In this document: piece after piece, positions 1 to 63,337 of the stretch
Layout: each line of letters opens with the position of its first letter
Numbering within the stretch: the stretch's first letter is position 1
Origin: Candidatus Dormiibacterota bacterium
GTDB taxonomy: Bacteria; Acidobacteriota; Polarisedimenticolia; Gp22-AA2
DNA: 63,337 bases
Reading direction: 5' to 3'
Assembly (NCBI GenBank): GCA_035635555.1
Contig: DASQAT010000049.1
Span: 1-63,337 of the forward strand
Notes under the pieces: generated by a model
Seen by the model: the letters and a program-made list of their open reading frames with translations, nothing else
The model's database searches: none
What the model was told of the DNA's origin: nothing
Made by a program: the position numbers and the translations under genes

Positions 1-26
1 ACCCGCATATCACGCTACGCCACAAT

Positions 27-54
27 AACTTAGATTCGATATCGCAAATGTCAA
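27..54 (-). promoter_or_regulatory. Leftward sigma-70-type promoter at window edge
   Basis: On the minus strand, TTGACA (49-54) is followed after 16 bases by TAAGTT (27-32). It points out of the window, so it would serve a divergent gene to the left that cannot be seen. A dyad at 43-62 overlaps its -35 box. Called by eye from consensus only. Confidence 0.45.
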
Positions 55-62
55 CGTTTGCG
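43..62. promoter_or_regulatory. Operator-like 20-bp imperfect dyad
   Basis: Two 9-bp arms, CGCAAATGT and ACGTTTGCG, flank a CA centre with one mismatch. The dyad sits between the leftward promoter at 27-54 and the pilB promoter at 107-135, and covers the leftward -35 box. It is a plausible binding site for a dimeric regulator. Which regulator is unknown. Confidence 0.35.
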
Positions 63-106
63 TTGTCGATCCGTCAAATCTTTGTAGCCATATTTCCAGG
101 AATCCC

Positions 107-135
107 TTGACAGAAATTGTTCAGGTACATAATTT
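107..135 (+). promoter_or_regulatory. Sigma-70 promoter of the pilBTCSR operon
   Basis: TTGACA (107-112), a 17-base spacer, then TAATTT (130-135): a near-consensus housekeeping promoter. Transcription would start near 142, giving a leader of about 70 bases before pilB. No other promoter is visible before the end of pilR, so all five genes are probably transcribed from here. Confidence 0.75.
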
Positions 136-210
136 GTCACCCCGTACTCGAGTCTCCGCGTGATCACGCAAGGAGCCCCGTCCGTCGGCGGCTTCGCGGT
201 GAGGTCCTGA

Positions 211-1929
211 ATGGCAGTCAAACTGGGCGAGATGTTGATCAAGGCGGGGCTCCTTACCCCGCAGAAGCTCCAGGACGCCCTCGAGTACCAGAAGACCAAC
301 GGAGGCAAGCTCGGGCTGAACCTCATCAAGCTCGGCTTCGTCAAGGAAGAGGAGATCACCCGCGTCCTCTCCCAGCAGTACGGAGTGCCCGCAATCAACC
401 TCTCGAAAATCGAGGTCGACGACTCGGTCGTCAAGCTGATCCCGAGCGAGGTGGCGCAGAAGTACCTGATCATGCCGGTCAGCCGCAGCGGCGCGACCCT
501 GACCATCGCCATGGTGGATCCCACGAACGTGTTCGCCATGGACGACATCAAGTTCATGTCCGGCTACAACGTGGAGCCGGTGGTCGCCTCCGAGGTCGCC
601 ATCAAGGAGGCGATCGACCGGTACTACGGCTCGATCCATGCCCTGGAGCTGAAAAAGGTCATGGACGACCTGGCCCAGGAGGAGAACGACCAGAACCTGG
701 AGCTCCTGGAGGAGGAACAGGAGGTCGACCTCGCGAAGCTGGAGGCGGCGACCGAGGAGGCGCCGGTCGTCAGGCTGGTGAACCTGATCCTGACCGACTC
801 CATCAAGCGGGGCGCCTCCGATATCCACATCGAGCCGTACGAGAAGGATTTTCGCGTGCGCTTCCGGATCGACGGCGTCCTGTACGAGATCATGCAGCCG
901 CCCATGAAGCTGCGGGACGCCATCACGTCGCGCCTCAAGATCATGGCGAAGCTCGACATCTCCGAGAAGCGGCTGCCCCAGGACGGGCGCATCAAGATCA
1001 AAATGAAGCTCCAGGGAAAGAACCGCGAGATGGACTACCGGGTCTCCGTGCTGCCGACCCTGTTCGGGGAGAAGATCGTCCTGCGGCTTCTCGACAAAGA
1101 GAACCTGATGCTGGACATGACCCGGCTCGGGTTCGAGCAGGAATCGCTCACCAAGTTCGAGAAGGCGATCTTCAAGCCGTACGGCATGGTCCTGGTCACC
1201 GGACCCACCGGCTCCGGGAAGACGAACACGCTGTACTCCTCGATCAGCAAGGTCAACTCGCCCGAGACCAACATAATCACCGCGGAAGATCCGGTCGAGT
1301 TCAACCTGCATGGCATCAACCAGGTCCAGATGAAAGAGCAGATCGGGCTCAACTTCGCCGCGGCGCTGCGCTCTTTCCTGAGACAGGACCCGAACATCAT
1401 CCTGGTCGGGGAGATCCGCGACTTCGAGACGGCCGAGATCGCGGTCAAGGCGGCTCTCACGGGCCACCTGGTGCTGTCCACGCTGCACACGAACGACGCC
1501 CCGTCCACCGTGAACCGACTCATGAACATGGGCATCGAGCCCTACCTCGTGGCGACCTCGGTCCACCTGATCTGCGCGCAGCGCCTGGTCCGGCGCCTGT
1601 GCAAGGACTGCAAGGAGGAGGTCAACATGCCAGCGCAGGCCTTGATCGACATCGGCTACGGCGCCGACGAGGCGCCCAAGGTCAAGCTGTACAAAGGACG
1701 GGGCTGCCCGACGTGCAACAACACCGGCTACAAGGGACGCGTCGGACTGTACGAGGTGATGGAGATCACGGACGGGATGCGCGAGATGATCCTGACCGGC
1801 GCATCCTCCATCGAGCTGAAGAACAAAGCCATCGAAGAGGGAATGATCACCCTCCGCGGATCGGGCCTGCGCAAGATCAAGACGGGCCAGACCACCGTGG
1901 AGGAAGTCGTGCGCGAGACGGTGCTCTGA
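211..1929 (+). CDS. pilB: Type IV pilus extension ATPase PilB
   Basis: This is the cytoplasmic hexameric ATPase that powers pilus assembly through the platform protein PilC. The 572 residues match the usual length. Residues 1-150 form the T2SSE-N/MshEN-type region. The ATPase core has Walker A GPTGSGKT (331-338) and Walker B ILVGEIRD (397-404). A PilB-type four-cysteine zinc site is present (C464, C467, C499, C502), which PilT lacks. The ATG start at 211 follows a GTGAGG ribosome site. It is first in the operon, 10 bases before pilT. The zinc cysteines and order pilB-pilT-pilC make PilB far more likely than the related secretion ATPase GspE. Confidence 0.95.
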   Translation: MAVKLGEMLIKAGLLTPQKLQDALEYQKTNGGKLGLNLIKLGFVKEEEITRVLSQQYGVPAINLSKIEVDDSVVKLIPSEVAQKYLIMPVSRSGATLTIAMVDPTNVFAMDDIKFMSGYNVEPVVASEVAIKEAIDRYYGSIHALELKKVMDDLAQEENDQNLELLEEEQEVDLAKLEAATEEAPVVRLVNLILTDSIKRGASDIHIEPYEKDFRVRFRIDGVLYEIMQPPMKLRDAITSRLKIMAKLDISEKRLPQDGRIKIKMKLQGKNREMDYRVSVLPTLFGEKIVLRLLDKENLMLDMTRLGFEQESLTKFEKAIFKPYGMVLVTGPTGSGKTNTLYSSISKVNSPETNIITAEDPVEFNLHGINQVQMKEQIGLNFAAALRSFLRQDPNIILVGEIRDFETAEIAVKAALTGHLVLSTLHTNDAPSTVNRLMNMGIEPYLVATSVHLICAQRLVRRLCKDCKEEVNMPAQALIDIGYGADEAPKVKLYKGRGCPTCNNTGYKGRVGLYEVMEITDGMREMILTGASSIELKNKAIEEGMITLRGSGLRKIKTGQTTVEEVVRETVL

Positions 1930-1939
1930 GGAGGAACAG

Positions 1940-3070
1940 ATGGCGGTCACGCTGCATCAATTGCTGAAAACGCTGGTGGAGCAGAGTGGGACGGACCTGC
2001 ACGTCACGACCAACTCTCCGCCGCAGATCCGCGTCGACGGCAAGCTGGTTCCCCTGCAGCTCCCGCCGCTCACGGCCCCCGAGACGAAGGCGCTGGCGTA
2101 CAGCGTCCTGACCGACAACCAGAAGCACCGCTTCGAGGAAAACCTGGAGCTCGATTTCTCCTTCGGCGTCAGGGGGCTGGCGCGCTTCCGCGCCAACATC
2201 TTCAGCCAGAGGGGCGCCGTGGCGGCCGCGTTCCGGACCATCCCCTGGGAGGTGAAGAACTTCGCCGATCTCGGCCTGCCCGAAGTCGTGGCGACGCTGT
2301 GCGACAAGCCACGCGGGTTGATCCTGGTGACCGGTCCGACCGGCTCCGGCAAGTCGACCACCCTGGCCGCGATGATTGACAAGATCAACAACGAGGACAA
2401 GGGGCACATCGTCACGATCGAGGACCCGGTCGAATACCTGCACGGCCACAAGAGCTGTATCGTCAACCAGCGCGAGCTGTTCGCGGACACCCATTCGTTC
2501 AGCAATGCGCTCAAGTCGGTGCTGCGCCAGGATCCCGACGTGGTGCTCATCGGCGAGATGCGCGACCTCGAGACGATCGAGGCGGCCCTGCGCATCGCCG
2601 AGACCGGCCATCTTACATTTGGAACCCTGCACACCAACTCCGCGGCGCAGACCATCAACCGGATCATCGATGTCTTCCCGGCTCACCAGCAGTCGCAGAT
2701 CCGCGCCCAGCTGTCGTTCGTGCTCGAGGGGATCCTCTGCCAGTCCCTCCTGCCCAAGGCCTCCGGGAAGGGACGCTGCCTGACGATGGAGATCCTGGTC
2801 CCCAACTCCGCCATCAGGAACCTCATCCGCGAGGACAAGATCCACCAGATCTACTCGATGATGCAGACCGGCCAGGCCCAGTTCGGGATGCAGACGTCCA
2901 ACCAGTCCCTCGCCAGCCTCTACTTCAAGAAACAGATCACGCTGACCACCGCCCTGTCGCACAGCAGCAACCCGGACGAGCTGCAGGAGATGATCAACCG
3001 CGGCGCGGGGCTCATCAATCAGCCGACCGCGGCCAGCAACGCCGCCGTGCGGTCGGCCGCCCGCAAGTAA
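1940..3070 (+). CDS. pilT: Type IV pilus retraction ATPase PilT
   Basis: This hexameric ATPase depolymerises the pilus and drives twitching motility. It has 376 residues, slightly longer than the common 340-370. Walker A GPTGSGKS spans 132-139 and Walker B VVLIGEMRD spans 201-209. The C-terminal AIRNLIRE signature, required for retraction in studied PilT proteins, is intact. There is no four-cysteine zinc site, which separates it from PilB. The last 25 residues or so are an Ala-rich tail. A strong GAGGAGGAA ribosome site precedes the ATG. Having extension and retraction motors together implies dynamic rather than fixed pili. Confidence 0.95.
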   Translation: MAVTLHQLLKTLVEQSGTDLHVTTNSPPQIRVDGKLVPLQLPPLTAPETKALAYSVLTDNQKHRFEENLELDFSFGVRGLARFRANIFSQRGAVAAAFRTIPWEVKNFADLGLPEVVATLCDKPRGLILVTGPTGSGKSTTLAAMIDKINNEDKGHIVTIEDPVEYLHGHKSCIVNQRELFADTHSFSNALKSVLRQDPDVVLIGEMRDLETIEAALRIAETGHLTFGTLHTNSAAQTINRIIDVFPAHQQSQIRAQLSFVLEGILCQSLLPKASGKGRCLTMEILVPNSAIRNLIREDKIHQIYSMMQTGQAQFGMQTSNQSLASLYFKKQITLTTALSHSSNPDELQEMINRGAGLINQPTAASNAAVRSAARK

Positions 3071-3098
3071 CGTCCCGGGAGACGCACGAGGAGCCAAC

Positions 3099-4301
3099 AT
3101 GCCGAACTACACCTGGAAGGGCAAGAACCGGATGGGGAAGATGCAGGAGGGCACGGTCGCCGCCGAGAACAAGGAAGCGGTGATCTCGCTCCTCCGCCGC
3201 CAGCAGATCATGGTGTCGGCGGTCACCGAGAAGGGGAAGGAGCTTGCCGTCCCGAAGTTCGGAGGGGGCGTCGGCCAGAAGGAGATCGCCATCTTCACCC
3301 GCCAGTTCTCGGTCATGATCGACGCCGGTCTCCCGCTGGTGCAGTGCCTGGAGATCCTCGGGTCCCAGCAGAAGAACCGCGCCTTCCAGAAGGTGCTCTT
3401 CCAGGTGCGTCAGGACGTCGAGTCCGGCTCGACGCTCGCCGATTCGCTGCGCAAGCATCCCAAGGTGTTCAACAACCTGTACTGCAACATGATCGCCGCC
3501 GGCGAGTCGGGCGGCATCCTGGACACCATCCTGCAGCGCCTCGCGCAATACATCGAAAAGGCGGTCAAGCTGAAGGCGGCCGTCCGATCGGCGATGATCT
3601 ATCCCGTGGCGGTCATCACGATCGCCATCGGCGTGGTCATCATCATCCTCTGGAAGGTCATCCCGACCTTCGCGATGCTGTTCCAGGGGCTCGGCGCGAC
3701 CCTGCCGCTTCCGACCCGGATCACGATCGCCGTCAGCAACTTCCTGGGCCGGTTCATGCCGCTCCTGGTGCTGGCGCTCGGCGCCGTCGCCTTCTTCCTG
3801 AACCGCTACTACAAGACCTACAAGGGGCGCCGGCAGATCGACGCCTTCGTCCTCAAGATCCCCGTCCTCGGCGACCTGATGCGCAAGATCTCCGTCGCCC
3901 GCTTCTGCCGCACCCTGGGCACCCTCATCCAGTCGGGCGTGCCGATCCTGGAGGGGCTGGAGATCACCGCACGGACCTCGGGCAACGCCATCGTCGAGGA
4001 CGCCATCATGGCGACGCGCAAGAGCATCGAGGAGGGCAAGACGATCGCCGGTCCGCTGGAGGACACGGGCGTGTTTCCGTCGATGGTCGTGCAGATGATC
4101 AGCGTCGGCGAGCAGACCGGGGCCCTCGACGCCATGCTCTCGAAGATCGCCGACTTCTACGAGGACGAGGTGGACGAGGCGGTCGAGAACCTGATGGCCC
4201 TGCTCGAGCCCGTCATGATCCTGTTCCTCGGGATCATGATCGGCGGCATCGTCATCTCCATGTACATGCCGATGTTCAGCCTGCTCGGCAAGATCGCCTA
4301 G
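3099..4301 (+). CDS. pilC: Type IV pilus inner-membrane platform protein PilC
   Basis: This is the platform protein (GspF family) on which PilB and PilT act. It has 400 residues, the usual length, with two T2SSF repeats: roughly 65-190 and 270-395. Each ends in a hydrophobic membrane stretch, for example around residues 170-195 and again at the C-terminus near 370-395. The N-terminus (PNYTWKGKNRMGKMQEG) is typical of pilus PilC proteins. The ATG follows a GAGGAG ribosome site. It lies 28 bases after pilT and 8 bases before pilS, consistent with a single operon. Confidence 0.94.
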   Translation: MPNYTWKGKNRMGKMQEGTVAAENKEAVISLLRRQQIMVSAVTEKGKELAVPKFGGGVGQKEIAIFTRQFSVMIDAGLPLVQCLEILGSQQKNRAFQKVLFQVRQDVESGSTLADSLRKHPKVFNNLYCNMIAAGESGGILDTILQRLAQYIEKAVKLKAAVRSAMIYPVAVITIAIGVVIIILWKVIPTFAMLFQGLGATLPLPTRITIAVSNFLGRFMPLLVLALGAVAFFLNRYYKTYKGRRQIDAFVLKIPVLGDLMRKISVARFCRTLGTLIQSGVPILEGLEITARTSGNAIVEDAIMATRKSIEEGKTIAGPLEDTGVFPSMVVQMISVGEQTGALDAMLSKIADFYEDEVDEAVENLMALLEPVMILFLGIMIGGIVISMYMPMFSLLGKIA

Positions 4302-4309
4302 GCGCATGA

Positions 4310-5992
4310 ATGGGAGCGCAGGAGCGGGAGCTCCGCAGGCAGCTCGACTGGCTCATGACCTTCCGGGTCGTGATCATCACGACCCTCATGGTCTCGACGT
4401 TCGTCATCGAGCTGATGTACCGGCCGCTCCTGTCGCTCCAGCCGTTCTACGTGCTGGCGGTGGTCACCTACGCGATGACGATCGCCTACGCGATCCTGTC
4501 ACGCACCCTGCGCGCGGTTCCGCCGCAGATCTACGCCCAGCTCATCGGCGATCTCCTGATCGTGACGGGGTTCGTCTACCTGACCGGCGGGGCGGAGAGT
4601 CCGTTCTCGTTCCTCTATCTGCTGACGATCATCATCGGCAGCATCCTCCTGGTGAGGCGCGGCGGGTTCCTCGTGGCCGCCTGCTCCTGGCTGATGTACG
4701 CCGGCATGGTCCTTCTGATCCAGAGGGGCGTCCTGACGCCGTACCCCGCGGGGAGCGAGGAGGGCGGGACCGCCACCGTGCGCATCCTGTACTCCCTGGT
4801 CGCGCACCTCGTGTCGTTCATCGCCGTGGCCTACCTGGCGTCCTACCTGACCGAGAACCTGAGACGCACGGGCCGGGAGCTGGAGATGCGCCGGGACGAC
4901 CTGGCCCAGCTCCGCGACTACAACGACAACATCATCGAGAGCATGAATTCCGGGCTCCTGACCACCGACCCGGAGGGGACGATCACCTTCGCCAACCGGG
5001 GCGCCGCGGAGATCACCGGCCGGCCGATCACCGACCTCACGCGCCGCAACATCCTGGAGGTCCTGGGGCGATCCTCGGACTTCCTGGCGCGCGTGCGCGC
5101 GGCCCTCGAGAGCGAGAGACGGTACCGCAGCGAGCTGAACTACGAGGACGGCCGCGGCCGCAGGCTGTTTCTCGGGTTCACCGTCTCGGTCCTCAGGGAT
5201 CGCACCGGGGATCCTCTCGGCATGATCTTCATCTTCCAGGACCTCACGGAGATCCGGGCCCTGGAGGACGAGGTCGCGCTGAAGAAGCGCATGGCGGCCC
5301 TGGGGGAGATGGCCGCCGGCGTGGCGCACGAGCTGCGGAATCCCCTGGCCTCGATCAGCGGGTCGGTGCAGGTCCTCAAGCGTGACCTGAAGCCGCAGGG
5401 AGAAGCGGCGGAGCTGATGGACATCGTGATCAAGGAGTCGAAGCGCCTGGACCAGATCATCCGGGACTTCCTGCTGTTCGCCAAACCCGGCCGCTTCCAC
5501 GCGGAATCGGCGGACCTGGCGGCGGTCCTGCGGGAAACCCTCGGTCTCCTGGAGAACAGCGAGGAGCTGCGGCCGCACCACCGGGTCGAGACGCGCTTCC
5601 GCCCGGAGACGATCCGGGTGGACCTCGACGTCAACAGGATGAAGCAGGTCTTCTGGAACCTGGCCAAGAACGCCCTCAAGGCGATGCCCGAGGGGGGTAC
5701 TCTGACCGTCAGCGCCCTCGATCCGGGTGACGGACAGGTGAGCGTGACCTTCGCCGACACCGGGATCGGCATGTCCGAGGAGGACATCGCCACGAACTTC
5801 CAGCCATTCCACGGGTCGTTCCCCAGCGGCACGGGGCTGGGGCTGGCGATCGTCTATCGCATCATCGAGGAGCACGGCGGGCGCATCCGCGTGAGGAGCC
5901 GCCGGGGGAAGGGCACGGAGATCGCCGTCCACCTCCCGCGCCAGACGGACGTCCGGACGGTACACGAGGAGAGGCGATGGACCGCGTCCTGA
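4310..5992 (+). CDS. pilS: Sensor histidine kinase PilS
   Basis: This membrane histidine kinase pairs with PilR to control pilin transcription. In 560 residues it has about six membrane helices (17-185), a PAS domain (about 200-312), a dimerisation/phosphoacceptor domain with H340 in GVAHELRNP, and an ATPase domain with N box [10 protein letters not shown] (450-459), G1 DTGIGM (483-488) and G2 GTGLGLA (507-513). In known PilS proteins the membrane part senses PilA levels. The ATG at 4310 lies four bases after an out-of-frame ATG at 4306; the domain content fixes 4310. It overlaps pilR by 16 bases. Confidence 0.92.
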
Positions 5993-7374
5993 TCATCGAC
6001 GACGAAAAGGGGATGCGCGACTTCCTCTCCATCATGCTCAAGAAGGAGGGGTACTCGGTCGTCGTGTCGGAATCGGCGGACAAGGCCTCCGAGCTCGTCG
6101 GCAAGGGGGAGTTCGACCTCGTGATCACCGACATCTCCATGCCCGGGAAGTCGGGGATCGACATTCTGAAGCAGACCAAGGCCTCCAACCCCGGCACGCC
6201 GGTGATCATGATCACCGCGTACGCCTCGACGGAGAGCGCGATCGAGGCGCTCAAGCTCGGCGCCTACGACTACATCATCAAGCCGTTCGACGTCGAGGAG
6301 ATGAAGACGGTCGTCGGCAACGCCCTGGAGAAGCGGCGCCTCGAGAACGAGAACCGGGTCCTGAAGCGCGAGCTCAAGGAGAAGCTGCGTTTCGACGAGA
6401 TGGTGGGCGACAGCCCCCGGATGCGCGAAACCACGGAGCTCATCGCGAAGATCGCCCCGACCAACAGCACCGTCCTGATCTCGGGGGAATCGGGGACCGG
6501 CAAGGAGCTCGTCGCCCGGGCCATCCATGCGGGCAGTCCCTGCAAGGACCGTCCCTTCGTCTCGATCAACTGCGGGGCCCTGCCGGACGAGCTCCTGGAG
6601 AGCGAGCTGTTCGGCCACGTGCGCGGCTCCTTCACGGGAGCGATCACCGCCAAGAAGGGACTGTTCGAGGTGGCCGACGGCGGCACCATCTTCCTGGACG
6701 AGATCGGCGACACGACCCCGGCGATGCAGATCAAGCTCCTGCGCGTATTGCAGGAACGCCGCATCCGGCGCGTCGGCGGCACCGACGAGCTCGAGGTCAA
6801 CGTGCGCGTCCTGGCGGCGACCAACCAGGACCTCGAGCAGCTGGTCCGCCAGAAGCGCTTCCGCGAGGACCTGTACTACCGCATCAATGTCATCCAGATC
6901 CGCATGCCGGCCCTGCGCGAGAAGCCCGAGGACATCCCGAAGCTGGCGCTGCACTTCCTCGTCAAGTACGGGCGGATCATGGGCAAGAAGATCACCCGCA
7001 TCAGCGAGGAGGCGATGGCCCGACTGTCGGAGCACGACTGGCCAGGCAACGTGCGCGAGCTTGAAAACGTCATCGAGCGGGCCGTGGCGCTCGAATCCAC
7101 CGACGCCATCACCATCGACAGCCTGTCGCGCGAGGTTCGAAGCGGCGGCCGTCCGCTGCAGGAGTTCCCGATCGTCCTGTCGGATGGCGGTATGGATCTG
7201 GAGCGCCAGCTCGAGCGGCTGCGCGAGCACTACATGGAAGAGGCGCTGCGCCGGGCGCAGGGGATCCAGACGCGGGCCGCCGAGATTCTCGGGATGAGCT
7301 TCCGCTCGTTCCGGTATTTCGCGAAGAAATACCGGCTGGCGGAGCGCAAGGAGCCCCGGGCGAACGTAGGTTAG
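5977..7374 (+). CDS. pilR: Sigma-54-dependent response regulator PilR
   Basis: This NtrC-family activator opens sigma-54 promoters, classically that of pilA. The 465 residues contain a receiver domain (phosphoacceptor D52, conserved K102), an AAA+ domain with Walker A GESGTGKE (170-177) and Walker [10 protein letters not shown] (237-245), and a C-terminal Fis-type helix-turn-helix around 420-460. The sigma-54 contact loop reads GSFTGA (217-222) in place of the common GAFTGA, a conservative change. Its ribosome site lies inside pilS, so the pair is translationally coupled. Likely targets in this window are the sigma-54 promoters at 11784-11799 and 38822-38837. Confidence 0.94.
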
Positions 7375-7412
7375 CGCTCCGCCCTCGTCCACGACAGACG
7401 GTCTGGAGGCGC

Positions 7413-9839
7413 GTGTCGGCCATGCACTCCTCGAGCGCTGCGCGCCCCGGGCCGTCCCTGAGGGTGATCCCCGCCCTTGTCCTGGGCCTCCTTCTCCTGC
7501 TTGCCTTCCGGGGGATGCTCCAGGGACGTCTCTTCTACCTGCGCGACGTTTCCCAGAACCACTATCCCGTCCGGGGCCTCGTGACCGAGCGGCTCCGTTC
7601 CGGCGACCTGCCGCTCTGGGATCCCCTCCACGGCGGCGGCACGCCGCTCCTCGCCAACCCGAACGCGCTCGTGCTCCATCCGATCTCGCTCCTGTTCTTC
7701 GTTCTGCCGTTCAACACCGCGTTCGTCGCCTCGATCGTCCTGCAGTTCGTCCTCCTCGCGGCGGGGGGCTACCTGCTGGGCCGGTCGTTGCGTCTGGGGC
7801 GCGAAGCGTCGCTGCTCGTCGCCGCCGTCCTGTCGCTCTCCGGACCGGCGGCGTCCCTCGCGAGCCTGCAGAACGTCCTGTCGGCGGCCGCCTGGGTGCC
7901 GATCGCGCTGTGGGCCCTCCTGCAGGGTACCGTCCCGGGCCGGCGATTCCTCCTGGCGCCGGCCGCGCTGTGCAGCGCGGTCGTCCTGATCACCGCGGAG
8001 CCGGCCTGTGTCCTGGCCCTGGTCCTCCTGGGCGGCGCCCTCGTGGCGACGGAGCCCGCCCCCTCCCCGGGACTGCGGCTGAACCTCCCCGCCTGCCTGG
8101 CCTTCGGATTGGTCCTCGCCGCCGCGGCCCTCGTCGCCGCGGCGGAGATCGTCCCTGCGAAAGCGCTCCTGCCGTTGTCGGCGCGAGGCGCGGGTTTCGA
8201 CGTCGTCGAGGGGCTGAAATGGTCCCTGCTGCCGCAGCGTCTGCCCGAGATCGCGCTCCCGCGGCTGTTTGGCGACCCGACCCGGATGTCGCCGGTCTCG
8301 TGGTGGGGCGGGTTCCTCTTCGAAGGGGGGTACCCCTTCCTTCTGTCGATCTACGTCGGGACTCTGCCGTGTGCGCTGGCGTGCATCGGCGCGTGGAACC
8401 GCGGCCCGGCTCTCGCGCGCCGGCGGGTCCTGGGTGTGATCGCCGTGCTGGCCCTCCTTCTGGCGCTCGGGCGGTACAGCACCCCGTACCGGCTTCTGTT
8501 CGGATCCGTCGAGCCGTTGCGGCAGGTGCGATACCCGGAGCGCTTCCTCCTGGTGTTCCTGTTCGCGGCGGCTCTTCTGGCCGGGTACGGGATCGAGCGG
8601 CTGCTCGCGTCGCCGCCGTCCCGGAAGGCGGTGTTCGGCATCGCTGCAGTCTGCGCGGCGGCCTTCGCGTTCTGCGCCTGCGCCGCAACCGCCCGGTTTG
8701 CCGACGGACTCCTGTCCCGCATCGCGGGCGTCCCGGGCCCCTTCCTCGCGGCGGACGGAGGGGCGACGCTGCGCGGGGCCGTCCTGCGCTCGAGCCTGTG
8801 GGCGTTCGGCGAATCGGCGCTGCTGCTCGTCCTGGCGCTCTATCTCGTGCGGCGTCCCTCCGGGACGCGGGCGCGGGTCGCGGCGCTCGCCGTTGTCGTC
8901 ATGGCGTCGGTCTCCCTGGCGGTCGCGTCCTCCCCGGCCCGCTCCATGGCGGCCGCGGGCTGGCTGACCGCTCCTTCCCCGCTCCGGGGATTCGTCGGTC
9001 GGGGTGCCGTGGATCCCCGTCTGCACCACGCCCGGCGTCCTCCCGATCTGAGCGTGCGGGGCTCGACCGACGAGCTGGTGTGGGGGTACAGGTACGATCG
9101 CTTCGTGTACGCCTTGATGACCGGGCACACGGACTCGGTGCCGACGGCGCTCGACGCCGCAACCGACAGGATGGACCTGAAGGAGAGCGCCGATCTCGGG
9201 CGTTCCCTCGAGACACTGCCGCTGGACAGGCGCGTCCGGGCCCTGGCCGCCTGCCGCGTCGGCTACCTCCTCTCGTACGATCCGCTCGACGATCCGGGAC
9301 TCCTGCCGGGACCCGTCCTCGACGACCTCAGCCGGCCGCCGGTGCGGCTCTACCGGGTGCGCGCCGTCGTGCCGCGGCTGCGCATCGTGGCGCGCGCCCG
9401 GCCGCTTCACCGCGACGCCGACCTCGCCGCGGCCCTTTCCGACCCCGCGTATGATCCAGGACGCGCCGTGCTGCTCGAGGATGCGGCGGGAGGGGCCCCG
9501 GCCGATGACGACGAGGCGGGGGGGACGGCGGCGGGCGGCGAAGCGGCCATCACGCAGGAGACGCCGGAGCGGATCACGATGCGCCTCAGCACCACCGGAC
9601 CCGGTTACGCGGTCCTGGCCGATGCGTACGCGCCCGGGTGGAGGGCGACGCTCGACGACCGACCCGTCCCGATCCTCCGGGCCGATGGTCTGTTCCGCGC
9701 GGTGGCGCTGCCCGCCGGCGAGCACACGGTCGTGATGGAGTACAGGCCCGCGGAGGTGGTCGCGGGACTCGTCCTGGGCTTCGTGGGCGTTCTGCTCGTG
9801 ACTCTCTACGGTGTCGCCGCCCGGTCGAGGGCGTGGTGA
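7413..9839 (+). CDS. YfhO-like polytopic membrane protein
   Basis: A very hydrophobic protein of about 808 residues. The N-terminal part carries the pattern seen in YfhO and related GT-C-like proteins (RDVSQNHYP, then SGDLPLWDP and GTPLLANPN near residues 45-90). About a dozen membrane helices follow to roughly residue 520. A C-terminal soluble domain ends in the YfhO-like YAPGWRATLDDRPVP motif, and one last helix closes the protein. YfhO proteins act in glycosylation of cell-surface polymers; the substrate here is unknown. GTG 7413 is used, but ATG 7422 is equally possible relative to the GGAGG at 7405-7409. The next gene overlaps its stop. Confidence 0.75.
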   Translation: MSAMHSSSAARPGPSLRVIPALVLGLLLLLAFRGMLQGRLFYLRDVSQNHYPVRGLVTERLRSGDLPLWDPLHGGGTPLLANPNALVLHPISLLFFVLPFNTAFVASIVLQFVLLAAGGYLLGRSLRLGREASLLVAAVLSLSGPAASLASLQNVLSAAAWVPIALWALLQGTVPGRRFLLAPAALCSAVVLITAEPACVLALVLLGGALVATEPAPSPGLRLNLPACLAFGLVLAAAALVAAAEIVPAKALLPLSARGAGFDVVEGLKWSLLPQRLPEIALPRLFGDPTRMSPVSWWGGFLFEGGYPFLLSIYVGTLPCALACIGAWNRGPALARRRVLGVIAVLALLLALGRYSTPYRLLFGSVEPLRQVRYPERFLLVFLFAAALLAGYGIERLLASPPSRKAVFGIAAVCAAAFAFCACAATARFADGLLSRIAGVPGPFLAADGGATLRGAVLRSSLWAFGESALLLVLALYLVRRPSGTRARVAALAVVVMASVSLAVASSPARSMAAAGWLTAPSPLRGFVGRGAVDPRLHHARRPPDLSVRGSTDELVWGYRYDRFVYALMTGHTDSVPTALDAATDRMDLKESADLGRSLETLPLDRRVRALAACRVGYLLSYDPLDDPGLLPGPVLDDLSRPPVRLYRVRAVVPRLRIVARARPLHRDADLAAALSDPAYDPGRAVLLEDAAGGAPADDDEAGGTAAGGEAAITQETPERITMRLSTTGPGYAVLADAYAPGWRATLDDRPVPILRADGLFRAVALPAGEHTVVMEYRPAEVVAGLVLGFVGVLLVTLYGVAARSRAW

Positions 9840-11632
9840 ACGACCAGGCGACCGTCCGGACCGCAGAGTCGCGCGGCGATCGCGTCCTGCTCGTCGGTCT
9901 GCTCCTGCTCCTGGCCCTCGCCGTGTCGCTGACGCCGATTCGTAACTACGACTTCTGGTGGCACCTCAAGACCGGCAGTCTCATCCTGTCGCAGCACGCC
10001 GTTCCGCGGACCGATCCGTTCTCGTTCACGGCCGAGAACGCCCCCTGGGTGGATCACGAATGGCTGTCGCAGGTCCTCCTGGACGCCGGGTTCAGCCTCT
10101 TCGGTCCGGCCGGACTCATCGTGCTCAAATCCCTGCTCGTATGCGGCCTGTGCCTGCTCCTGCTCTCCCACGTGAGACGGGAGGGACACGGCCCGGCCGG
10201 CGCCTCACTCCTCCTGGCGGCGGCGCTCGTGGGGGCGTCGTTCCGTCTGGACGTGCGGCCGGAGCTGGCCACGCTTCTGCTTCTGCCGCTCGTCATCGAC
10301 CTCGTGCTCAGGGGGCGCGCGACGGGCGACCCTCGCCCTCTCATTCTCGTCCCGCCTCTCGTGGCGCTCGGATCCAATCTTCATCCCGGCGCAATCCTGG
10401 CGCCGGTCCTCCTCGGTGCGGGCGTGGTCACGACGCTCGCGACGGAGCGTCTGGCGATCTTCGCAGGGGACCGGCCCGCGGGGCCGCGCCCTTCGTTTGC
10501 GCCGCGGCTCCTGCTGGTCGCCGTCGCCGCCTCGATCGCCGCCTGCGCGAACCCTTACGGGTATCGGATCTACACCGTGCCGTTCGAGGTCCGTCGTCTC
10601 CTGGACTCACTCCCGTCGCCGAACCTCGAGTGGACCCGTCCGGGCGTCCAGGACTTCCCGCTGTTCTGGCTGGCCGCGGCCGCGGCTTCGGTCGTGGTCC
10701 TCGCCGGCTGGCGGCGGTTCGATCCGATCGCGACGCCCGCTCTGTTCATCGCCGCGATACTCGCCGCGGCGCATCTGCGGAACATCGGCCTGTTCTTCGT
10801 GCTCCTGCCCTTCGGCCTCGCCCGTCCTGCCCGCGCGATCGCTTTGGCCTTCGAGCGCCGATGGAGACGGGCGCTTCCCGCCGCTCCCGGCGGCGTGCGA
10901 CCCGGTTTCGTGATCGCCGGCGTCGTCCTGTTCTGCGCCGTGCCGATGCTGTCCGTTCTTTCCCCCGCCTTCGCCTGGGGCCTCGGCCCTGCTCCCGGCA
11001 ATGAGCCGCGGCCGGCCGTCGATTTCGTCGAGCGGGAGGGAATCGGCCGGCGTCTGTACAACGATGTCCGCTTCGGAGGGTATCTCATCTGGAGGCGTTT
11101 CCCAGGACACAAGGTGTTCATCGACGGGCGGAACGAGATCTATCCCGCGCTCCTGCGGGAGGTGTTCCTGTCGCTCGGAGATTCCCGGACGTGGGAGACG
11201 TTCCTCGAGCGGCACCGCATCGACGCCGCCTTCCTGCGCTACAGTCCGGCGCTCGAAAAGGTGATCCGTCCGGGGCCCGACGGCCGGCCGGCGGGAGTCG
11301 TGGAGCGGGCCTTCTCGGTCAACCACTTTCCCAGGGAGGCCTGGGCGCTCGTCTACTGGGACGACGACGCGATGATCGTGGTCCGGCGGTCGGACGAGAA
11401 CGCCGCCGTGATCGCCCGCCACGAGTACCGGGCGGTGCATCCCGAGGACTGGCGCTACCTGTACGCCGGAGTCATGACCGGGCACCTGCCCGTCGCACCG
11501 ATCCTCGGTGAGCTGGAGAGAAAGGTGCGGGACGATCCCGGCTGTGTCCTGGCGCGATCGCTTCTGTCGAGGTTCAATCGCCTGGCGGGCCGCCTTGACG
11601 CGTCTCCGGACAAGGGTTCGGTCGACCGGTGA
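9836..11632 (+). CDS. Polytopic membrane protein, probable GT-C type glycosyltransferase
   Basis: A 598-residue integral membrane protein starting at a GTG that overlaps the preceding stop (GTGA). Near the N-terminus, after the first helix, it has NYDFWWHLKTG and PRTDPFSF. This loop is common in large GT-C-like membrane proteins, where an acidic residue in the first periplasmic loop is catalytic. Many helices follow to about residue 380, then a soluble C-terminal region with RLYNDVRFGGYLIWRR and FIDGRNEIYP. No family was named with certainty. With the preceding YfhO-like gene it forms a pair that may add sugars to pilin or to the polymer made by the downstream operon. Confidence 0.65.
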   Translation: MNDQATVRTAESRGDRVLLVGLLLLLALAVSLTPIRNYDFWWHLKTGSLILSQHAVPRTDPFSFTAENAPWVDHEWLSQVLLDAGFSLFGPAGLIVLKSLLVCGLCLLLLSHVRREGHGPAGASLLLAAALVGASFRLDVRPELATLLLLPLVIDLVLRGRATGDPRPLILVPPLVALGSNLHPGAILAPVLLGAGVVTTLATERLAIFAGDRPAGPRPSFAPRLLLVAVAASIAACANPYGYRIYTVPFEVRRLLDSLPSPNLEWTRPGVQDFPLFWLAAAAASVVVLAGWRRFDPIATPALFIAAILAAAHLRNIGLFFVLLPFGLARPARAIALAFERRWRRALPAAPGGVRPGFVIAGVVLFCAVPMLSVLSPAFAWGLGPAPGNEPRPAVDFVEREGIGRRLYNDVRFGGYLIWRRFPGHKVFIDGRNEIYPALLREVFLSLGDSRTWETFLERHRIDAAFLRYSPALEKVIRPGPDGRPAGVVERAFSVNHFPREAWALVYWDDDAMIVVRRSDENAAVIARHEYRAVHPEDWRYLYAGVMTGHLPVAPILGELERKVRDDPGCVLARSLLSRFNRLAGRLDASPDKGSVDR

Positions 11633-11783
11633 CGCGCAGTGTCAGCCGGCGTCCCCCGACCTGACGAAACTTGTTACTATCGGGCGTATTCCCGGACCGC
11701 GGGACCGCTACGGATTCGGGATCGGAAAGGCAAATGGGCGTGACTCAGGCACTTGCGCCGGTCCTTACGGAGGCGCTTTTGGG

Positions 11784-11799
11784 TGGCATCCGGCTTGCT
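11784..11799 (+). promoter_or_regulatory. Sigma-54 promoter of pilA
   Basis: TGGCAT-CCGGC-TTGCT places GG (11785-11786) and GC (11797-11798) exactly ten bases apart, as sigma-54 requires. Transcription would start near 11810, leaving a 21-base leader with the ribosome site. PilR, encoded 4.5 kb upstream, is the expected activator. A TTGTTAC element at 11671-11677 lies about 135 bases upstream of the start and could be part of an activator site. Confidence 0.85.
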
Positions 11800-11830
11800 C
11801 ACAGTAGATTGCCGAAAGGGGGTTACCCGA

Positions 11831-12283
11831 ATGCGCAAGGACAAAGGCTTCACACTGATCGAGCTCCTGATCGTCGTGGCCATCATCGGGATCATCGCCG
11901 CCATAGCAATCCCGAACCTGCTGAACGCGATCGACAGGGGCAAGCAGAAGAGGACGATGGCCGACATGCGGTCCATCGGAACGGCGGTCGAGTCCTACGC
12001 GGTGGACAACAATTTCTACCCGAAGGGCATGTCCAGCGTCCCGGCCTCGGGCATCAGCACCTACGTCTCGCCGATCTACATCAAGACGGTGCCGACGACG
12101 GACGGCTGGAACAACGCCTGGGACTGCGACTCGGTGGCGGGCGGGACACAGTACACGATCACCAGCCCGGCGAAGGACGGCGTGCAGGGTACGCAGACCG
12201 GAGGTCAGACGACCGACTTCAACTGCGACATCCTGTTTGCCAACGGCCAGTTCTTCCAGTGGCCGCAGGGTACCCAGACCTAG
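11831..12283 (+). CDS. pilA: Type IV major pilin PilA
   Basis: This prepilin has 150 residues before processing. The short basic leader MRKDKG is cut after Gly6 by PilD to expose Phe7, which is methylated. Glu11 is the conserved Glu+5. The helix IVVAIIGIIAAIAIPN anchors the subunit and forms the fibre core. The globular part is small, with two cysteines (CDSV and CDIL). I chose ATG 11831 over upstream in-frame ATGs because it gives the canonical leader, follows the AAAGGGGGT ribosome site and lies downstream of the sigma-54 start. Its own promoter and strong terminator fit a highly expressed monocistronic pilin. Confidence 0.95.
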   Translation: MRKDKGFTLIELLIVVAIIGIIAAIAIPNLLNAIDRGKQKRTMADMRSIGTAVESYAVDNNFYPKGMSSVPASGISTYVSPIYIKTVPTTDGWNNAWDCDSVAGGTQYTITSPAKDGVQGTQTGGQTTDFNCDILFANGQFFQWPQGTQT

Positions 12284-12306
12284 TTCTCCCTGGGTTGAAG
12301 ACGACA

Positions 12307-12340
12307 CGGGCGGCGCCTCGCGGCGCCGCCCGTTTTTTTT
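12307..12340 (+). terminator. Strong intrinsic terminator after pilA
   Basis: A perfect 11-bp stem (12307-12317 with 12322-12332, CGGGCGGCGCC arm) closes on a TCGC loop and is followed by eight T residues (12333-12340). It lies 23 bases after the pilA stop and ends 10 bases before the next start codon. Confidence 0.95.
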
Positions 12341-12350
12341 CCAGCGGGAC

Positions 12351-14039
12351 ATGGACGCACAGCACTTGACCCGGACTCACATCCTGATGCCGGCGCTCGC
12401 GGTGGCGCTCCTGGTGCCGGCGGTGCTGCGTCCCCCGGAGACCTACGCGTGGTCCGGGGCCGTCTGCGCGATCCTGCTGGCCGCCGCAGGCTGGCTGGCC
12501 TGGCGTTCGGCGGACGGGGTGCCGCCGCTGCCCGCGTGGACGGCGGGGCTGCTGCCGCTCGCCTTTGCGAGTCTCCTCCTGTCCTCCTGCCGGGCGCGCG
12601 CCTTCGACGAGGCCGCCCTGGTCGCGACCGTCGTGCTCGCGGCTGTTCTGGGGCAGGCGATCGCCTCCGATCGGCGCGGGCGCGAGGTGGTCGCGGGGGT
12701 TCTCGTGGCCCTCGGATGCATCGCCGCCGTTCTGGCCGTGCTGCAGGCCCACATCACGTATCGTCAGGAACTGCAGAGTCTGCTCGAGGGGACCGCTCCG
12801 GTTTCACCGTACGTCCTGGCGCGCCTGCGGGACGGGAGGCCGGCCGGACCGTTCACGCTTCCCGCGGCGCTCGGAGGATTCTTCGCGCTGACGTTGCCCC
12901 TGACCCTTCTGGGGAGGCGCTCCCTCAGCGGACGCGGGATGCGGGGCGTCCTGGTCGCCGCCGCTCTTCTTCAGGCGTACGCACTCTTCCTGACCCGATC
13001 GATCGGCGGGCTCGCGGCGACCGCCGTCTCCTTGTCGCTGTCCCTCCCGTTCCTCGCCGCACGACGGCGCCTCGTTCTCCTCGCCGCGGTCGCGCTGGTG
13101 GTGCTCGCAGTCGGCGTCCACTTCCTGCGCGCCCGCAGCCAGGAGTTCGGCGCGCCCGGAGGCGATCCGTTCCTTCTGCGGGCCGGGAACTGGCGGGCGG
13201 CCGCCGGGATGATCCGCGACCATCCTGTGTTCGGAACGGGCCCCGGTTCGTTCGGAACCTTCTACCCGCGCTATATGCGCCCGGGCATGAACGAGACGCG
13301 GTACGCGCACAACTCGTATCTTCAAGTGATCGCCGGCTGGGGCGTCTGGGCGATCGTGCCGATGCTGGGCGTCCTGCTGGCCTTCGCGCGGAGGCTGCGG
13401 GAGTCCTGGCGCGGGCGCGCCGGCGAGCTGCCGTACGCGGCGGCCGCGGCCTCATTCCTGGTCCACAACCTGATGGACTTCACGGCGTTCCTGCCGAGCG
13501 TCGCCATCCCGGGGGCGCTTCTGGTCGGTCTGGCCTGTGGATCGCGCGCCCCGTCCGCGCCGTCCGCCCGGACCGTGCGGGGCGCAGGGCCCGCGGTGGG
13601 GCTGCGGGCCTTCCTTCTGGGGATGGCGCTGATCGGCTTCGTGGGACACTCTGTCGTCACCGCGCTCGCGACGGACCTGATCGACCGGGCGCGCGTCGCG
13701 GCCGTCGAGGGGAGCGACCGGGAGGCCCTGTCGCTGGCCCGGCGGGCCGCCCGGGTGCGACCATCGGATCCAGCGCCGCGCGCCTTCGTGGCGGAATGGG
13801 TCCTGGCGCACGGCATGAGCGACGGCGTCCTGAGCCGGGAGGGAAGGAGCCAGGCGGAGAGCGCCGTCCGCCTCGATCCCGAGTCGGCGATCCTGCACTA
13901 CGATCTGTCGCTCTACATGAGGTCGTACCGCGAGACCGGAGCCGCCTACCGCGAACAGTGGATCGCGCACGTCCTGTTCCCGCTCAAGCAGGACTACAGT
14001 CTCCCGGAGGCGGTCCCCTGCAGGAGAAGCGAACCGTGA
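12351..14039 (+). CDS. O-antigen ligase/polymerase-like membrane protein (Wzy_C family)
   Basis: A 562-residue membrane protein with about ten to twelve helices and the Wzy_C/O-antigen-ligase loop around residues 290-325 (GTGPGSFGTFYPRYM, then YAHNSYLQ). Members polymerise or ligate undecaprenyl-linked glycans in the periplasm; some are pilin oligosaccharyltransferases. The C-terminal 120 residues look like short helical repeats (ARRAARVRPSDPAPRAF). ATG 12351 begins 10 bases after the pilA terminator and has only a weak ribosome site, so expression may depend on readthrough. The position right after pilA makes a pilin glycosylation role possible. It overlaps the next gene by four bases. Confidence 0.8.
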   Translation: MDAQHLTRTHILMPALAVALLVPAVLRPPETYAWSGAVCAILLAAAGWLAWRSADGVPPLPAWTAGLLPLAFASLLLSSCRARAFDEAALVATVVLAAVLGQAIASDRRGREVVAGVLVALGCIAAVLAVLQAHITYRQELQSLLEGTAPVSPYVLARLRDGRPAGPFTLPAALGGFFALTLPLTLLGRRSLSGRGMRGVLVAAALLQAYALFLTRSIGGLAATAVSLSLSLPFLAARRRLVLLAAVALVVLAVGVHFLRARSQEFGAPGGDPFLLRAGNWRAAAGMIRDHPVFGTGPGSFGTFYPRYMRPGMNETRYAHNSYLQVIAGWGVWAIVPMLGVLLAFARRLRESWRGRAGELPYAAAAASFLVHNLMDFTAFLPSVAIPGALLVGLACGSRAPSAPSARTVRGAGPAVGLRAFLLGMALIGFVGHSVVTALATDLIDRARVAAVEGSDREALSLARRAARVRPSDPAPRAFVAEWVLAHGMSDGVLSREGRSQAESAVRLDPESAILHYDLSLYMRSYRETGAAYREQWIAHVLFPLKQDYSLPEAVPCRRSEP

Positions 14040-15982
14040 GGCGTCTCGTGCCCCTTCTCCCCGCCGCCGCGATCGTCATGCTCGCCCCGTTCGGTGAAGG
14101 GGGACGCGCGCCCCTGGCGCTCTTCGTGCTGCACACCCTGTCCCTGGCGTGCGTGGTCCTCGCCTGGACATCTCCCCGGGCGCGGGGTCCGCGTCCGGCT
14201 CCGCTCCTCGCCGGTCCGCTTCGAGGTCTTGGGGTCGTGGCCGTGGCGGGTCTCGGACTCGCCCTCCTCTCCGCGCTGCGCGCCGCCTACCCTCTGGCGG
14301 CGGCGCTGGCGGCCTGGGACATCGTCGTTCCCTTCCTCCTGTTCGCGGCGGCGGCGCTCGCGGTCTCGGACGATCGCGATCTCGGATGGCTGGTCCGCGC
14401 CGTCGTCGCCTCGACTTCTCTCCAGGCTCTTCTGGCCATCGCGCGCTATCCCGGCGGGAGGGCCGCGGCCGCCGGTTCGTCGTTCGTGAACCCGAACCAC
14501 CTGGCGGCCTTCCTGAACCTCGGACTCTTCCTGATTCTGGTCGGGGTCCTGCGTCCCGCTCCGCCGCGGATCCGGGCGGCGTGGGGTGCTTTGGGGGGGA
14601 TGCACGTCGTGGCGATTTTCCTCCTGGAGTCGCGGGGAGCGCTCGCCGGGTTCTTCGTCAGCCTCATCGTGCTCGGAGTGCTTCGACGTCACGCTCTGCC
14701 TCCCCACACCCGGAAAGTCGCCGTGGGTCTCATCCTGGCGTGCGCCCTGGGCGCGGCCCTCGTGCTGGGCGCCCGCTTCTCGCGCGCCGTCGATCCCTAC
14801 CGCTACACGCGCCTGTCGATCTGGAAGGCCTCGGCCGGGATGATCGCCGAGCGGCCCCTCCTGGGGTTCGGCCCGGGGATGTTCCCGCACGTGTCGCCGC
14901 TGTTCAATTTCCCGGCGGACATCGGCCCGGTGCGCTACGGCCGCAATTTCCAGGGGGCGCACAGCGCCGGCCTCACCCTTGCGGCGGAAACGGGGATCCC
15001 GGCCGCTGCGCTGATCCTGGGGGCGATCGTCGGCGCGACTCTGCTGTGCCTGCGCGCCCCCTGGGATCAGGATGGAGTCTTCGGGGTCGGCCTGGGCTTC
15101 CTCGCGCTCCTGGTCCAGGGGTGCGTGGAGGACCTCGCCGTCCGTCCCGCCCTCACACTCGTGCCGGCCCTTCTCCTGGGCGGGGCCCTGGCGCGCCGAC
15201 GACGGGGACCCGGACCGCCGGACCTCGCGCCGGCAGGGATCGCCGGCGCGCGCCGCCTGCGCCCGGCGCGGTTCGTCGGGGTGACGCTCGTGGTCTACCT
15301 GTTCGTGGTCGCGGTTCTGCTGCCCTACCGGGCCGATGCGGAGGCTTCGGCCGCCCTTCGCCTCGGGCGGGAGGGGGTCTTCTACATGGAGCGCGCCGCC
15401 CGTCACAACCCTTACCACCCGGACTACCGGAACGATCTCGCGATGGCGATTCTCAACTCCGGTCCGCTCACGCCGGATGGATACGCGCGCGCCGCCTTCA
15501 ATCTTCTCGAGGCACGCCGTCTCAAGCCGATCGACTACCGCTTCCCGCTCCACCTGGCGCGGCTGGAGGCGCGCGCCGCCGCCAGCCTGTTCGACGACGC
15601 GACCGCCGCGTCGAGGGCCCTGGCGCTCTACCAGGAGGCGGTCCGCCTGACGCCGCTCGATCCGCGTCCCCGACTGGAGCTCGCGGCCCATTACGTCGAT
15701 CTGAAGCGGCCGGATGACGCGCTCGGGGTCCTCCGCGAGGCGCTGGTCCTGGAGCCGAGCTTCGTGCGCGCGCGGGTGCTCGAGGCATCCATCCTGTTGG
15801 ATGCCGGGCGCCGTGACGAGGCGCGTGCCTCCCTCGAGGTCGCGGAGCAGACCCTTGGGAGGCTGCGCAGCTACGAGCCGGACAGTGGATACGCCCGTGA
15901 CATCACCATGGATGCCCGGAGCGAGCGGGAACGCCTGGCCGCCTCCCTGGGCGCGGGGGATTCCCCGGCGACGCGCTCCTGA
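14036..15982 (+). CDS. O-antigen ligase-like membrane protein with C-terminal TPR repeats
   Basis: A 648-residue protein starting at a GTG within the preceding stop (GTGA). Residues 1-430 or so are membrane helices with the family loop GFGPGMFPHVSPLFN and GAHSAGLTLAAETG. The last 200 residues are tetratricopeptide-like, with repeats such as YQEAVRLTPLDPRPRLELA and LREALVLEPSFVRARVLEA. This fused Wzy_C + TPR layout is common in bacterial exopolysaccharide loci. Two adjacent ligase-like genes suggest separate jobs, such as a chain polymerase and a transfer enzyme, but the sequence does not say which is which. Confidence 0.78.
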   Translation: MRRLVPLLPAAAIVMLAPFGEGGRAPLALFVLHTLSLACVVLAWTSPRARGPRPAPLLAGPLRGLGVVAVAGLGLALLSALRAAYPLAAALAAWDIVVPFLLFAAAALAVSDDRDLGWLVRAVVASTSLQALLAIARYPGGRAAAAGSSFVNPNHLAAFLNLGLFLILVGVLRPAPPRIRAAWGALGGMHVVAIFLLESRGALAGFFVSLIVLGVLRRHALPPHTRKVAVGLILACALGAALVLGARFSRAVDPYRYTRLSIWKASAGMIAERPLLGFGPGMFPHVSPLFNFPADIGPVRYGRNFQGAHSAGLTLAAETGIPAAALILGAIVGATLLCLRAPWDQDGVFGVGLGFLALLVQGCVEDLAVRPALTLVPALLLGGALARRRRGPGPPDLAPAGIAGARRLRPARFVGVTLVVYLFVVAVLLPYRADAEASAALRLGREGVFYMERAARHNPYHPDYRNDLAMAILNSGPLTPDGYARAAFNLLEARRLKPIDYRFPLHLARLEARAAASLFDDATAASRALALYQEAVRLTPLDPRPRLELAAHYVDLKRPDDALGVLREALVLEPSFVRARVLEASILLDAGRRDEARASLEVAEQTLGRLRSYEPDSGYARDITMDARSERERLAASLGAGDSPATRS

Positions 15983-16008
15983 GACGCCCGCCGGGCCCTG
16001 TCAAAATG

Positions 16009-16037
16009 TGGACGAGCCACCGGCCGGGCACTATATT
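16009..16037 (+). promoter_or_regulatory. Sigma-70 promoter of the polysaccharide operon
   Basis: TGGACG (16009-16014), 17 bases, then TATATT (16032-16037). Transcription would start near 16044, about 40 bases before the GTG of the first asnB-like gene. No further promoter is obvious until 33239, so this one probably drives about eleven genes. Confidence 0.6.
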
Positions 16038-16084
16038 GACCTTCCACAAGTTGTTTACAGGGTTTGAGATGACGGAGTCGGGCG

Positions 16085-18028
16085 GTGTGCGGCATCTGCG
16101 GGGTCTTTGAGTTCGGCGCGAACGCGCGGAAGGTCGAGGAGGCGGCTCTCATCCGGATGCGGGACACCATGACGCACCGCGGTCCTGACGACGCCGGCAT
16201 CTACATCTCGCCGGATGGCCGCGTCGGTCTCGGTCACAGGCGTCTTTCGATCGTGGACCTGTCGCCGGCCGGCCGGCAGCCGATGTCGAACGAGGACGGC
16301 ACCGTCTGGATCACCTTCAACGGCGAGATTTACAACCACGCCGTGCTCCGTGCCGAGGTCGAGAAGAAGGGCCACACCTACCGGTCGCGCACCGACACCG
16401 AGACCCTCGTACACCTCTACGAGGAGGAGGGACCCGGCTTCGTGCGCCGCCTGGAGGGGATGTTCGCCATCGGTCTGTGGGACGCGCGCAAGGGGGAGCT
16501 CCTCCTGGTGCGCGACCGGGTCGGGATCAAGCCGCTCTACTACGCCGTCCTCCCCGGAACGGTCCTGTTCGGCTCGGAGATCAAGGCGATCCTGACCCAC
16601 CAGCGTGTGTCGCGTCGGATCGACCTCGCCGCTTTCTACCACTACCTGACGTTCATCGCCGCGCCGGCGCCGCGCACGCTGTTCCAGGGGATTCACAAGA
16701 TCCCCCCGGCCACGTGCGTGACGATCGATCGGGAGGGAGGAATCCGCTCGGAGACTTTCTGGGACCCGCTCGAGGTCCCGCCGGAGCAAGGGGCGCCCTA
16801 CGAGGACGGGGAGTTCGCCGCGGCGCGCATCCGCGACCTGCTCGCCCGGGCGGTGGAGAAGCGCATGATGGCCGATGTGCCGTTCGGCGTGTTCCTGTCG
16901 GGCGGGCTCGATTCTTCGGCCAACGTGGCGCTCATGGCGCGCGTGATGGATCGCCCGGTGCGCACGTTCTCCGTCGGCTTCAAGGATCAGCCGACGTACA
17001 ACGAGTTCGACTATGCGCGCAAGGTCGCGAAGCTGTTCAAGACCGACCACCACGAAGTGGAGATCGGATCGCGCGACCTGCTCGATTTCATGCCCGAGCT
17101 CATCTTCCACCAGGACGAGCCGATCGCGGACTGGGTGTGCGTCCCTTTGCACTACGTGGCGCGCCTGGCTCGGCGGACCGGCACCATCGTGGTGCAGGTC
17201 GGGGAGGGGAGCGACGAGCAGTTCTTCGGTTACGAGCATTACATGCGCTCGTACAGGAACCACGCGCGCTACTTCAGACCGCTGATGCGCCTGCCGCGCA
17301 ACGTCCGCGGTGCGATCTACGATGCCGCCCGCGGCCTGGCCTTCCTCCTGCGACGGGGGGGCGAGCGTCTCGATCTGCTGCGCTCGGCGGCGCGCGAAGA
17401 GACGTTCTTCTGGGGCGGGGCGATCGCGTGGCGCGAGGCCGAGAAGCGCCGTCTCCTGTCCCGCGACGCCCGTCTGCGGATCGACGGCCTGAACTCTCAC
17501 GATATCGTGCTCGAGATCGACCGGCGCGCCCGTGAGCGCCTCGGCGACGACGACTTCGGGAAGCGCATGATCTATCTCGAGCTGCACAATCGCCTGGCGG
17601 AGCTCCTGCTCATGCGGGTCGACAAGATCACCATGGCCTCGTCGGTGGAGGCGCGCGTGCCGTTCCTGGATCACGCGCTGGTGGAGTTCACCATGCGCCT
17701 TCCGACCGACCTCAAGATCCGCGGAGGACAGACGAAGTATCTCCTGAAGAAGGCGATGACCGGGATCCTGCCGGACGAGATCATCCACCGCCCGAAACAG
17801 GGGTTCGGCGCGCCGGTCAAGGAGTGGCTGCGCGGCGAGCTCTACGGCGAGGCCTTCTCGGCCGTGATGCATTCGCGGATGCGGCAGGAGAACCTCCTGG
17901 ACTACGACCACGTGGAGCGGCTGTTCCTGGCCCATCGGGCCTCGGCACGGGACCACTCGTGGCACCTCTGGACGCTGTACAACCTCAGCCGGTGGTACGA
18001 CCACTGGATCGCGCGGGAGGCTGCGTGA
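16085..18028 (+). CDS. Asparagine synthase-like glutamine amidotransferase (AsnB family), copy 1
   Basis: A 647-residue class-II glutamine amidotransferase. Cys2 after the GTG-encoded initiator is the glutaminase nucleophile (MCGICG). HRGPDD (31-36) and FNGEIYN (78-84) complete that site. The synthetase half carries the pyrophosphate loop SGGLDSS (272-278). In polysaccharide loci such enzymes usually amidate sugar acids such as uronates rather than aspartate. The GTG start is fixed by the required Cys2. It opens the operon and its stop overlaps the next start (TGATG). A second homologue lies at 30040-31947, which suggests different substrates. True asparagine synthase activity cannot be excluded. 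Confidence 0.88.
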   Translation: MCGICGVFEFGANARKVEEAALIRMRDTMTHRGPDDAGIYISPDGRVGLGHRRLSIVDLSPAGRQPMSNEDGTVWITFNGEIYNHAVLRAEVEKKGHTYRSRTDTETLVHLYEEEGPGFVRRLEGMFAIGLWDARKGELLLVRDRVGIKPLYYAVLPGTVLFGSEIKAILTHQRVSRRIDLAAFYHYLTFIAAPAPRTLFQGIHKIPPATCVTIDREGGIRSETFWDPLEVPPEQGAPYEDGEFAAARIRDLLARAVEKRMMADVPFGVFLSGGLDSSANVALMARVMDRPVRTFSVGFKDQPTYNEFDYARKVAKLFKTDHHEVEIGSRDLLDFMPELIFHQDEPIADWVCVPLHYVARLARRTGTIVVQVGEGSDEQFFGYEHYMRSYRNHARYFRPLMRLPRNVRGAIYDAARGLAFLLRRGGERLDLLRSAAREETFFWGGAIAWREAEKRRLLSRDARLRIDGLNSHDIVLEIDRRARERLGDDDFGKRMIYLELHNRLAELLLMRVDKITMASSVEARVPFLDHALVEFTMRLPTDLKIRGGQTKYLLKKAMTGILPDEIIHRPKQGFGAPVKEWLRGELYGEAFSAVMHSRMRQENLLDYDHVERLFLAHRASARDHSWHLWTLYNLSRWYDHWIAREAA

Positions 18029-19713
18029 TGCCCTCCGTCCTGAAACGGGTGATCGAGGAGACACCTGTGACTCGCGCGCGGACCGGCGTCACGCGCGCCG
18101 CCGTCCTGCTCCTGGTGCGGGACGTCCCGGGGACCGAGCGCGCGCTCGAGACGCTGCTTCCCGGGCGCGCCGTCCTGCCCGTGCGCCGGGAGGACATCAG
18201 CACTCTCGGTCCCGTCGCCCTGGCGAGGTTTCTCAGGGCTCTCGGGGCCGACGAGATCGTGATCCTGGTCGACGATATCGACACCCACGAATCGATCGGG
18301 AGACTGCAGGCCCTCCTGGCGCTGCCCCTGGCGGCGCGGCGCCGGCTCGTCGACAGGAGCGGGCGCGCGCTGGACGTCTCGGCAGGACGCTTTCTCGTCC
18401 GGGACGTGCCGTTCCTCCTCGCCGGCTGCGCCGCCACCTCCGTGGCCCTCCTGCGCACCGGGTTCCGGCTGCGCCGGCTCCTGCGCGCGGCGCGGCACGC
18501 GCCCCGCCCCGCGGCCTCGAGGCGCGTCTGCTACCTGCGCACCGATCTGTGGAGCGGTGTCGCGGCGGGGGGCTCGGTCGGGCACACCGAGGGGGTCGCC
18601 TCGGGGCTCCGCGCCCTGGGGTGCGACGTCGACTTCGTCGCCACCACCCGGCCGGCGGCGATCGACCCGGCCCGCCACGAAATCCACGTCGTGCCGCCGC
18701 GCCGTCTCTACGCCGCCCGCCGCGAGCTTCCGGCGGTGGCGCACTCCCTGGTCTTCGAGACCGGGGCCGCGGCGTTCCTGGCGCGGCGCCCGGCCGGACT
18801 GCTGTACCAGCGGTTCGACCCGGCCAGCCACGCGGGGGTCGCCCTGTCGAGGACCATCGGACTGCCGCTGGTCCTGGAATACAACGGATCGGAGGTCTGG
18901 ATCGCCGATCACTGGGGCCGGCCGCTCCGACACCGCCGGCTGTTCGAGAGGATCGAGGAGGTCAACCTGCGTCACGCCGACCTCGTCTCGGTCGTGTCGG
19001 AGCCGCTCCGGGACGGACTCCTGGCGCGTGGTGTCGCGGCGGATCGCGTCGTCGTCCTGCCGAACGGCGTCGACGTCGAGCGCTACCGCCCCGACATCGA
19101 CGGGAGGAAAGAGCGGCAGCGGCACGGTGTCCCGGACGGGGTGGTCGTCGGCTTCATCGGGACGTTCGAGGCGTGGCACGGGGCCCCGGTCCTGGCGCGG
19201 GCCGCGGCGCGCGTGCTGGCGGAGCGCGCGCAGGCTTTCTTCCTGTTTGTCGGCGACGGGCCGCAGCGGGTGGCGTGCGAGACGTTCCTGAAGCGGAGCG
19301 GTCTGTCCGCCCGGGCGGTCTTCACCGGTCTCGTGCCCCAGGAGGAGGGACCGCGGCACCTCGCCGCGATGGATATCCTGGTGGCGCCGCACGTGCCGAA
19401 CGCCGACGGCAGTCGCTTCTTCGGATCGCCGACCAAGCTGTTCGAGTACATGGCCATGGGAAAACCGATCGTCGCGAGCCGGCTGGAGCAGATCGCGGAG
19501 GTCCTGGACGACGGACGGACCGCTCTCCTCGTCCCGCCCGCCGACGAGGAGGCGCTGGCGAGGGCCGTCGTTCGTCTCATCGACGACGCCCCTCTGCGGG
19601 CGTCCCTCGGTGCTTCGGCCCGGATCCGGGCGGTCGAACGGCACACCTGGCGGGCGCGCGCCGCCGTCCTGGCCGCGAGGCTCAAGACCATGGGGCTCGT
19701 CGCATGGAGCTGA
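18028..19713 (+). CDS. GT4-type glycosyltransferase with extra N-terminal domain
   Basis: A 561-residue protein. Residues from about 170 on form a GT-B fold: RTDLWSGVAAGGSVGHTEG near the start, VVLPNGVD, IGTFEAWHGAPVL, and a C-terminal nucleotide-sugar region containing SPTKLFEYMAMGKPIVAS with its acidic residue. The first 160 residues are a separate alpha/beta-looking domain (GADEIVILVDDID) that I cannot name and that standard GT4 enzymes lack. It probably adds a sugar to the lipid-linked repeat unit at the cytoplasmic face. ATG 18028 overlaps the upstream stop by one base, and the end overlaps the next gene by ten bases. Confidence 0.82.
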   Translation: MPSVLKRVIEETPVTRARTGVTRAAVLLLVRDVPGTERALETLLPGRAVLPVRREDISTLGPVALARFLRALGADEIVILVDDIDTHESIGRLQALLALPLAARRRLVDRSGRALDVSAGRFLVRDVPFLLAGCAATSVALLRTGFRLRRLLRAARHAPRPAASRRVCYLRTDLWSGVAAGGSVGHTEGVASGLRALGCDVDFVATTRPAAIDPARHEIHVVPPRRLYAARRELPAVAHSLVFETGAAAFLARRPAGLLYQRFDPASHAGVALSRTIGLPLVLEYNGSEVWIADHWGRPLRHRRLFERIEEVNLRHADLVSVVSEPLRDGLLARGVAADRVVVLPNGVDVERYRPDIDGRKERQRHGVPDGVVVGFIGTFEAWHGAPVLARAAARVLAERAQAFFLFVGDGPQRVACETFLKRSGLSARAVFTGLVPQEEGPRHLAAMDILVAPHVPNADGSRFFGSPTKLFEYMAMGKPIVASRLEQIAEVLDDGRTALLVPPADEEALARAVVRLIDDAPLRASLGASARIRAVERHTWRARAAVLAARLKTMGLVAWS

Positions 19714-21770
19714 GCCGGGCTCTCAGCGCTCCGTTCGAGGCGGCGCGCGACCTGCGCCGGTGCGTCGGGCGGGCGGTGCGCCGCTTCCGTGACACGGCCC
19801 GGCTGTCCACGCCCTCGGAGAACGGTCTCCTGGGGGACCTGGGGGGGAGGTTCGGCACGTTCGACGAATTCCTGGCCGCCGCCGCGCGCGACAGTGGAAG
19901 CCTGCCGGTCGTCGATCTCCCGCGTCCTTACGCGGCCTCGTTCTTCGCGAACGAGGGCGGGGGGAGGCGGGACCGCATCCTCCGGGAGGCCGACGCGGCC
20001 CGGGCGCACCGGTTTACGCTTCTGGGCTCGGGTGCTAGAGACCTCGGGCCCCGGCTGCCCTGGCACGCGGATTTCAAGTCGGGACGGTCGTGGGACAAAC
20101 GCGCCTACTTCGAGGACCTGCGTGCCGGGCTGGAGCAGAGCTTCGGACAGGGGGCCGACGTCAAGGTTCCGTGGGAGCTGTCGCGATTCCAGCACCTGCC
20201 GCTCCTGGGCCAGGCGCTCTGGCTCTCGGGAAACAGACAGTACTACGAGGAGTTCCGGGGCGAGGTGGTCGATTGGATCGCGGAGAACCGCCCGGGTCGG
20301 GGGGTCAACTGGACCTGCACCATGGATGTCGCCATCCGCGCGGTGAACTGGGTCTGGGCCTGGGTCCTGTTCCGCCCGGAGATCCTGGGGGACCGTCCGT
20401 TCGCGTCCCTGTTCCTGCGCTCGCTGTTCGTCCACGGACGTTTCATCGCCGCCAATCTCGAGAACGGGCATCCGGTCACCTCGAACCACTACTTCGCCGA
20501 CCTGGTCGGGCTCCTGTTCCTCGGCACCCTGTTCCGCGGCGCCCCCGAGGCGGACGACTGGAAGGGCATGGCCGTGACGGAAATCGCGCGCGAGAACGAG
20601 CGGCAGACGCTGCCGGACGGAGTCGATTTCGAGGCCTCGACCGCGTATCACAGGCTCATGACCGAGATGGCGCTGACGTCCCTGCTGCTCCTCGAACGGG
20701 CCGGCTTCCGGCTGCCGGCGATGCGCGCGCGGGTGCGCCGCATGGTGGAGTACATCGCGCACTACACCAAGCCGGACGGGCGGGCGCCGCAGATCGGCGA
20801 CAACGACGACGGCCGGCTGCAGATTCTCGGGGACCACGATGCCGACCGGCGCGATCACCGGCACCTCCTCGCGGTCGCCGGGTGCGTCTTCGACGATGAC
20901 GCCCTGTTCGGTCTGGCGGGTGACCGCTGGGAGGAGGCGTTCTGGCTCTTCGGGGAGGACTGCGCGCGCCGTCTCGAAAGGCGGAGCCGGGCTTCGCGCG
21001 TGACCGTCACCGGGCGCCACTTCCAGTCGGCCGGGACCGTCGTGCTGCGCCACGACGATCTGTACGCGTTCCTCGACGCCGGGCCGGTAGGCCTGGAAGG
21101 GCAGGGGACGCACGCACACAACGACACCCTGGCGGTCGAGATCCAGGCCTTCGGACGCGACCTGATCGTGGACCCCGGCACCGGCACCTACACTCCGGAT
21201 CTCGTCCTGCGGGACCGGTTCCGCTCGACCTCGTTCCACAACACCGTTCGCGTCGACGGCGAGGAGATCAATCCCATCCCGAAGACGCCCTTCGTGCTGC
21301 CGGGCACCGACCGTCCGCGCGTGCTCCGCTTCGAGTCGCGCGCCGGTTTCGACCTGGTCGACGCCCTGCACCACGGGTACACCCGTCTCCCGGATCCTGT
21401 GGTGCATCGTCGCATCGTGCTCCTCAACAAGAGGACGCGCCGGTTCGTCATCGAGGATCGCCTGGAGGGACGATCGAAACACCGCATCGAGTGGTTCTTC
21501 CATCTGGCGCCTCAGTTCAACCCCGCATTCCCGCCGTCCGGGCCGCCGGAACGCTTCGTCGCGGACGAGGTCGAGCTCGAGCTCGCGCCGATCGCCCTCC
21601 CCGAGGGGGCGCGCGCGCATCTCGAGGAAGGGCTGTTCTCGGCCGGGTACGGGCGGCTGGAGCGGGCGCCCGTCGTTCGCTACGACTGGACCGGAGAGCT
21701 TCCGATCATCGGTCGGTTCAGCCTGGAGGCGCGCCGTCGCGACCGCGCCGGCGAAAAGGAGCGTCCGTGA
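19704..21770 (+). CDS. Heparinase II/III-like protein
   Basis: A 688-residue protein with the heparinase II/III layout: an N-terminal alpha/alpha toroid (about 100-370, including TSNHYFADLVG and FEASTAYHRLMTEM) and a C-terminal beta-sandwich with THAHNDTLAVEIQ and IVDPGTGTY. The histidine and asparagine of the latter region match the family's active-site area. No signal peptide is evident at ATG 19704, so it may act in the cytoplasm or leave by another route. These proteins cleave or modify uronic-acid polymers, and homologues are regular members of exopolysaccharide loci. This hints at a uronate-containing polymer. Whether it is a lyase here is unproven. Confidence 0.82.
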   Translation: MELSRALSAPFEAARDLRRCVGRAVRRFRDTARLSTPSENGLLGDLGGRFGTFDEFLAAAARDSGSLPVVDLPRPYAASFFANEGGGRRDRILREADAARAHRFTLLGSGARDLGPRLPWHADFKSGRSWDKRAYFEDLRAGLEQSFGQGADVKVPWELSRFQHLPLLGQALWLSGNRQYYEEFRGEVVDWIAENRPGRGVNWTCTMDVAIRAVNWVWAWVLFRPEILGDRPFASLFLRSLFVHGRFIAANLENGHPVTSNHYFADLVGLLFLGTLFRGAPEADDWKGMAVTEIARENERQTLPDGVDFEASTAYHRLMTEMALTSLLLLERAGFRLPAMRARVRRMVEYIAHYTKPDGRAPQIGDNDDGRLQILGDHDADRRDHRHLLAVAGCVFDDDALFGLAGDRWEEAFWLFGEDCARRLERRSRASRVTVTGRHFQSAGTVVLRHDDLYAFLDAGPVGLEGQGTHAHNDTLAVEIQAFGRDLIVDPGTGTYTPDLVLRDRFRSTSFHNTVRVDGEEINPIPKTPFVLPGTDRPRVLRFESRAGFDLVDALHHGYTRLPDPVVHRRIVLLNKRTRRFVIEDRLEGRSKHRIEWFFHLAPQFNPAFPPSGPPERFVADEVELELAPIALPEGARAHLEEGLFSAGYGRLERAPVVRYDWTGELPIIGRFSLEARRRDRAGEKERP

Positions 21771-23998
21771 GGCAGGTCCTGCTGAGGCGCGGGAGGGCGG
21801 TGGTCGAGGAGGTTCCCGTCCCCTCCGCCGGGCCGGGCACGGTCCTGGTCAGGACGGCGTGGTCCGTCCTGAGCGCCGGCACGGAGCGGGCCGCCCTGCG
21901 CTCGGGCGAGGCGTCGACGCTCCTGGAGCGCGCCGCCGATCCGTCCACCTTCGCCCGGGCCATCGAGCTTTTGCGTCGCGAGGGGGCGGCCGCGGTGTGG
22001 GACAGGGTGCGCGCGGCGGGGGAAGGGGAGGAGATCGCCCCCGGCTATTCCGCCAGCGGCATCGTGCACGAGGCGGGACCCGGGGTCCTCGATCTCCCGC
22101 CCGGAACCCGCCTGGCCTGCGCCGGGGCGGGACGCGCATCGCACGCCGAGTGGATCTGCGTGCCGCGCAATCTGGCGGTGAGCGTGCCCGAAGAGGTGCC
22201 GCTCGACGAAGCGGCGTTCACCACGCTGGGATCGATAGCGCTTCAGGGGGTGCGGCGCTCGGGGATTCAGATCGGCGAGTGCGCCGTGGTTCTGGGGATC
22301 GGGCTCATCGGACTCCTGACCGCCCAGATCCTCCGGGCCGCCGGGGCGCGGGTCGTCGCGTTCGATCCGGATCCCGCCCGCGCGGCGCGCGGCCGCTCGC
22401 TGGGATTCGAGGCGTACGACTTCGCGGCTCGCGACCCGACCGACGAGGTGGCGCGGGCGAGCCGCGGTCTTCTCGCCGACGCCGTCCTGGTCTGCGCGCA
22501 CTCGAGCGCCCCGGAGACGGCCAACCTGGCGATGCGCCTCGCGAGGAGGAAAGGACGGGTGGTGATCGTCGGTGACGTCCGCCTGGATCTGGATCGGTCC
22601 CTGATGTACGAGAAGGAGCTCGACCTGCTCATCAGCACCTCGTACGGTCCGGGCCGGTACGATCCGTCCTACGAGGACAAGGGGACCGACTACCCGGCGC
22701 CGTACGTCCGGTTCACGCTCAACCGCAACATGATCGCCTTCCTCGACCTGGTGCGCGACGGCCGTGTGGCGGTGCGTCCGCTCATCGACCGCGTCTTCCC
22801 GCTGCAGGAGGCGGCCGCCGCGTACGAGGAGATCGATAGGGACGCTCCCGCGGGCAGGCCGATCGGCGTCCTCCTGCGTTATGCCGCGGCGGCCGGAGCG
22901 GGGGAGGCGGGCGGCGAGGCGGCGGGCGCCCGTGCGGAGCCCGGTTCCCGGGCCGCCGGTGCGCCGGCGCCCGTGTCCCGTTCGTCCAGATACAGCGCCG
23001 CGCCGGCGGCGTTCGACCCGCTTCCCGCCGGAAGGTCGGAGGCCGGGGTCGGGATCTGCGGCGCCGGCGGCTTCGTGAAATCGGTTCACCTGCCGCTCCT
23101 GAAACGGGCGCCGGGGCTCCGGCTGCGCGGCGTCGCCACGGCATCGCCGCTCAACGCGCGGCAGACCGCGCGCCGCTTCGGAATGGCGCTCGCCACGACC
23201 GACCTTCAGGAGATGCTGCGGGACGACACGATCGACCTGGTGCTGGTCGGGACTCGGCACCACCTGCACGCGTCCCAGACGCTCCAGGCGCTGCGAGCCG
23301 GAAGACACGTCCTGGTGGAGAAGCCGCTCTGTCTCGATGAGGCGGAGATCGAACCGATCCTGGAGGAGGCGCGCCGGACGCGGCGTCTTCTGGCCGTGGG
23401 ATTCAACCGACGGTACAGCCCGCTGGTGAAGCGGGCGGACGAGATCCTGTCGCGGCTCCCCGGCCCCACCTTCCTCGTGTACAGGGTCAACGCCCTGGCG
23501 CTGCCGCCCGATCACTGGGTCAACGACCCCGCGCAGGGGGGCGGGCGGATCCTCGGGGAGTGCTGCCATTTCCTCGACCTGATCCTGCATCTCACCGGCG
23601 GCGGTCCGGTGCTCGAAATCCAGGCGACGGCGCTGCCCTCGGACGGCGCCCTCGTGGTGCAGGGGGATTCGTTCGCGGCGCTTCTCGATCTCCCCGGCGG
23701 CTCGCGCGCCGTCCTGGCCTACACGGGCCTGGGGGACGCGGGTCTCCCGAAGGAGCGCCTGGAGATCTTCAAGGGCGGCGCCGCGATCGTCCTGGACGAC
23801 TTCACGCGGCTCGAGGTCGCAGGCAAGCCCGGCGGCTCGCTCGACCTGGGCCGGCAGGACAAGGGGTTCGCCCGGCAGTGGGAGCAGATCGGCCGGGCGC
23901 TCCTGGGCCAGCCCCACGAGGTGATCGGTCTCGAGGAGATCGGGGCCGCCATGCGCGCCACCTTCGCGCTCGGACGGGCCGTGCGGGGTCAGACATGA
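21767..23998 (+). CDS. Fused alcohol dehydrogenase / Gfo-Idh-MocA oxidoreductase
   Basis: A 743-residue protein with two enzymes. Residues 1-380 are a medium-chain dehydrogenase: the Rossmann segment contains VVLGIGLIGLLTAQILRAAG and a GHE-like catalytic region is replaced. Residues 425-740 are a Gfo/Idh/MocA oxidoreductase with GICGAGGFVKSVHLP for NAD(P) and the EKPLC motif. An Ala/Gly/Pro-rich linker (about 380-420) joins them. Such two-domain proteins occur beside heparinase-like genes in polysaccharide loci and probably oxidise or epimerise a nucleotide sugar. GTG 21767 follows AAAAGGAG and overlaps the upstream stop by four bases. The exact substrate is unknown. Confidence 0.82.
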   Translation: MRQVLLRRGRAVVEEVPVPSAGPGTVLVRTAWSVLSAGTERAALRSGEASTLLERAADPSTFARAIELLRREGAAAVWDRVRAAGEGEEIAPGYSASGIVHEAGPGVLDLPPGTRLACAGAGRASHAEWICVPRNLAVSVPEEVPLDEAAFTTLGSIALQGVRRSGIQIGECAVVLGIGLIGLLTAQILRAAGARVVAFDPDPARAARGRSLGFEAYDFAARDPTDEVARASRGLLADAVLVCAHSSAPETANLAMRLARRKGRVVIVGDVRLDLDRSLMYEKELDLLISTSYGPGRYDPSYEDKGTDYPAPYVRFTLNRNMIAFLDLVRDGRVAVRPLIDRVFPLQEAAAAYEEIDRDAPAGRPIGVLLRYAAAAGAGEAGGEAAGARAEPGSRAAGAPAPVSRSSRYSAAPAAFDPLPAGRSEAGVGICGAGGFVKSVHLPLLKRAPGLRLRGVATASPLNARQTARRFGMALATTDLQEMLRDDTIDLVLVGTRHHLHASQTLQALRAGRHVLVEKPLCLDEAEIEPILEEARRTRRLLAVGFNRRYSPLVKRADEILSRLPGPTFLVYRVNALALPPDHWVNDPAQGGGRILGECCHFLDLILHLTGGGPVLEIQATALPSDGALVVQGDSFAALLDLPGGSRAVLAYTGLGDAGLPKERLEIFKGGAAIVLDDFTRLEVAGKPGGSLDLGRQDKGFARQWEQIGRALLGQPHEVIGLEEIGAAMRATFALGRAVRGQT

Positions 23999-25194
23999 AC
24001 GTCCTGATGTGGGAGTCGTTCGCGCCGGGCGCTCCGATCCGGGTCGGCGGGCACCACTATGCCGAGCGATTCGTGCGCCGGGGTGATCGCGTCGCCTGGT
24101 GCGTCGGCCCCGTGTCGCCCGTGAACCTCGTCAAGCGGAACGACGAGACCCGAAGACGTCTGCGCCTCTACCGGCGGGGCGGGGAGTCGCTTCAGAAGGG
24201 ACGCCTGTTCGCCTACGCACCGATGACGCTCCTGCCGTACAGACCCTATCCCCTCTTCGATCGCCCGCTCATGCACCGCCTGACTCTGCGGGCCACCGTG
24301 CCGAGGCTCAGGAAGGTCCTGGCCCGCGCCGGATTCGAGCGGGTCGATCTCCTGTGGATGTCGACCGGCAGCCCGTTCCTGGCGCTCCTCGACGAAGTGC
24401 CGCACACGGCGGCCGTCTATCGAATGAGCGACGACACCGCGGCGTTTCCGGACACGCCGCGGAGCTTCCCGATTCTCGAGACGGAGATCTGCCGCCGCGC
24501 CGACCTGGTCGTGGCGACGGCCCGGCGGCTGGTGGCCCGGGCCCGCGAGAAGGGAGCGCGGCGCGTCCTCCATCTGCCCAACGCCTGCGATCCCGGGCCG
24601 TTCGTGGCCGGCGGCGCCGAGCCGGAGGACATCCGGACCGCCGCGCGACCGCGCGCCGTCTACGCGGGGGCGATCGATGGCTGGTTCGACGTGGCTCTCC
24701 TCGTGGACACGGCGCGCCGCCTGCCGGGGTGGACGTTCCTGCTCATCGGCCCGCAGCGGGCCGACCTGTCCCCTCTGCGGGCCCTCTCGAACGTGCGTCT
24801 TCTCGGGCCCCGCCCGTATGCGGATCTGCCGGCGTACCTGAAGGCGTCCGACGCGGGGATCGTCCCCTTCGCGCTGAACGACCTGACGCATTCCATCCAC
24901 CCTCTCAAGGTGTACGAGTACTGCGCCGCGGCGCTGCCCGTGGTCGCGACACCGATGGAGGAGACGGCCGCCATGGGGGCGCCGCTCCGTCTGGCGAAGA
25001 CGGGGGAGGATTTCGCGCGCGCCCTCCAGCAGGCCCTCGCAGAGGACCAGGGCCCGCGCGGCGAGCAGGCGCGGGCCGAGCGCGTGGCGTACGCCCGACG
25101 CAACAGCTGGGACGGACGCTTCGAGATCCTGGAGGGCGCGCTCGCCTCCCTGACCGGGCGACCTGTGGCCCGGGCCGCGGGAGGGGTGGCGTGA
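23995..25194 (+). CDS. GT4-type glycosyltransferase
   Basis: A 399-residue GT-B glycosyltransferase. It begins MNVLMWESFAPG and has a glycine-rich donor-side loop (RVGGHHYAERF). The inter-domain region includes VLHLPNACD, and the C-terminal domain has LPAYLKASDAGIVPF and HPLKVYEYCAAALPVVATP, where the Glu is the usual nucleotide-sugar contact. It resembles TuaH-type enzymes of acidic cell-wall polymers. The start overlaps the fusion oxidoreductase by ATGA and the end overlaps the next gene by GTGA. It likely acts in the cytoplasm on an undecaprenyl-linked acceptor. Confidence 0.82.
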   Translation: MNVLMWESFAPGAPIRVGGHHYAERFVRRGDRVAWCVGPVSPVNLVKRNDETRRRLRLYRRGGESLQKGRLFAYAPMTLLPYRPYPLFDRPLMHRLTLRATVPRLRKVLARAGFERVDLLWMSTGSPFLALLDEVPHTAAVYRMSDDTAAFPDTPRSFPILETEICRRADLVVATARRLVARAREKGARRVLHLPNACDPGPFVAGGAEPEDIRTAARPRAVYAGAIDGWFDVALLVDTARRLPGWTFLLIGPQRADLSPLRALSNVRLLGPRPYADLPAYLKASDAGIVPFALNDLTHSIHPLKVYEYCAAALPVVATPMEETAAMGAPLRLAKTGEDFARALQQALAEDQGPRGEQARAERVAYARRNSWDGRFEILEGALASLTGRPVARAAGGVA

Positions 25195-26396
25195 TCGCCA
25201 CGCTGCGGAGGGCCGAAGCCGGGAGGAGCCCGACACTCGACTCCCCGGCCGCGCGGGGAGACCGCGATGTCCGTGTCCGGGTCCTGCATGTCCTGGCGAC
25301 GCTCCTTCCCGGCGGCTCGGAAATTTCCGTCTTGCGGCTGGTGGCGGCCCTCGACACGACCCGATATCTCGTGCGCGTGGCCTGCCTCCGCGGAGAACCG
25401 CTCCTGGCGGACGAGTTCAGGGCGGCGGGAGTCGAGGTGGTGCGGTTCGGGATGCGTGGCAAGTTCGATCCCGGCTGCCTGCTCCGGTTGCGGCGGTACG
25501 TGGCCCGGGAGCGCATCGACATCGTGCATACCCACCTGGATCTGGCGGACTTCTACGGGGCCCTGGCCGGTCGTCTCGGCGGTGCGCGCGGTGTCGTGGC
25601 GACCAAACACGCCCCGGACGAGTTCCGGACCCGTCGCACCTGGAAGCGCTACCCCTTCCTCCTTCTCGAGCGGCTGGCGTACGAGATGGACGACGCGGTC
25701 ATCGTTGTGTCCGAGGGGCTGCGTGCCTTTCTCGAGAAGGTGGAGCGCCTGCCGAGGCGCAAGATGGTCGTGATCGGCCATGGTATCGAGGCGACGCCCC
25801 ACCCCGCGACGCGGGGGGAAGCGCGGCGCGCCCTGGGCCTCCCCTCGCACGGCCCGCTGATCGGCGCGGTCGGGCGACTGTCTCCCGAGAAGGGGCAGGG
25901 TTTTCTGATGCAGGCCCTGCCGGCGATTCTCGCGGCGTTCCCGCGGGCGGCCTGCGTCATCGCCGGGGAGGGACCCTCACGAGCGGCCCTCGAGGAGGAG
26001 TCGCGCCGGCTGGGAATCGGAGACCGGGTCGTTTTTCTCGGATTTCGCCGCGACGTGCCGATGGTGCTCGCGGCGCTCGACCTGTTCGTGCAGCCGTCGA
26101 TCTACGAAGGGTTCGGTTTGAGCCTGCTCGAAGCCATGGCGGCGGGGCTGCCCGTCGTCGCCAGCCGGGTCGGCGGGATACCGGAAGTGATCGAGGACGG
26201 CCACACCGGCATCCTCGTACAGCCGCAGGACCCCGCGGCCCTCGCCGGGGCGGTCGTGCGGCTTCTGGGGGATACGGAGGGGGCGCGGCGGCTCGGTGAG
26301 TCCGCGGCGAACCGCGCCCGCGAGAGATATTCCCTGTCGCGGGTCGCGCAGCGCGTGGACGACCTGTACCGCGACATCCTGGCGAGGCCGCGATGA
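25191..26396 (+). CDS. GT4-type glycosyltransferase
   Basis: A 401-residue family 4 glycosyltransferase. The acceptor-side loop is VLATLLPGGSEISVLRL (about 29-45). The donor domain has GRLSPEKGQGFL, IAGEGPSR and the EX7E motif within EGFGLSLLEAMAAGLPVVAS. The first 25 residues (VIATLRRAEAGRSP) are a poorly conserved extension, so translation might begin later. The GTG at 25191 is kept because it overlaps the upstream stop as its neighbours do. The next gene is a close relative that starts with the same overlap, suggesting two successive sugar additions. Confidence 0.85.
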   Translation: MIATLRRAEAGRSPTLDSPAARGDRDVRVRVLHVLATLLPGGSEISVLRLVAALDTTRYLVRVACLRGEPLLADEFRAAGVEVVRFGMRGKFDPGCLLRLRRYVARERIDIVHTHLDLADFYGALAGRLGGARGVVATKHAPDEFRTRRTWKRYPFLLLERLAYEMDDAVIVVSEGLRAFLEKVERLPRRKMVVIGHGIEATPHPATRGEARRALGLPSHGPLIGAVGRLSPEKGQGFLMQALPAILAAFPRAACVIAGEGPSRAALEEESRRLGIGDRVVFLGFRRDVPMVLAALDLFVQPSIYEGFGLSLLEAMAAGLPVVASRVGGIPEVIEDGHTGILVQPQDPAALAGAVVRLLGDTEGARRLGESAANRARERYSLSRVAQRVDDLYRDILARPR

Positions 26397-27646
26397 GCGC
26401 GACGCTTCCCCTGCAAGCGCCGCAGGCCCCCGGTCCCGGGGTGGCGGCCGCCGCGCGCCCGGCGCCGGCCCACCACGCCGGCCGGCCGCGCGTGCTGATC
26501 CTGACGGTGGGGTTCACGGTCGGCGGAGCGGAGCAGCTGATCCTGACCACGGCGCCGCGCCTTCAGCGCGACGGCTTCGAGGTGACCGTCGCCTGCCTGA
26601 AGGGATGGGGAATCCTCGGCGACGAGCTAGACGCGCGCGGCGTGCGGGCGATGGCGCTCGGCGCGAAGGGAGTCTGGGACCTGCGGGTCTTCGGGCGGCT
26701 GCTTTCGATCCTGAGGCGCGAGCGGATCCAGATTCTCCGGAGCCATCTGTACTGGGCCAATCTCGTGGCGCGCGTCGTCGGACGTCTCGCCTCGGTCCCG
26801 GTGATCGTCACGGCGCACCACGACACGTTTTCCTGGATGCGCTGGCACCAGCGCCTCGCCGAGCGTCTGACGGCTCCGATGTCGGATGCGATCACGACCT
26901 GCTCCGAGTCGGTGCGGCGCGAGGCGATCGAGACGTTCGGACTGAGGTCCGGCCTGGTGCGCACGCTCCGCAACGCCATCGAGCTGCCGGACTCCATTCC
27001 CGAGCAGGCCGTCCGCGAGCGTGTGCGCCGGGAGCTGGGGGCCTCCGCCGACGATCTCCTGATCGGCACGCTCGGAAGGCTCATCGAGCCCAAGAAGGGG
27101 CTGGCCGTCTTCCTCAAGGCGGCACGCCTGCTGTCGCGCGAGCTGCCGCGCGTCCGTTTCGCGATCGTCGGCGAGGGACCGGCGCGCCCCTCCCTCGAGG
27201 CGCTCGCCGCGCGCGAAGGGGTGAGTCACTGCACCGTGTTCCCCGGGTTGCGCCGGGACGTCCCCGAGATCATGCGCGCCTTCGACCTGCTGGTGCAGCC
27301 GTCCCTGTGGGAGGGGTTCGGGCTGACGCTGGCGGAGGCGATGGCGGTGGGCACGCCGGTCGTCGCCAGCCGGGTGGGCGGCGTCCCCGAGGCGGTCGTG
27401 GACGGCGTGACCGGTCTTCTGGTGCCGCCCGGTGATGCGCAGGCGCTGGCATCCGCATGTGCCTCGATTCTCGGGGATCGCGTACGCGCCGCGCAGATGG
27501 GGCGGGCCGGAATCGACAGGGCCCGCGCCGAGTTCGGAATCGAGAGACTGGTGCGGGAGATCGAAGACCTGTACCGGGAGCTCCTGGACCGGGACCGGGC
27601 CGGTCACGACAGCGGCACGGCCGCGGGACGGCGGGGTGCCCTGTGA
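26393..27646 (+). CDS. GT4-type glycosyltransferase
   Basis: A 417-residue family 4 glycosyltransferase, with FTVGGAEQLILTTAP near the start, IGTLGRLIEPKKGL, IVGEGPARPSLE and the EX7E region EGFGLTLAEAMAVGTPVVAS. A Pro/Ala-rich stretch of about 30 residues precedes the catalytic fold. It is similar in layout to the gene before it, possibly through duplication. It overlaps its neighbours by four bases on each side. The donor and acceptor sugars cannot be told from sequence. Confidence 0.86.
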   Translation: MSATLPLQAPQAPGPGVAAAARPAPAHHAGRPRVLILTVGFTVGGAEQLILTTAPRLQRDGFEVTVACLKGWGILGDELDARGVRAMALGAKGVWDLRVFGRLLSILRRERIQILRSHLYWANLVARVVGRLASVPVIVTAHHDTFSWMRWHQRLAERLTAPMSDAITTCSESVRREAIETFGLRSGLVRTLRNAIELPDSIPEQAVRERVRRELGASADDLLIGTLGRLIEPKKGLAVFLKAARLLSRELPRVRFAIVGEGPARPSLEALAAREGVSHCTVFPGLRRDVPEIMRAFDLLVQPSLWEGFGLTLAEAMAVGTPVVASRVGGVPEAVVDGVTGLLVPPGDAQALASACASILGDRVRAAQMGRAGIDRARAEFGIERLVREIEDLYRELLDRDRAGHDSGTAAGRRGAL

Positions 27647-28653
27647 CCGGGTGGCTCCTCGGCTGCGGCCTGGCGTTCGCGCTGGCCCTGGTGATTTCCC
27701 TCTATACAACTCCCCTGATGAGGGCGGCGGCGCTGCGCTTCGGGATAGTCGACCGGCCGGACGGGCGGCTGAAGACACAGGCGCAACCGGTTCCGTACCT
27801 GGGCGGGCTGGCGATCTTCCTGTCGTTCCTCCTGGCGCTGACCGCGACCAGGCGATTCGATTCGACCGAGGTGCTCGGAATGCTCCTGGCCGGCGCCATC
27901 GTCCTGATCCTGGGGCTCGTCGACGACCTGGGTGTCCTGACGCCCGGGATCAAGCTGGCCGGGCAGGTGGTCGCGGTGCTCACGCTGATCAACGCCTCGG
28001 TGTACATCAAGCTCGGGTTCCTGTGGCCGCCCCTGGCGATCGTGCTGTCGTTCCTCTGGCTTCTCGGGATCACCAACGCCTTCAATCTCATCGACATCAT
28101 GGACGGCCTGGCGGCCGGTGTCGCGGCGGCCGCGTCGTTCATCCTGTTCCTGATCGCGGCGGTCAACGGCCGCCAGACGTATGCCGTCCTGCTGGCGGCC
28201 CTGTGCGGCTCGCTGTGCGGCTTCCTTCGTTACAACGTTGAGCCGGCCCGGATCTACATGGGGGACACCGGGAGCATGTTCGTGGGGCTGATGCTGGGGG
28301 CGCTGTCGATGAACAACTCCTACACGCGCCGGAACCTCGCCGCCGCGGTCGCGCCTGTGATCGTCCTGGGCGTGCCGATCTTCGACATGCTGTTCGTCAT
28401 GTACGTCCGATTCCGGCGCGGTCTCCCCGTGTTCCTGGGGAGCCCGGACCACTTCGCCCTGCGTCTCAGAAAATGGCGTCTGAGCACGCGACAGACGGTC
28501 CTGCTCTCCTGGGCCGCCACCGCGGTCCTCGGGGTCCTGGCGATCGTCATGATGCTGTCGCCGACCGATGTGGCCGTCCTCCTGCTCGCGGCGATTTTCC
28601 TCGGCGCTCTCGGCCTCGGGCTGTTTCTGCGGCGCATCGACATGTCTTTGTGA
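27643..28653 (+). CDS. Undecaprenyl-phosphate sugar-1-phosphate transferase (WecA/MraY-like)
   Basis: A 336-residue integral membrane enzyme with about ten helices. It belongs to the polyprenyl-phosphate N-acetylhexosamine-1-phosphate transferase family, which puts the first sugar on undecaprenyl phosphate. Family marks are the Asp pair in GLVDDLGVLTPG, the NLIDIMDGLAAG loop, YMGDTGSMF, and the HFALRLRK histidine loop near the C-terminus. It is WecA-like rather than MraY, because no murein genes are near. It therefore probably starts each repeat unit that the flanking glycosyltransferases extend. GTG 27643 overlaps the upstream stop. Confidence 0.88.
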   Translation: MTGWLLGCGLAFALALVISLYTTPLMRAAALRFGIVDRPDGRLKTQAQPVPYLGGLAIFLSFLLALTATRRFDSTEVLGMLLAGAIVLILGLVDDLGVLTPGIKLAGQVVAVLTLINASVYIKLGFLWPPLAIVLSFLWLLGITNAFNLIDIMDGLAAGVAAAASFILFLIAAVNGRQTYAVLLAALCGSLCGFLRYNVEPARIYMGDTGSMFVGLMLGALSMNNSYTRRNLAAAVAPVIVLGVPIFDMLFVMYVRFRRGLPVFLGSPDHFALRLRKWRLSTRQTVLLSWAATAVLGVLAIVMMLSPTDVAVLLLAAIFLGALGLGLFLRRIDMSL

Positions 28654-28665
28654 GGGGGTGATCGG

Positions 28666-30015
28666 GTGAGCGCGAAGTCGTACCCCGTCGTCATCCTGGG
28701 GGCGGGTCTGACGGGTCTTTCGGTCGGCTATCACCTCGGCGCGCCGAGCCTGATTCTCGAGCGCGAGGAGGAGGTCGGCGGCCTGGCCCGCACCCACGCC
28801 GAGGAGGGGTTCACCTTCGACTGCACCGGCCACCTCCTGCACCTGCGCGACAAGCGGGTCGCGGGACTCGTCGACCAGATCCTGCCGGGGGCCTTCGCCC
28901 GTCACGAGCGGCGGGCGCTCATCTTCTCGAAGGGTGTGTACACCGCCTACCCGTTCCAGGCGAACCTGCACGGCCTGCCGCTCGAGGTGGTGAAGGAGTG
29001 CATCGCCGGGTTCGTGCGGGCGGAGGTCCGGCGCGCCGCCGAGGGGGAGCCCGACCTCGAAACGATCGGCTTCCGCGAATGGGCCGAGCGCACGTTCGGC
29101 GCGGGGATCGCGGACCACTTCCTTCTGCCGTACAACGCCAAGCTGTGGCGCACCGATCTGGACGAGATCGAATGCGGCTGGGTGTCCTGGTCGATCCCGC
29201 GTCCGACTCTCCAGGAGATCCTGGACGGCGCCTTCGGCGCCACCGTGCGGGGGCTCGGCTACAACCCGATGTTCCTGTACCCCCGTCAGGGGGGCATCAG
29301 CGTCCTGCCCGAGGCGTTCGCCCTGCGCGGGCCGGAGGTGCGGCTGGGCCGGACGGTCACGTCGGTGGACGCGCGCGCGCGCGAGGTTCACCTCTCCACC
29401 GGCGAGGTGGTCGCATACGAAAGGCTCGTCTCGACCATTCCGCTCGACCGCCTGCTGCGCATCACACGCGGACTGCCTTCCGACCTGCCGCGCATCGGCG
29501 AGGGGTTGCGGGCCGTGAAGGTCCTGAACATCAGCCTCGGCGTCGACCGTGACGCGGTGTCCGGAGCGCACTGGATCTATTTCCCCGAGAAGGAATACTC
29601 CTTCTACCGGGTCGGCTTCCCGGCGAACCTGTCGCGGACACTGGCGCCGCGCGGCTGCTCGTCGCTCTACGTGGAACGCTCGCTCCTGCGCGACGAGCCG
29701 TTCGACCCCGAGGAGGTCATCGAGCGTGCCGTCGACGATCTGCGCCGGGCCGGCATCCTCTGGAAGGGGGATCGCCTCGTCTACAGGCGGCTGTCGGTCC
29801 TCGATCCGGCGTACGTCATCTACGATCGCTTCAGGGCGAAGAACCTGCCGGAGGCGCACCGGGCGCTGAACGAGGCCGGCATCCTCTCGGCGGGGCGGTT
29901 CGGCTCGTGGGAGTACTCCTCGATGGAAGGGGCGATCAAGACAGGGATGGAACTGGCGGAGCGTCTGTCCGGAGCCGTTCCGGAGCGCCCGCCGGTGCTG
30001 AGGACGGGCTCGTGA
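28666..30015 (+). CDS. FAD-dependent oxidoreductase (UDP-galactopyranose mutase / protoporphyrinogen oxidase-like)
   Basis: A 449-residue flavoprotein with an N-terminal dinucleotide-binding motif (VVILGAGLTGLSVGYHL), an acidic second-strand end (LEREEEVGGLART), and the conserved C-terminal FAD contact region (SAGRFGSWEYSSME). Homologues sit beside WecA-like and AsnB-like genes in surface-polysaccharide loci and are often named UDP-galactopyranose mutase-like or NAD(P)/FAD-dependent oxidoreductase. Because its neighbours build glycans, a nucleotide-sugar substrate is more likely than a porphyrin. The GTG start at 28666 follows GAGGGGG. It lies 12 bases after the priming transferase. Confidence 0.8.
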   Translation: MSAKSYPVVILGAGLTGLSVGYHLGAPSLILEREEEVGGLARTHAEEGFTFDCTGHLLHLRDKRVAGLVDQILPGAFARHERRALIFSKGVYTAYPFQANLHGLPLEVVKECIAGFVRAEVRRAAEGEPDLETIGFREWAERTFGAGIADHFLLPYNAKLWRTDLDEIECGWVSWSIPRPTLQEILDGAFGATVRGLGYNPMFLYPRQGGISVLPEAFALRGPEVRLGRTVTSVDARAREVHLSTGEVVAYERLVSTIPLDRLLRITRGLPSDLPRIGEGLRAVKVLNISLGVDRDAVSGAHWIYFPEKEYSFYRVGFPANLSRTLAPRGCSSLYVERSLLRDEPFDPEEVIERAVDDLRRAGILWKGDRLVYRRLSVLDPAYVIYDRFRAKNLPEAHRALNEAGILSAGRFGSWEYSSMEGAIKTGMELAERLSGAVPERPPVLRTGS

Positions 30016-30039
30016 CGCCCCGAACGGAGGTGCGCTGAC

Positions 30040-31947
30040 ATGTGCGGCATCGCCGGCATCGCCTATCCCGACCAGAGACCCCCCGATCCGGTGGCGCTGC
30101 GGGCCATGGCCCGGGCGCTCGGGCACCGCGGCCCCGACGACGAGGGGGAGCACCTGGAGCCGGGGATCGGTCTGGCCAGCCGGAGACTGTCGATCCAGGA
30201 TCTGTCTCCCGCGGGGCACATGCCGATGGCCAGTCCGGACGGCCGCGTCGTCCTGTCCTGGAACGGCGAGATCTACAATCACGTCGAGCTGCGGGAGGAG
30301 ATGAAGCGGCGCGGCGTGCGTTTTCGATCGACGGGGGACACCGAGGTCCTTTTGCAGCTGTACCTGGCGCACGGGGCCGAGTTCCTGCGCCGCCTCGTCG
30401 GGATGTTCGCCATCTCCCTGTGGGACGCGAGAAAACGCGTCCTGCTCCTGGCGCGCGACCGCCTGGGGGTGAAGCCGCTGGTCTACCGTCTGGACGACGG
30501 GGGGCTGCGGTTCGCCTCCGAGATCGGGGGTCTTCTGGCGGAGCCTGGCTTTTCCCCGGCCCCCGATCCCGAGGCGATCCACAGCGTCCTCGCGCTGCGC
30601 TTCATCCCGAATCCAGGAACGGCCTTCGCCTCCATCCTGCAGGTGCCGCCGGCCCACGTCCTCGTGTACCAGGGCGGCCGGGCGCGTCTCGAGCGCTACT
30701 GGTCGCTCCCGGAGATCGTGGACGCTCCCGCGACACGTCTGCGCGAGTCCCAGGAGCGCTACCGGAGCCTGATGGACGAGGCCGTCAAGATCCGTCTGAG
30801 AAGCGACGTGCCGACGGCCCTTCTCCTCTCCGGCGGGATCGACTCGACGGCGATCGCCTATCACGTCAGGCGCAACCATGCCGGCAGCTTCCGCGCCTTC
30901 ACCGTCCGTTTCAGCGAGGCGGACTACGACGAGATACCCAGGGCGCGCGCCGCCGCGGCTCGGCTCGGTCTCGCGCTGGAGGAGATCACCATCCGCGAAC
31001 CGGTCCTCGATACTCTCGAGACGATCGTGGGGCACATGCAGACTCCCTTCGCCGATCCGTCGATAGTACCGTCGTGGGTCCTGGCGCGGGAGGTGTCGCG
31101 CCACGTGAAGGTCGGTCTGGTGGGGGACGGCGGCGACGAGAATTTCGGCGGGTACGATCGATACCGCGCCCATCTCCTCGCCGACCGGTTCGGCTGGCTG
31201 CCGGGAGTGGTCTCGCGGACTCCGTTCTTCGCCCTCCTCGATGCCGTGTCCTCGGAGAAGAACCGGCGCAACTATCCGGGACGGATCAGGCGGTTCCTCG
31301 AAGGATGGGAGCTGCCCGCCCGCGAGCGCAACGCCCTGTGGATGGCCAACCCCGGGGCGCGCCGGATCACCCGGCTGTACCAGCCGGACTTCGCGGCCCG
31401 GGTCGCGGGGATCGACGCGACCCGCGCCCTCGGGATGCTCCCGAACGACTGGGGCTCGGTCCGGCTCATCGACCGCGTGCTGCGCGCCGATCTCGGGCGC
31501 TACCTGCCGGACGATCTCCTGTTCAAGGCCGACATCACGTCGATGGCGTTCGGTCTCGAGCTCAGGAGCCCGTTCCTCGATCATCGGGTGGTGGAGTTCG
31601 CCGCCGCCCTGCCCCCCGGGTGGAAGGTGCGCGGTAGCGGGGGGAAGTGGTTCCTGCGGGAGGTCTACCGTGGACACATTCCCGAGAGCGTGCGCCGGGC
31701 CCGCAAGGCCGGCTTCGGGATGCCGATCGATCACTGGTTCCGCGATGGCCTCAGGGAGCCGGCGCACGACCTCCTGCTCGGGCGTGGCGCGCTGTCGCGC
31801 GAGTATCTCAGGGCCGACTCGGTCGGGGCGGTGCTGAAGATCCATCGGATGGGTCAGCGCAACTACGACGAGATGATCTGGACGCTCCTGGTCCTCGAGC
31901 TGTGGCTGCGCTCGCGGCGCGGCCGGCCGGCGCGCGAGGCCGCCTGA
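30040..31947 (+). CDS. Asparagine synthase-like glutamine amidotransferase (AsnB family), copy 2
   Basis: A 635-residue second AsnB-type enzyme. Cys2 (MCGIAG) is the glutaminase nucleophile, with HRGPDD at 29-34 and WNGEIYN at 74-80. The synthetase pyrophosphate loop is SGGIDST (264-270). It differs clearly from copy 1 at 16085, so it is not a recent duplication and probably has another substrate. The ATG follows an AACGGAGG ribosome site. Its stop overlaps the following glycosyltransferase start (TGATG). In such loci these enzymes commonly amidate uronic acids. Confidence 0.88.
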   Translation: MCGIAGIAYPDQRPPDPVALRAMARALGHRGPDDEGEHLEPGIGLASRRLSIQDLSPAGHMPMASPDGRVVLSWNGEIYNHVELREEMKRRGVRFRSTGDTEVLLQLYLAHGAEFLRRLVGMFAISLWDARKRVLLLARDRLGVKPLVYRLDDGGLRFASEIGGLLAEPGFSPAPDPEAIHSVLALRFIPNPGTAFASILQVPPAHVLVYQGGRARLERYWSLPEIVDAPATRLRESQERYRSLMDEAVKIRLRSDVPTALLLSGGIDSTAIAYHVRRNHAGSFRAFTVRFSEADYDEIPRARAAAARLGLALEEITIREPVLDTLETIVGHMQTPFADPSIVPSWVLAREVSRHVKVGLVGDGGDENFGGYDRYRAHLLADRFGWLPGVVSRTPFFALLDAVSSEKNRRNYPGRIRRFLEGWELPARERNALWMANPGARRITRLYQPDFAARVAGIDATRALGMLPNDWGSVRLIDRVLRADLGRYLPDDLLFKADITSMAFGLELRSPFLDHRVVEFAAALPPGWKVRGSGGKWFLREVYRGHIPESVRRARKAGFGMPIDHWFRDGLREPAHDLLLGRGALSREYLRADSVGAVLKIHRMGQRNYDEMIWTLLVLELWLRSRRGRPAREAA

Positions 31948-33227
31948 TGCAGGGGACGATCCGGGTCTGCCACGTGATCACGATCCTCGAGCTGGGGGGC
32001 GCCCAGGACAATACCCTCTACACCGTGTCCCACATGAAGCCGCCCTTCGCGGCGTCCCTGGTGTGCGGTCCGGGGGGGATCCTGGATGAGGACGCGAAGC
32101 GCCTCGGGATCAAGGTGCGCTTCATTCCGTCGCTCGTCAGGGCCGTGCGGCCGGCGCGCGACCTTGCGGCCCTCCTGGCGCTGGTCCGGATCTTCCGCGA
32201 GGAGCGACCCGACATCGTCCACACCCATTCGTCCAAGGCGGGCATTCTCGGACGGCTGGCGGCGCGCCGGGCGCGCGTGCCGAGGGTCGTGCACACGATC
32301 CACGGGTACGGATTCCACGCGGCGCAGCCGCGATGGCAGTACCGGACGTTTCTGGCGCTCGAGCGCCTGGCGGCGCGCTTCACCGACCGCTTCATCGCCG
32401 TGTCGCGGGCCAATCTGGAGCAGGGGTTGGCGCTGGGCCTGTTCACGCCCGAGAAAGTCAGCCTGATCAGGAGCGGCATCGCGCTGCGGGAATTCGACGA
32501 CGCCACGCGCGCTCCCGACGGGCCCGGGAGGCGCGGGGTCCTGCGGCGGGAGCTCGGTCTGCCGGCGGACGCGCGGCTCGTCGGCATGGTCGCGTGCCTG
32601 AAGCCGCAGAAGTCGCCGCTGACCTTCGTCGAGGTGGCGGCGCGCGTGACGCGGGAAGTGCCCGGAGCCGTCTTCGTCATCGCCGGCGACGGCGAGATGC
32701 GGCCCGCGGTCGAGAGACGCGCGGCGGAGCTCGGTCTGGAAGGACGGCTGCGACTGCTCGGCTGGCGGCGCGACGTCCCGAACGTGATGGCGTCTCTCGA
32801 TGTCCTGCTGCACACCTCGCTGTGGGAGGGGCTGCCGCGCGTTCTGCCCGAAGCGATCGCCTCGGGCGTGCCGATCGTCGCGACCTCGGCGGACGGGACG
32901 TCCGACATCCTGGAGGACGGCTCGACCGGCATCGTCTGCGCCCCCGGCGACATCGAAGGGCTGGCCGGCGGAGTCCGCCGCCTCCTTCGCGACCCGGGTC
33001 TCGGACGCGTCCTGGCCGGGCGCGCCCGGGCGGTCCTGCGGGAATTCGACATCGACGAGATGGTGCGCGACCAGGAGCGCCTCTACCTGTCGCTTCACGG
33101 TGGAGGGCCGCGCGGCGCCGGAGCCCGGCCGGCTGCGACCGATACTAATAATAATGATGACGGAAGGGGGGGTGCCTCCCGGGGCGATCCCCGCGCCGCG
33201 CGCACCCGGGCGGCCGCAACTCGTTGA
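31947..33227 (+). CDS. GT4-type glycosyltransferase
   Basis: A 426-residue family 4 glycosyltransferase closing the polysaccharide operon. It has LELGGAQDNTLYTVSHM near the start, THSSKAGILGRLAARRA, VACLKPQKSPLTFVEVA, and the EX7E region EGLPRVLPEAIASGVPIVAT. The opening and the THSSKAGILGR segment resemble PEP-CTERM/capsule-type enzymes related to EpsD/EpsF. The last 35 residues are low-complexity (an Asn run, then Arg/Ala-rich) and run up to the next promoter. ATG 31947 overlaps the upstream stop by one base. Confidence 0.84.
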   Translation: MQGTIRVCHVITILELGGAQDNTLYTVSHMKPPFAASLVCGPGGILDEDAKRLGIKVRFIPSLVRAVRPARDLAALLALVRIFREERPDIVHTHSSKAGILGRLAARRARVPRVVHTIHGYGFHAAQPRWQYRTFLALERLAARFTDRFIAVSRANLEQGLALGLFTPEKVSLIRSGIALREFDDATRAPDGPGRRGVLRRELGLPADARLVGMVACLKPQKSPLTFVEVAARVTREVPGAVFVIAGDGEMRPAVERRAAELGLEGRLRLLGWRRDVPNVMASLDVLLHTSLWEGLPRVLPEAIASGVPIVATSADGTSDILEDGSTGIVCAPGDIEGLAGGVRRLLRDPGLGRVLAGRARAVLREFDIDEMVRDQERLYLSLHGGGPRGAGARPAATDTNNNDDGRGGASRGDPRAARTRAAATR

Positions 33228-33238
33228 ACAGCCGACAC

Positions 33239-33266
33239 TTGAAAAGCCGGGCGGCATCATTATATT
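33239..33266 (+). promoter_or_regulatory. Sigma-70 promoter of the ABC transporter-pilD operon
   Basis: TTGAAA (33239-33244), 16 bases, then TATATT (33261-33266). Transcription would start near 33273, about 40 bases before the ATPase gene. It separates the transporter/pilD/kinase group from the polysaccharide operon. Confidence 0.65.
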
Positions 33267-33311
33267 GAGACTTGCGGCGGGTGACCGTCCGCCCGTCTTC
33301 AGAGGTCAGCC

Positions 33312-34268
33312 ATGGCGGTCCTCGATCTCCTCGACATTCACAAGAGCTATCGATCCCACCTGTCGATCCGCAAGTACTGGATCCTCCGAGGTCTCAGCCT
33401 GTCGATCGGGGAAGGGGAGGTGTTCGGCTTCATCGGGACCAACGGGGCCGGCAAGACCACCACGATCAAACTGGCTCTGGGCCTCATTTTTCCGGACCAG
33501 GGGTCGGTCCGTCTTTTTGGCGAGGATGCCTCGAGAGTCGAGCTCAGACGACGCGTCGGATTCCTGCCCGAGAACCCGTACCTCTACGACTACCTCACGG
33601 GGGAGGAGTTCCTCGACTTCCACGCGCGCCTGTTCGGGCTCGACAGGATCACGCGTCGGAAGCGGGTCAAGGACCTCCTGGAGCGCGTCGGCCTGGGGAA
33701 CCGGGGGTACCGTCAGCTGCGTCATTACTCGAAGGGGATGCTGCAGAGGATCGGCCTCGCCCAGGCGCTCATCAACGATCCCGATCTCGTCGTGCTCGAC
33801 GAGCCGATGTCGGGTCTCGACCCGATCGGCCGTCGCGAGGTCCGCGACATCATCCTCGATCTGAAGACGCGCGGCCGCACGGTCTTCTTCTCCACCCACA
33901 TCCTGTCGGACACCGAGATGATCTGCGACCGGGTCGGCCTCCTGGTGAAAGGGGCGCTCAAGGCTGTCGGAACGATCGACGAGCTGGTGTCGCGCGACGT
34001 GCCCTACTGGGAGGTGGCGCTGCAGGGTGTTGTGAACGGCAACCTGCCGTGCGGCCGGATCGTGTCCCGCCGCGAGGACCGCGTCCTGGTCCGGGTCGAC
34101 ACACAGGGGGACCTGCACCGGCTGCTGTCGATCCTCAACGGGCAGGGGGCCCGCCTTGTGTCGGTGACACCCGCGCGCCAGTCGCTCGAGGACCTGTTCA
34201 TCAGGGAGGCGCGGGCCGCCTCGGTTCCCACCGCGCGGCTCGAAGAAGGCCATGCTCGCCAGAGTTAA
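33312..34268 (+). CDS. ABC transporter ATP-binding protein (PilH-like position)
   Basis: A 318-residue ATPase subunit: Walker A GTNGAGKT (42-49), signature YSKGMLQR (139-146), Walker B LVVLDEP (159-165), and switch histidine H196. The C-terminal 90 residues are the accessory domain found in ABC-2 type exporters. In Myxococcus xanthus the ATPase PilH and permease PilI lie between pilA and pilD and are needed for pili. In Geobacter an ATPase gene (xapD) near pilA affects extracellular polysaccharide. Position here fits either role. It overlaps the permease gene by 17 bases. I leave the symbol blank because orthology was not tested. Confidence 0.88.
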   Translation: MAVLDLLDIHKSYRSHLSIRKYWILRGLSLSIGEGEVFGFIGTNGAGKTTTIKLALGLIFPDQGSVRLFGEDASRVELRRRVGFLPENPYLYDYLTGEEFLDFHARLFGLDRITRRKRVKDLLERVGLGNRGYRQLRHYSKGMLQRIGLAQALINDPDLVVLDEPMSGLDPIGRREVRDIILDLKTRGRTVFFSTHILSDTEMICDRVGLLVKGALKAVGTIDELVSRDVPYWEVALQGVVNGNLPCGRIVSRREDRVLVRVDTQGDLHRLLSILNGQGARLVSVTPARQSLEDLFIREARAASVPTARLEEGHARQS

Positions 34269-35019
34269 CGCGATAGCACTCAACACGTTCCGCGAGGCCA
34301 TCCGGCATCGAATCCTGTACCTTCTCCTGGTGTTCGCGGTGGTCCTGATCTCCTTCGCCCAGATCCTGTCGCTCCTGACCGTCGGGAGCGAGGAGAAGAT
34401 CATCAAGGACTTCGGCCTCGCCACAATCGACGTCTTCGGCGTCCTGACGGCGGTGTTCATCGGCATCGGCCTGGTGAGCCGTGAGATCGAGAGGCGGACG
34501 GTGTACACCCTCCTGGCCAAGCCGATCCACCGTTTCGAGTTCGTGCTGGGAAAGTACGCCGGTCTGGCGCTGACGCTCCTGGTGAACACCTGTGTCATGA
34601 CCGCCTGGTTTTTCCTGGTCCTGCTCATCAAGGGGATGTTCGACCCCCGCCTCGGGATCGCCGTCCTTCTCCTGTTCTTCCAGTTCCTGTTGATCACCGC
34701 GCTGGCCGTCCTGTTCTCGTGCGTGTCCACCCCGATCCTCGCGAGCGTCATGACCCTGGCGCTCTACGTGGTCGGCCACCTGCTGTGGAGCCTCGACCTT
34801 CTGGCGAAGCGTCTCCAGACCGAGACCGGCAGGATCCTGTGCCGGGTCCTGTACTACCTCCTCCCGAACCTCGGGAACTTCGACATCAAGGGGGAGATCG
34901 TGCACGGCCTGGCGATCGCTCCGGGCCGCATCGCCTGGGCCACGATCTATCTTCTGGTCTATGGTTGCGCGATCCTGTGGACCGCGTGCGCCGTCTTCGA
35001 GCGCAAGGAGCTGCAGTAG
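34252..35019 (+). CDS. ABC-2 type transporter permease (PilI-like position)
   Basis: A 255-residue membrane protein with about six helices, matching the ABC-2/NosY-type permease family. The N-terminus ARVNAIALNTFREAIRHR and the REIERRTVYTLLAKPI segment before helix 3 are typical. It overlaps the ATPase gene by 17 bases and abuts the TPR gene with no gap (TAG then ATG). It presumably dimerises and pairs with the ATPase. The cargo could be a pilus factor or the polymer made by the upstream operon; the sequence alone does not decide. Confidence 0.85.
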   Translation: MLARVNAIALNTFREAIRHRILYLLLVFAVVLISFAQILSLLTVGSEEKIIKDFGLATIDVFGVLTAVFIGIGLVSREIERRTVYTLLAKPIHRFEFVLGKYAGLALTLLVNTCVMTAWFFLVLLIKGMFDPRLGIAVLLLFFQFLLITALAVLFSCVSTPILASVMTLALYVVGHLLWSLDLLAKRLQTETGRILCRVLYYLLPNLGNFDIKGEIVHGLAIAPGRIAWATIYLLVYGCAILWTACAVFERKELQ

Positions 35020-35883
35020 ATGGCCGCCTCGTTCGTCCAGCGCCGGAGGCGGCAGATCATGGCCCTGGGTGCGCTCGCCTGCCTGCTCGCCGCGATCTTC
35101 GTGCAGGGGCGCATCGAAGGACTGAAGCCCGGCGCGACCGCCCACCCTCTCCTGTACCTCCCGTCGGGGAAATACCTCAAGGTCGCGGCGCTCGGCTTCG
35201 ACGGACTCCTCGCCGATCTGCTCTACCTCTGGTCGATCCAGTTCTACGGCAGTTACGACATCAAGGACCGCTATACCTACCTGGAGCGGATCTACGACCA
35301 GGTGATCACCGAGCTCGACCCGCATTACCTCGATCCGTACCTGGTCGGGGCGCTCATCATGACGGCCGAGGCGCGCAACCCGGAGATGGCGCTCCGGCTT
35401 CTCGACAAGGCGGTCAACGCCAACCCCGACCAGTGGCTGCCTGCTTTCGAGGCCGGTTTCCTGTGCTACAACGACCTGCATGACTACACGCGGGCCGCGT
35501 CCTACTTCGAGAAAGCGCTCCGCGTCCCCGGCGTTCACCCTCTGGTGCGTCGCTTCTACGCCGAGATGTACAACCGCGCCGGCGACAAGCGGACGTCCCT
35601 CAAGGAATGGCTCGAGATCTATCAGACGTCCGACGACCCCTACGCGCACGGCATCGCCTGGAACCATGTCCACGACCTGAAGGTCGACGTGGATATCGCC
35701 GACCTGACCTCGGCCGTGGGCCGCTTCCGCGACCGCGAGAAGCGCCCGCCGCGCCACCTTCAGGAGATCCTGACGGCCGGTCTTCTGCCGGCGCTGCCGC
35801 GCGACCCCGAGGACCGCGATTACCTGTACGATCCGCAGACGGGGGCGGTCCGCTACGGCGGCGGCCTGGTCCTGGGAAGGTAG
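35020..35883 (+). CDS. TPR-repeat protein with N-terminal membrane anchor
   Basis: A 287-residue protein with one N-terminal hydrophobic segment (about 13-30, IMALGALACLLAAIFVQG), then a helical-repeat region. Recognisable TPR-like units include ALRLLDKAVNANPDQWLPAFEAG and AASYFEKALRVPGVHPLVRRF. The final 40 residues (EDRDYLYDPQTGAVRYGGGLVLG) are not TPR. It starts directly after the permease stop with an AAGGAG ribosome site, so it is translationally coupled to the transporter. It occupies a place similar to the accessory subunits beside PilH/PilI, but I see no clear similarity to PilG. Confidence 0.72.
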   Translation: MAASFVQRRRRQIMALGALACLLAAIFVQGRIEGLKPGATAHPLLYLPSGKYLKVAALGFDGLLADLLYLWSIQFYGSYDIKDRYTYLERIYDQVITELDPHYLDPYLVGALIMTAEARNPEMALRLLDKAVNANPDQWLPAFEAGFLCYNDLHDYTRAASYFEKALRVPGVHPLVRRFYAEMYNRAGDKRTSLKEWLEIYQTSDDPYAHGIAWNHVHDLKVDVDIADLTSAVGRFRDREKRPPRHLQEILTAGLLPALPRDPEDRDYLYDPQTGAVRYGGGLVLGR

Positions 35884-35899
35884 ATCGGACCGCGCCGGG

Positions 35900-36727
35900 G
35901 TGCCGCACATGCCGAACGTAATCCTGTGGTTCTTCGTGATCGCCGCGGGCGCCTGCGTCGGCTCGTTCCTGAACGTCTGCATCCATCGTCTGCCGCGGCG
36001 ACTCTCCGTCGTCCGTCCCCGTTCCGCCTGCCCCGCGTGCGGCCGGGGGATCTCCTGGCATGACAACGTCCCGGTCCTTTCGTACATCCTCCTGCGGGGG
36101 CGATGCCGTCACTGCCGGACGTCGATTTCGCCGGAGTATCCTCTGGTCGAGGCGGCGACCGCGGTGCTGTTCGCCCTGCTGTTCGCGAGGAACGGTCCGT
36201 CCCCCGCCTTCGTGCTGCAGGCGATCCTGTCGTCGGCGCTCGTCGCTCTCATCGTCATCGACGCGCGACACCAGATCCTGCCGAACGCCATCACCCTGCC
36301 GGGGATCCTCTTCGGGCTGCTCACAAGCCCGCTGCGTGCGGACACGGCGTCCCATCCCGTACGGGACGCGCTTCTGGGGTCGATCCTCGGCTACGCGATC
36401 CCCTGGACGATCAATGCCTGCTATCTCCTCTGGCAGAAGGCGCGCTCTGTGCCGAAGGAGCGTCGCGAGGACGGCATCGGGCAGGGGGACTTCAAGCTCC
36501 TGGCGATGATCGGCGCCTGTCTCGGTCCGAAGCTCCTCCTGTTCACCCTGTTCTTCGGCGCCGTCTCGGGGGCCGTCTACGGCGTCGCGATGATCCTGTT
36601 CCGCGGCTACGGCTGGAAGTCGAGGCTGCCGTACGGCGTGTTCCTGGGCGGTGCGGCGCTCCTGGCGCTGTTCGTGGGGGAGCCGTGGGTCAGGTGGTAC
36701 GCCGGTCTTCTCGGGGCCGCCCGATGA
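35900..36727 (+). CDS. pilD: Prepilin peptidase / N-methyltransferase PilD
   Basis: This aspartic membrane protease cleaves prepilin leaders and methylates the new N-terminus. Its 275 residues hold the zinc four-cysteine cytoplasmic domain (C44, C47, C69, C72) that goes with methylation. Two catalytic aspartates are D121 in VIDARHQILPN and D197 in GQGDFKLL. About eight helices are predicted. GTG 35900 and ATG 35909 are both possible starts. It overlaps the kinase gene that follows. It is the only prepilin peptidase in the window, so PilA and all eight minor pilins would depend on it unless another copy exists elsewhere. Confidence 0.93.
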   Translation: MPHMPNVILWFFVIAAGACVGSFLNVCIHRLPRRLSVVRPRSACPACGRGISWHDNVPVLSYILLRGRCRHCRTSISPEYPLVEAATAVLFALLFARNGPSPAFVLQAILSSALVALIVIDARHQILPNAITLPGILFGLLTSPLRADTASHPVRDALLGSILGYAIPWTINACYLLWQKARSVPKERREDGIGQGDFKLLAMIGACLGPKLLLFTLFFGAVSGAVYGVAMILFRGYGWKSRLPYGVFLGGAALLALFVGEPWVRWYAGLLGAAR

Positions 36728-38685
36728 CCCGCCCCCTGCCGCACAGCTACGAGGGGCAGATCAAGATCTTCCTGGTGCTCCTCGTGCTGTTCCTCTCGGT
36801 CGCGATCGTCCTCGATTTCCATCTCCTGGTCTCGGCGCGCGACGCCATCCAGGAGGAGGTCGGCCGGAGGGTCGCGCTGGAGGCGGACGTCGTGCGGGCG
36901 GAGCTGGAGCGCGACCAGATGCTGCGCGGCCTGCGGGCCGAGCCCGGCACCCCCCCCTACATCCCGCCAGCGTTCCTCGACCTGATGGCCCGCCAGAAGG
37001 GGATGCTGGCCATCGAAATCCTGACGACCGAGGGCAAGGTCCTGTCCTCCTCGGACGCCGCGCGGGTCGGCAGGCCGGACCCGCTGATCGCCGGCAATCC
37101 CGCCGCGGCGGCCCGTCTGCGAAGCGGCGGCGGACTCGTGGCGCAACCCGAAAGGCTGCCACGGTCGCGCTACACCACGCTCGCCGCCTACGGCCCGATC
37201 CAGGACAGGAGCCGCGCGACCATCGCGGTGGTCCGAGTCCTGACCGAGGTCCCGGCCCTCGGCAGCGTCGCTTTCAACCTGACCCTGATCGCGGCATTCC
37301 AGGCGGCCGGTCTGGTGTTCATCCTGACGCTGGTGATCCTGTTCGCCCGCTGGCTGCTGCAGCCCTACCGGCGGCTGCTCCGGGCCGCCGTGCAGGCTCC
37401 CGGACAGGTGCCGGGGCCTCCGCCGGAGGGGGGGAAGGATGAGCCCGATTACCTCGTCGAGGCGTTCCAGGGAGTGCTCGACAAGCTGCGCGCCCAGGAG
37501 CAGGAGCTGACGCGGCTGAAGGTCCCGGCCGGCCCCGTGTCCCAGTCGACGCTCCCGGGCGACCACCTGGTGGGGGGGATGTCGAGCGCCGTTCTCGTCT
37601 TCGATCGCGGCGGCCGGCTGACCGTCCTGAACCCCGCGGCGGAGCGGCTTCTGTCGTTCGATCGGTCCGCGTCCGTCGGACGCAAGTACGGCGACCTGCT
37701 CGGCGGAGCGGAGCGCCTGATCGAGCTCATCGAGCGCAGCCTGCGCACGGGTGAGAGCCTGTCGCGTGAGGTCGTGCCGCTCACGGGTCCGGGAGGCAAG
37801 GTCACGCACCTGGGCGTCATGGTGTCGCCGATCCGCCCGGGGGACGAGGCGCAGGGGGGCCCCTCGCCGATCGAAGGAGTCCTGTGCCTGCTGGCCGATC
37901 TGACCGAGATCAAGTCCCTCCGGGAGAAGGTCGGGCTCAAGGAGAACCTGGCGGTCCTGGGGGAGATGTCGGCGGGAATCGCCCATGAATTCAGGAACGC
38001 CCTGGCGACGATTCACGGGCTGGCGCGTCTGATCCTCAAGGGGAACGGCAACGGAGCGGGGCATGCTGCAGCCCCTCGCGAGCACGCGGAGACGATCCTG
38101 CGCGAGGTGGAGGGGATCGAGAAGGTCGTGACCGACTTTCTGCGCTACGCCCGTCCGCTCCATCTGAACCTGTCGGAGGTCGATCTCAAGGAGGTCATCG
38201 ACAACCTGGCGCGCGACCTGGCCGAGGACGCGCGCACGGCGGGCGTCACGCTCACGGTCGGCGGCACCTTTCCGCGCATCGTCGCCGACGAGGCGCTGAT
38301 CCGCCAGGCGGTGAGGAACCTCCTCCTGAACGCCCTCGAGTCGTTCACGGCGACTCTTGCCGGAGGGGACGTACCGGCGCCGGATCCCACCGACGGGCGT
38401 CGCGTCGTCGTCCGGTGCGAGGCGATCACGGGAGGGGAGGGGGGAGTGAGGATCGTCGTGCGGGACAACGGCGCTGGGATCGCGGCGGAGGACCTGCCGC
38501 GCATCTTCACGCCGTTCTTCACCACGAAGGAGAAGGGAACCGGTCTGGGACTGGCGCTCGTGCAGAAGACGGCCGTGGTGCACGACGGCCAGGTGGAGGT
38601 GCAGAGCGAGAAAGGGCATGGAGCCTCGTTCGCCCTCGTCCTGCCGGCGCGCCCGGGAGGCGGCGCCGCCCTTCCCGATTTGTGA
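36724..38685 (+). CDS. PAS-containing sensor histidine kinase (second PilS-like)
   Basis: A 653-residue membrane kinase. Helix 1 (about 14-34) and helix 2 (about 185-210) flank a periplasmic sensor of some 150 residues with SSSDAARVGRPDP-type extracellular sensor features. A HAMP-like/linker region, a PAS domain (about 285-395), the phosphoacceptor H421 in GIAHEFRNA, and an ATPase domain with NLLLNALESF, DNGAGI and GTGLGLA follow. In Myxococcus pil loci a second kinase/regulator pair also lies near pilD. The likely partner is the DNA-binding-less regulator at 45633. It begins inside the pilD stop (ATGA). Confidence 0.88.
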   Translation: MTRPLPHSYEGQIKIFLVLLVLFLSVAIVLDFHLLVSARDAIQEEVGRRVALEADVVRAELERDQMLRGLRAEPGTPPYIPPAFLDLMARQKGMLAIEILTTEGKVLSSSDAARVGRPDPLIAGNPAAAARLRSGGGLVAQPERLPRSRYTTLAAYGPIQDRSRATIAVVRVLTEVPALGSVAFNLTLIAAFQAAGLVFILTLVILFARWLLQPYRRLLRAAVQAPGQVPGPPPEGGKDEPDYLVEAFQGVLDKLRAQEQELTRLKVPAGPVSQSTLPGDHLVGGMSSAVLVFDRGGRLTVLNPAAERLLSFDRSASVGRKYGDLLGGAERLIELIERSLRTGESLSREVVPLTGPGGKVTHLGVMVSPIRPGDEAQGGPSPIEGVLCLLADLTEIKSLREKVGLKENLAVLGEMSAGIAHEFRNALATIHGLARLILKGNGNGAGHAAAPREHAETILREVEGIEKVVTDFLRYARPLHLNLSEVDLKEVIDNLARDLAEDARTAGVTLTVGGTFPRIVADEALIRQAVRNLLLNALESFTATLAGGDVPAPDPTDGRRVVVRCEAITGGEGGVRIVVRDNGAGIAAEDLPRIFTPFFTTKEKGTGLGLALVQKTAVVHDGQVEVQSEKGHGASFALVLPARPGGGAALPDL

Positions 38686-38698
38686 ACGGCCGAACACG

Positions 38699-38717
38699 CT
38701 GTTACGTCCTGTAACAG
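38699..38717. promoter_or_regulatory. Dyad, candidate activator site for the sigma-54 promoter
   Basis: CTGTTAC-GTCCT-GTAACAG is a perfect 7-bp inverted repeat. It sits 131-149 bases upstream of the predicted sigma-54 start at 38848, the usual distance for a sigma-54 activator site. A related half-site TTGTTAC lies about 135 bases upstream of the pilA start. There is no T-run, so a terminator is unlikely. Confidence 0.4.
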
Positions 38718-38821
38718 AGCCCTGCCCGGGAACGATTCCGTAACCGCGGTCGCTTCCCGGTCACCCCGCTTAACTCCCGCAGGTGCATCACATCCCGCCG
38801 ACGCATAGGCGATCCCGATCG

Positions 38822-38837
38822 TGGCACATTGCTTGCT
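38822..38837 (+). promoter_or_regulatory. Sigma-54 promoter of minor-pilin set 1
   Basis: TGGCAC-ATTGC-TTGCT matches the sigma-54 consensus, with GG (38823-38824) and GC (38835-38836) ten bases apart. Transcription would start near 38848, only 16 bases before the fimT-like start. It shares spacing and near-identical boxes with the pilA promoter. Confidence 0.88.
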
Positions 38838-38863
38838 CTTTCAGCGGAGCGGGAGAGACGAAC

Positions 38864-39358
38864 ATGAAGCCGGTATCCACACGAACACAAGACGCGGGCC
38901 ACGACAGAGGGTACTCGCTCCCCGAGCTCCTCATCGTGATCGCCCTCATCGGGCTGTTCGTCCTCTTCGGCGGGCCCGCCATGGCCGACGCGTTCAGGGC
39001 CTACAAGGTGAGAAGCGTCGCCAACAACGTCACCACGGACCTCAGGGCCCTGCGCTACAACGCGGTGTCGACGCGGACTCCGCGCACCATGACGATCAAC
39101 AACACCGTGAGCGCACCGGCGAACCAGTACGCCTACACCAACTTCAAAGGGGATCCGATCACGGTGCTGATCGAGCCGGGCGTCTCCATCGAGACCACCA
39201 GCGCCGCGTCGATCACCTTCAACATCAACGGCTCGACCGGCGCCACCGGCAACCAGACGGTTTCGCTCAGCATGTTCATCAGCGGATCGCGCAACGACCG
39301 GTACACCATCACGATCACGCCGTCCGGCACGATCTCGAGCGCCTACAGCACCTTCTAG
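38864..39358 (+). CDS. Minor pilin, FimT/GspH-like (set 1)
   Basis: A 164-residue prepilin-like protein with a 16-residue leader ending in RG. Tyr17 is the first mature residue and Glu21 the conserved Glu+5 (YSLPE). A hydrophobic helix follows (LLIVIALIGLFVLFGG). The periplasmic part is rich in Thr, Ser and Asn (for example SIETTSAASITFNING), as in GspH/FimT minor pilins. Minor pilins of this class help prime assembly at the pilus tip. I chose ATG 38864 because it gives the correct leader and lies just after the sigma-54 start. It is first of a four-gene set. Confidence 0.85.
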   Translation: MKPVSTRTQDAGHDRGYSLPELLIVIALIGLFVLFGGPAMADAFRAYKVRSVANNVTTDLRALRYNAVSTRTPRTMTINNTVSAPANQYAYTNFKGDPITVLIEPGVSIETTSAASITFNINGSTGATGNQTVSLSMFISGSRNDRYTITITPSGTISSAYSTF

Positions 39359-39374
39359 GGACGAGGAGAGAGTC

Positions 39375-39848
39375 ATGATCGCGCGCAGACCATGGAGATC
39401 GGGGCAGTCGGGGGAGACGGGATTCAGCCTGATCGAGGTGGTGATCGCGATCGGCGTCCTGGCGGGGGTGCTCCTGTCGATCTGCTCGATGTTCATCATG
39501 GGCGGGCGTCAGCTCAAGGGCGGCAAGACGATGACCGAGGCGACTGCCATCGCGCACGACATCATGGAGACCTTCGACAAGCTGTCGTTCAATTCGCTCT
39601 ACACGACCTTCGGTGCGACGACCACGTCCACCACGATCAGCATCACCACGAGCACCGGCTCGAACGTGATCACGCCGTGGAAGACGGAGGTCACGAGAAA
39701 GCTGGACAACGGCGTCGCGACCGCGACGCTCGACCCGGTCGGCGGGACGAACTTCGGAAACGCCATCGGCATCAAGATGACCGTGACCTTGACCTGGAGC
39801 GAGCTGGGGCGCCCCCAAACGGTGACCCTGTCGACGATAAGGTTCTAG
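39375..39848 (+). CDS. Minor pilin, PilV-like (set 1)
   Basis: A 157-residue prepilin. The leader ends at Gly16, with mature Phe17 and Glu21 (GFSLIE), and the hydrophobic helix VVIAIGVLAGVLLSICSMF follows. The C-terminal half is Thr-rich (TTTSTTISITTSTGSN). Order between a FimT-like and a PilW-like gene identifies it as the PilV/PilI-type pilin. The ATG follows GAGGAGAG. The set lies downstream of the sigma-54 promoter at 38822. Confidence 0.83.
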   Translation: MIARRPWRSGQSGETGFSLIEVVIAIGVLAGVLLSICSMFIMGGRQLKGGKTMTEATAIAHDIMETFDKLSFNSLYTTFGATTTSTTISITTSTGSNVITPWKTEVTRKLDNGVATATLDPVGGTNFGNAIGIKMTVTLTWSELGRPQTVTLSTIRF

Positions 39849-39899
39849 CAGGGAGGCAGGACGAGCCGCCGGCCATCCGGCGGCGGATCGGAGGACAGC

Positions 39900-42614
39900 G
39901 TGAACGGGCTTCTGAAGTCGGAACACGGAAACGAGCGCGGGTTCAGCCTGATCGAAATGATGGTGGCGTCGGCGATCTTCGCGATCGCCGCGGCGGTGGC
40001 GTTCATCCTCTACAGTGCCGCCCAGAAGTCGTACAAATCGGGCGAGAACTTCACCGACCAGCAGCAGTCCACGCGCGTGGCCTTCGACCGGATGCTCTCC
40101 GACATCCGTCTCGCCGGGTTCAACACCAACCCCGACGGCGATGCCAGCCGCATCGATGAGCAGGTCGAGGGGATGTGGGACACGGCGATCACCATCCGCG
40201 GCGACTTCGACTTCGAGGATCCGGTCGCCAGCACGACGCCGGAGTCCTCCCTCCCCGGGATCCAGTACAACGTGGTGTCCACCGGCAACGACGAGATCGT
40301 CACCTACATCCTGGCCAAGCCCGGCCCGGTGGGGTCCGACACGCTGACCTTGCGCGTCGATGCGGATCGGCCGCGCACCAAGACGTTGAAGACCATCACC
40401 ATCCCGAACGTGGTCGAGGTGCAGAACAACCCGCCGTACACCCTGTACCGCGTCACGCTCGCCGACGTGAACGGCGCCTTCCCGGCCTCGCCGCAGGCGG
40501 CGACCAATTTCGTGTACGAGCCGGTGGCGGAGAACGTCCGGACCATGACGTTCCTTTATTATGACGACGCCGGCACCCTGCTCAATCCGAATACGCCGGC
40601 CAACTCGGCCGACGACATCGGCGGCGGCGACGCCAACACGACGATCCGCGCGCGCGTGCGGCGTATCGCCGTCAGCATCGTGGGAATGACCCAGGACGAG
40701 GACCTCGACTATACCGACCCGACCGACGCCACGGCCACCAGCCACTACAGGAAGTTCGATCTGACGTCGGACGTCAACCCAGAGAACCTCGGCAAGACGG
40801 GAGTGAAGGACATCGACATCACGCCCCCTCCCGTGCCGACGAACATCTCGATCGTCAACGGTCATTGCCAGGGGACGCTCGTGAAGTGGGACCAGCCGTC
40901 GCCGACCTCGGGCGTGACGTCCTACGTCGTCAAGTACTATCCGCAGGGGACGCCGACCGCGTTCTCGACGCGCAGCTTCACCTACCCGCACCTGGATTAC
41001 GGCACCCTCGATTACCTGGGCCACGGTTTCGTCACGGGGTTGACCCAGCTGAACAACTACTGCTTCCAGGTCCAGGCCCGCGATCTGGCGGGAAACCAGA
41101 GCGGCTGGGCGCCGGCCATCTCACCGCCGTGCGGACAGGTCGTGAACAACACGACGCCCGGGACGCCCTCGAACCTGACGGCGTCCTACTACTCCAGCAC
41201 CGTGGGGATGCCCACGACCCTCGACGGCAAGGTCCAGCTCAACTGGGACGAGCTCAGGGTCAACACCGTCGGCACGTCGCTTGCGGGCGACCCGAACTCG
41301 ATCGGCGGCGCGACGATTCTGCGCGACCTGGCGGGGTACAAGGTGTACCGCGACTCCAGCGCCGGGTTCAGCACGCCGCTCGTCGTCATGACACCCACGC
41401 AAGTTCCGGTCGGGACACAGACGGCGCAGGACGTTGTCACGGCCTGCAAGGACTACTTCTACAAGGTGTCGGCGGTCGACCTGTGCGGCACGGAGGGGAC
41501 GCAGAGCTCCATCGTCACAGGGCGCGCCAACACCCTGTATCTCCCGGTGGCTCCGACCGGCCTGGCCGCCACGCGCCTCGACCCGAACACGATGCACCTG
41601 ACGTGGTCGCCCGTGGCCACGAACACCGCGTCCCCGTCCCAGACCATCATCGTGGAGCAGTACAAGATTTACCGGGCGGTCGGTGATCCGGCACTCACCC
41701 CCTCGGACCCGTCCCTGACGTACGCGTACGTGACCACGGCCACACCGAGCGGCCCGCCCAACTACGACGACAACATCATCTCGATCAAGAACACCCTCAA
41801 GACGCAGAAGGCCTTCTACAAAATCTCGGCTCTCGACTACTGCCCGAACGAGGGCGCGCTGTCGGACGGCTCGGGGGCGAGCTGCGTGTTCAACGGAACG
41901 CTCGTCCAGTCTCCAGCGAACAATGCCGCCGGGGGCGGGGACGTCATCCTGTCGCTGGCGATCTCGGGCGGCACCGACCCGGGCTACGTCGGACGGGTGC
42001 ACGTCACGAAGGATTCGGACGGCTCCGTGGCGCTGGATGCCTCCTTCCCGAGCATCACCTCGACTCCGAGCACCACGACGTGGTCATCCGTCGACACGGG
42101 CGTCTTCACCATCTACTGGGAGATTGAGAACACCCGGGGCTGCATCGCGTCGATGACGACGAAGTACACTCGCACGAGCAGTCTGCCCTGCAAGCTGTCG
42201 GCCTCGGGCGCCACTCTCCTGCCGGCGTCGGGTGGCCTGAAGACGAACATCCTGACGCTCAACCTGACCAATACGTACACCAAGAGCCTGACCATCGACG
42301 ATATCACGGTCAGCTGGACGAACCCCGGCACGAGGGTCGTCAACGAATACGATCTCCCGTTCACCCCGAAATCAGCCTACTGCGGTCCGGCCGCAAACAA
42401 GGCCAGTGGAGTGCCGTGTGTGCCGGCATTCTCGTCCGCGATCCTGCCGGGCGCGACGAATGACACTAAGTACATCTGGAACGCTTCGGTGGCCGGCGAG
42501 ACCATCACCTTGAAGTACGACTACACGGACAGCTCCAACCTGACCGGTGTCTGCACGTTCTGCGTCAGCCCGACCCAGACCATCACCGTTTCGACCAGCG
42601 GGGCGTGCCCATAG
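39900..42614 (+). CDS. Giant PilW-like minor pilin with fibronectin type III modules
   Basis: A 904-residue protein, against roughly 200-350 for ordinary PilW. The leader ends at Gly14, with mature Phe15 and Glu19 (GFSLIEMMVASAIFAIAAA). Residues 30-300 are PilW-like (RVAFDRMLSDIRLAGF). Three fibronectin type III-like modules follow at about 308-412, 416-545 and 550-662, each opening with a PxxPxNL-type strand and holding paired cysteines. The last 240 residues contain two more beta-sandwich-like units. Such domains suggest an adhesive or spacer role at the pilus tip. The GTG start follows GGAGGACAGC. Confidence 0.85.
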   Translation: MNGLLKSEHGNERGFSLIEMMVASAIFAIAAAVAFILYSAAQKSYKSGENFTDQQQSTRVAFDRMLSDIRLAGFNTNPDGDASRIDEQVEGMWDTAITIRGDFDFEDPVASTTPESSLPGIQYNVVSTGNDEIVTYILAKPGPVGSDTLTLRVDADRPRTKTLKTITIPNVVEVQNNPPYTLYRVTLADVNGAFPASPQAATNFVYEPVAENVRTMTFLYYDDAGTLLNPNTPANSADDIGGGDANTTIRARVRRIAVSIVGMTQDEDLDYTDPTDATATSHYRKFDLTSDVNPENLGKTGVKDIDITPPPVPTNISIVNGHCQGTLVKWDQPSPTSGVTSYVVKYYPQGTPTAFSTRSFTYPHLDYGTLDYLGHGFVTGLTQLNNYCFQVQARDLAGNQSGWAPAISPPCGQVVNNTTPGTPSNLTASYYSSTVGMPTTLDGKVQLNWDELRVNTVGTSLAGDPNSIGGATILRDLAGYKVYRDSSAGFSTPLVVMTPTQVPVGTQTAQDVVTACKDYFYKVSAVDLCGTEGTQSSIVTGRANTLYLPVAPTGLAATRLDPNTMHLTWSPVATNTASPSQTIIVEQYKIYRAVGDPALTPSDPSLTYAYVTTATPSGPPNYDDNIISIKNTLKTQKAFYKISALDYCPNEGALSDGSGASCVFNGTLVQSPANNAAGGGDVILSLAISGGTDPGYVGRVHVTKDSDGSVALDASFPSITSTPSTTTWSSVDTGVFTIYWEIENTRGCIASMTTKYTRTSSLPCKLSASGATLLPASGGLKTNILTLNLTNTYTKSLTIDDITVSWTNPGTRVVNEYDLPFTPKSAYCGPAANKASGVPCVPAFSSAILPGATNDTKYIWNASVAGETITLKYDYTDSSNLTGVCTFCVSPTQTITVSTSGACP

Positions 42615-42624
42615 GAGCGCGATC

Positions 42625-44562
42625 ATGATCAGGGGAAGTGCTCAAATGAACGGACGCGAGGTTCGCAGCGGCAAGGGCGAGCAGGGATCGGCCCTGATCA
42701 TCGCCACCCTGGTGACGGTGATCCTGGCCCTGCTCGGCCTGTCGTATCTCATGATGGCTCAGACGGAGAGCACCATCGCCGAGAACGAGCGCAACGCGGC
42801 GACCGCCATGTACGTCGCGGAGGCCGGGGCGAGGCTCGTGACCGGCTGGTTCAACGACCCGACGTCCACCGGGTACCTGGTCCCGACGGTCGGCAACGTC
42901 GATCGGACGCTGCGGGTGTACGACAACGATGCCAATCCAGGGACGGCGCGGGTGCAGGGGGTGTCGGGGGACGCGACCAAGCCGATCTACAAGGATTCCA
43001 CCCTGACGACGAGCCCCATCTTCGACCGTCCGTACAGGGCGGACAACGCCAACACCTTCCTGGGGGTCGAGACCGGAGCCGACGCCGGGTTTCCGACGGC
43101 GGGGCCCGACCTCGTGGTGAGCGCCGCCGCCCTGACGACGATCAACAACACGCTGTTCCCGAACTTCCCTAAACCGGACCTGCGGGCGCGCATCTCGCGG
43201 ATCGAAGTGTACGCTCCGCCATTCGCGAACATCGGTGGATCCCTCACGCGGCTCGGCGTCGCCACGATCAAGGTCACGGCCGGCGTCTTCATGTACCCCG
43301 GGACGGTCAACGAGCGCCAGATCGCCACGCGGGTCGTCAAGGCCGTGGTGAACGAGGTCCCGGTCCCCGGCCCGGTCGGACCGCTGCAGTCGTGCTCCGA
43401 CATGAGCTACAACGGCGCCTTCGAGATCCACTGGGGGACCGGCTCGGCCCTGGCGGCGGCGACTCCTCCGAGTAACTTGAACAGCAAGGTCGCCACGGGA
43501 TTGCCGTACGCCCTCAACGACCCCGGGACCTACTATTCGGATGTGGTGCCCCACACCCTGGCGACGTGGGCGGCCGATGCGGCTATCAACAACAACAAGA
43601 TCGAGGACCCCTGGTTCAAGTTCATCTCGGGCGGATCGATCACCAATCTGTCACCGGCGACGTCGAACCCGCAGCCCTACCCGGTCACCTATCCGGGTGA
43701 CGGCCAGACGAGCCACTCCAACATCTTCCAGAACACGGTCATCAACTGCCCGGCGTTCGACTACAACTTGTGGAAATCGATCGCCCAGGGAGGGAATCGC
43801 GGAAACTATTACTACTCCTACGGCGACCCGAACCCGGCCACCAACACCAATAACTTCAAGCTGGACGGCACGGGCGCCGCCCAGACGTTCGCTGCTGCAA
43901 CTTCGGGGAAGAGCGGCATCTTTTTCTTCGACACCCGGGATGCCCAGCCGCCGCGCGGCCTCTATTCCGACGCCTACCCGACGACCAACCTGACGCCGGG
44001 CATGAGCATCAACAGCTCGGACAACTGGGATGGTGTCGTCGGGTTCGCGTATCTCAACTCCTCGACCTTCCAGACGACCGGGTCCGGCGGCATGGGTATC
44101 CTCCGGACGATCATCCCGCCGGGCGAGCCGTTCGACGGGAGCGGTTTCGTCAACCTGCAATACCCAGGTGACCTCAGCGACAACTACATCGTCCGGAGCG
44201 GCACCGTGTCTCACCAGGAATACTGGGACGGCGCCGCGGGCATCCGGTATTGCACCGACGCGGCCACTTGCCCTCAGAGCTGCTGTACGGCTGGCACTGC
44301 GGCCGCGACCCCCCAGCGCGACGACACCGGACTGGCGTTCCAGACCACCACCGTCCTCGACGGCGTCATGTACAACAGCGGCACCTTCACTGCGAGCGGC
44401 AACGCGGTCTACTTCGGATCGTTCGTTGCCCAGCAGGGGGTGCTCGACGGCAGCGGCAACCCCGCCTTCTACTTCGACGAGAGCCTCGTGAAGGGGAACT
44501 GGCCGCGCAAGGGGATGAACATGCCGCGCGTCATCGTGTCGTCCTGGCAGACGGGGCTCTAG
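42625..44562 (+). CDS. Long PilX-like minor pilin (set 1)
   Basis: A 645-residue protein with a PilX-type N-terminus: basic leader ending at Gly21 (GKGEQG), then SALIIATLVTVILALLGLSYL and the EAGARL segment about 40 residues on. As in other PilX proteins the +5 Glu is absent. Ordinary PilX has some 150-450 residues, so this is long. The periplasmic part is rich in Gly, Asn, Thr and Ser with few charges, includes a Cys-rich stretch (CTDAATCPQSCC), and looks like secreted beta structure. ATG 42625 follows AGGAGCG; ATG 42646 is an alternative. It ends set 1. Confidence 0.8.
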   Translation: MIRGSAQMNGREVRSGKGEQGSALIIATLVTVILALLGLSYLMMAQTESTIAENERNAATAMYVAEAGARLVTGWFNDPTSTGYLVPTVGNVDRTLRVYDNDANPGTARVQGVSGDATKPIYKDSTLTTSPIFDRPYRADNANTFLGVETGADAGFPTAGPDLVVSAAALTTINNTLFPNFPKPDLRARISRIEVYAPPFANIGGSLTRLGVATIKVTAGVFMYPGTVNERQIATRVVKAVVNEVPVPGPVGPLQSCSDMSYNGAFEIHWGTGSALAAATPPSNLNSKVATGLPYALNDPGTYYSDVVPHTLATWAADAAINNNKIEDPWFKFISGGSITNLSPATSNPQPYPVTYPGDGQTSHSNIFQNTVINCPAFDYNLWKSIAQGGNRGNYYYSYGDPNPATNTNNFKLDGTGAAQTFAAATSGKSGIFFFDTRDAQPPRGLYSDAYPTTNLTPGMSINSSDNWDGVVGFAYLNSSTFQTTGSGGMGILRTIIPPGEPFDGSGFVNLQYPGDLSDNYIVRSGTVSHQEYWDGAAGIRYCTDAATCPQSCCTAGTAAATPQRDDTGLAFQTTTVLDGVMYNSGTFTASGNAVYFGSFVAQQGVLDGSGNPAFYFDESLVKGNWPRKGMNMPRVIVSSWQTGL

Positions 44563-44588
44563 CGCGAGGAGAACAGGCGCCTGGAGGC

Positions 44589-44617
44589 TTGATCCTCGCA
44601 CCGCCGGACACTACATT
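44589..44617 (+). promoter_or_regulatory. Sigma-70-type promoter before the Pro/Ala-rich gene
   Basis: TTGATC (44589-44594), 17 bases, then TACATT (44612-44617). Transcription would start near 44624, 14 bases before ATG 44638. It would drive the Pro/Ala-rich gene and the overlapping regulator. Confidence 0.5.
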
Positions 44618-44637
44618 TCCGTCACCGGAGAGAGGTG

Positions 44638-45636
44638 ATGGATCCGAAACCCCGGAACTCCAAAAGACAGCGTGAAACCGGGACCGTCCGGTTCGCTCCG
44701 ACCCTAGGGGCCGGGGCGATTCTCTTGGGTCTCTGCGTTCTGGTCCTGCCGGGCGTGCCGCCCGCCCTCGCCGACGATCGGGCTGCAGCATCGTCCTCAG
44801 ATAAGTCGGGCCAGGAGCCTGACAGCACCGAGGCCGCCAGGAGCGCGACGTCGCAACCGGCGACGACTCCCGCGCCGAAGCCGAGCCCGACGCCCAAGAC
44901 CCCGGCAACGCAGGCGAAGCGTCCGGCCGCGGCCGCAAAGCCGGCAGCGCCGGCGCAGGCCCCCACACCGACGCTGCGGTTCGACGACTTCGACCTGGAG
45001 AAATTTCACAAGCCGATCCCGCAGCCGGAAGACGGCGAGTCCGAAGAGGAGGAAGGCCTGGTGATACCGGCGGGACCGACCGCCGCCGCTTCGCCGGCCC
45101 CCGCCACCACGATCAAAGGGCCCCGGGCGAAGACCAGGCCGAAGCCGATCGCGGCGCAGCCCGAGCAGGATCCGCTCAAGCCGTTCAAGGAGCGGGAGGC
45201 CAAGGAAAAATTCCGCCAGATGCAGATCGAGACCGGACGCGACCGCATCGCCAAGCTCCAGGCCCGGCTCGACTATCTGAACGCCAAACGGGATGCGCTC
45301 ACGAACCCCGCGCCCCTCCTGGCGGGCCAGACGCAGACCCAGAACCCGCCGGCCAAGCCGGGCGAGCCCCCTCCACCGCCCACTCCCATCCAGGGCCCGG
45401 GCAGGGGGCTCACGGCGACCCCCGGGGCGGGAAAATTCCCGGTCGCAGGCCTGTTCCCGCCCCTGCCCCCTCCGCAGACCGACGAGGACAAGGAGAACGA
45501 CAAGAAGCTGAAGGTGAGAGACCTCATCGACCAGGTCGAGGCGGAGATCAAGAGCGTCACGGAAGAGCTCGAGACCGCCCGGGACGAGCTGGCGTCCGTC
45601 GAGACACGCTTCGCGCAGGAATCGCAGTCCCGGTGA
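44638..45636 (+). CDS. Uncharacterised Pro/Ala-rich exported protein with coiled coil
   Basis: I do not recognise this 332-residue protein. An N-terminal hydrophobic segment (about 22-43, ILLGLCVLVLPGVPPALA) looks like a signal peptide or anchor. A low-complexity Ala/Pro/Thr/Lys stretch (about 60-120) follows, then an acidic patch (EDGESEEEEG), a charged helix (KPFKEREAKEKFRQMQIETG), a Pro/Gly linker, and a C-terminal coiled-coil segment (VRDLIDQVEAEIKSVTEEL). This could be a periplasm-spanning scaffold. ATG 44638 is preferred to GTG 44635 for its GGAGAGAGG spacing. Its stop overlaps the regulator start (GTGA), so the two are coupled. Confidence 0.7.
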   Translation: MDPKPRNSKRQRETGTVRFAPTLGAGAILLGLCVLVLPGVPPALADDRAAASSSDKSGQEPDSTEAARSATSQPATTPAPKPSPTPKTPATQAKRPAAAAKPAAPAQAPTPTLRFDDFDLEKFHKPIPQPEDGESEEEEGLVIPAGPTAAASPAPATTIKGPRAKTRPKPIAAQPEQDPLKPFKEREAKEKFRQMQIETGRDRIAKLQARLDYLNAKRDALTNPAPLLAGQTQTQNPPAKPGEPPPPPTPIQGPGRGLTATPGAGKFPVAGLFPPLPPPQTDEDKENDKKLKVRDLIDQVEAEIKSVTEELETARDELASVETRFAQESQSR

Positions 45637-46823
45637 AGGCCGCGGACCGCATTCTCCTGGTGGAGGACAAGGAAAGCCTGCGCGCCGTCCTGAAGAGGAC
45701 GCTGGAGTCGGAGGGATTCGGGGTCGACGAGGCGTCGGACGGGCGGGCGGCGATGGACAGGATAAGGCGCGATCGCTTCGCCATGGTCCTCACCGATCTG
45801 CGCCTGCCCCGGGCCGACGGCCACGAGGTCCTGAAGGCCGCCCAGGACGCCGATCCCGAGATGCCGGTCATCCTCATGACGGCGTTCGGGACGATCAGGG
45901 ACGCGGTCAGCGCCATGAAGGCGGGGGCCTACGACTACCTCGAGAAACCGGTCGACACCGATCATCTCCTGGCGCTGATCCGGAGGGCCCTCGATCACGG
46001 CAACCTCCTGCGCGAGAACACTCTCCTGAAAGAGCGCTTCTCGCAGGAGCTGGACGTCCCCGAGATCCTCGGCGACAGCCCGGCGCTCAAAGGCGCCCTG
46101 GACCAGGTGCGGCGCGTCGCCCCGACCGACGCCACGGTCCTGCTCCTGGGGGAGAGCGGCACGGGGAAGGAGCTGTTCGCGCGCGCCGTGCACCACCTGA
46201 GCGGACGCAAGACGCACTCGTTCTTTCCGATCAACTGTGCCGCCATCCCCGAAAACCTCCTCGAGAGCGAGCTGTTCGGCTACGAGAAGGGGGCGTTCAC
46301 CGGGGCGTCCGGGACGAAGCGGGGAAAGTTCGAGATCGCCGACAAGGGGACGCTGTTCCTGGACGAGATCGGCGACCTTTCGCTCGGCCTGCAGGGGAAG
46401 GTCCTGCGCGTCATCGAGCAGCGCCAGTTCGAGAGGGTCGGCGGGACCGAGACCCGGAGCGTGGACATCCGCCTGGTCGCGGCCACCAATAAGGATCTGA
46501 AAGCCCTCGCGGCGCAGGGGACATTCAGGCAGGACCTCTTCTTCCGGCTTGCGGTCTTCCCGATCACCGTGCCCCCCCTGCGCGATCGCGCGCAGGATGT
46601 GCCGATCCTCGCCCGGCACTTCGTCAAGAAATTCGCGGCCGAGCAGAAGAGGCGAGGATCGATCACGCTCACGCCGGAGACCCTCAGGGCGCTCGCGGCC
46701 TACTCCTGGCCGGGAAACGTCAGGGAGCTCGAGAACACCATCGAGCGCGCCCTCATCCTGGGGGAGGGGGATCGCCTCCTGCCTGAGGACCTCCACCTCC
46801 CCGCCGGCCCGCAGGCCGCCTGA
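45633..46823 (+). CDS. NtrC-family sigma-54 activator lacking a DNA-binding domain
   Basis: A 396-residue regulator: receiver domain with D55, then AAA+ domain with Walker A GESGTGKE (173-180), GAFTGA (220-225) and Walker B TLFLDEIGD (240-248). It ends at residue 396 right after the AAA+ lid, with no Fis-type helix-turn-helix. PilR in the same window has 465 residues with one. The next gene starts 90 bases later, so there is no room for a missing domain. Activators without DNA binding (FlgR of Helicobacter, for example) work from solution. The kinase at 36724 is a plausible partner. GTG 45633 overlaps the upstream stop. Confidence 0.88.
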   Translation: MKAADRILLVEDKESLRAVLKRTLESEGFGVDEASDGRAAMDRIRRDRFAMVLTDLRLPRADGHEVLKAAQDADPEMPVILMTAFGTIRDAVSAMKAGAYDYLEKPVDTDHLLALIRRALDHGNLLRENTLLKERFSQELDVPEILGDSPALKGALDQVRRVAPTDATVLLLGESGTGKELFARAVHHLSGRKTHSFFPINCAAIPENLLESELFGYEKGAFTGASGTKRGKFEIADKGTLFLDEIGDLSLGLQGKVLRVIEQRQFERVGGTETRSVDIRLVAATNKDLKALAAQGTFRQDLFFRLAVFPITVPPLRDRAQDVPILARHFVKKFAAEQKRRGSITLTPETLRALAAYSWPGNVRELENTIERALILGEGDRLLPEDLHLPAGPQAA

Positions 46824-46838
46824 CTCCGGATCGGCCGA

Positions 46839-46859
46839 CCCCTTAAGCCAAGGGGCTCT
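46839..46859 (+). terminator. Hairpin after the regulator gene, weak terminator
   Basis: CCCCTT (46839-46844) pairs with AAGGGG (46850-46855) around AAGCC, followed by CTCTTT. The T-run is short and leads straight into the next promoter. It may partly separate the regulator from minor-pilin set 2. Confidence 0.45.
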
Positions 46860-46888
46860 TTGACTTGTCCCGCCTCGGACCCTAAATT
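46860..46888 (+). promoter_or_regulatory. Sigma-70 promoter of minor-pilin set 2
   Basis: TTGACT (46860-46865), 17 bases, then TAAATT (46883-46888). The predicted start is near 46895, 19 bases before ATG 46914. No sigma-54 element is seen here, so set 2 appears controlled differently from set 1. Confidence 0.65.
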
Positions 46889-46913
46889 CTGCCGGGCAGA
46901 CCGGGGTCGATCC

Positions 46914-47432
46914 ATGCGCAGCGAACGGGGGATGAGCCTGGCGGAGGTGACCGTCGTGATGGTCGTCGTGGCGATCATCGCGACCGCCGCGGCCACCTAC
47001 ACGATCCCGTGGCTCGGGCGCGAGGAGATGCGCGGCGCCGTGTACGAGGTGCAGCAGTATCTCCAGCTCGCCCGCGTGCACGCCATCTCGCGCAACCGCT
47101 CCTGCCGCTTCCAGATCGACACCTCGAGCCGGCGCATGACCGTGTTCGACCTGAACGATCCCGCCAGCACCACCGACGATATCCTGCTCAACGACGCGAC
47201 GCTGTCCTCCAAGATCTCCTTCGCCCGTCCCGACAGCGGTTCCGCGGTCACGCTGACCTCACTGGGGGGCAACCTGTACGGGGCGACCTTCGCGTCGGAC
47301 GGCAGCGTCTCGGCGGGGGCCGGCCTCGTGGCGATTCAAGGAGGAGACGGGAGCTACAGGGTGAACCTCTACGGGGCGGGCGGCGTGCGCGTCGAGCGCT
47401 GGAACGGCTCGACCTGGGTGCTGGGGTCCTGA
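46914..47432 (+). CDS. Minor pilin, FimT/GspH-like (set 2)
   Basis: A 172-residue prepilin with a very short leader, MRSERG. Met7 is the first mature residue and Glu11 the Glu+5 (MSLAE). The helix VTVVMVVVAIIATAAATY follows. The C-terminal domain ends in a GspH/FimT-like beta pattern (GSYRVNLYGAGGVRVERW). ATG 46914 is the start that yields this leader and lies just after the promoter. It begins the second FimT-PilV-PilW-PilX set and overlaps the next start by one base (TGATG). Confidence 0.85.
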   Translation: MRSERGMSLAEVTVVMVVVAIIATAAATYTIPWLGREEMRGAVYEVQQYLQLARVHAISRNRSCRFQIDTSSRRMTVFDLNDPASTTDDILLNDATLSSKISFARPDSGSAVTLTSLGGNLYGATFASDGSVSAGAGLVAIQGGDGSYRVNLYGAGGVRVERWNGSTWVLGS

Positions 47433-47830
47433 TGCCGACCCGGCGTGAGTCGCGCGGCTTCACCCTGGTCGAGGTCCTCCTGGCCCTGGCGCTCCTGTTC
47501 GTGGGGGTCGTGGCGGCGGCGCCGATGTTCATATTCGCCATGAAGGAGACCGCCGCCGGGGCCGACATGGGTTCGGTGGGCGCCGCGGCCGTCGACCGGA
47601 TGGAGCTCCTGCGGGCGACGGACTTCTACTCCCTCACGGCCGGGGGCGGGCTCACCTCCAATGTCAGCGGCTACTCCGACACCTCGAGCACCAAATACAC
47701 GGTGCGCTGGCAGATCACCGACAACGGCACCCCCGCCACGGTGAAGACGATCAGCGTCCGGACGATTGCTGCGCGCCAGGTGATCGGCATCGCCAAGGAG
47801 GTCACACTGAGCTCGTTGAGGGCTCGATGA
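47432..47830 (+). CDS. Minor pilin, PilV-like (set 2)
   Basis: A 132-residue prepilin. The leader ends at Gly9, with mature Phe10 and Glu14 (GFTLVE), then helix VLLALALLFVGVVAAAPMF. The globular part has VRWQITDNGTP, a strand pattern common in PilV-type pilins. It is shorter than its set-1 counterpart (157 residues). It overlaps the genes on both sides, by one and four bases. Confidence 0.85.
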   Translation: MPTRRESRGFTLVEVLLALALLFVGVVAAAPMFIFAMKETAAGADMGSVGAAAVDRMELLRATDFYSLTAGGGLTSNVSGYSDTSSTKYTVRWQITDNGTPATVKTISVRTIAARQVIGIAKEVTLSSLRAR

Positions 47831-48420
47831 GAGGTGCGGGAAGCGAGGGGGGCTTCACCCTGGTCGAGCTGCTCGTGAGCCTCGCGTTGCTGTCCATGGT
47901 CCTGGGCGGAGTCGCCGGCCTCCTGATCCAGAACTCGCAGGTGAACAGGGCCGAGCAGATGAGCGCCGAGGTCCAGTCGACCGCACGCAGCTGCCTGTCG
48001 ATGATCGTCCAGACCCTGCGCTCGGCGGGCTGGGACCCGCGCAACGCCGGGTTCGCCGCGGTCGCCCTCGATCCGTCGCCCACCAACAGCAACAACTTCA
48101 TCGAGGTGTTCGCGGACCTGAACGAGGACGGGGACACGAGCGACGCCGGCGAGGACGTGACCATCCGCTGGACGTCCGAGCGCATCGAGTGGCGCCAGAG
48201 CAGCGACACGACCCAGCCCTATGTGATCCTCGCCGATTCCATCAGCAACGACGCGGACGGTGACGGCACGGCGGAGACGATGTTCGTGGCCGACTCGATG
48301 AGCAACCCCACGCGAATCACCGTCCGGATCACCGCCCGCTCGCCGGTCCCGGACCCGCGCACGGGGCAGTACATCCGCTACACCGTATCGAGCGAGGTGG
48401 TCCTGAGGAAGAAGCTGTGA
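47827..48420 (+). CDS. Minor pilin, PilW-like (set 2)
   Basis: A 197-residue prepilin of normal PilW length, unlike the 904-residue set-1 protein. The leader ends at Gly9, with mature Phe10 and Glu14 (GFTLVELLVSLALLSM). The PilW-type segment after the helix (STARSCLSMIVQTLRSAGWDP) resembles DRMLSDIRLAGF in the set-1 protein. The start overlaps the PilV-like stop (ATGA) and the stop overlaps the PilX-like start (GTGA). Confidence 0.85.
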   Translation: MRGAGSEGGFTLVELLVSLALLSMVLGGVAGLLIQNSQVNRAEQMSAEVQSTARSCLSMIVQTLRSAGWDPRNAGFAAVALDPSPTNSNNFIEVFADLNEDGDTSDAGEDVTIRWTSERIEWRQSSDTTQPYVILADSISNDADGDGTAETMFVADSMSNPTRITVRITARSPVPDPRTGQYIRYTVSSEVVLRKKL

Positions 48421-49760
48421 GACCGGCACCTCCGTGCCCGATGCAGGACGGCAGGATCACGCGGCGGGAGGAGCGCGGCTCCGCCCTCGTGATGGCGCTT
48501 TTCGTCCTCGTGCTCCTGACGGCCATGGGAGCCGCCCTGCTGTTCGTCTCCGAGAACGAGATGAAGACCGGGCAGGTGGACCTGCGCTCGAAGACGGTGT
48601 TCTACGCCTCCGAGGCGGGGCTCGAGGACGCGCGCGAGACGCTGCGCGTGGTGAATCTCGCGGGCGTCAACGCGGCGCTGCGCAGCAGCTTCAACGACGA
48701 GCTGACGGCCGCCGCCGGCGCGAACGCCACGATCAATTTCGATCCGGCCGCCCTGAAGCCGGTGTTCGACTCGAACGGCGACGCCACCGGGTTCACCGGC
48801 TACGGCGACGACGTGCCGCTCAAGGGGGTGACCGCGTTCGGCCAGGGGAAGTACGCGGCATTCCTGACCAACGACGCGGTGGACGGGCGGACCAGCAAGA
48901 TCGACTCGAACGATCGGGTGATGGTCACCGCCATCGGGACCGGCCCGAACTACTCGAGCGCGATCGTCCAGGCGATCGTCGAGCGCGACCCGTTCCCCAC
49001 GATGCCGGCCACCATCACGATGATCGGGCCGCAGCCGAATTTCGACGGCGGGAACAGCAACGCCAAGAAATACGTGGGGGACGATTGCGCGGGGGGTGTC
49101 TCCGGCCTGTCCGTTCCGACCGTGGGTGTGGTCGGGTCCGCCGCCGAGACCCACGCCGAGCTGGGCGTGAACAAGCCGGGCACCTACACTTCGGGCGGCG
49201 TCACCGGGGTGGCCACGGTGAGCAACATCAGCGGCACGGTCGATCCATCCTGGAAGGACTGCACCTACCTCCACGACCTGGCGCGCAAGGTGCGCGGCGG
49301 CGCGGACGTCGTCGGGACGAGCTCGACACCGAACAGCTCGCTGGGGACGACCGTCACGCCGAAGATCGTCTACATCGAGGGGGACTACACGGTCGGCGGC
49401 GGATACAACGGGGCAGGTCTCCTGTGGGTGACGGGGACGCTGACCTTCGACGGCAACGCCGGCTGGAAAGGGACGATATTCACCGTCGGCAAGGGAAACT
49501 TCCAGCGCAGCGGCGGCGGCAACGGCGTGATCTCGGGAGCGAACTTCGTCGCCAACGTCGCCGGGCCGGACGGCCTCATGTGGACGTCCGACGACTGTTC
49601 CGGTCCCGATGGGATTCTAGGCAACTCCGATGACGGCGCGGCCGTTGCGACCTACAACAACGGGGGAGGCGGTACGGGGGACACGGTCTACTGCACCACC
49701 GACATCTCTTCGAGCCAGGACGAATTCCCGTTCAGGGTCGTCGCGTTCCGCCAGCGCTGA
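48417..49760 (+). CDS. PilX-like minor pilin (set 2)
   Basis: A 447-residue PilX-type protein. The leader ends at Gly21 (RREERG), followed by SALVMALFVLVLLTAMGAALL and the EAGLEDARE segment. There is no Glu+5, as usual for PilX. The periplasmic part is Gly/Asn/Thr-rich. Its C-terminal half (YIEGDYTVGGGYNGAGLLW, TLTFDGNAGWKGTIFTVG) resembles a repeat-like beta fold seen in large PilX proteins. The GTG start overlaps the PilW-like stop; ATG 48441 is a possible alternative. It ends the set, 33 bases from the convergent gene. Confidence 0.82.
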   Translation: MRPAPPCPMQDGRITRREERGSALVMALFVLVLLTAMGAALLFVSENEMKTGQVDLRSKTVFYASEAGLEDARETLRVVNLAGVNAALRSSFNDELTAAAGANATINFDPAALKPVFDSNGDATGFTGYGDDVPLKGVTAFGQGKYAAFLTNDAVDGRTSKIDSNDRVMVTAIGTGPNYSSAIVQAIVERDPFPTMPATITMIGPQPNFDGGNSNAKKYVGDDCAGGVSGLSVPTVGVVGSAAETHAELGVNKPGTYTSGGVTGVATVSNISGTVDPSWKDCTYLHDLARKVRGGADVVGTSSTPNSSLGTTVTPKIVYIEGDYTVGGGYNGAGLLWVTGTLTFDGNAGWKGTIFTVGKGNFQRSGGGNGVISGANFVANVAGPDGLMWTSDDCSGPDGILGNSDDGAAVATYNNGGGGTGDTVYCTTDISSSQDEFPFRVVAFRQR

Positions 49761-49793
49761 GACACTTCGATCCCGGGCGCGCCGCGGATTCGT

Positions 49794-50354
49794 TCAGGGG
49801 GTGTCGCCGGCCGAGCCGGCGCCGATTTCCTCGGCGACGAGACTGACGCTGAACATCTCCTGGGCCGACAGGACGTGCGCCCGGTTGATCGCGAGGAAGG
49901 ACGAGGTGAATTCGTGTCCCGGGCCGGTCACGACGGCGGACTGCAAAGCGATGAAGCGGTGGGCGGTCTGGTTCAGCCGAAGGAGCGAGCTGCCTGCCGA
50001 TCCCGTGTGGACGTACCCTTCGACCGAGAACTCGCCCACTCGAAGCCGGATGGCCGCGCGGCCGAATTGCCTGAGCTCAGGGTCCTCGTCGGTCCTGCGG
50101 AGCGTCATTCCGAGCTCCTTGATCTCGACGACGAACAGGATGGAGGCCTTGTTGACGGCGACGGGCCCGTCCGCCATCTCCCAGGATCCGCCGACCAGTC
50201 GAGGCGTCGCCAGCGTGAGGAATGTACGTGCCTCGAGGTTCAGCTCGTCGAGAGTGCGCCCTCCCAGGCTGATGTTGAGCAGGCCGTCGAAGGTGAGTCG
50301 ATCCGCGAAGATGCGCACCGGTCTGACCACCCGGTTCTCGAAGACGTTGGCCAT
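49794..50354 (-). CDS. Uncharacterised protein with tandemly duplicated domain
   Basis: I do not recognise this 186-residue soluble protein. Its two halves look like copies of one domain. The first has ADRLTFDGLLNI, LNLEARTFLTLA and VNKASILFVVEI; the second has VGEFSVEGYVHT, LNQTAHRFIALQ and INRAHVLSAQEM. No signal peptide or membrane helix is seen. A GTG at 50396 and ATG at 50384 would extend it, but ATG 50354 follows GAGGGAG. The leftward promoter at 50401-50429 also predicts a start near 50394. It runs convergent to pilin set 2 and divergent from the zinc-ribbon gene. Confidence 0.72.
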   Translation of the reverse strand: MANVFENRVVRPVRIFADRLTFDGLLNISLGGRTLDELNLEARTFLTLATPRLVGGSWEMADGPVAVNKASILFVVEIKELGMTLRRTDEDPELRQFGRAAIRLRVGEFSVEGYVHTGSAGSSLLRLNQTAHRFIALQSAVVTGPGHEFTSSFLAINRAHVLSAQEMFSVSLVAEEIGAGSAGDTP

Positions 50355-50389
50355 CGTCCCGGCTCCCTCGCGGATTCGCGCCATCCGGT

Positions 50390-50418
50390 TTGACACCCGT
50401 AACTTAGGGCCCTAGATT
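50390..50418 (+). promoter_or_regulatory. Sigma-70 promoter of the zinc-ribbon gene
   Basis: TTGACA (50390-50395), 17 bases, then TAGATT (50413-50418). The start is near 50425, about 53 bases before the gene. It overlaps a promoter on the other strand. Confidence 0.7.
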
Positions 50419-50429
50419 CAGTCCGTCAA
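50401..50429 (-). promoter_or_regulatory. Sigma-70 promoter of the duplicated-domain gene
   Basis: On the minus strand, TTGACG (50424-50429), 17 bases, then TAAGTT (50401-50406). The start is near 50394, placing ATG 50354 about 40 bases in. The two opposed promoters share their spacers, with the palindrome TAGGGCCCTA (50405-50414) in the middle. Confidence 0.6.
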
Positions 50430-50477
50430 CCCGCCCCGCCCGCGCGGGAGCGGATCGCCTGTGGCCGGGATGACGAG

Positions 50478-51755
50478 GTGCCGATGCGGTTCCGCTGCGC
50501 CCAGTGCCGAGCCCTGACCCAGGTCCAGATCCCGGCGAAGATCACCGCGCCCGTCATCACGGCCTGCTCCGGCTGCGGTCGCAAGTATCGCTTCGCCGTG
50601 GATCGCCCGCGGGCCGCGGACGACCAGGAACGCTACCGCCGGGCCAAGGAATTCGCCGAGACAAACCAGATCGACCTGGGGAGCGCCTACTCGGTGCTCG
50701 AAGGCGTCATGACGCTCGAGGAGGCGCACGGTATCAGGAAAGGGCTGCCGGTCCCGCGTCTTCCCCAGGACGGACAGGAAGCGAAGCCGGGTATCCCCCC
50801 CGCGGCGCCCCTCCCGGCTCCGGAGATCACGCCGCTGGCCGCGGAGCCGTCCCTCCGGCCGACACCGGCCTGGCGAAGCGCGCCGACCCAGGTCACAGCA
50901 CCGGCCCCATTCATTCCGGCCCAGCGACCGAATCTCTCCGAGTCGGAGGCGTCGTACGACCCCGGCTTCGCCGCGGCCGTGCGGGACGGCTGCCTGACGC
51001 CGCAGCAGGCCCTGGAGCGCGGCGATCGCAAGGCGCTCGCCCTGCGCCTGTCGCAGCGCCACAGGCTGCCGATGGAGCTGGCGTTCAGGGTGGCGGAAAA
51101 CCGGGTGACCGTTCACCAGGCGCTGCAGCAGAAGGCGGTCATCGAGGCGAAGGAGCCGCCGCGCCCGCAGACATCGGTGTCGCACGGAGTGTGGAACTTC
51201 ATGATCTTCAGCGTCGGAGCCTTGATCCTGGCCGGGCTGGGCGTGCATGTCTATCACGTCTGGGGGGACTACCTGGCGCAGCGCGGCATGGCGATGCTCG
51301 AGCCGACTCCGGCCGCCGCGTCGACCCGGGCCCACGTGCCGGCTCCCGTGGAGGCTCCCGCCGTGCCGGCCCCGCCGCCGCCGATGACGGTGCCGAAGAC
51401 CGACTCGACCGGCCAGGTCGTCGAGGTCGTGGGTCCCGATCCGAGAAGCGTCCTGATCTCGTTCTGCATGACCGGGCGGCAGTCGGGGCGGCGGGAGGCG
51501 ATCGAGATCGCCCCGACGTCGCCGCCGGACGCCTCGGCCCGCTGGGGCGTCTTCCGCAGCCTGGACAACTCCGCAATACCGCTGCGCGCCATCCTGATCC
51601 GCAAGGACCAGCGCACGGGGCGCTGGAGCGCGGGGGACGGTCGCACGCCGATCATGACCGAGGCGCCGCCGGCCCTGCCGCCGGGGACGCGGACGGTGCC
51701 GGTCTCGGCGACCGAGGCGGTGTCCGACGCGCCGGCCGCCGGCGGCTCTTCTTGA
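50478..51755 (+). CDS. Uncharacterised zinc-ribbon membrane protein
   Basis: A 425-residue protein I cannot name. It opens with a zinc-ribbon pattern, CAQC then CSGC about 22 residues later (residues 7-33). A predicted cytoplasmic helical region follows, with two similar segments (CLTPQQALERGDRKALALRLSQ and ENRVTVHQALQQKAVIEAK, the first shown in part). One membrane helix lies at about 236-258 (FMIFSVGALILAGLGVHVYH). Beyond it are a Pro/Ala linker and a small C-terminal domain with VVGPDPRSVLISFCM. Zinc ribbon, helix and outer domain suggest a membrane-bound regulator or sensor. GTG 50478 or ATG 50484 may start it. Confidence 0.7.
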   Translation: MPMRFRCAQCRALTQVQIPAKITAPVITACSGCGRKYRFAVDRPRAADDQERYRRAKEFAETNQIDLGSAYSVLEGVMTLEEAHGIRKGLPVPRLPQDGQEAKPGIPPAAPLPAPEITPLAAEPSLRPTPAWRSAPTQVTAPAPFIPAQRPNLSESEASYDPGFAAAVRDGCLTPQQALERGDRKALALRLSQRHRLPMELAFRVAENRVTVHQALQQKAVIEAKEPPRPQTSVSHGVWNFMIFSVGALILAGLGVHVYHVWGDYLAQRGMAMLEPTPAAASTRAHVPAPVEAPAVPAPPPPMTVPKTDSTGQVVEVVGPDPRSVLISFCMTGRQSGRREAIEIAPTSPPDASARWGVFRSLDNSAIPLRAILIRKDQRTGRWSAGDGRTPIMTEAPPALPPGTRTVPVSATEAVSDAPAAGGSS

Positions 51756-51779
51756 CAAGAACTCCTCCTCTGCTATAGT
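51752..51779 (+). promoter_or_regulatory. Sigma-70 promoter of the carbamoyl-metabolism operon
   Basis: TTGACA (51752-51757), 16 bases, then TATAGT (51774-51779). It overlaps the stop of the preceding gene. Transcripts starting near 51786 would carry a leader of about 88 bases that contains the hairpin at 51821-51858. Confidence 0.8.
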
Positions 51780-51820
51780 GACCCGGTTCCCGCGAGCGTC
51801 ATGCGCCGCACATAATCCTC

Positions 51821-51858
51821 AGGAGCGATCGGAACGCGCGATTGCTCCTTCGTTTTTT
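51821..51858 (+). terminator. Terminator-like hairpin in the leader (candidate attenuator)
   Basis: AGGAGCGATCG (51821-51831) pairs with CGATTGCTCCT (51839-51849) in an 11-bp stem with one G-U pair and a 7-base loop. TCG and six T residues (51853-51858) follow. It lies downstream of the promoter at 51752 and ends just before the GGGGAGAAG ribosome site, so transcripts must pass it. It could also end transcripts of the zinc-ribbon gene. Confidence 0.7.
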
Positions 51859-51873
51859 CCGGGGAGAAGCTGA

Positions 51874-53187
51874 ATGAGTGCACGACGTGTCCTGATCATG
51901 GGCGCGGCCGGCAGGGACTTCCACAACTTCAATCTCTGCTACCGGGACAACCGGGCCTTCGAGGTCGTCGGATTCACCGCGACCCAGATCCCGAACATCA
52001 GCGGAAGGCGGTACCCCGCGCCGCTGGCCGGGTCGCTCTATCCCGACGGCATCCCGATCTACGAAGAGGACCGGATCGAGGAGCTGATCCGCACGCAGTC
52101 GGTCGACCTGGTCGTGTTCGCGTACTCCGACGTGTCGCACGCGCACGTCATGCACAAGGGCTCGCAGGTGGTGGCCGCCGGCGCCGACTTCGTGCTCCTG
52201 GGGTTCGACGCCACTTCCTTGAAGTCGAAGAAGCCGGTCGTGTCGGTGTGCGCGGTGCGCACCGGCGCGGGCAAGAGCCAGACGACGCGCCGCGTCTGCA
52301 GGAAGCTCCTCGACCAGGGGAGGCGCGTCGTGGCGGTGCGTCACCCGATGCCCTATGGCGATCTCGTGAAGCAGCGCGTGCAGCGCTTCGCCACCTTCGA
52401 TGACCTCGACCGGCACGAGTGCACCATCGAAGAGCGCGAGGAATACGAGCCGCACCTCAAGAACGGAACGGTCGTCTACGCCGGCGTCGATTACGGCGCC
52501 ATCCTGCAGGAGGCGGAGGGCGAGGCCGACGTCATCGTCTGGGACGGCGGCAACAACGACCTGCCCTTCTACAAGCCGGACGTCGAGATCGTCGTGGTCG
52601 ACCCGCACCGCCCGGGGCACGAGATCCAGTACCATCCCGGGGAAGCCAACTTCCGCCGCGCCTCGTGCCTGATCATCAACAAGATCGACACGGCCGACAA
52701 GAAGGGGATCGAGGACGTCAAGGCGAACATCGCCCGCTACAACCCGAAGGCTCTGGTCGTCGAGGCCGCGTCCCCCGTCACCGTGGAGGACCCGGCCGCC
52801 ATCCGCGGCAAGCGCGTCCTGGTGGTGGAGGACGGCCCCACGCTGACGCACGGCGAGATGGGATACGGGGCCGGTGTCATCGCCGCGCAGCGCTTCGGCG
52901 CGGCGTCGATCGTCGATCCGCGCAGCGCCGCGGTCGGTTCGATCGCGGCGACCTTCCGCAAGTATCCGGGGATCGGCACGCTCCTGCCGGCCGTGGGGTA
53001 CGGCGAAAAGCAGATGGACGAGCTGAAGCAGACCATCGACAAGGTGGATTGCGACCTGGTGCTGATCGCCACGCCCATCGATTTGCGCCGGGCCATCCAC
53101 TTCGAGAAGCCGGCGCTGCGCGTCACCTACGAGCTGCAGGAGATCGGCAAGCCGGACCTGGACGACGTCCTGGCGAAGCTGCCTTAA
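51874..53187 (+). CDS. Cyclic 2,3-diphosphoglycerate synthetase-like P-loop protein
   Basis: A 437-residue cytoplasmic protein. The first 110 residues look like a Rossmann domain (VLIMGAAGRDFHNFN). The P-loop is RTGAGKSQTT with GAGKS at 131-135. Later come DVIVWDGGNNDLPF, a G-protein-like NKID (LIINKIDTADKKG), and EDGPTLTHGEMGYGAGV. The layout matches the archaeal cyclic 2,3-bisphosphoglycerate synthetase (CpgS) family, which makes a thermoprotective solute. In bacteria the activity is rarely tested. It heads an operon with carbamate kinase and ornithine carbamoyltransferase, so a role in acyl-phosphate or carbamoyl-phosphate chemistry is possible. The ATG follows GGGGAGAAG. Confidence 0.8.
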   Translation: MSARRVLIMGAAGRDFHNFNLCYRDNRAFEVVGFTATQIPNISGRRYPAPLAGSLYPDGIPIYEEDRIEELIRTQSVDLVVFAYSDVSHAHVMHKGSQVVAAGADFVLLGFDATSLKSKKPVVSVCAVRTGAGKSQTTRRVCRKLLDQGRRVVAVRHPMPYGDLVKQRVQRFATFDDLDRHECTIEEREEYEPHLKNGTVVYAGVDYGAILQEAEGEADVIVWDGGNNDLPFYKPDVEIVVVDPHRPGHEIQYHPGEANFRRASCLIINKIDTADKKGIEDVKANIARYNPKALVVEAASPVTVEDPAAIRGKRVLVVEDGPTLTHGEMGYGAGVIAAQRFGAASIVDPRSAAVGSIAATFRKYPGIGTLLPAVGYGEKQMDELKQTIDKVDCDLVLIATPIDLRRAIHFEKPALRVTYELQEIGKPDLDDVLAKLP

Positions 53188-53195
53188 ATCCCTCC

Positions 53196-54179
53196 ATGCG
53201 GGAATCGAGGAAGCTAGCTGTCGTCGCCTTCGGCGGCAACGCGCTCATCCGGAAGGGCCAGGAAGGGACGCAATGGGAGCAGCTCGAGAACGCGCAGGCC
53301 ACGGCGCGCTCGCTGATCCCGATCCTCAAGGACGGCTACGGCCTGGTCCTGGTGCACGGCAACGGACCCCAGGTCGGAAACGTCCTGATCCAGGTCGAGG
53401 AGGCGGTGACCAAGGTGCCGCCCCTGTCCCTGGACGTCTGCGTGGCGATGTCCGAGGGGAGCATCGGCTACATGCTGGAGGTGGCGGTCAAGAACGAGCT
53501 CAGACGGAGGCGTCTGAAGCGTCCCGGCATCGTCACGCTGATCACGGAGGTGGTCGTCGATCAGCGCGACCCCGGGTTCCGCAGACCGACGAAGCCGATC
53601 GGGCCGTTCTACCCGCGCTTCCGCGCCGAGGATCTGATGCACAAGCAGGGATGGTCGATGGTCGAGGACGCCGGCCGCGGCTGGCGCAAGGTCGTGCCGT
53701 CGCCGCGGCCGCTCGAGGTCGTGCAGAGCGAGGCGATCAGGAGCGCGGTCCGGGACGGGAGGATCGTCATCGCCGGCGGCGGCGGAGGCATCCCCGTCTA
53801 TCGCACGAAGGAGGGTGACCTGCGCGGCGTGGAGGCGGTCATCGACAAAGACTACACGGCGTCGCTCATCGCCTCCGACCTCGGGGCCGACCTGTTCGTC
53901 ATCCTGACGGGGGTCGACCATGTGTCGATCCGTTTCGGCAGACCGGACCAGAAGGCGATCCGGACGATGGATCTCGATGAGGCACGGGCGCATCAGACCG
54001 GCGGCGAGTTCCCGGAGGGAAGCATGGGGCCGAAGATTCGCGCCGCCATCGAGTTCGTCCAGGCGACCGGCCGCGAGGTGCTGATCACCTCGAGCGCCCG
54101 GCTGCTGGAGGCGGTGCACGGCACGGGGGGAACCCGGATCGTGCCGACGGCCGGCGGGCGGCGGAGGTCCCGGACATGA
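53196..54179 (+). CDS. arcC: Carbamate kinase
   Basis: This enzyme interconverts carbamoyl phosphate + ADP and ATP + carbamate, usually to harvest ATP. The 327 residues match the amino-acid-kinase fold: VVAFGGNALIRKGQEG at the N-terminus, LVLVHGNGPQVGNVL (residues about 49-63), IAGGGGGIPVY, and DKDYTASLIASDLGAD. ATG 53196 lies 8 bases after the upstream stop with no strong ribosome site. Its end overlaps the argF start (ATGA). With the next gene this makes the last two steps of arginine-deiminase-type catabolism. No arginine deiminase is in the window, so the carbamoyl phosphate source is open. Confidence 0.93.
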   Translation: MRESRKLAVVAFGGNALIRKGQEGTQWEQLENAQATARSLIPILKDGYGLVLVHGNGPQVGNVLIQVEEAVTKVPPLSLDVCVAMSEGSIGYMLEVAVKNELRRRRLKRPGIVTLITEVVVDQRDPGFRRPTKPIGPFYPRFRAEDLMHKQGWSMVEDAGRGWRKVVPSPRPLEVVQSEAIRSAVRDGRIVIAGGGGGIPVYRTKEGDLRGVEAVIDKDYTASLIASDLGADLFVILTGVDHVSIRFGRPDQKAIRTMDLDEARAHQTGGEFPEGSMGPKIRAAIEFVQATGREVLITSSARLLEAVHGTGGTRIVPTAGGRRRSRT

Positions 54180-55147
54180 CGAGCGTCGATCTGATCTCGA
54201 TCCACGATCTGACGCGCGAGGAGGTGCTGGAGATCCTCGACCTCGCCCTGGAGGTGAAGAAGGATCCCGACGCCTACGGCCGGGCCCTGCAACGGAAGAC
54301 GCTGGCGATGATCTTCGAGAAGCCGTCCCTGCGCACGCGCGTCAGCTTCGAAGCGGGCATGACGCAGCTCGGAGGGCACGCCATCAACCTGGGGCCCGCC
54401 GACATTGCCATGGGAACGCGCGAAAGCGTCGCCGACATCGCCCGCACGCTCTCCGGCATGGTCGACGGCATCATGGCACGCACCTTCTCGCACCAGGCCA
54501 TCGTCGACCTGGCCCGGCACGCCGCGGTTCCGGTCATCAACGGTCTCTCGGACCACCTGCATCCCTGCCAGGCGCTCGCCGACTTCCTGACCGTGCGCGA
54601 AGTGTTCGGGCGCTGTGAAGGGATCCGACTTGCGTACGTCGGGGACGGGAACAACGTGGCGCACTCGCTGATGTACGCCGGCGCCAAGCTCGGGGCGCAC
54701 GTCCGCGTGGCCACGCCGCCCGGTTACGCACCCGATCCGGGCGTCGTGTCGCGGGCCCTCCAGGACGCCGCGTCCACGGGCGGCAGCATCAAGGTCGGCA
54801 CCGATCTCGGGGAGGCGATCGCGTCCGCCGACGTGGTCTACACCGACACCTGGGCGAGCATGGGGCAGGAGGCGGAGCACGACGAGCGCGTCCGCATCTT
54901 CCGGTCCTACCAGGTGAACGCCTCCGTGATGGCCCATGCGAGCCGCGGGGCCGTGTTCATGCACTGCCTGCCCGCGCACCGGGGAGAGGAAGTCACCGAG
55001 GACGTCTTCGAGTCGAAGGCGTCGGTGGTCTTCCGCCAGGCCGCCAACCGGCTGCATGCCCAGAAGGCGGTCCTGCTCCTGCTCCTGGGCGGCGAATCGG
55101 AAGGATCTCGGGGCCGCAGGACAGGCTCCCAGGCAGATCAGACTTGA
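54176..55147 (+). CDS. argF: Ornithine carbamoyltransferase
   Basis: This trimeric enzyme moves the carbamoyl group between carbamoyl phosphate and ornithine, giving citrulline. Its 323 residues are of normal length. The carbamoyl-phosphate loop is SLRTR (51-55). HPCQ lies at 129-132, the ornithine-specific DTWASMGQE at 224-232, and HCLP at 263-266 with the ornithine-site cysteine C264. The last 25 residues or so (GGESEGSRGRRTGSQADQT) are a low-complexity tail that reaches into the next promoter. Next to carbamate kinase it may run in the catabolic direction, but an anabolic role is equally possible. Its start overlaps arcC. Confidence 0.93.
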   Translation: MTSVDLISIHDLTREEVLEILDLALEVKKDPDAYGRALQRKTLAMIFEKPSLRTRVSFEAGMTQLGGHAINLGPADIAMGTRESVADIARTLSGMVDGIMARTFSHQAIVDLARHAAVPVINGLSDHLHPCQALADFLTVREVFGRCEGIRLAYVGDGNNVAHSLMYAGAKLGAHVRVATPPGYAPDPGVVSRALQDAASTGGSIKVGTDLGEAIASADVVYTDTWASMGQEAEHDERVRIFRSYQVNASVMAHASRGAVFMHCLPAHRGEEVTEDVFESKASVVFRQAANRLHAQKAVLLLLLGGESEGSRGRRTGSQADQT

Positions 55148-55173
55148 CAGTTCTCGCGCCGACCTGCCACAAT
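55144..55173 (+). promoter_or_regulatory. Sigma-70-type promoter of the rplM-rpsI operon
   Basis: TTGACA (55144-55149), 18 bases, then CACAAT (55168-55173). It overlaps the end of argF. The start is near 55180, leaving about 52 bases of leader rich in T/G. I saw no clear L13 leader fold. Confidence 0.55.
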
Positions 55174-55231
55174 GACCGGCTCGCGGAACAAGACAGTCAT
55201 CCTTGATTTTCGGATTTTCGCGTGAGGGTGG

Positions 55232-55666
55232 ATGGGCACGTACGTCTGTAAACAAGCAGAGGCGGATCGCAAGTGGGTCGTGGTGGACGCGGCCGGGCAG
55301 ACGCTCGGGCGCCTGTCCACGCACGTGGCGCGCATCCTGATGGGCAAGCACCGCCCCACCTACACGCCGCACGCCGACACCGGCGATTTCGTGGTGGTCG
55401 TCAACGCCGGGAAGGTTCGCCTGACCGGTCGCAAGGCCGAGAAGAAGTTCTATCGCTGGCACACCGGCTACCCCGGAGGCCTCAAGGAGGTCGCCGCGGG
55501 CCGTATGCTCAAGACCAGGCCGACCCGCGTCATCGAGTGGTCCGTCAAGGGCATGCTCCCGAAGGGGAGCCTCGGCCGGCGGCTCGGGATGAAGCTCAAG
55601 GTGTACGCCGGCCCGAACCATCCACACCAGGCCCAGAAGCCCCAGGTGATGTCGATCCCGGCCTGA
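55232..55666 (+). CDS. rplM: 50S ribosomal protein L13
   Basis: A 144-residue early-assembly protein of the large subunit that binds 23S rRNA. Family marks include [55 protein letters not shown] and [18 protein letters not shown]. The length and ends are normal. The ATG follows GAGGGTGG. It is paired with rpsI as in most bacteria, 22 bases apart. Confidence 0.97.
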
Positions 55667-55688
55667 GGCCGGCACGGAGACGCGTCGA

Positions 55689-56081
55689 ATGTCGGTGATG
55701 CAGTATTACGCGACGGGCAGGAGAAAGACCTCCACAGCACGGGTCTATCTGCGGGCCGGTTCGGGGACCATGCAGGTCAACCGCAGGCCGCTGGACACGT
55801 ACTTCCACACCGACGCGTTGAAGCGCGTCGTGAGGGAGCCGCTGGTCCTGACCGAGACGCAGGGGAAGTTCGACGTCCTCGTGAACGTGGCGGGCGGCGG
55901 CGAAGCGGGGCAGGCGGGGGCCGTGCGGCACGGGATCGCCCGGGCCCTGGTGCAGTTCGAGCCGGCGCTGCGCGCCCGGCTGAAAGAGGCGGGATTCCTC
56001 ACGCGCGACTCGCGCGTGAAGGAGAGGAAGAAGTACGGACAGCGCGGGGCGCGCGCCCGCTTCCAGTTCTCGAAGCGCTAG
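55689..56081 (+). CDS. rpsI: 30S ribosomal protein S9
   Basis: A 130-residue small-subunit protein whose C-terminal tail reaches the P-site tRNA. It has [16 protein letters not shown], the [19 protein letters not shown] segment, and the family C-terminus ending [11 protein letters not shown], with the conserved last Lys-Arg. ATG 55689 is used, though ATG 55698 would also give a normal N-terminus. A GC palindrome (56092-56105) follows before rpsB. Confidence 0.97.
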
Positions 56082-56130
56082 GAACGGTGACGCCCCCCGG
56101 GGGGCCGCCGATAAGGACAGGAGGAACGAT

Positions 56131-57114
56131 TTGACGTCGGTGACGATGAAGGAGCTCCTGGAGGCGGGTGTCCACTTCGGGCACCAGACCAAGAGGTGGA
56201 ACCCGAAGATGCGCGAGTACATCTTCGGCCAGCGCAACGGCATCTACATCATCAATCTCCAGAAGACCCTCATCAAGTTCCGCGAGGCCCTCGAGTTCGT
56301 ACTGCAGGAGTCGGGCCAGGGGGGGACGATCCTGTTCGTCGGCACCAAGCGACAGGCCCAGGAGACGATCGCCGAGGAAGCGAACCGCGTCGGCATGCCG
56401 TTCGTGAACGTGCGCTGGCTCGGCGGAACGCTCACCAACTACCGGACGATCAAGAAGCGCATCGAGCGGCTGCGGTGGCTCGAGACCTTCCTGGAGAAGC
56501 CGGTCGAGGGGCGCTATTCCAAGAAGGAGCTCCTTCAGCTCGAGAAGGAGCGCGTCAAGCTGGCGAAGGTCCTCTCGGGCATCAAGACGCTCGATCGCCT
56601 GCCGGACGCCCTCTTCGTGATCGACCCCAAGAAGGAGCACATCGCGGTCCAGGAGGCGCGCAAGCTCGATGTCCCGGTCGTCGCGGTGGTGGATACCAAT
56701 TGCGATCCGGAGGACATCGACTACCCGATACCGGGCAACGACGACGCGATACGCGCCATCAAGCTGTTCGCGTCCCGCGTCGCCGACGCCATCCTGGACG
56801 GCCGCAGCGTCTACGAGAAGCAGGGGGAGCAGGAATCCGAAGGGGCCCTGGCGGCCGCGGGCGGAGGGGGCGTGGTCGTGGCCGGCATGCCGGCACTCGG
56901 CGAGGAGTCGCCCGGAAGACCGTCGCGTCGCCCGTCGGGCGGCGACAGCCGCCGCTCGGCGCCGCGTCGCAAGATCACCGGTCCCCGGAGCGAGCCGCCG
57001 GCGGCCGAGGTCGAGTCCGCGGGCTCCGCCGAACCGGAGGGCGGTACCGTGAAGGTCGAAGGATCGGCGGAGCGCACCGCCGTCGTTCCGGGCGGCCGCG
57101 CCACCACCGACTAG
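56131..57114 (+). CDS. rpsB: 30S ribosomal protein S2 with long C-terminal tail
   Basis: Residues 1-230 are a standard S2: [24 protein letters not shown]-like [31 protein letters not shown] and [19 protein letters not shown]2 docks S1-like factors on the 30S subunit. The protein has 327 residues because of a 95-residue low-complexity extension after [12 protein letters not shown] (Gly, Ser, Arg, Pro and Glu-rich). TTG 56131 is the start, at the right distance from the GGAGGAA ribosome site and giving a normal N-terminus. It precedes tsf by 124 bases, as in the usual rpsB-tsf pair. Confidence 0.96.
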
Positions 57115-57238
57115 ACCGCAAGCGCACCCAGAAGACCCCCGCCCAGCCGAAGGACGACCCGGATGCGATGACCCCCGGGCGCGAGCAGCCGGGCGCGGAT
57201 CGCGCGGAGAGCGGGCGATACGGATCGAGGAGGAGTGA

Positions 57239-57865
57239 ATGGCCATCAGCGCGACCCTGGTCAAGGAGCTCCGCGACAAGAGCGGAGCGCCGATGATGGA
57301 CTGCAAGACCGCCCTGGTCGAGGCGGAAGGTGATCTGGAGAAGGCCCACAGGATCCTCCGCCAGAAGGGACAGGCGACCGCCGTGAAGCGCTCCTCGAAG
57401 GCGACCAGCGAGGGGGCGGTCGGCTCGTACATCCACGCGGGCGGGCGGATTGGGGTCCTGATCGAGGTGAACTGCGAGACCGACTTCGTGGCCCGCACGG
57501 CCGACTTCCAGACGCTCGTGAAGGACCTGGCAATGCACATCGCCGCCTCCGAGCCGCGCGTCGTGGACCGCGAGGAGGTGACCGAGGACGTGCTCAATGA
57601 GGAACGGGAGATCTACCGGCAGCAGGCCGCCGCGTCGGGGAAGCCTCCGGCCGTGGTGGAGAAGATCGTCGCCGGCCGGATGGAGAAGTTCTACCAGGAA
57701 TTCTGCCTCATGGAGCAGCCGTTCGTGCGCGATCCGAACCTGACCGTGAAGGACGTCATCCACAACGTCATCGCCAAGACCGGCGAGAACATCCGGGTCA
57801 AGAGGTTCGCCCGGTTCGTGCTCGGCCAGGACCACAGGCAGGGATCGGATCACACGTCGCGATAG
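57239..57865 (+). CDS. tsf: Translation elongation factor Ts
   Basis: EF-Ts exchanges GDP for GTP on EF-Tu. The 208 residues fit the short form of the family. The N-terminal UBA-like domain contains [20 protein letters not shown], the next segment has [20 protein letters not shown] and [13 protein letters not shown], and the C-terminal part holds [13 protein letters not shown]. The ATG follows GAGGAGGAG. Its partner gene tuf is predicted just beyond the right edge of the window, after the tRNA genes. Confidence 0.97.
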
Positions 57866-57893
57866 CGAACCCTCCTCCGAAGGAGCCGGTCGC

Positions 57894-58613
57894 GTGGTCA
57901 GGGAGCCGCGGTACCGCAGGGTCCTCCTCAAGCTCTCAGGCGAAGCCCTCATGGGATCGAGGCCGTTCGGCCTCGAGTTCGAAGTCATCCGCGCCATCGC
58001 CGAGCAGGTCAGGGACGTGCATGCCCGCGGCGTGCAGGTCGCCATGGTCATCGGCGGCGGAAACATCTACCGCGGCCTCGCCGGCTCGAGCAGCGGGATC
58101 GACCGGGTCACGGGCGACTACATGGGGATGCTCGCGACCGTCATCAATTCCCTGGCGGTCCAGGACGCGCTCGAGAGGCTGGACGTCCACACGCGCGTCC
58201 TGTCGGCCATCGAGATCCGTCAGGTGGCCGAGCCGTACATCCGCCGCCGGGCCATGCGCCACCTCGAGAAGGGGCGCGTGATCATCATCGCCGCCGGGAC
58301 CGGGAACCCGTACTTCACGACCGACTCGGCGGCCGCGCTGCGCGCCATGGAGGTCAAGGCGGAGGTGATCCTGAAGGCCACCCAGGTCGACGGCATCTAC
58401 TCCGCGGACCCGAAGAAGGAGCCGAAGGCGAGGAAATTCGAGCAGATCACCTATCTCGAAGTCCTGGAGAAGGGCCTCAAGGTGATGGACGCGACCGCCA
58501 TCTCGCTGTGCATGGACAACCGGGTGCCGATCATCGTCTTCAATCTGGGTACGCGCGGCAACATCATGCGCGCGGTGATGGGAGAGAAGATCGGCTCGAT
58601 CGTGAAGGAGTGA
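57894..58613 (+). CDS. pyrH: UMP kinase
   Basis: This hexameric bacterial UMP kinase makes UDP from UMP and ATP. Its 239 residues have [59 protein letters not shown] and [13 protein letters not shown]. The GTG start follows AAGGAGCC. It lies in the classical tsf-pyrH-frr order, 28 bases after tsf and 3 before frr. Confidence 0.97.
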
Positions 58614-58616
58614 GAC

Positions 58617-59177
58617 ATGAATCTGAACGAGATCGTCCAGCGCGCCCAGCAGAAGATGAACGAGACGGCCGAGCACACGCGGCGGGATCTCTCGACCCTG
58701 CGCACCGGGCGCGCTTCGCTCGCGATCCTGGACGGGGTGGCGGTCGAGTACTACGGGACCCCGACACCCCTGAACCAGGTCGCCACCCTGACCATCCCCG
58801 ACCCGACCCTGATCGTGGCGCAGCCCTGGGACGTGTCGCTGATCCCGAAGATCGAGAAGGCGATCCGCTCGTCGGAGCTCGGTCTCAACCCGGCGAACGA
58901 CGGAAAGGTGGTCCGCATCCCGATCCCCGCCCTCACCGAGGAGCGCCGCAAGCAGCTGGCCAAGAAGGTGCACGAGATCGCCGAGCACGGGAGGACGGCG
59001 ATCCGGCTGGAGCGCCGCGACGCGAACGAGGCCCTGAAGAAGCTCCTCAAGGACAAGGCGATCTCCGAGGACGATGAGAAGCGCGGTCTGGACCTGGTGC
59101 AGAAGCAGACCGACCTGCACATCCGGCAGATCGACGAGCTGGCGAAGCACAAGGAAGACGAGATCCTCAAAATCTGA
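58617..59177 (+). CDS. frr: Ribosome recycling factor
   Basis: Ribosome recycling factor splits post-termination ribosomes with EF-G. The 186 residues are typical, with DLSTLRTGRASLAILDGV, YYGTPTPLNQVATLT, INPA-like LNPANDGKVVRIPIP and the C-terminal helices of domain I. The ATG lies three bases after pyrH with an AAGGAG ribosome site in the pyrH end. A 63-base gap follows before ispD, with no terminator or promoter that I can support. Confidence 0.97.
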   Translation: MNLNEIVQRAQQKMNETAEHTRRDLSTLRTGRASLAILDGVAVEYYGTPTPLNQVATLTIPDPTLIVAQPWDVSLIPKIEKAIRSSELGLNPANDGKVVRIPIPALTEERRKQLAKKVHEIAEHGRTAIRLERRDANEALKKLLKDKAISEDDEKRGLDLVQKQTDLHIRQIDELAKHKEDEILKI

Positions 59178-59240
59178 GAGCGGCCGCCGGCCCGCCGACC
59201 ACGCGGATGCCGCGGGCCGTCTGACGGCGCGCCCGAGATC

Positions 59241-59936
59241 ATGAACGTCCTGGCGATCATCGTGGCGGCGGGGCAGGGCGTCCGCATGGGGGCCGGCCGG
59301 CCGAAGGCGTTCCTGCGGCTGGGGGGGCTGACTCTCCTGGAACGCTCCCTCGCCGCCTTCCTGTCGCACCCGCGCGTCGATCGCGTGGTGGCGGCGGTGC
59401 CGGACCCCGACGAAGCGAGGCGTCTCCTCGGCCCGTCGGCCGACAGAGTCGTCCTGGTGCGCGGCGGAGCGACCCGTCAGGAGTCGGTGCGCTCTGCGCT
59501 TCAGGCCGCGACCTCGGCGGAGGACGAGATCATCCTGGTCCACGACGCGGCGCGACCGCTGGTCCCGCGGGCGATCATCGACGCCGTGATCGCCTCGGCG
59601 GAAAAAAGCGGCGCCGCGATCCCGGGCCTCGTCCCGCCCGATACGATCAAGCAGGTCGACGAGGAGGGGGCCGCGGCGGCGACCCTGCCGCGCGACCGGC
59701 TGCGCCTGGCGCAGACGCCGCAGGGCTTCCGGGGGGACGTGCTGCGCGACGCGTACTCGCGCGCCGAGCGCGACGGGTTTACCGGCACGGACGACGCCGC
59801 GCTCGTGGAGAGGACGGGGCATCTGGTCGTTTTCGTCGAGGGGTCGCAGCGCAACATCAAGATCACCACCCCCGGGGACCTGGCGCTGGCCGAAGCGATG
59901 CTGGCGGCCGAAACGGAGGGGGAACACGGTGCGTGA
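59241..59936 (+). CDS. ispD: 2-C-methyl-D-erythritol 4-phosphate cytidylyltransferase
   Basis: IspD makes CDP-methylerythritol in the MEP isoprenoid pathway. Its 231 residues show the nucleotide-binding start IIVAAGQGVRMGAGRPKAF, VRGGATRQESVRSAL, LVHDAARPLVPRAIID and the C-terminal ITTPGDLALAEAML. It overlaps ispF by eight bases, an arrangement that keeps these two MEP enzymes together. Undecaprenyl phosphate, used by the WecA-like enzyme, derives from this pathway. Confidence 0.95.
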   Translation: MNVLAIIVAAGQGVRMGAGRPKAFLRLGGLTLLERSLAAFLSHPRVDRVVAAVPDPDEARRLLGPSADRVVLVRGGATRQESVRSALQAATSAEDEIILVHDAARPLVPRAIIDAVIASAEKSGAAIPGLVPPDTIKQVDEEGAAAATLPRDRLRLAQTPQGFRGDVLRDAYSRAERDGFTGTDDAALVERTGHLVVFVEGSQRNIKITTPGDLALAEAMLAAETEGEHGA

Positions 59937-60498
59937 GCGGCGAGCACGAACGCGATCGCGGCGGCGGCCGGCGGCGGCTCCCGCCGCGGCGCCGCGCGGC
60001 GCCGCACAGCCGCAGCCCCTGCGCATCGGCTGCGGCGCCGACGCGCACGCGCTGCGCCCGGGGCGCAGGCTGGTCCTGGGCGGGGTCGAGATCCCGCACA
60101 CGCGCGGCCTGGCCGGTCACTCGGACGCGGACGTGCTGTCGCACGCGGTCTGCGACGCGCTCCTCGGCGCGCTCGGGCTGCCCGACATGGGCACGCGCTT
60201 TCCCTCCGGTGATCCGGCGTACCTGGGCCGCTCCAGTCTGTGGTTCCTCCAGGAGGTGATGCGCGACGTGAGGACCCGCGGGTTCGAAATCGTAAACGTG
60301 GACGCCATCGTCCTGGCGGAGGCGCCGCGCCTGCAGCCGCACATCGAGGCGATGCGGGCGGCGCTGGCCGGAGCGCTGGGAGCGCCGGGCGGCCGTGTTT
60401 CCGTGAAGGCGAAGAGACTCGAGGGTCTGGGGGCCGTCGGCCGGCAGGAGGGGATCATGGCCCAGGCCGTGGTTCTCCTCGCGGGAGCCGGCGCGTGA
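59929..60498 (+). CDS. ispF: 2-C-methyl-D-erythritol 2,4-cyclodiphosphate synthase
   Basis: IspF cyclises CDP-methylerythritol phosphate in the MEP pathway. Metal and substrate residues are in GCGADAHAL, GHSDADVLSHAVCDALLGA, and the C-terminal KAKRLEGLGAVGRQEGI. At 189 residues it is longer than the usual 155-165 because of an Arg/Ala/Pro-rich N-terminal 30 residues from GTG 59929. The extension looks unstructured. No later start is convincingly better; overlap with ispD supports 59929. Confidence 0.93.
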   Translation: MRERRARTRSRRRPAAAPAAAPRGAAQPQPLRIGCGADAHALRPGRRLVLGGVEIPHTRGLAGHSDADVLSHAVCDALLGALGLPDMGTRFPSGDPAYLGRSSLWFLQEVMRDVRTRGFEIVNVDAIVLAEAPRLQPHIEAMRAALAGALGAPGGRVSVKAKRLEGLGAVGRQEGIMAQAVVLLAGAGA

Positions 60499-62015
60499 GT
60501 CCTCCGCGTGTCCGTTTCGCGCCCTCCCCCACCGGTGACCTGCACGTCGGTAACGCCCGCACGGCGCTGTTCAACTGGTTGTACGCCAGGCGGCACCAGG
60601 GCGTCTTCGTCCTGCGCATCGAGGACACCGACGCGACGCGTTCCAGCCCCGAGCACGAGGAGCACCTGATGGACGAGCTTCGCTGGCTCGGCCTGGGCTG
60701 GGACGAAGGGGCAGGCGAGGGGGGTGCGGGCGGGCCGTACCGCCAATCGGAGCGGCTGTCGATCTATGAGGGGCGCGCGGAAGGGCTGATCGAGCGCGGC
60801 CTGGCGTACCCCTGCTTCTGCTCGCAGCAGGTTCTCGAGGAGGAGCGCGCCGCGCAGCGCGAGGCGGGGCGGGCCTCTCTCTATCCCGGCCGATGCCGCG
60901 GCATCCCGAAGGACGAGGCGGCCCGCCGGCGCCGCGGCGGCGAGCCGGCCGCGGTGCGGTTCAACGTCGGCGCGGTCGCCGGGAACGAAGAGGCGATCGC
61001 GTTCGAGGACCTCGTTCACGGCGAGGTGCGCTTCCCGCTGTCCCAGATCGGCGATTTCGTCCTTCTGCGCCGGGATGGGTGGCCGTCCTACAACTTCGCC
61101 GTGGTGGTGGACGATGCGCTGATGGCGATCAGCCACGTCATCCGGGGGGACGATCACCTCTCCAACACGCCGCGGCAGATCCTGGTGTACCGCGCGCTCG
61201 GCGCCGACGCCATGCCGCGCTTCGCCCACCTGCCGCTCATCGCCGGCCCCGGTGGCGCGCCCCTGAGCAAGCGAGACGGCGCGGCCGCGGTCGCCTGGTT
61301 CCGGGAAGAGGGTTACCCGCCCGAGGGGCTGATGAACTACCTGGCGCTGCTCGGCTGGTCGCCGCCCGGCGGGCAGGACCTGCTCACGCAGGAGGAGCTG
61401 GTCGCGCAGTTCGACCTGGCGCGCGTGTCGCGCGCCCCGGCGATTTTCGACAGGGTGAAGCTCGATGCCCTCGCCGCCCGGCACATGAACCGGCTGCCCC
61501 CGGGCCGGCTGGCGTCCCTGGCGGCGGAGCAGCTTCAGAAGGCCGGCTACCTGGCGGGGGAGATCGCGCCGGGGACCCTGGCCTGGGTGGGGCGGCTCGC
61601 TCTCCTCTATGCCGAGAGACTTCCGAAGATGAGCGATCTCCCGAGGGAGAGCGCCTTCCTCTTCGAGTTCTCCGCCGCGAGAAGCCTGACCGATCCCGAG
61701 GTGCGCCCCACCCTTCTCGACCCGAAGGCACGTGCCGTCATCGAAGCGCTGGTCCGGCGCCTGGGACCCGAGGCGCTCGACGCCAAACGCTTCCAGGCGG
61801 TGGCCGAGGAGGTGCGGCGCGAGACCGGCGCCAAGGGGCGCGACCTGTACCACCCGATGCGCGTCGCGCTGACCGGCGCCTCCTCCGGGCCGGAGATGGT
61901 GAAGCTGCTGCCGGTCATCGAGGAGGGAAGCCGCCTGTCGCTCCCGCGGCGCGTCGCATCGTGCGCCGAGCGCGCGACCTCCCTCCTGTCCGCGACGCGA
62001 GGGGAGAGCGCGTGA
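60495..62015 (+). CDS. gltX: Glutamate-tRNA ligase
   Basis: A 506-residue class I aminoacyl-tRNA synthetase that charges tRNA-Glu. The HIGH motif reads HVGN (17-20) in FAPSPTGDLHVGNARTALFN, the KMSKS motif reads LSKR (257-260), and LRIEDTDATRS and SHVIRGDDHLSNTPRQ are family signatures. It may also charge tRNA-Gln, as in many bacteria lacking GlnRS; that cannot be judged here. GTG 60495 overlaps the ispF stop, and the end overlaps rlmB by four bases. Confidence 0.95.
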   Translation: MSPPRVRFAPSPTGDLHVGNARTALFNWLYARRHQGVFVLRIEDTDATRSSPEHEEHLMDELRWLGLGWDEGAGEGGAGGPYRQSERLSIYEGRAEGLIERGLAYPCFCSQQVLEEERAAQREAGRASLYPGRCRGIPKDEAARRRRGGEPAAVRFNVGAVAGNEEAIAFEDLVHGEVRFPLSQIGDFVLLRRDGWPSYNFAVVVDDALMAISHVIRGDDHLSNTPRQILVYRALGADAMPRFAHLPLIAGPGGAPLSKRDGAAAVAWFREEGYPPEGLMNYLALLGWSPPGGQDLLTQEELVAQFDLARVSRAPAIFDRVKLDALAARHMNRLPPGRLASLAAEQLQKAGYLAGEIAPGTLAWVGRLALLYAERLPKMSDLPRESAFLFEFSAARSLTDPEVRPTLLDPKARAVIEALVRRLGPEALDAKRFQAVAEEVRRETGAKGRDLYHPMRVALTGASSGPEMVKLLPVIEEGSRLSLPRRVASCAERATSLLSATRGESA

Positions 62016-62752
62016 GCGACCGGATCTTCGGCATCCATCCGGTGCTCCAGGCGCTGGAGGCCGGAAAGCGCGGCGTCACGCGCGTCCTGGTCGCCGCTTC
62101 CAGGGAGGACGCCCGCATCAGGCAGGTGCTCGACGCCGCCCGGGCGGCCGGGGTCCCGGTCGTCCGCCAACCCGATCGCCTCCTCGACAGACTGGCCGAG
62201 GGAGAGTCGCACCAGGGCGTCGTGGCGTTCGTGGCCGGAGCGGCGTACGCCGATCCGGACGATCTCGTCGGCTCGGCCGGCCCGGGCGCTCTGTTCGTGG
62301 TGCTCGACGGTGTTGAGGATCCACGCAACCTGGGCGCGATTGTGAGGGTCGCCGCCGCGGCGGGAGCGCACGGCCTGTTCCTGCCCGAGCGCGGGGCCGC
62401 GGGTCTCACGCCGGTTGCCGTGAAGGCGGCCGCGGGGGCGGTCGAACGCCTGCCGGTGGCCCGCGTGAAGAACGTGGTATCGCTATTGAAGTCCTTGAAG
62501 GAGAGGAACATCTGGGTCGTTGGACTGGACAGCACGGGAGATTCCGCCTGGACCTCGTTCGATCTCACCTCCCCTGTCGCCCTGGTGCTCGGAGGGGAGG
62601 GAAGGGGGCTGCGACGGCTGGCGAGAGAGACCTGCGATGCCGTCCTCTCGATACCTATGGCGGGGGGTGTCGAATCGCTGAACCTGTCGGTGGCCGCCGG
62701 GGTCGTGCTGTTCGAGGCGGTCCGGCAGAGGCGGTCGGCCCGGAACCCGTAA
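62012..62752 (+). CDS. rlmB: 23S rRNA 2'-O-methyltransferase RlmB-like (SpoU family)
   Basis: A 246-residue SPOUT-family methyltransferase. The N-terminal L30e-like substrate domain (GIHPVLQALEAGKRGVTRVLVA) precedes the knotted catalytic domain. Motif 1 is VVLDGVEDPRNLGAIVRVA, motif 2 LVLGGEGRGLRRLARETCD and motif 3 SIPMAGGVESLNLSVAAGV. RlmB methylates G2251 of 23S rRNA in E. coli; other SpoU members act on tRNA, but length and domain order favour RlmB. The GTG start overlaps gltX (GTGA). tRNA genes follow. Confidence 0.93.
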   Translation: MSDRIFGIHPVLQALEAGKRGVTRVLVAASREDARIRQVLDAARAAGVPVVRQPDRLLDRLAEGESHQGVVAFVAGAAYADPDDLVGSAGPGALFVVLDGVEDPRNLGAIVRVAAAAGAHGLFLPERGAAGLTPVAVKAAAGAVERLPVARVKNVVSLLKSLKERNIWVVGLDSTGDSAWTSFDLTSPVALVLGGEGRGLRRLARETCDAVLSIPMAGGVESLNLSVAAGVVLFEAVRQRRSARNP

Positions 62753-62770
62753 CTTTTTTTGGCAGGGGTC

Positions 62771-62799
62771 TTGCAGAGCGCGTAAACGCATGTTAGGAT
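62771..62799 (+). promoter_or_regulatory. Promoter of the tRNA cluster
   Basis: TTGCAG (62771-62776), 17 bases, then TAGGAT (62794-62799). Transcription would start near 62806, eight bases before the first mature tRNA. A TTTTTTT stretch at 62754-62760 follows the rlmB stop and may mark a weak terminator. Confidence 0.6.
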
Positions 62800-62813
62800 G
62801 CGGCGTTTGACTA

Positions 62814-62889
62814 GCTGGCGTAGCTCAGCGGGTAGAGCAGCTGATTTGTAATCAGCCGGTCGGGGGTTCAAATCCCTTCGCCAGCTCCA
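62814..62889 (+). tRNA. tRNA-Thr (anticodon TGT)
   Basis: A complete cloverleaf: acceptor GCTGGCG/CGCCAGC, D-arm GCTC..GAGC, anticodon stem GCTGA/TCAGC around TTTGTAA, T-arm GGGTTCAAATC. CCA is encoded at 62887-62889. Directly after it, GCCCGC-GCGA-GCGGGC (62890-62905) forms a short hairpin that may guide processing. First of four tRNAs. Confidence 0.97.
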
Positions 62890-62964
62890 GCCCGCGCGAG
62901 CGGGCGTTTGTGTGTCAGGGCGTCGTTCTCAGGCGGTTTTTGTCGCGAACGGCGGCATGTCCGT

Positions 62965-63050
62965 GGGGAGATTCCCGAGCGGTCAAAGGGAGCAGACTGT
63001 AAATCTGCCGCCGTTGTGCTTCGGAGGTTCGAATCCTCCTCTCCCCACCA
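62965..63050 (+). tRNA. tRNA-Tyr (anticodon GTA)
   Basis: An 86-base class II tRNA with acceptor GGGGAGA/TCTCCCC and anticodon stem GCAGA/TCTGC around CTGTAAA. A long variable arm (CCGCCGTTGTGCTTCGG region) is diagnostic of bacterial tRNA-Tyr, Leu or Ser. CCA is encoded at 63048-63050. Confidence 0.97.
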
Positions 63051-63205
63051 CCCACCGAAGCGCGCAGCATGGGCGCGGCATGATTCAAGGGGCGGGCCGT
63101 GCGGGCGGGCGGCTGAACGGCAATCGGCAGGACGGAAGGGAGACGGCGGCTGCGGCGAGGCGCCAGCTGCAGGGTGGTTCCTCACCCCAGCCGGATGCAG
63201 GGAAC

Positions 63206-63280
63206 GCGGGAGTAGCTCAGGGGTAGAGCATCAGCCTTCCAAGCTGAGGGTCGCGGGTTCGAATCCCGTTTCCCGCTCCA
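63206..63280 (+). tRNA. tRNA-Gly (anticodon TCC)
   Basis: A 75-base tRNA with acceptor GCGGGAG/TTCCCGC (one G-U pair at position 7) and anticodon stem TCAGC/GCTGA around CTTCCAA. T-arm GGGTTCGAATCCC is present. CCA is encoded at 63278-63280. A 155-base spacer separates it from tRNA-Tyr, in which I see no gene. Confidence 0.97.
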
Positions 63281-63295
63281 TGGCTTCTTTCCCGG

Positions 63296-63337
<42 letters not shown>

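Follow-up and report, generated by a model that had tools for sequence, protein, structure and literature searches.

A candidate attenuator with a promoter-proximal terminator in the short leader of a cDPGS-like/carbamate kinase/ornithine carbamoyltransferase operon

The operon and its leader

The window analyzed here is the whole stretch of 63,337 nucleotides, one contig of a 4.28-Mb genome (the source genome, labeled G000). An upstream open reading frame that ends at 51755 is followed by a promoter-like sequence, a hairpin with a U-run, a ribosome binding site and an operon whose first gene starts at 51874 (Table 1). From the predicted start at 51786 the distance to the stem is 35 nt, in agreement with the roughly 35 bases given in a preliminary description of this DNA, and the whole 5' leader measures ~88 nt.

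Table 1. Features of the leader and operon, with positions in the window.
Feature	Position	Strand	Remarks
Sigma-70-type promoter TTGACA-16-TATAGT with extended -10 (TG)	51752..51779	+	Score 11/12; overlaps the stop codon of the upstream ORF
Predicted transcription start	51786	+	7th base past the -10; the conserved 5' element begins there in 8/8 species
Conserved 5' element TTYCCGCGAGCGT, 13 nt	51787..51799	+	Leader alignment
Mini-ORF ATG CGC CGC ACA TAA (MRRT*)	51801..51815	+	Judged a chance ORF; no counterpart in the 7 other leaders
Terminator hairpin, 11 bp, 7-nt loop	51821..51849	+	Orthologous intact stem in G003, G004 and G005
Terminator U-run (TCGTTTTTT)	51850..51858	+	T7 in G003, G004 and G005; absent or broken in G001, G002, G006 and G007
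Ribosome binding site GGGGAG	51861..51866	+	7 nt 5' of the ATG; read from sequence
First gene, 437-aa P-loop protein, distant cyclic 2,3-diphosphoglycerate synthetase relative	51874..53187	+	Profile match
Carbamate kinase arcC	53172..54179	+	Start approximate; TIGR00746, 364 bits, exceeds the cut-off
Ornithine carbamoyltransferase argF	54176..55147	+	TIGR00658, 401 bits

Single-sequence searches of the PDB and NCBIfam gave no match for the first-gene product, and a profile search matched it to 9sxb, 8oru and 8ork (E 2e-9 to 1e-5), which points to a distant relative of the archaeal cyclic 2,3-diphosphoglycerate synthetase (cDPGS). The named relatives of the gene include one from an Acidobacteria groundwater MAG with 89% identity, on which ground the source organism is regarded as an acidobacterium. 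The operon is followed by rplM, which has a promoter-like site of its own at 55144-55173. In the genome profile search arcA was not found above the cut-off (best model match 33 bits versus a cut-off of 489) and the argF product was the only OTC in the genome to reach a full score. A catabolic operon of the arginine-deiminase type is therefore unlikely, and a biosynthetic role is the more likely one. A search of the literature for attenuation in carbamate kinase operons, or for this gene pair, yielded nothing relevant.

Promoter and 5' element in eight species

We compared the leaders of eight species of the family, G000 to G007. The alignment showed the -35 region and the motif TCTGYTATART in all eight, which bears out the strong promoter of the preliminary description. 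The element TTYCCGCGAGCGT lay at a fixed distance from the promoter, the spacing being off by one base in two of the eight species, and it was preserved exactly or with few changes throughout (G005 and G006 carry changes). In G007 the upstream gene was a different one, with a C-terminus resembling an NtrC-type regulator, yet promoter and 5' element stayed with the downstream gene; the promoter and leader thus belong to the cDPGS-like/arcC/argF operon.

The combined pattern of promoter and 5' element occurred once in the source genome, and the exact 13-mer occurred 0-2 times per genome across the family. We rejected a regulon-wide 5' element on the single occurrence of the pattern in G000 and the small number of other 13-mer matches in the family. 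The element was also retained in the four species whose terminator is decayed or absent, so element and terminator do not form one obligatory switch. A long-range pairing of the 5' element with codons 2-4 of the first gene was considered, but the columns that would form it were nearly invariant across the leaders. Synonymous variation in codons 4-9 (51883-51900) fell in the lowest 2% of windows over the eight species, and a CGA codon among these was kept in seven of the eight; this low variation is only suggestive.

The hairpin and its position in the leader

The sequence scan gave the hairpin as AGGAGCGATCG-GAACGCG-CGATTGCTCCT, with 11 pairs, followed by TCGTTTTTT. The folding energy of the isolated hairpin was -17.6 kcal/mol in G000, and the isolated hairpins of the intact leaders ranged from -17.1 to -19.5 kcal/mol, close to the mean of -16.5 reported for 5' terminators (PMC2965389), which counted for the attenuator reading. 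In G000 the stem and a six-U run are parted by three bases (UCG), which suggests leaky termination in the source species; the stem of G005 extends right to the U-run.

Dinucleotide shuffles of positions 51700-51900 (201 bases) produced any hairpin with a U-run in 45 of 5000 cases and one as good as the real one in 2 of 5000. Background counts were taken with a custom hairpin and U-run scanner from stretches that add up to ~1.51 Mb, or 35% of this genome. The scan returned 29 terminator-like sites, ~20 of them credible by eye, and a comparable terminator lay directly 5' of the ribosome site in only 6 of the 1229 gene calls, one of which was the terminator of a SAM riboswitch recognized by Rfam. 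Judged by sequence, the hairpin and U-run are confirmed as a real terminator-like signal, and hairpin, T-run and adjoining ribosome site read as first described. This intrinsic terminator sits between the promoter and the first start codon, the arrangement by which an attenuator is recognized.

The 8-species leader alignment showed neither room for a second promoter 3' of the hairpin nor a conserved -10 there, so that a second start after 51858, which the preliminary description had named as the counter-case, finds no place. The sequence CATAAT at 51811-51816 was tried as a second -10 and rejected for its poor -35 and lack of conservation. A scan of the window found no other good terminator between the upstream ORF and the operon. 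The hairpin might for that reason act chiefly as a 3' terminator for transcripts from upstream, or else be an evolutionary leftover with no regulatory effect on the operon, and an apparent argS gene-end terminator does lie 24-96 nt 5' of the orthologous gene in Anaerolineales. We consider this quite unlikely, since the stem persists in two genera amid diverged surroundings and since transcripts of the operon itself have to run through the hairpin, the promoter being upstream and no conserved -10 following it. Among 126 upstream regions of the orthologous gene, the combination of promoter and terminator was confined to this family and G016 (L021), and the remaining terminator matches were mostly argS gene-end terminators.

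Conservation and loss of the terminator

The terminator was intact in four of the eight species (G000, G003, G004 and G005), all within a two-genus clade that includes the source genome. It was decayed or absent in G001, G002, G006 and G007, where the stem had at least two mismatches and the U-run was broken or lost. The first-gene tree placed G005 outside the genus of G000; it placed G001 and G002 as a pair inside that genus, and G006 and G007 further out, so G001 and G002 are the pair inside the clade without an intact terminator. On the simplest reading, the terminator would have been gained before the split of the two genera and lost once in G001 and G002; alternatively, it may be ancestral to the family, with more losses.

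In the four species with the terminator, the unit of promoter, 35 to 38 nt, stem, U-run and ATG was intact, the ATG lying 21 to 25 nt past the end of the stem. This geometry was retained while the sequence separating the 5' element from the stem had diverged, and the stem substitutions were one-sided and kept the pairing (G-U to A-U, U-A to U-G). Covariation of the stem, the check proposed earlier for the orthologous leaders, was not above shuffles over all eight because four of the species have no stem. The 5' arm (GGAGCGATCG) was preserved in G001, G002 and G007 despite a different 3' arm, so the arm may predate the terminator. Four of the eight species manage without the terminator, and control by it would therefore not be essential to the family.

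Sensors, antiterminators and ribosome-linked control

Rfam gave no credible match to the leader even at E 10, and no curated aptamer model of a known riboswitch class matched it; the same search recovered the SAM and c-di-AMP riboswitches of the source genome as positive controls. The earlier remark that no riboswitch is recognizable here was thus upheld. There was no conserved fold in the 35 nt ahead of the stem, and across the four terminator-bearing species no conserved antiterminator, as a different fold arose in each of them when the terminator was forbidden. With only 35 nt and no conserved fold, a ligand-binding domain is hard to place and a ligand riboswitch is unlikely.

The strong conservation of the 5' element and its restriction to this operon would fit a broader proposal, in which a ligand-sensing leader or a specific antiterminator (a riboswitch or an RNA-binding protein) controls the terminator and the 13-nt element is part of the sensor. 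We regard this as unlikely, given that Rfam is silent, the alternative structures vary between species and the element remains where the terminator is absent. The preliminary suggestion of a new metabolite-responsive element for carbamoyl-phosphate metabolism is not supported, given the lack of a conserved pre-stem fold and antiterminator and a 5' element that outlives the terminator. Its expectation that transcripts stop unless antiterminated survives in part: attenuation is backed by relatives that have kept promoter, 5' element and stem, but an antiterminator is not conserved.

Control could also be linked to the ribosome, either because AGGAG in the 5' arm resembles a ribosome site, so that a 30S subunit bound there blocks the hairpin, or because the 5' end of the leader pairs with the real ribosome binding site. 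In three of the four terminator-less species the 5' arm has changed less than the 3' arm, the yajC leaders described below have G-rich 5' arms too, and in the minimum-energy fold the partner of the 5' end is the SD in G000 and bases just past the U-run in G005. However, the pairing of 5' end and SD was not above that seen when the SD regions of the species were interchanged (permutation p 0.57) and in most species was no better than with other SD regions of the genome, while G-rich 5' arms are common among terminators. Both forms of ribosome-linked control are very unlikely in our judgment.

The mini-ORF MRRT*, with two arginine codons just 5' of the stem and upstream of an arginine gene, would allow attenuation by a leader peptide. 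It was found in the source genome only, three of the seven leaders without it carry the terminator, and it has no good ribosome site, so that it is refuted as a conserved mechanism and we give it practically no chance. The leader is a discrete unit bracketed by promoter and terminator, and its ~70-nt short RNA could be a small RNA in itself, with the gene expressed by read-through; we find this hardly credible, as the region between 5' element and stem is unconserved and Rfam holds no match. For ANTAR regulation, PF03861 had no match in the genome, a search in which the control genomes gave no match either, and in three of the four intact leaders the loop has 7 or 4 nt, which does not match the ANTAR hexaloop.

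Other leader terminators in the genome and class

By sequence, the genome appears to use leader terminators elsewhere, at a SAM riboswitch and at yajC, a gene whose identity is our reading of the translation; this speaks for the attenuator reading. The yajC leader (L130:18686-18706 (-), L222-L229) contains the hairpin AGGGGGGTGACCGGCCCCTCT with a U-run ahead of its ribosome site. Hairpin and U-run lay directly 5' of the ribosome site in G000, G001, G002 and G005; G004 was cut at a contig end. In G003 the U-run was present and the scanner found no good stem, and the leaders of G006 and G007 had no hairpin with U-run and a promoter close to the gene. The same clade thus seems to carry leader terminators at two unrelated operons, on the strength of two cases. 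It is a long shot that this clade acquired short terminator leaders at several unrelated operons, this one and yajC among them, in which the G-rich 5' arm mimics a ribosome binding site and free 30S would be a shared antiterminator that links transcription to ribosome supply.

The SAM riboswitch (L124:16934-17105 (-)) has its own terminator and lies directly 5' of a ThiF/MoeB-like gene. At L168:12583-12914 (+) lies a tRNA gene, its anticodon read by eye as CAT, which has a terminator of its own and a perfect sigma-70 promoter; the c-di-AMP riboswitch follows it. The hairpin GGGGTGCTTCCTTCGGGAGGCACCCC with T7 at L195:3878 (+), 27 nt 5' of a 249-aa gene and with TATAAT roughly 130 nt upstream, may be another leader terminator.

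In G016, from another family of the class and the one genome of its order in this comparison, a promoter, the hairpin ACGGAGCTTAAGCTCCGT with a U-run and a ribosome site were found on the reverse strand ~50-130 nt 5' of the orthologous gene (L021). The hairpin sequence is unrelated to that of G000, and this leader terminator is apparently independent. Two genera of another family (L017, L023) have in common, 5' of the orthologous gene, a promoter and a long leader in which GGTCCGCCGGGCCAACGCCACGG lies close to the start; the leader has no Rfam match.

Discussion

We propose that the short 5' leader of the operon probably contains a promoter-proximal intrinsic terminator, which passes part of the polymerases into the genes. 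RNA polymerase would start at the strong promoter near 51786 and make the hairpin within ~65 nt of the start. A good part of the polymerases would stop in the U-run, ~15 bases short of the start codon, and those that read through would transcribe the cDPGS-like, arcC and argF genes, so that the terminator would keep down the output of a near-consensus promoter. Read-through may be regulated; most likely its level would depend on the terminator, which is of moderate strength, and on general elongation factors (NusA, NusG), and not on a small-molecule aptamer. Since no conserved antiterminator, leader peptide, SD pairing or aptamer fold was found, a plain promoter-proximal terminator is the best supported reading.

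As a candidate attenuator the leader is clean and is conserved within a clade; it comes from a phylum in which hardly any predicted attenuator has been given a function, and from a source genome where intrinsic terminators are rare. It does not indicate a new ligand class, and it marks a candidate control point before a widespread, little-studied operon of cDPGS-like protein, carbamate kinase and ornithine carbamoyltransferase.

Many 5' terminators have no known sensor, the rimP-leader among them (Naville and Gautheret 2010, PMC2965389). The rimP-leader is a short hairpin adjoining the ribosome site, with no antiterminator visible in most species (PMC2965389). The present leader resembles it in its short hairpin, G-rich 5' arm, U-run beside the ribosome site and lack of a visible antiterminator or aptamer. 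It differs in belonging to another operon and in being found in half of one small family rather than in most bacteria; it has no GGGc...gCCC signature, and its stem (AGGAGCGATCG/CGATTGCTCCT) precedes a cDPGS-like gene, not rimP-nusA-infB. Almost none of the attenuators that the same survey predicted in Acidobacteria have associated functions (PMC2965389). The present leader shares with these orphan 5' terminators the lack of a known signal, but unlike them it has been traced through eight related species. With the SAM riboswitch (RF00162) of the same genome it has in common a terminator hairpin and U-run directly 5' of the ribosome site, whereas the riboswitch has an aptamer that fits the full 108-position model, and here the stem is preceded by 35 nt without an aptamer. 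The leader is thus probably an orphan, terminator-only attenuator of a known kind, like the rimP-leader but not one.
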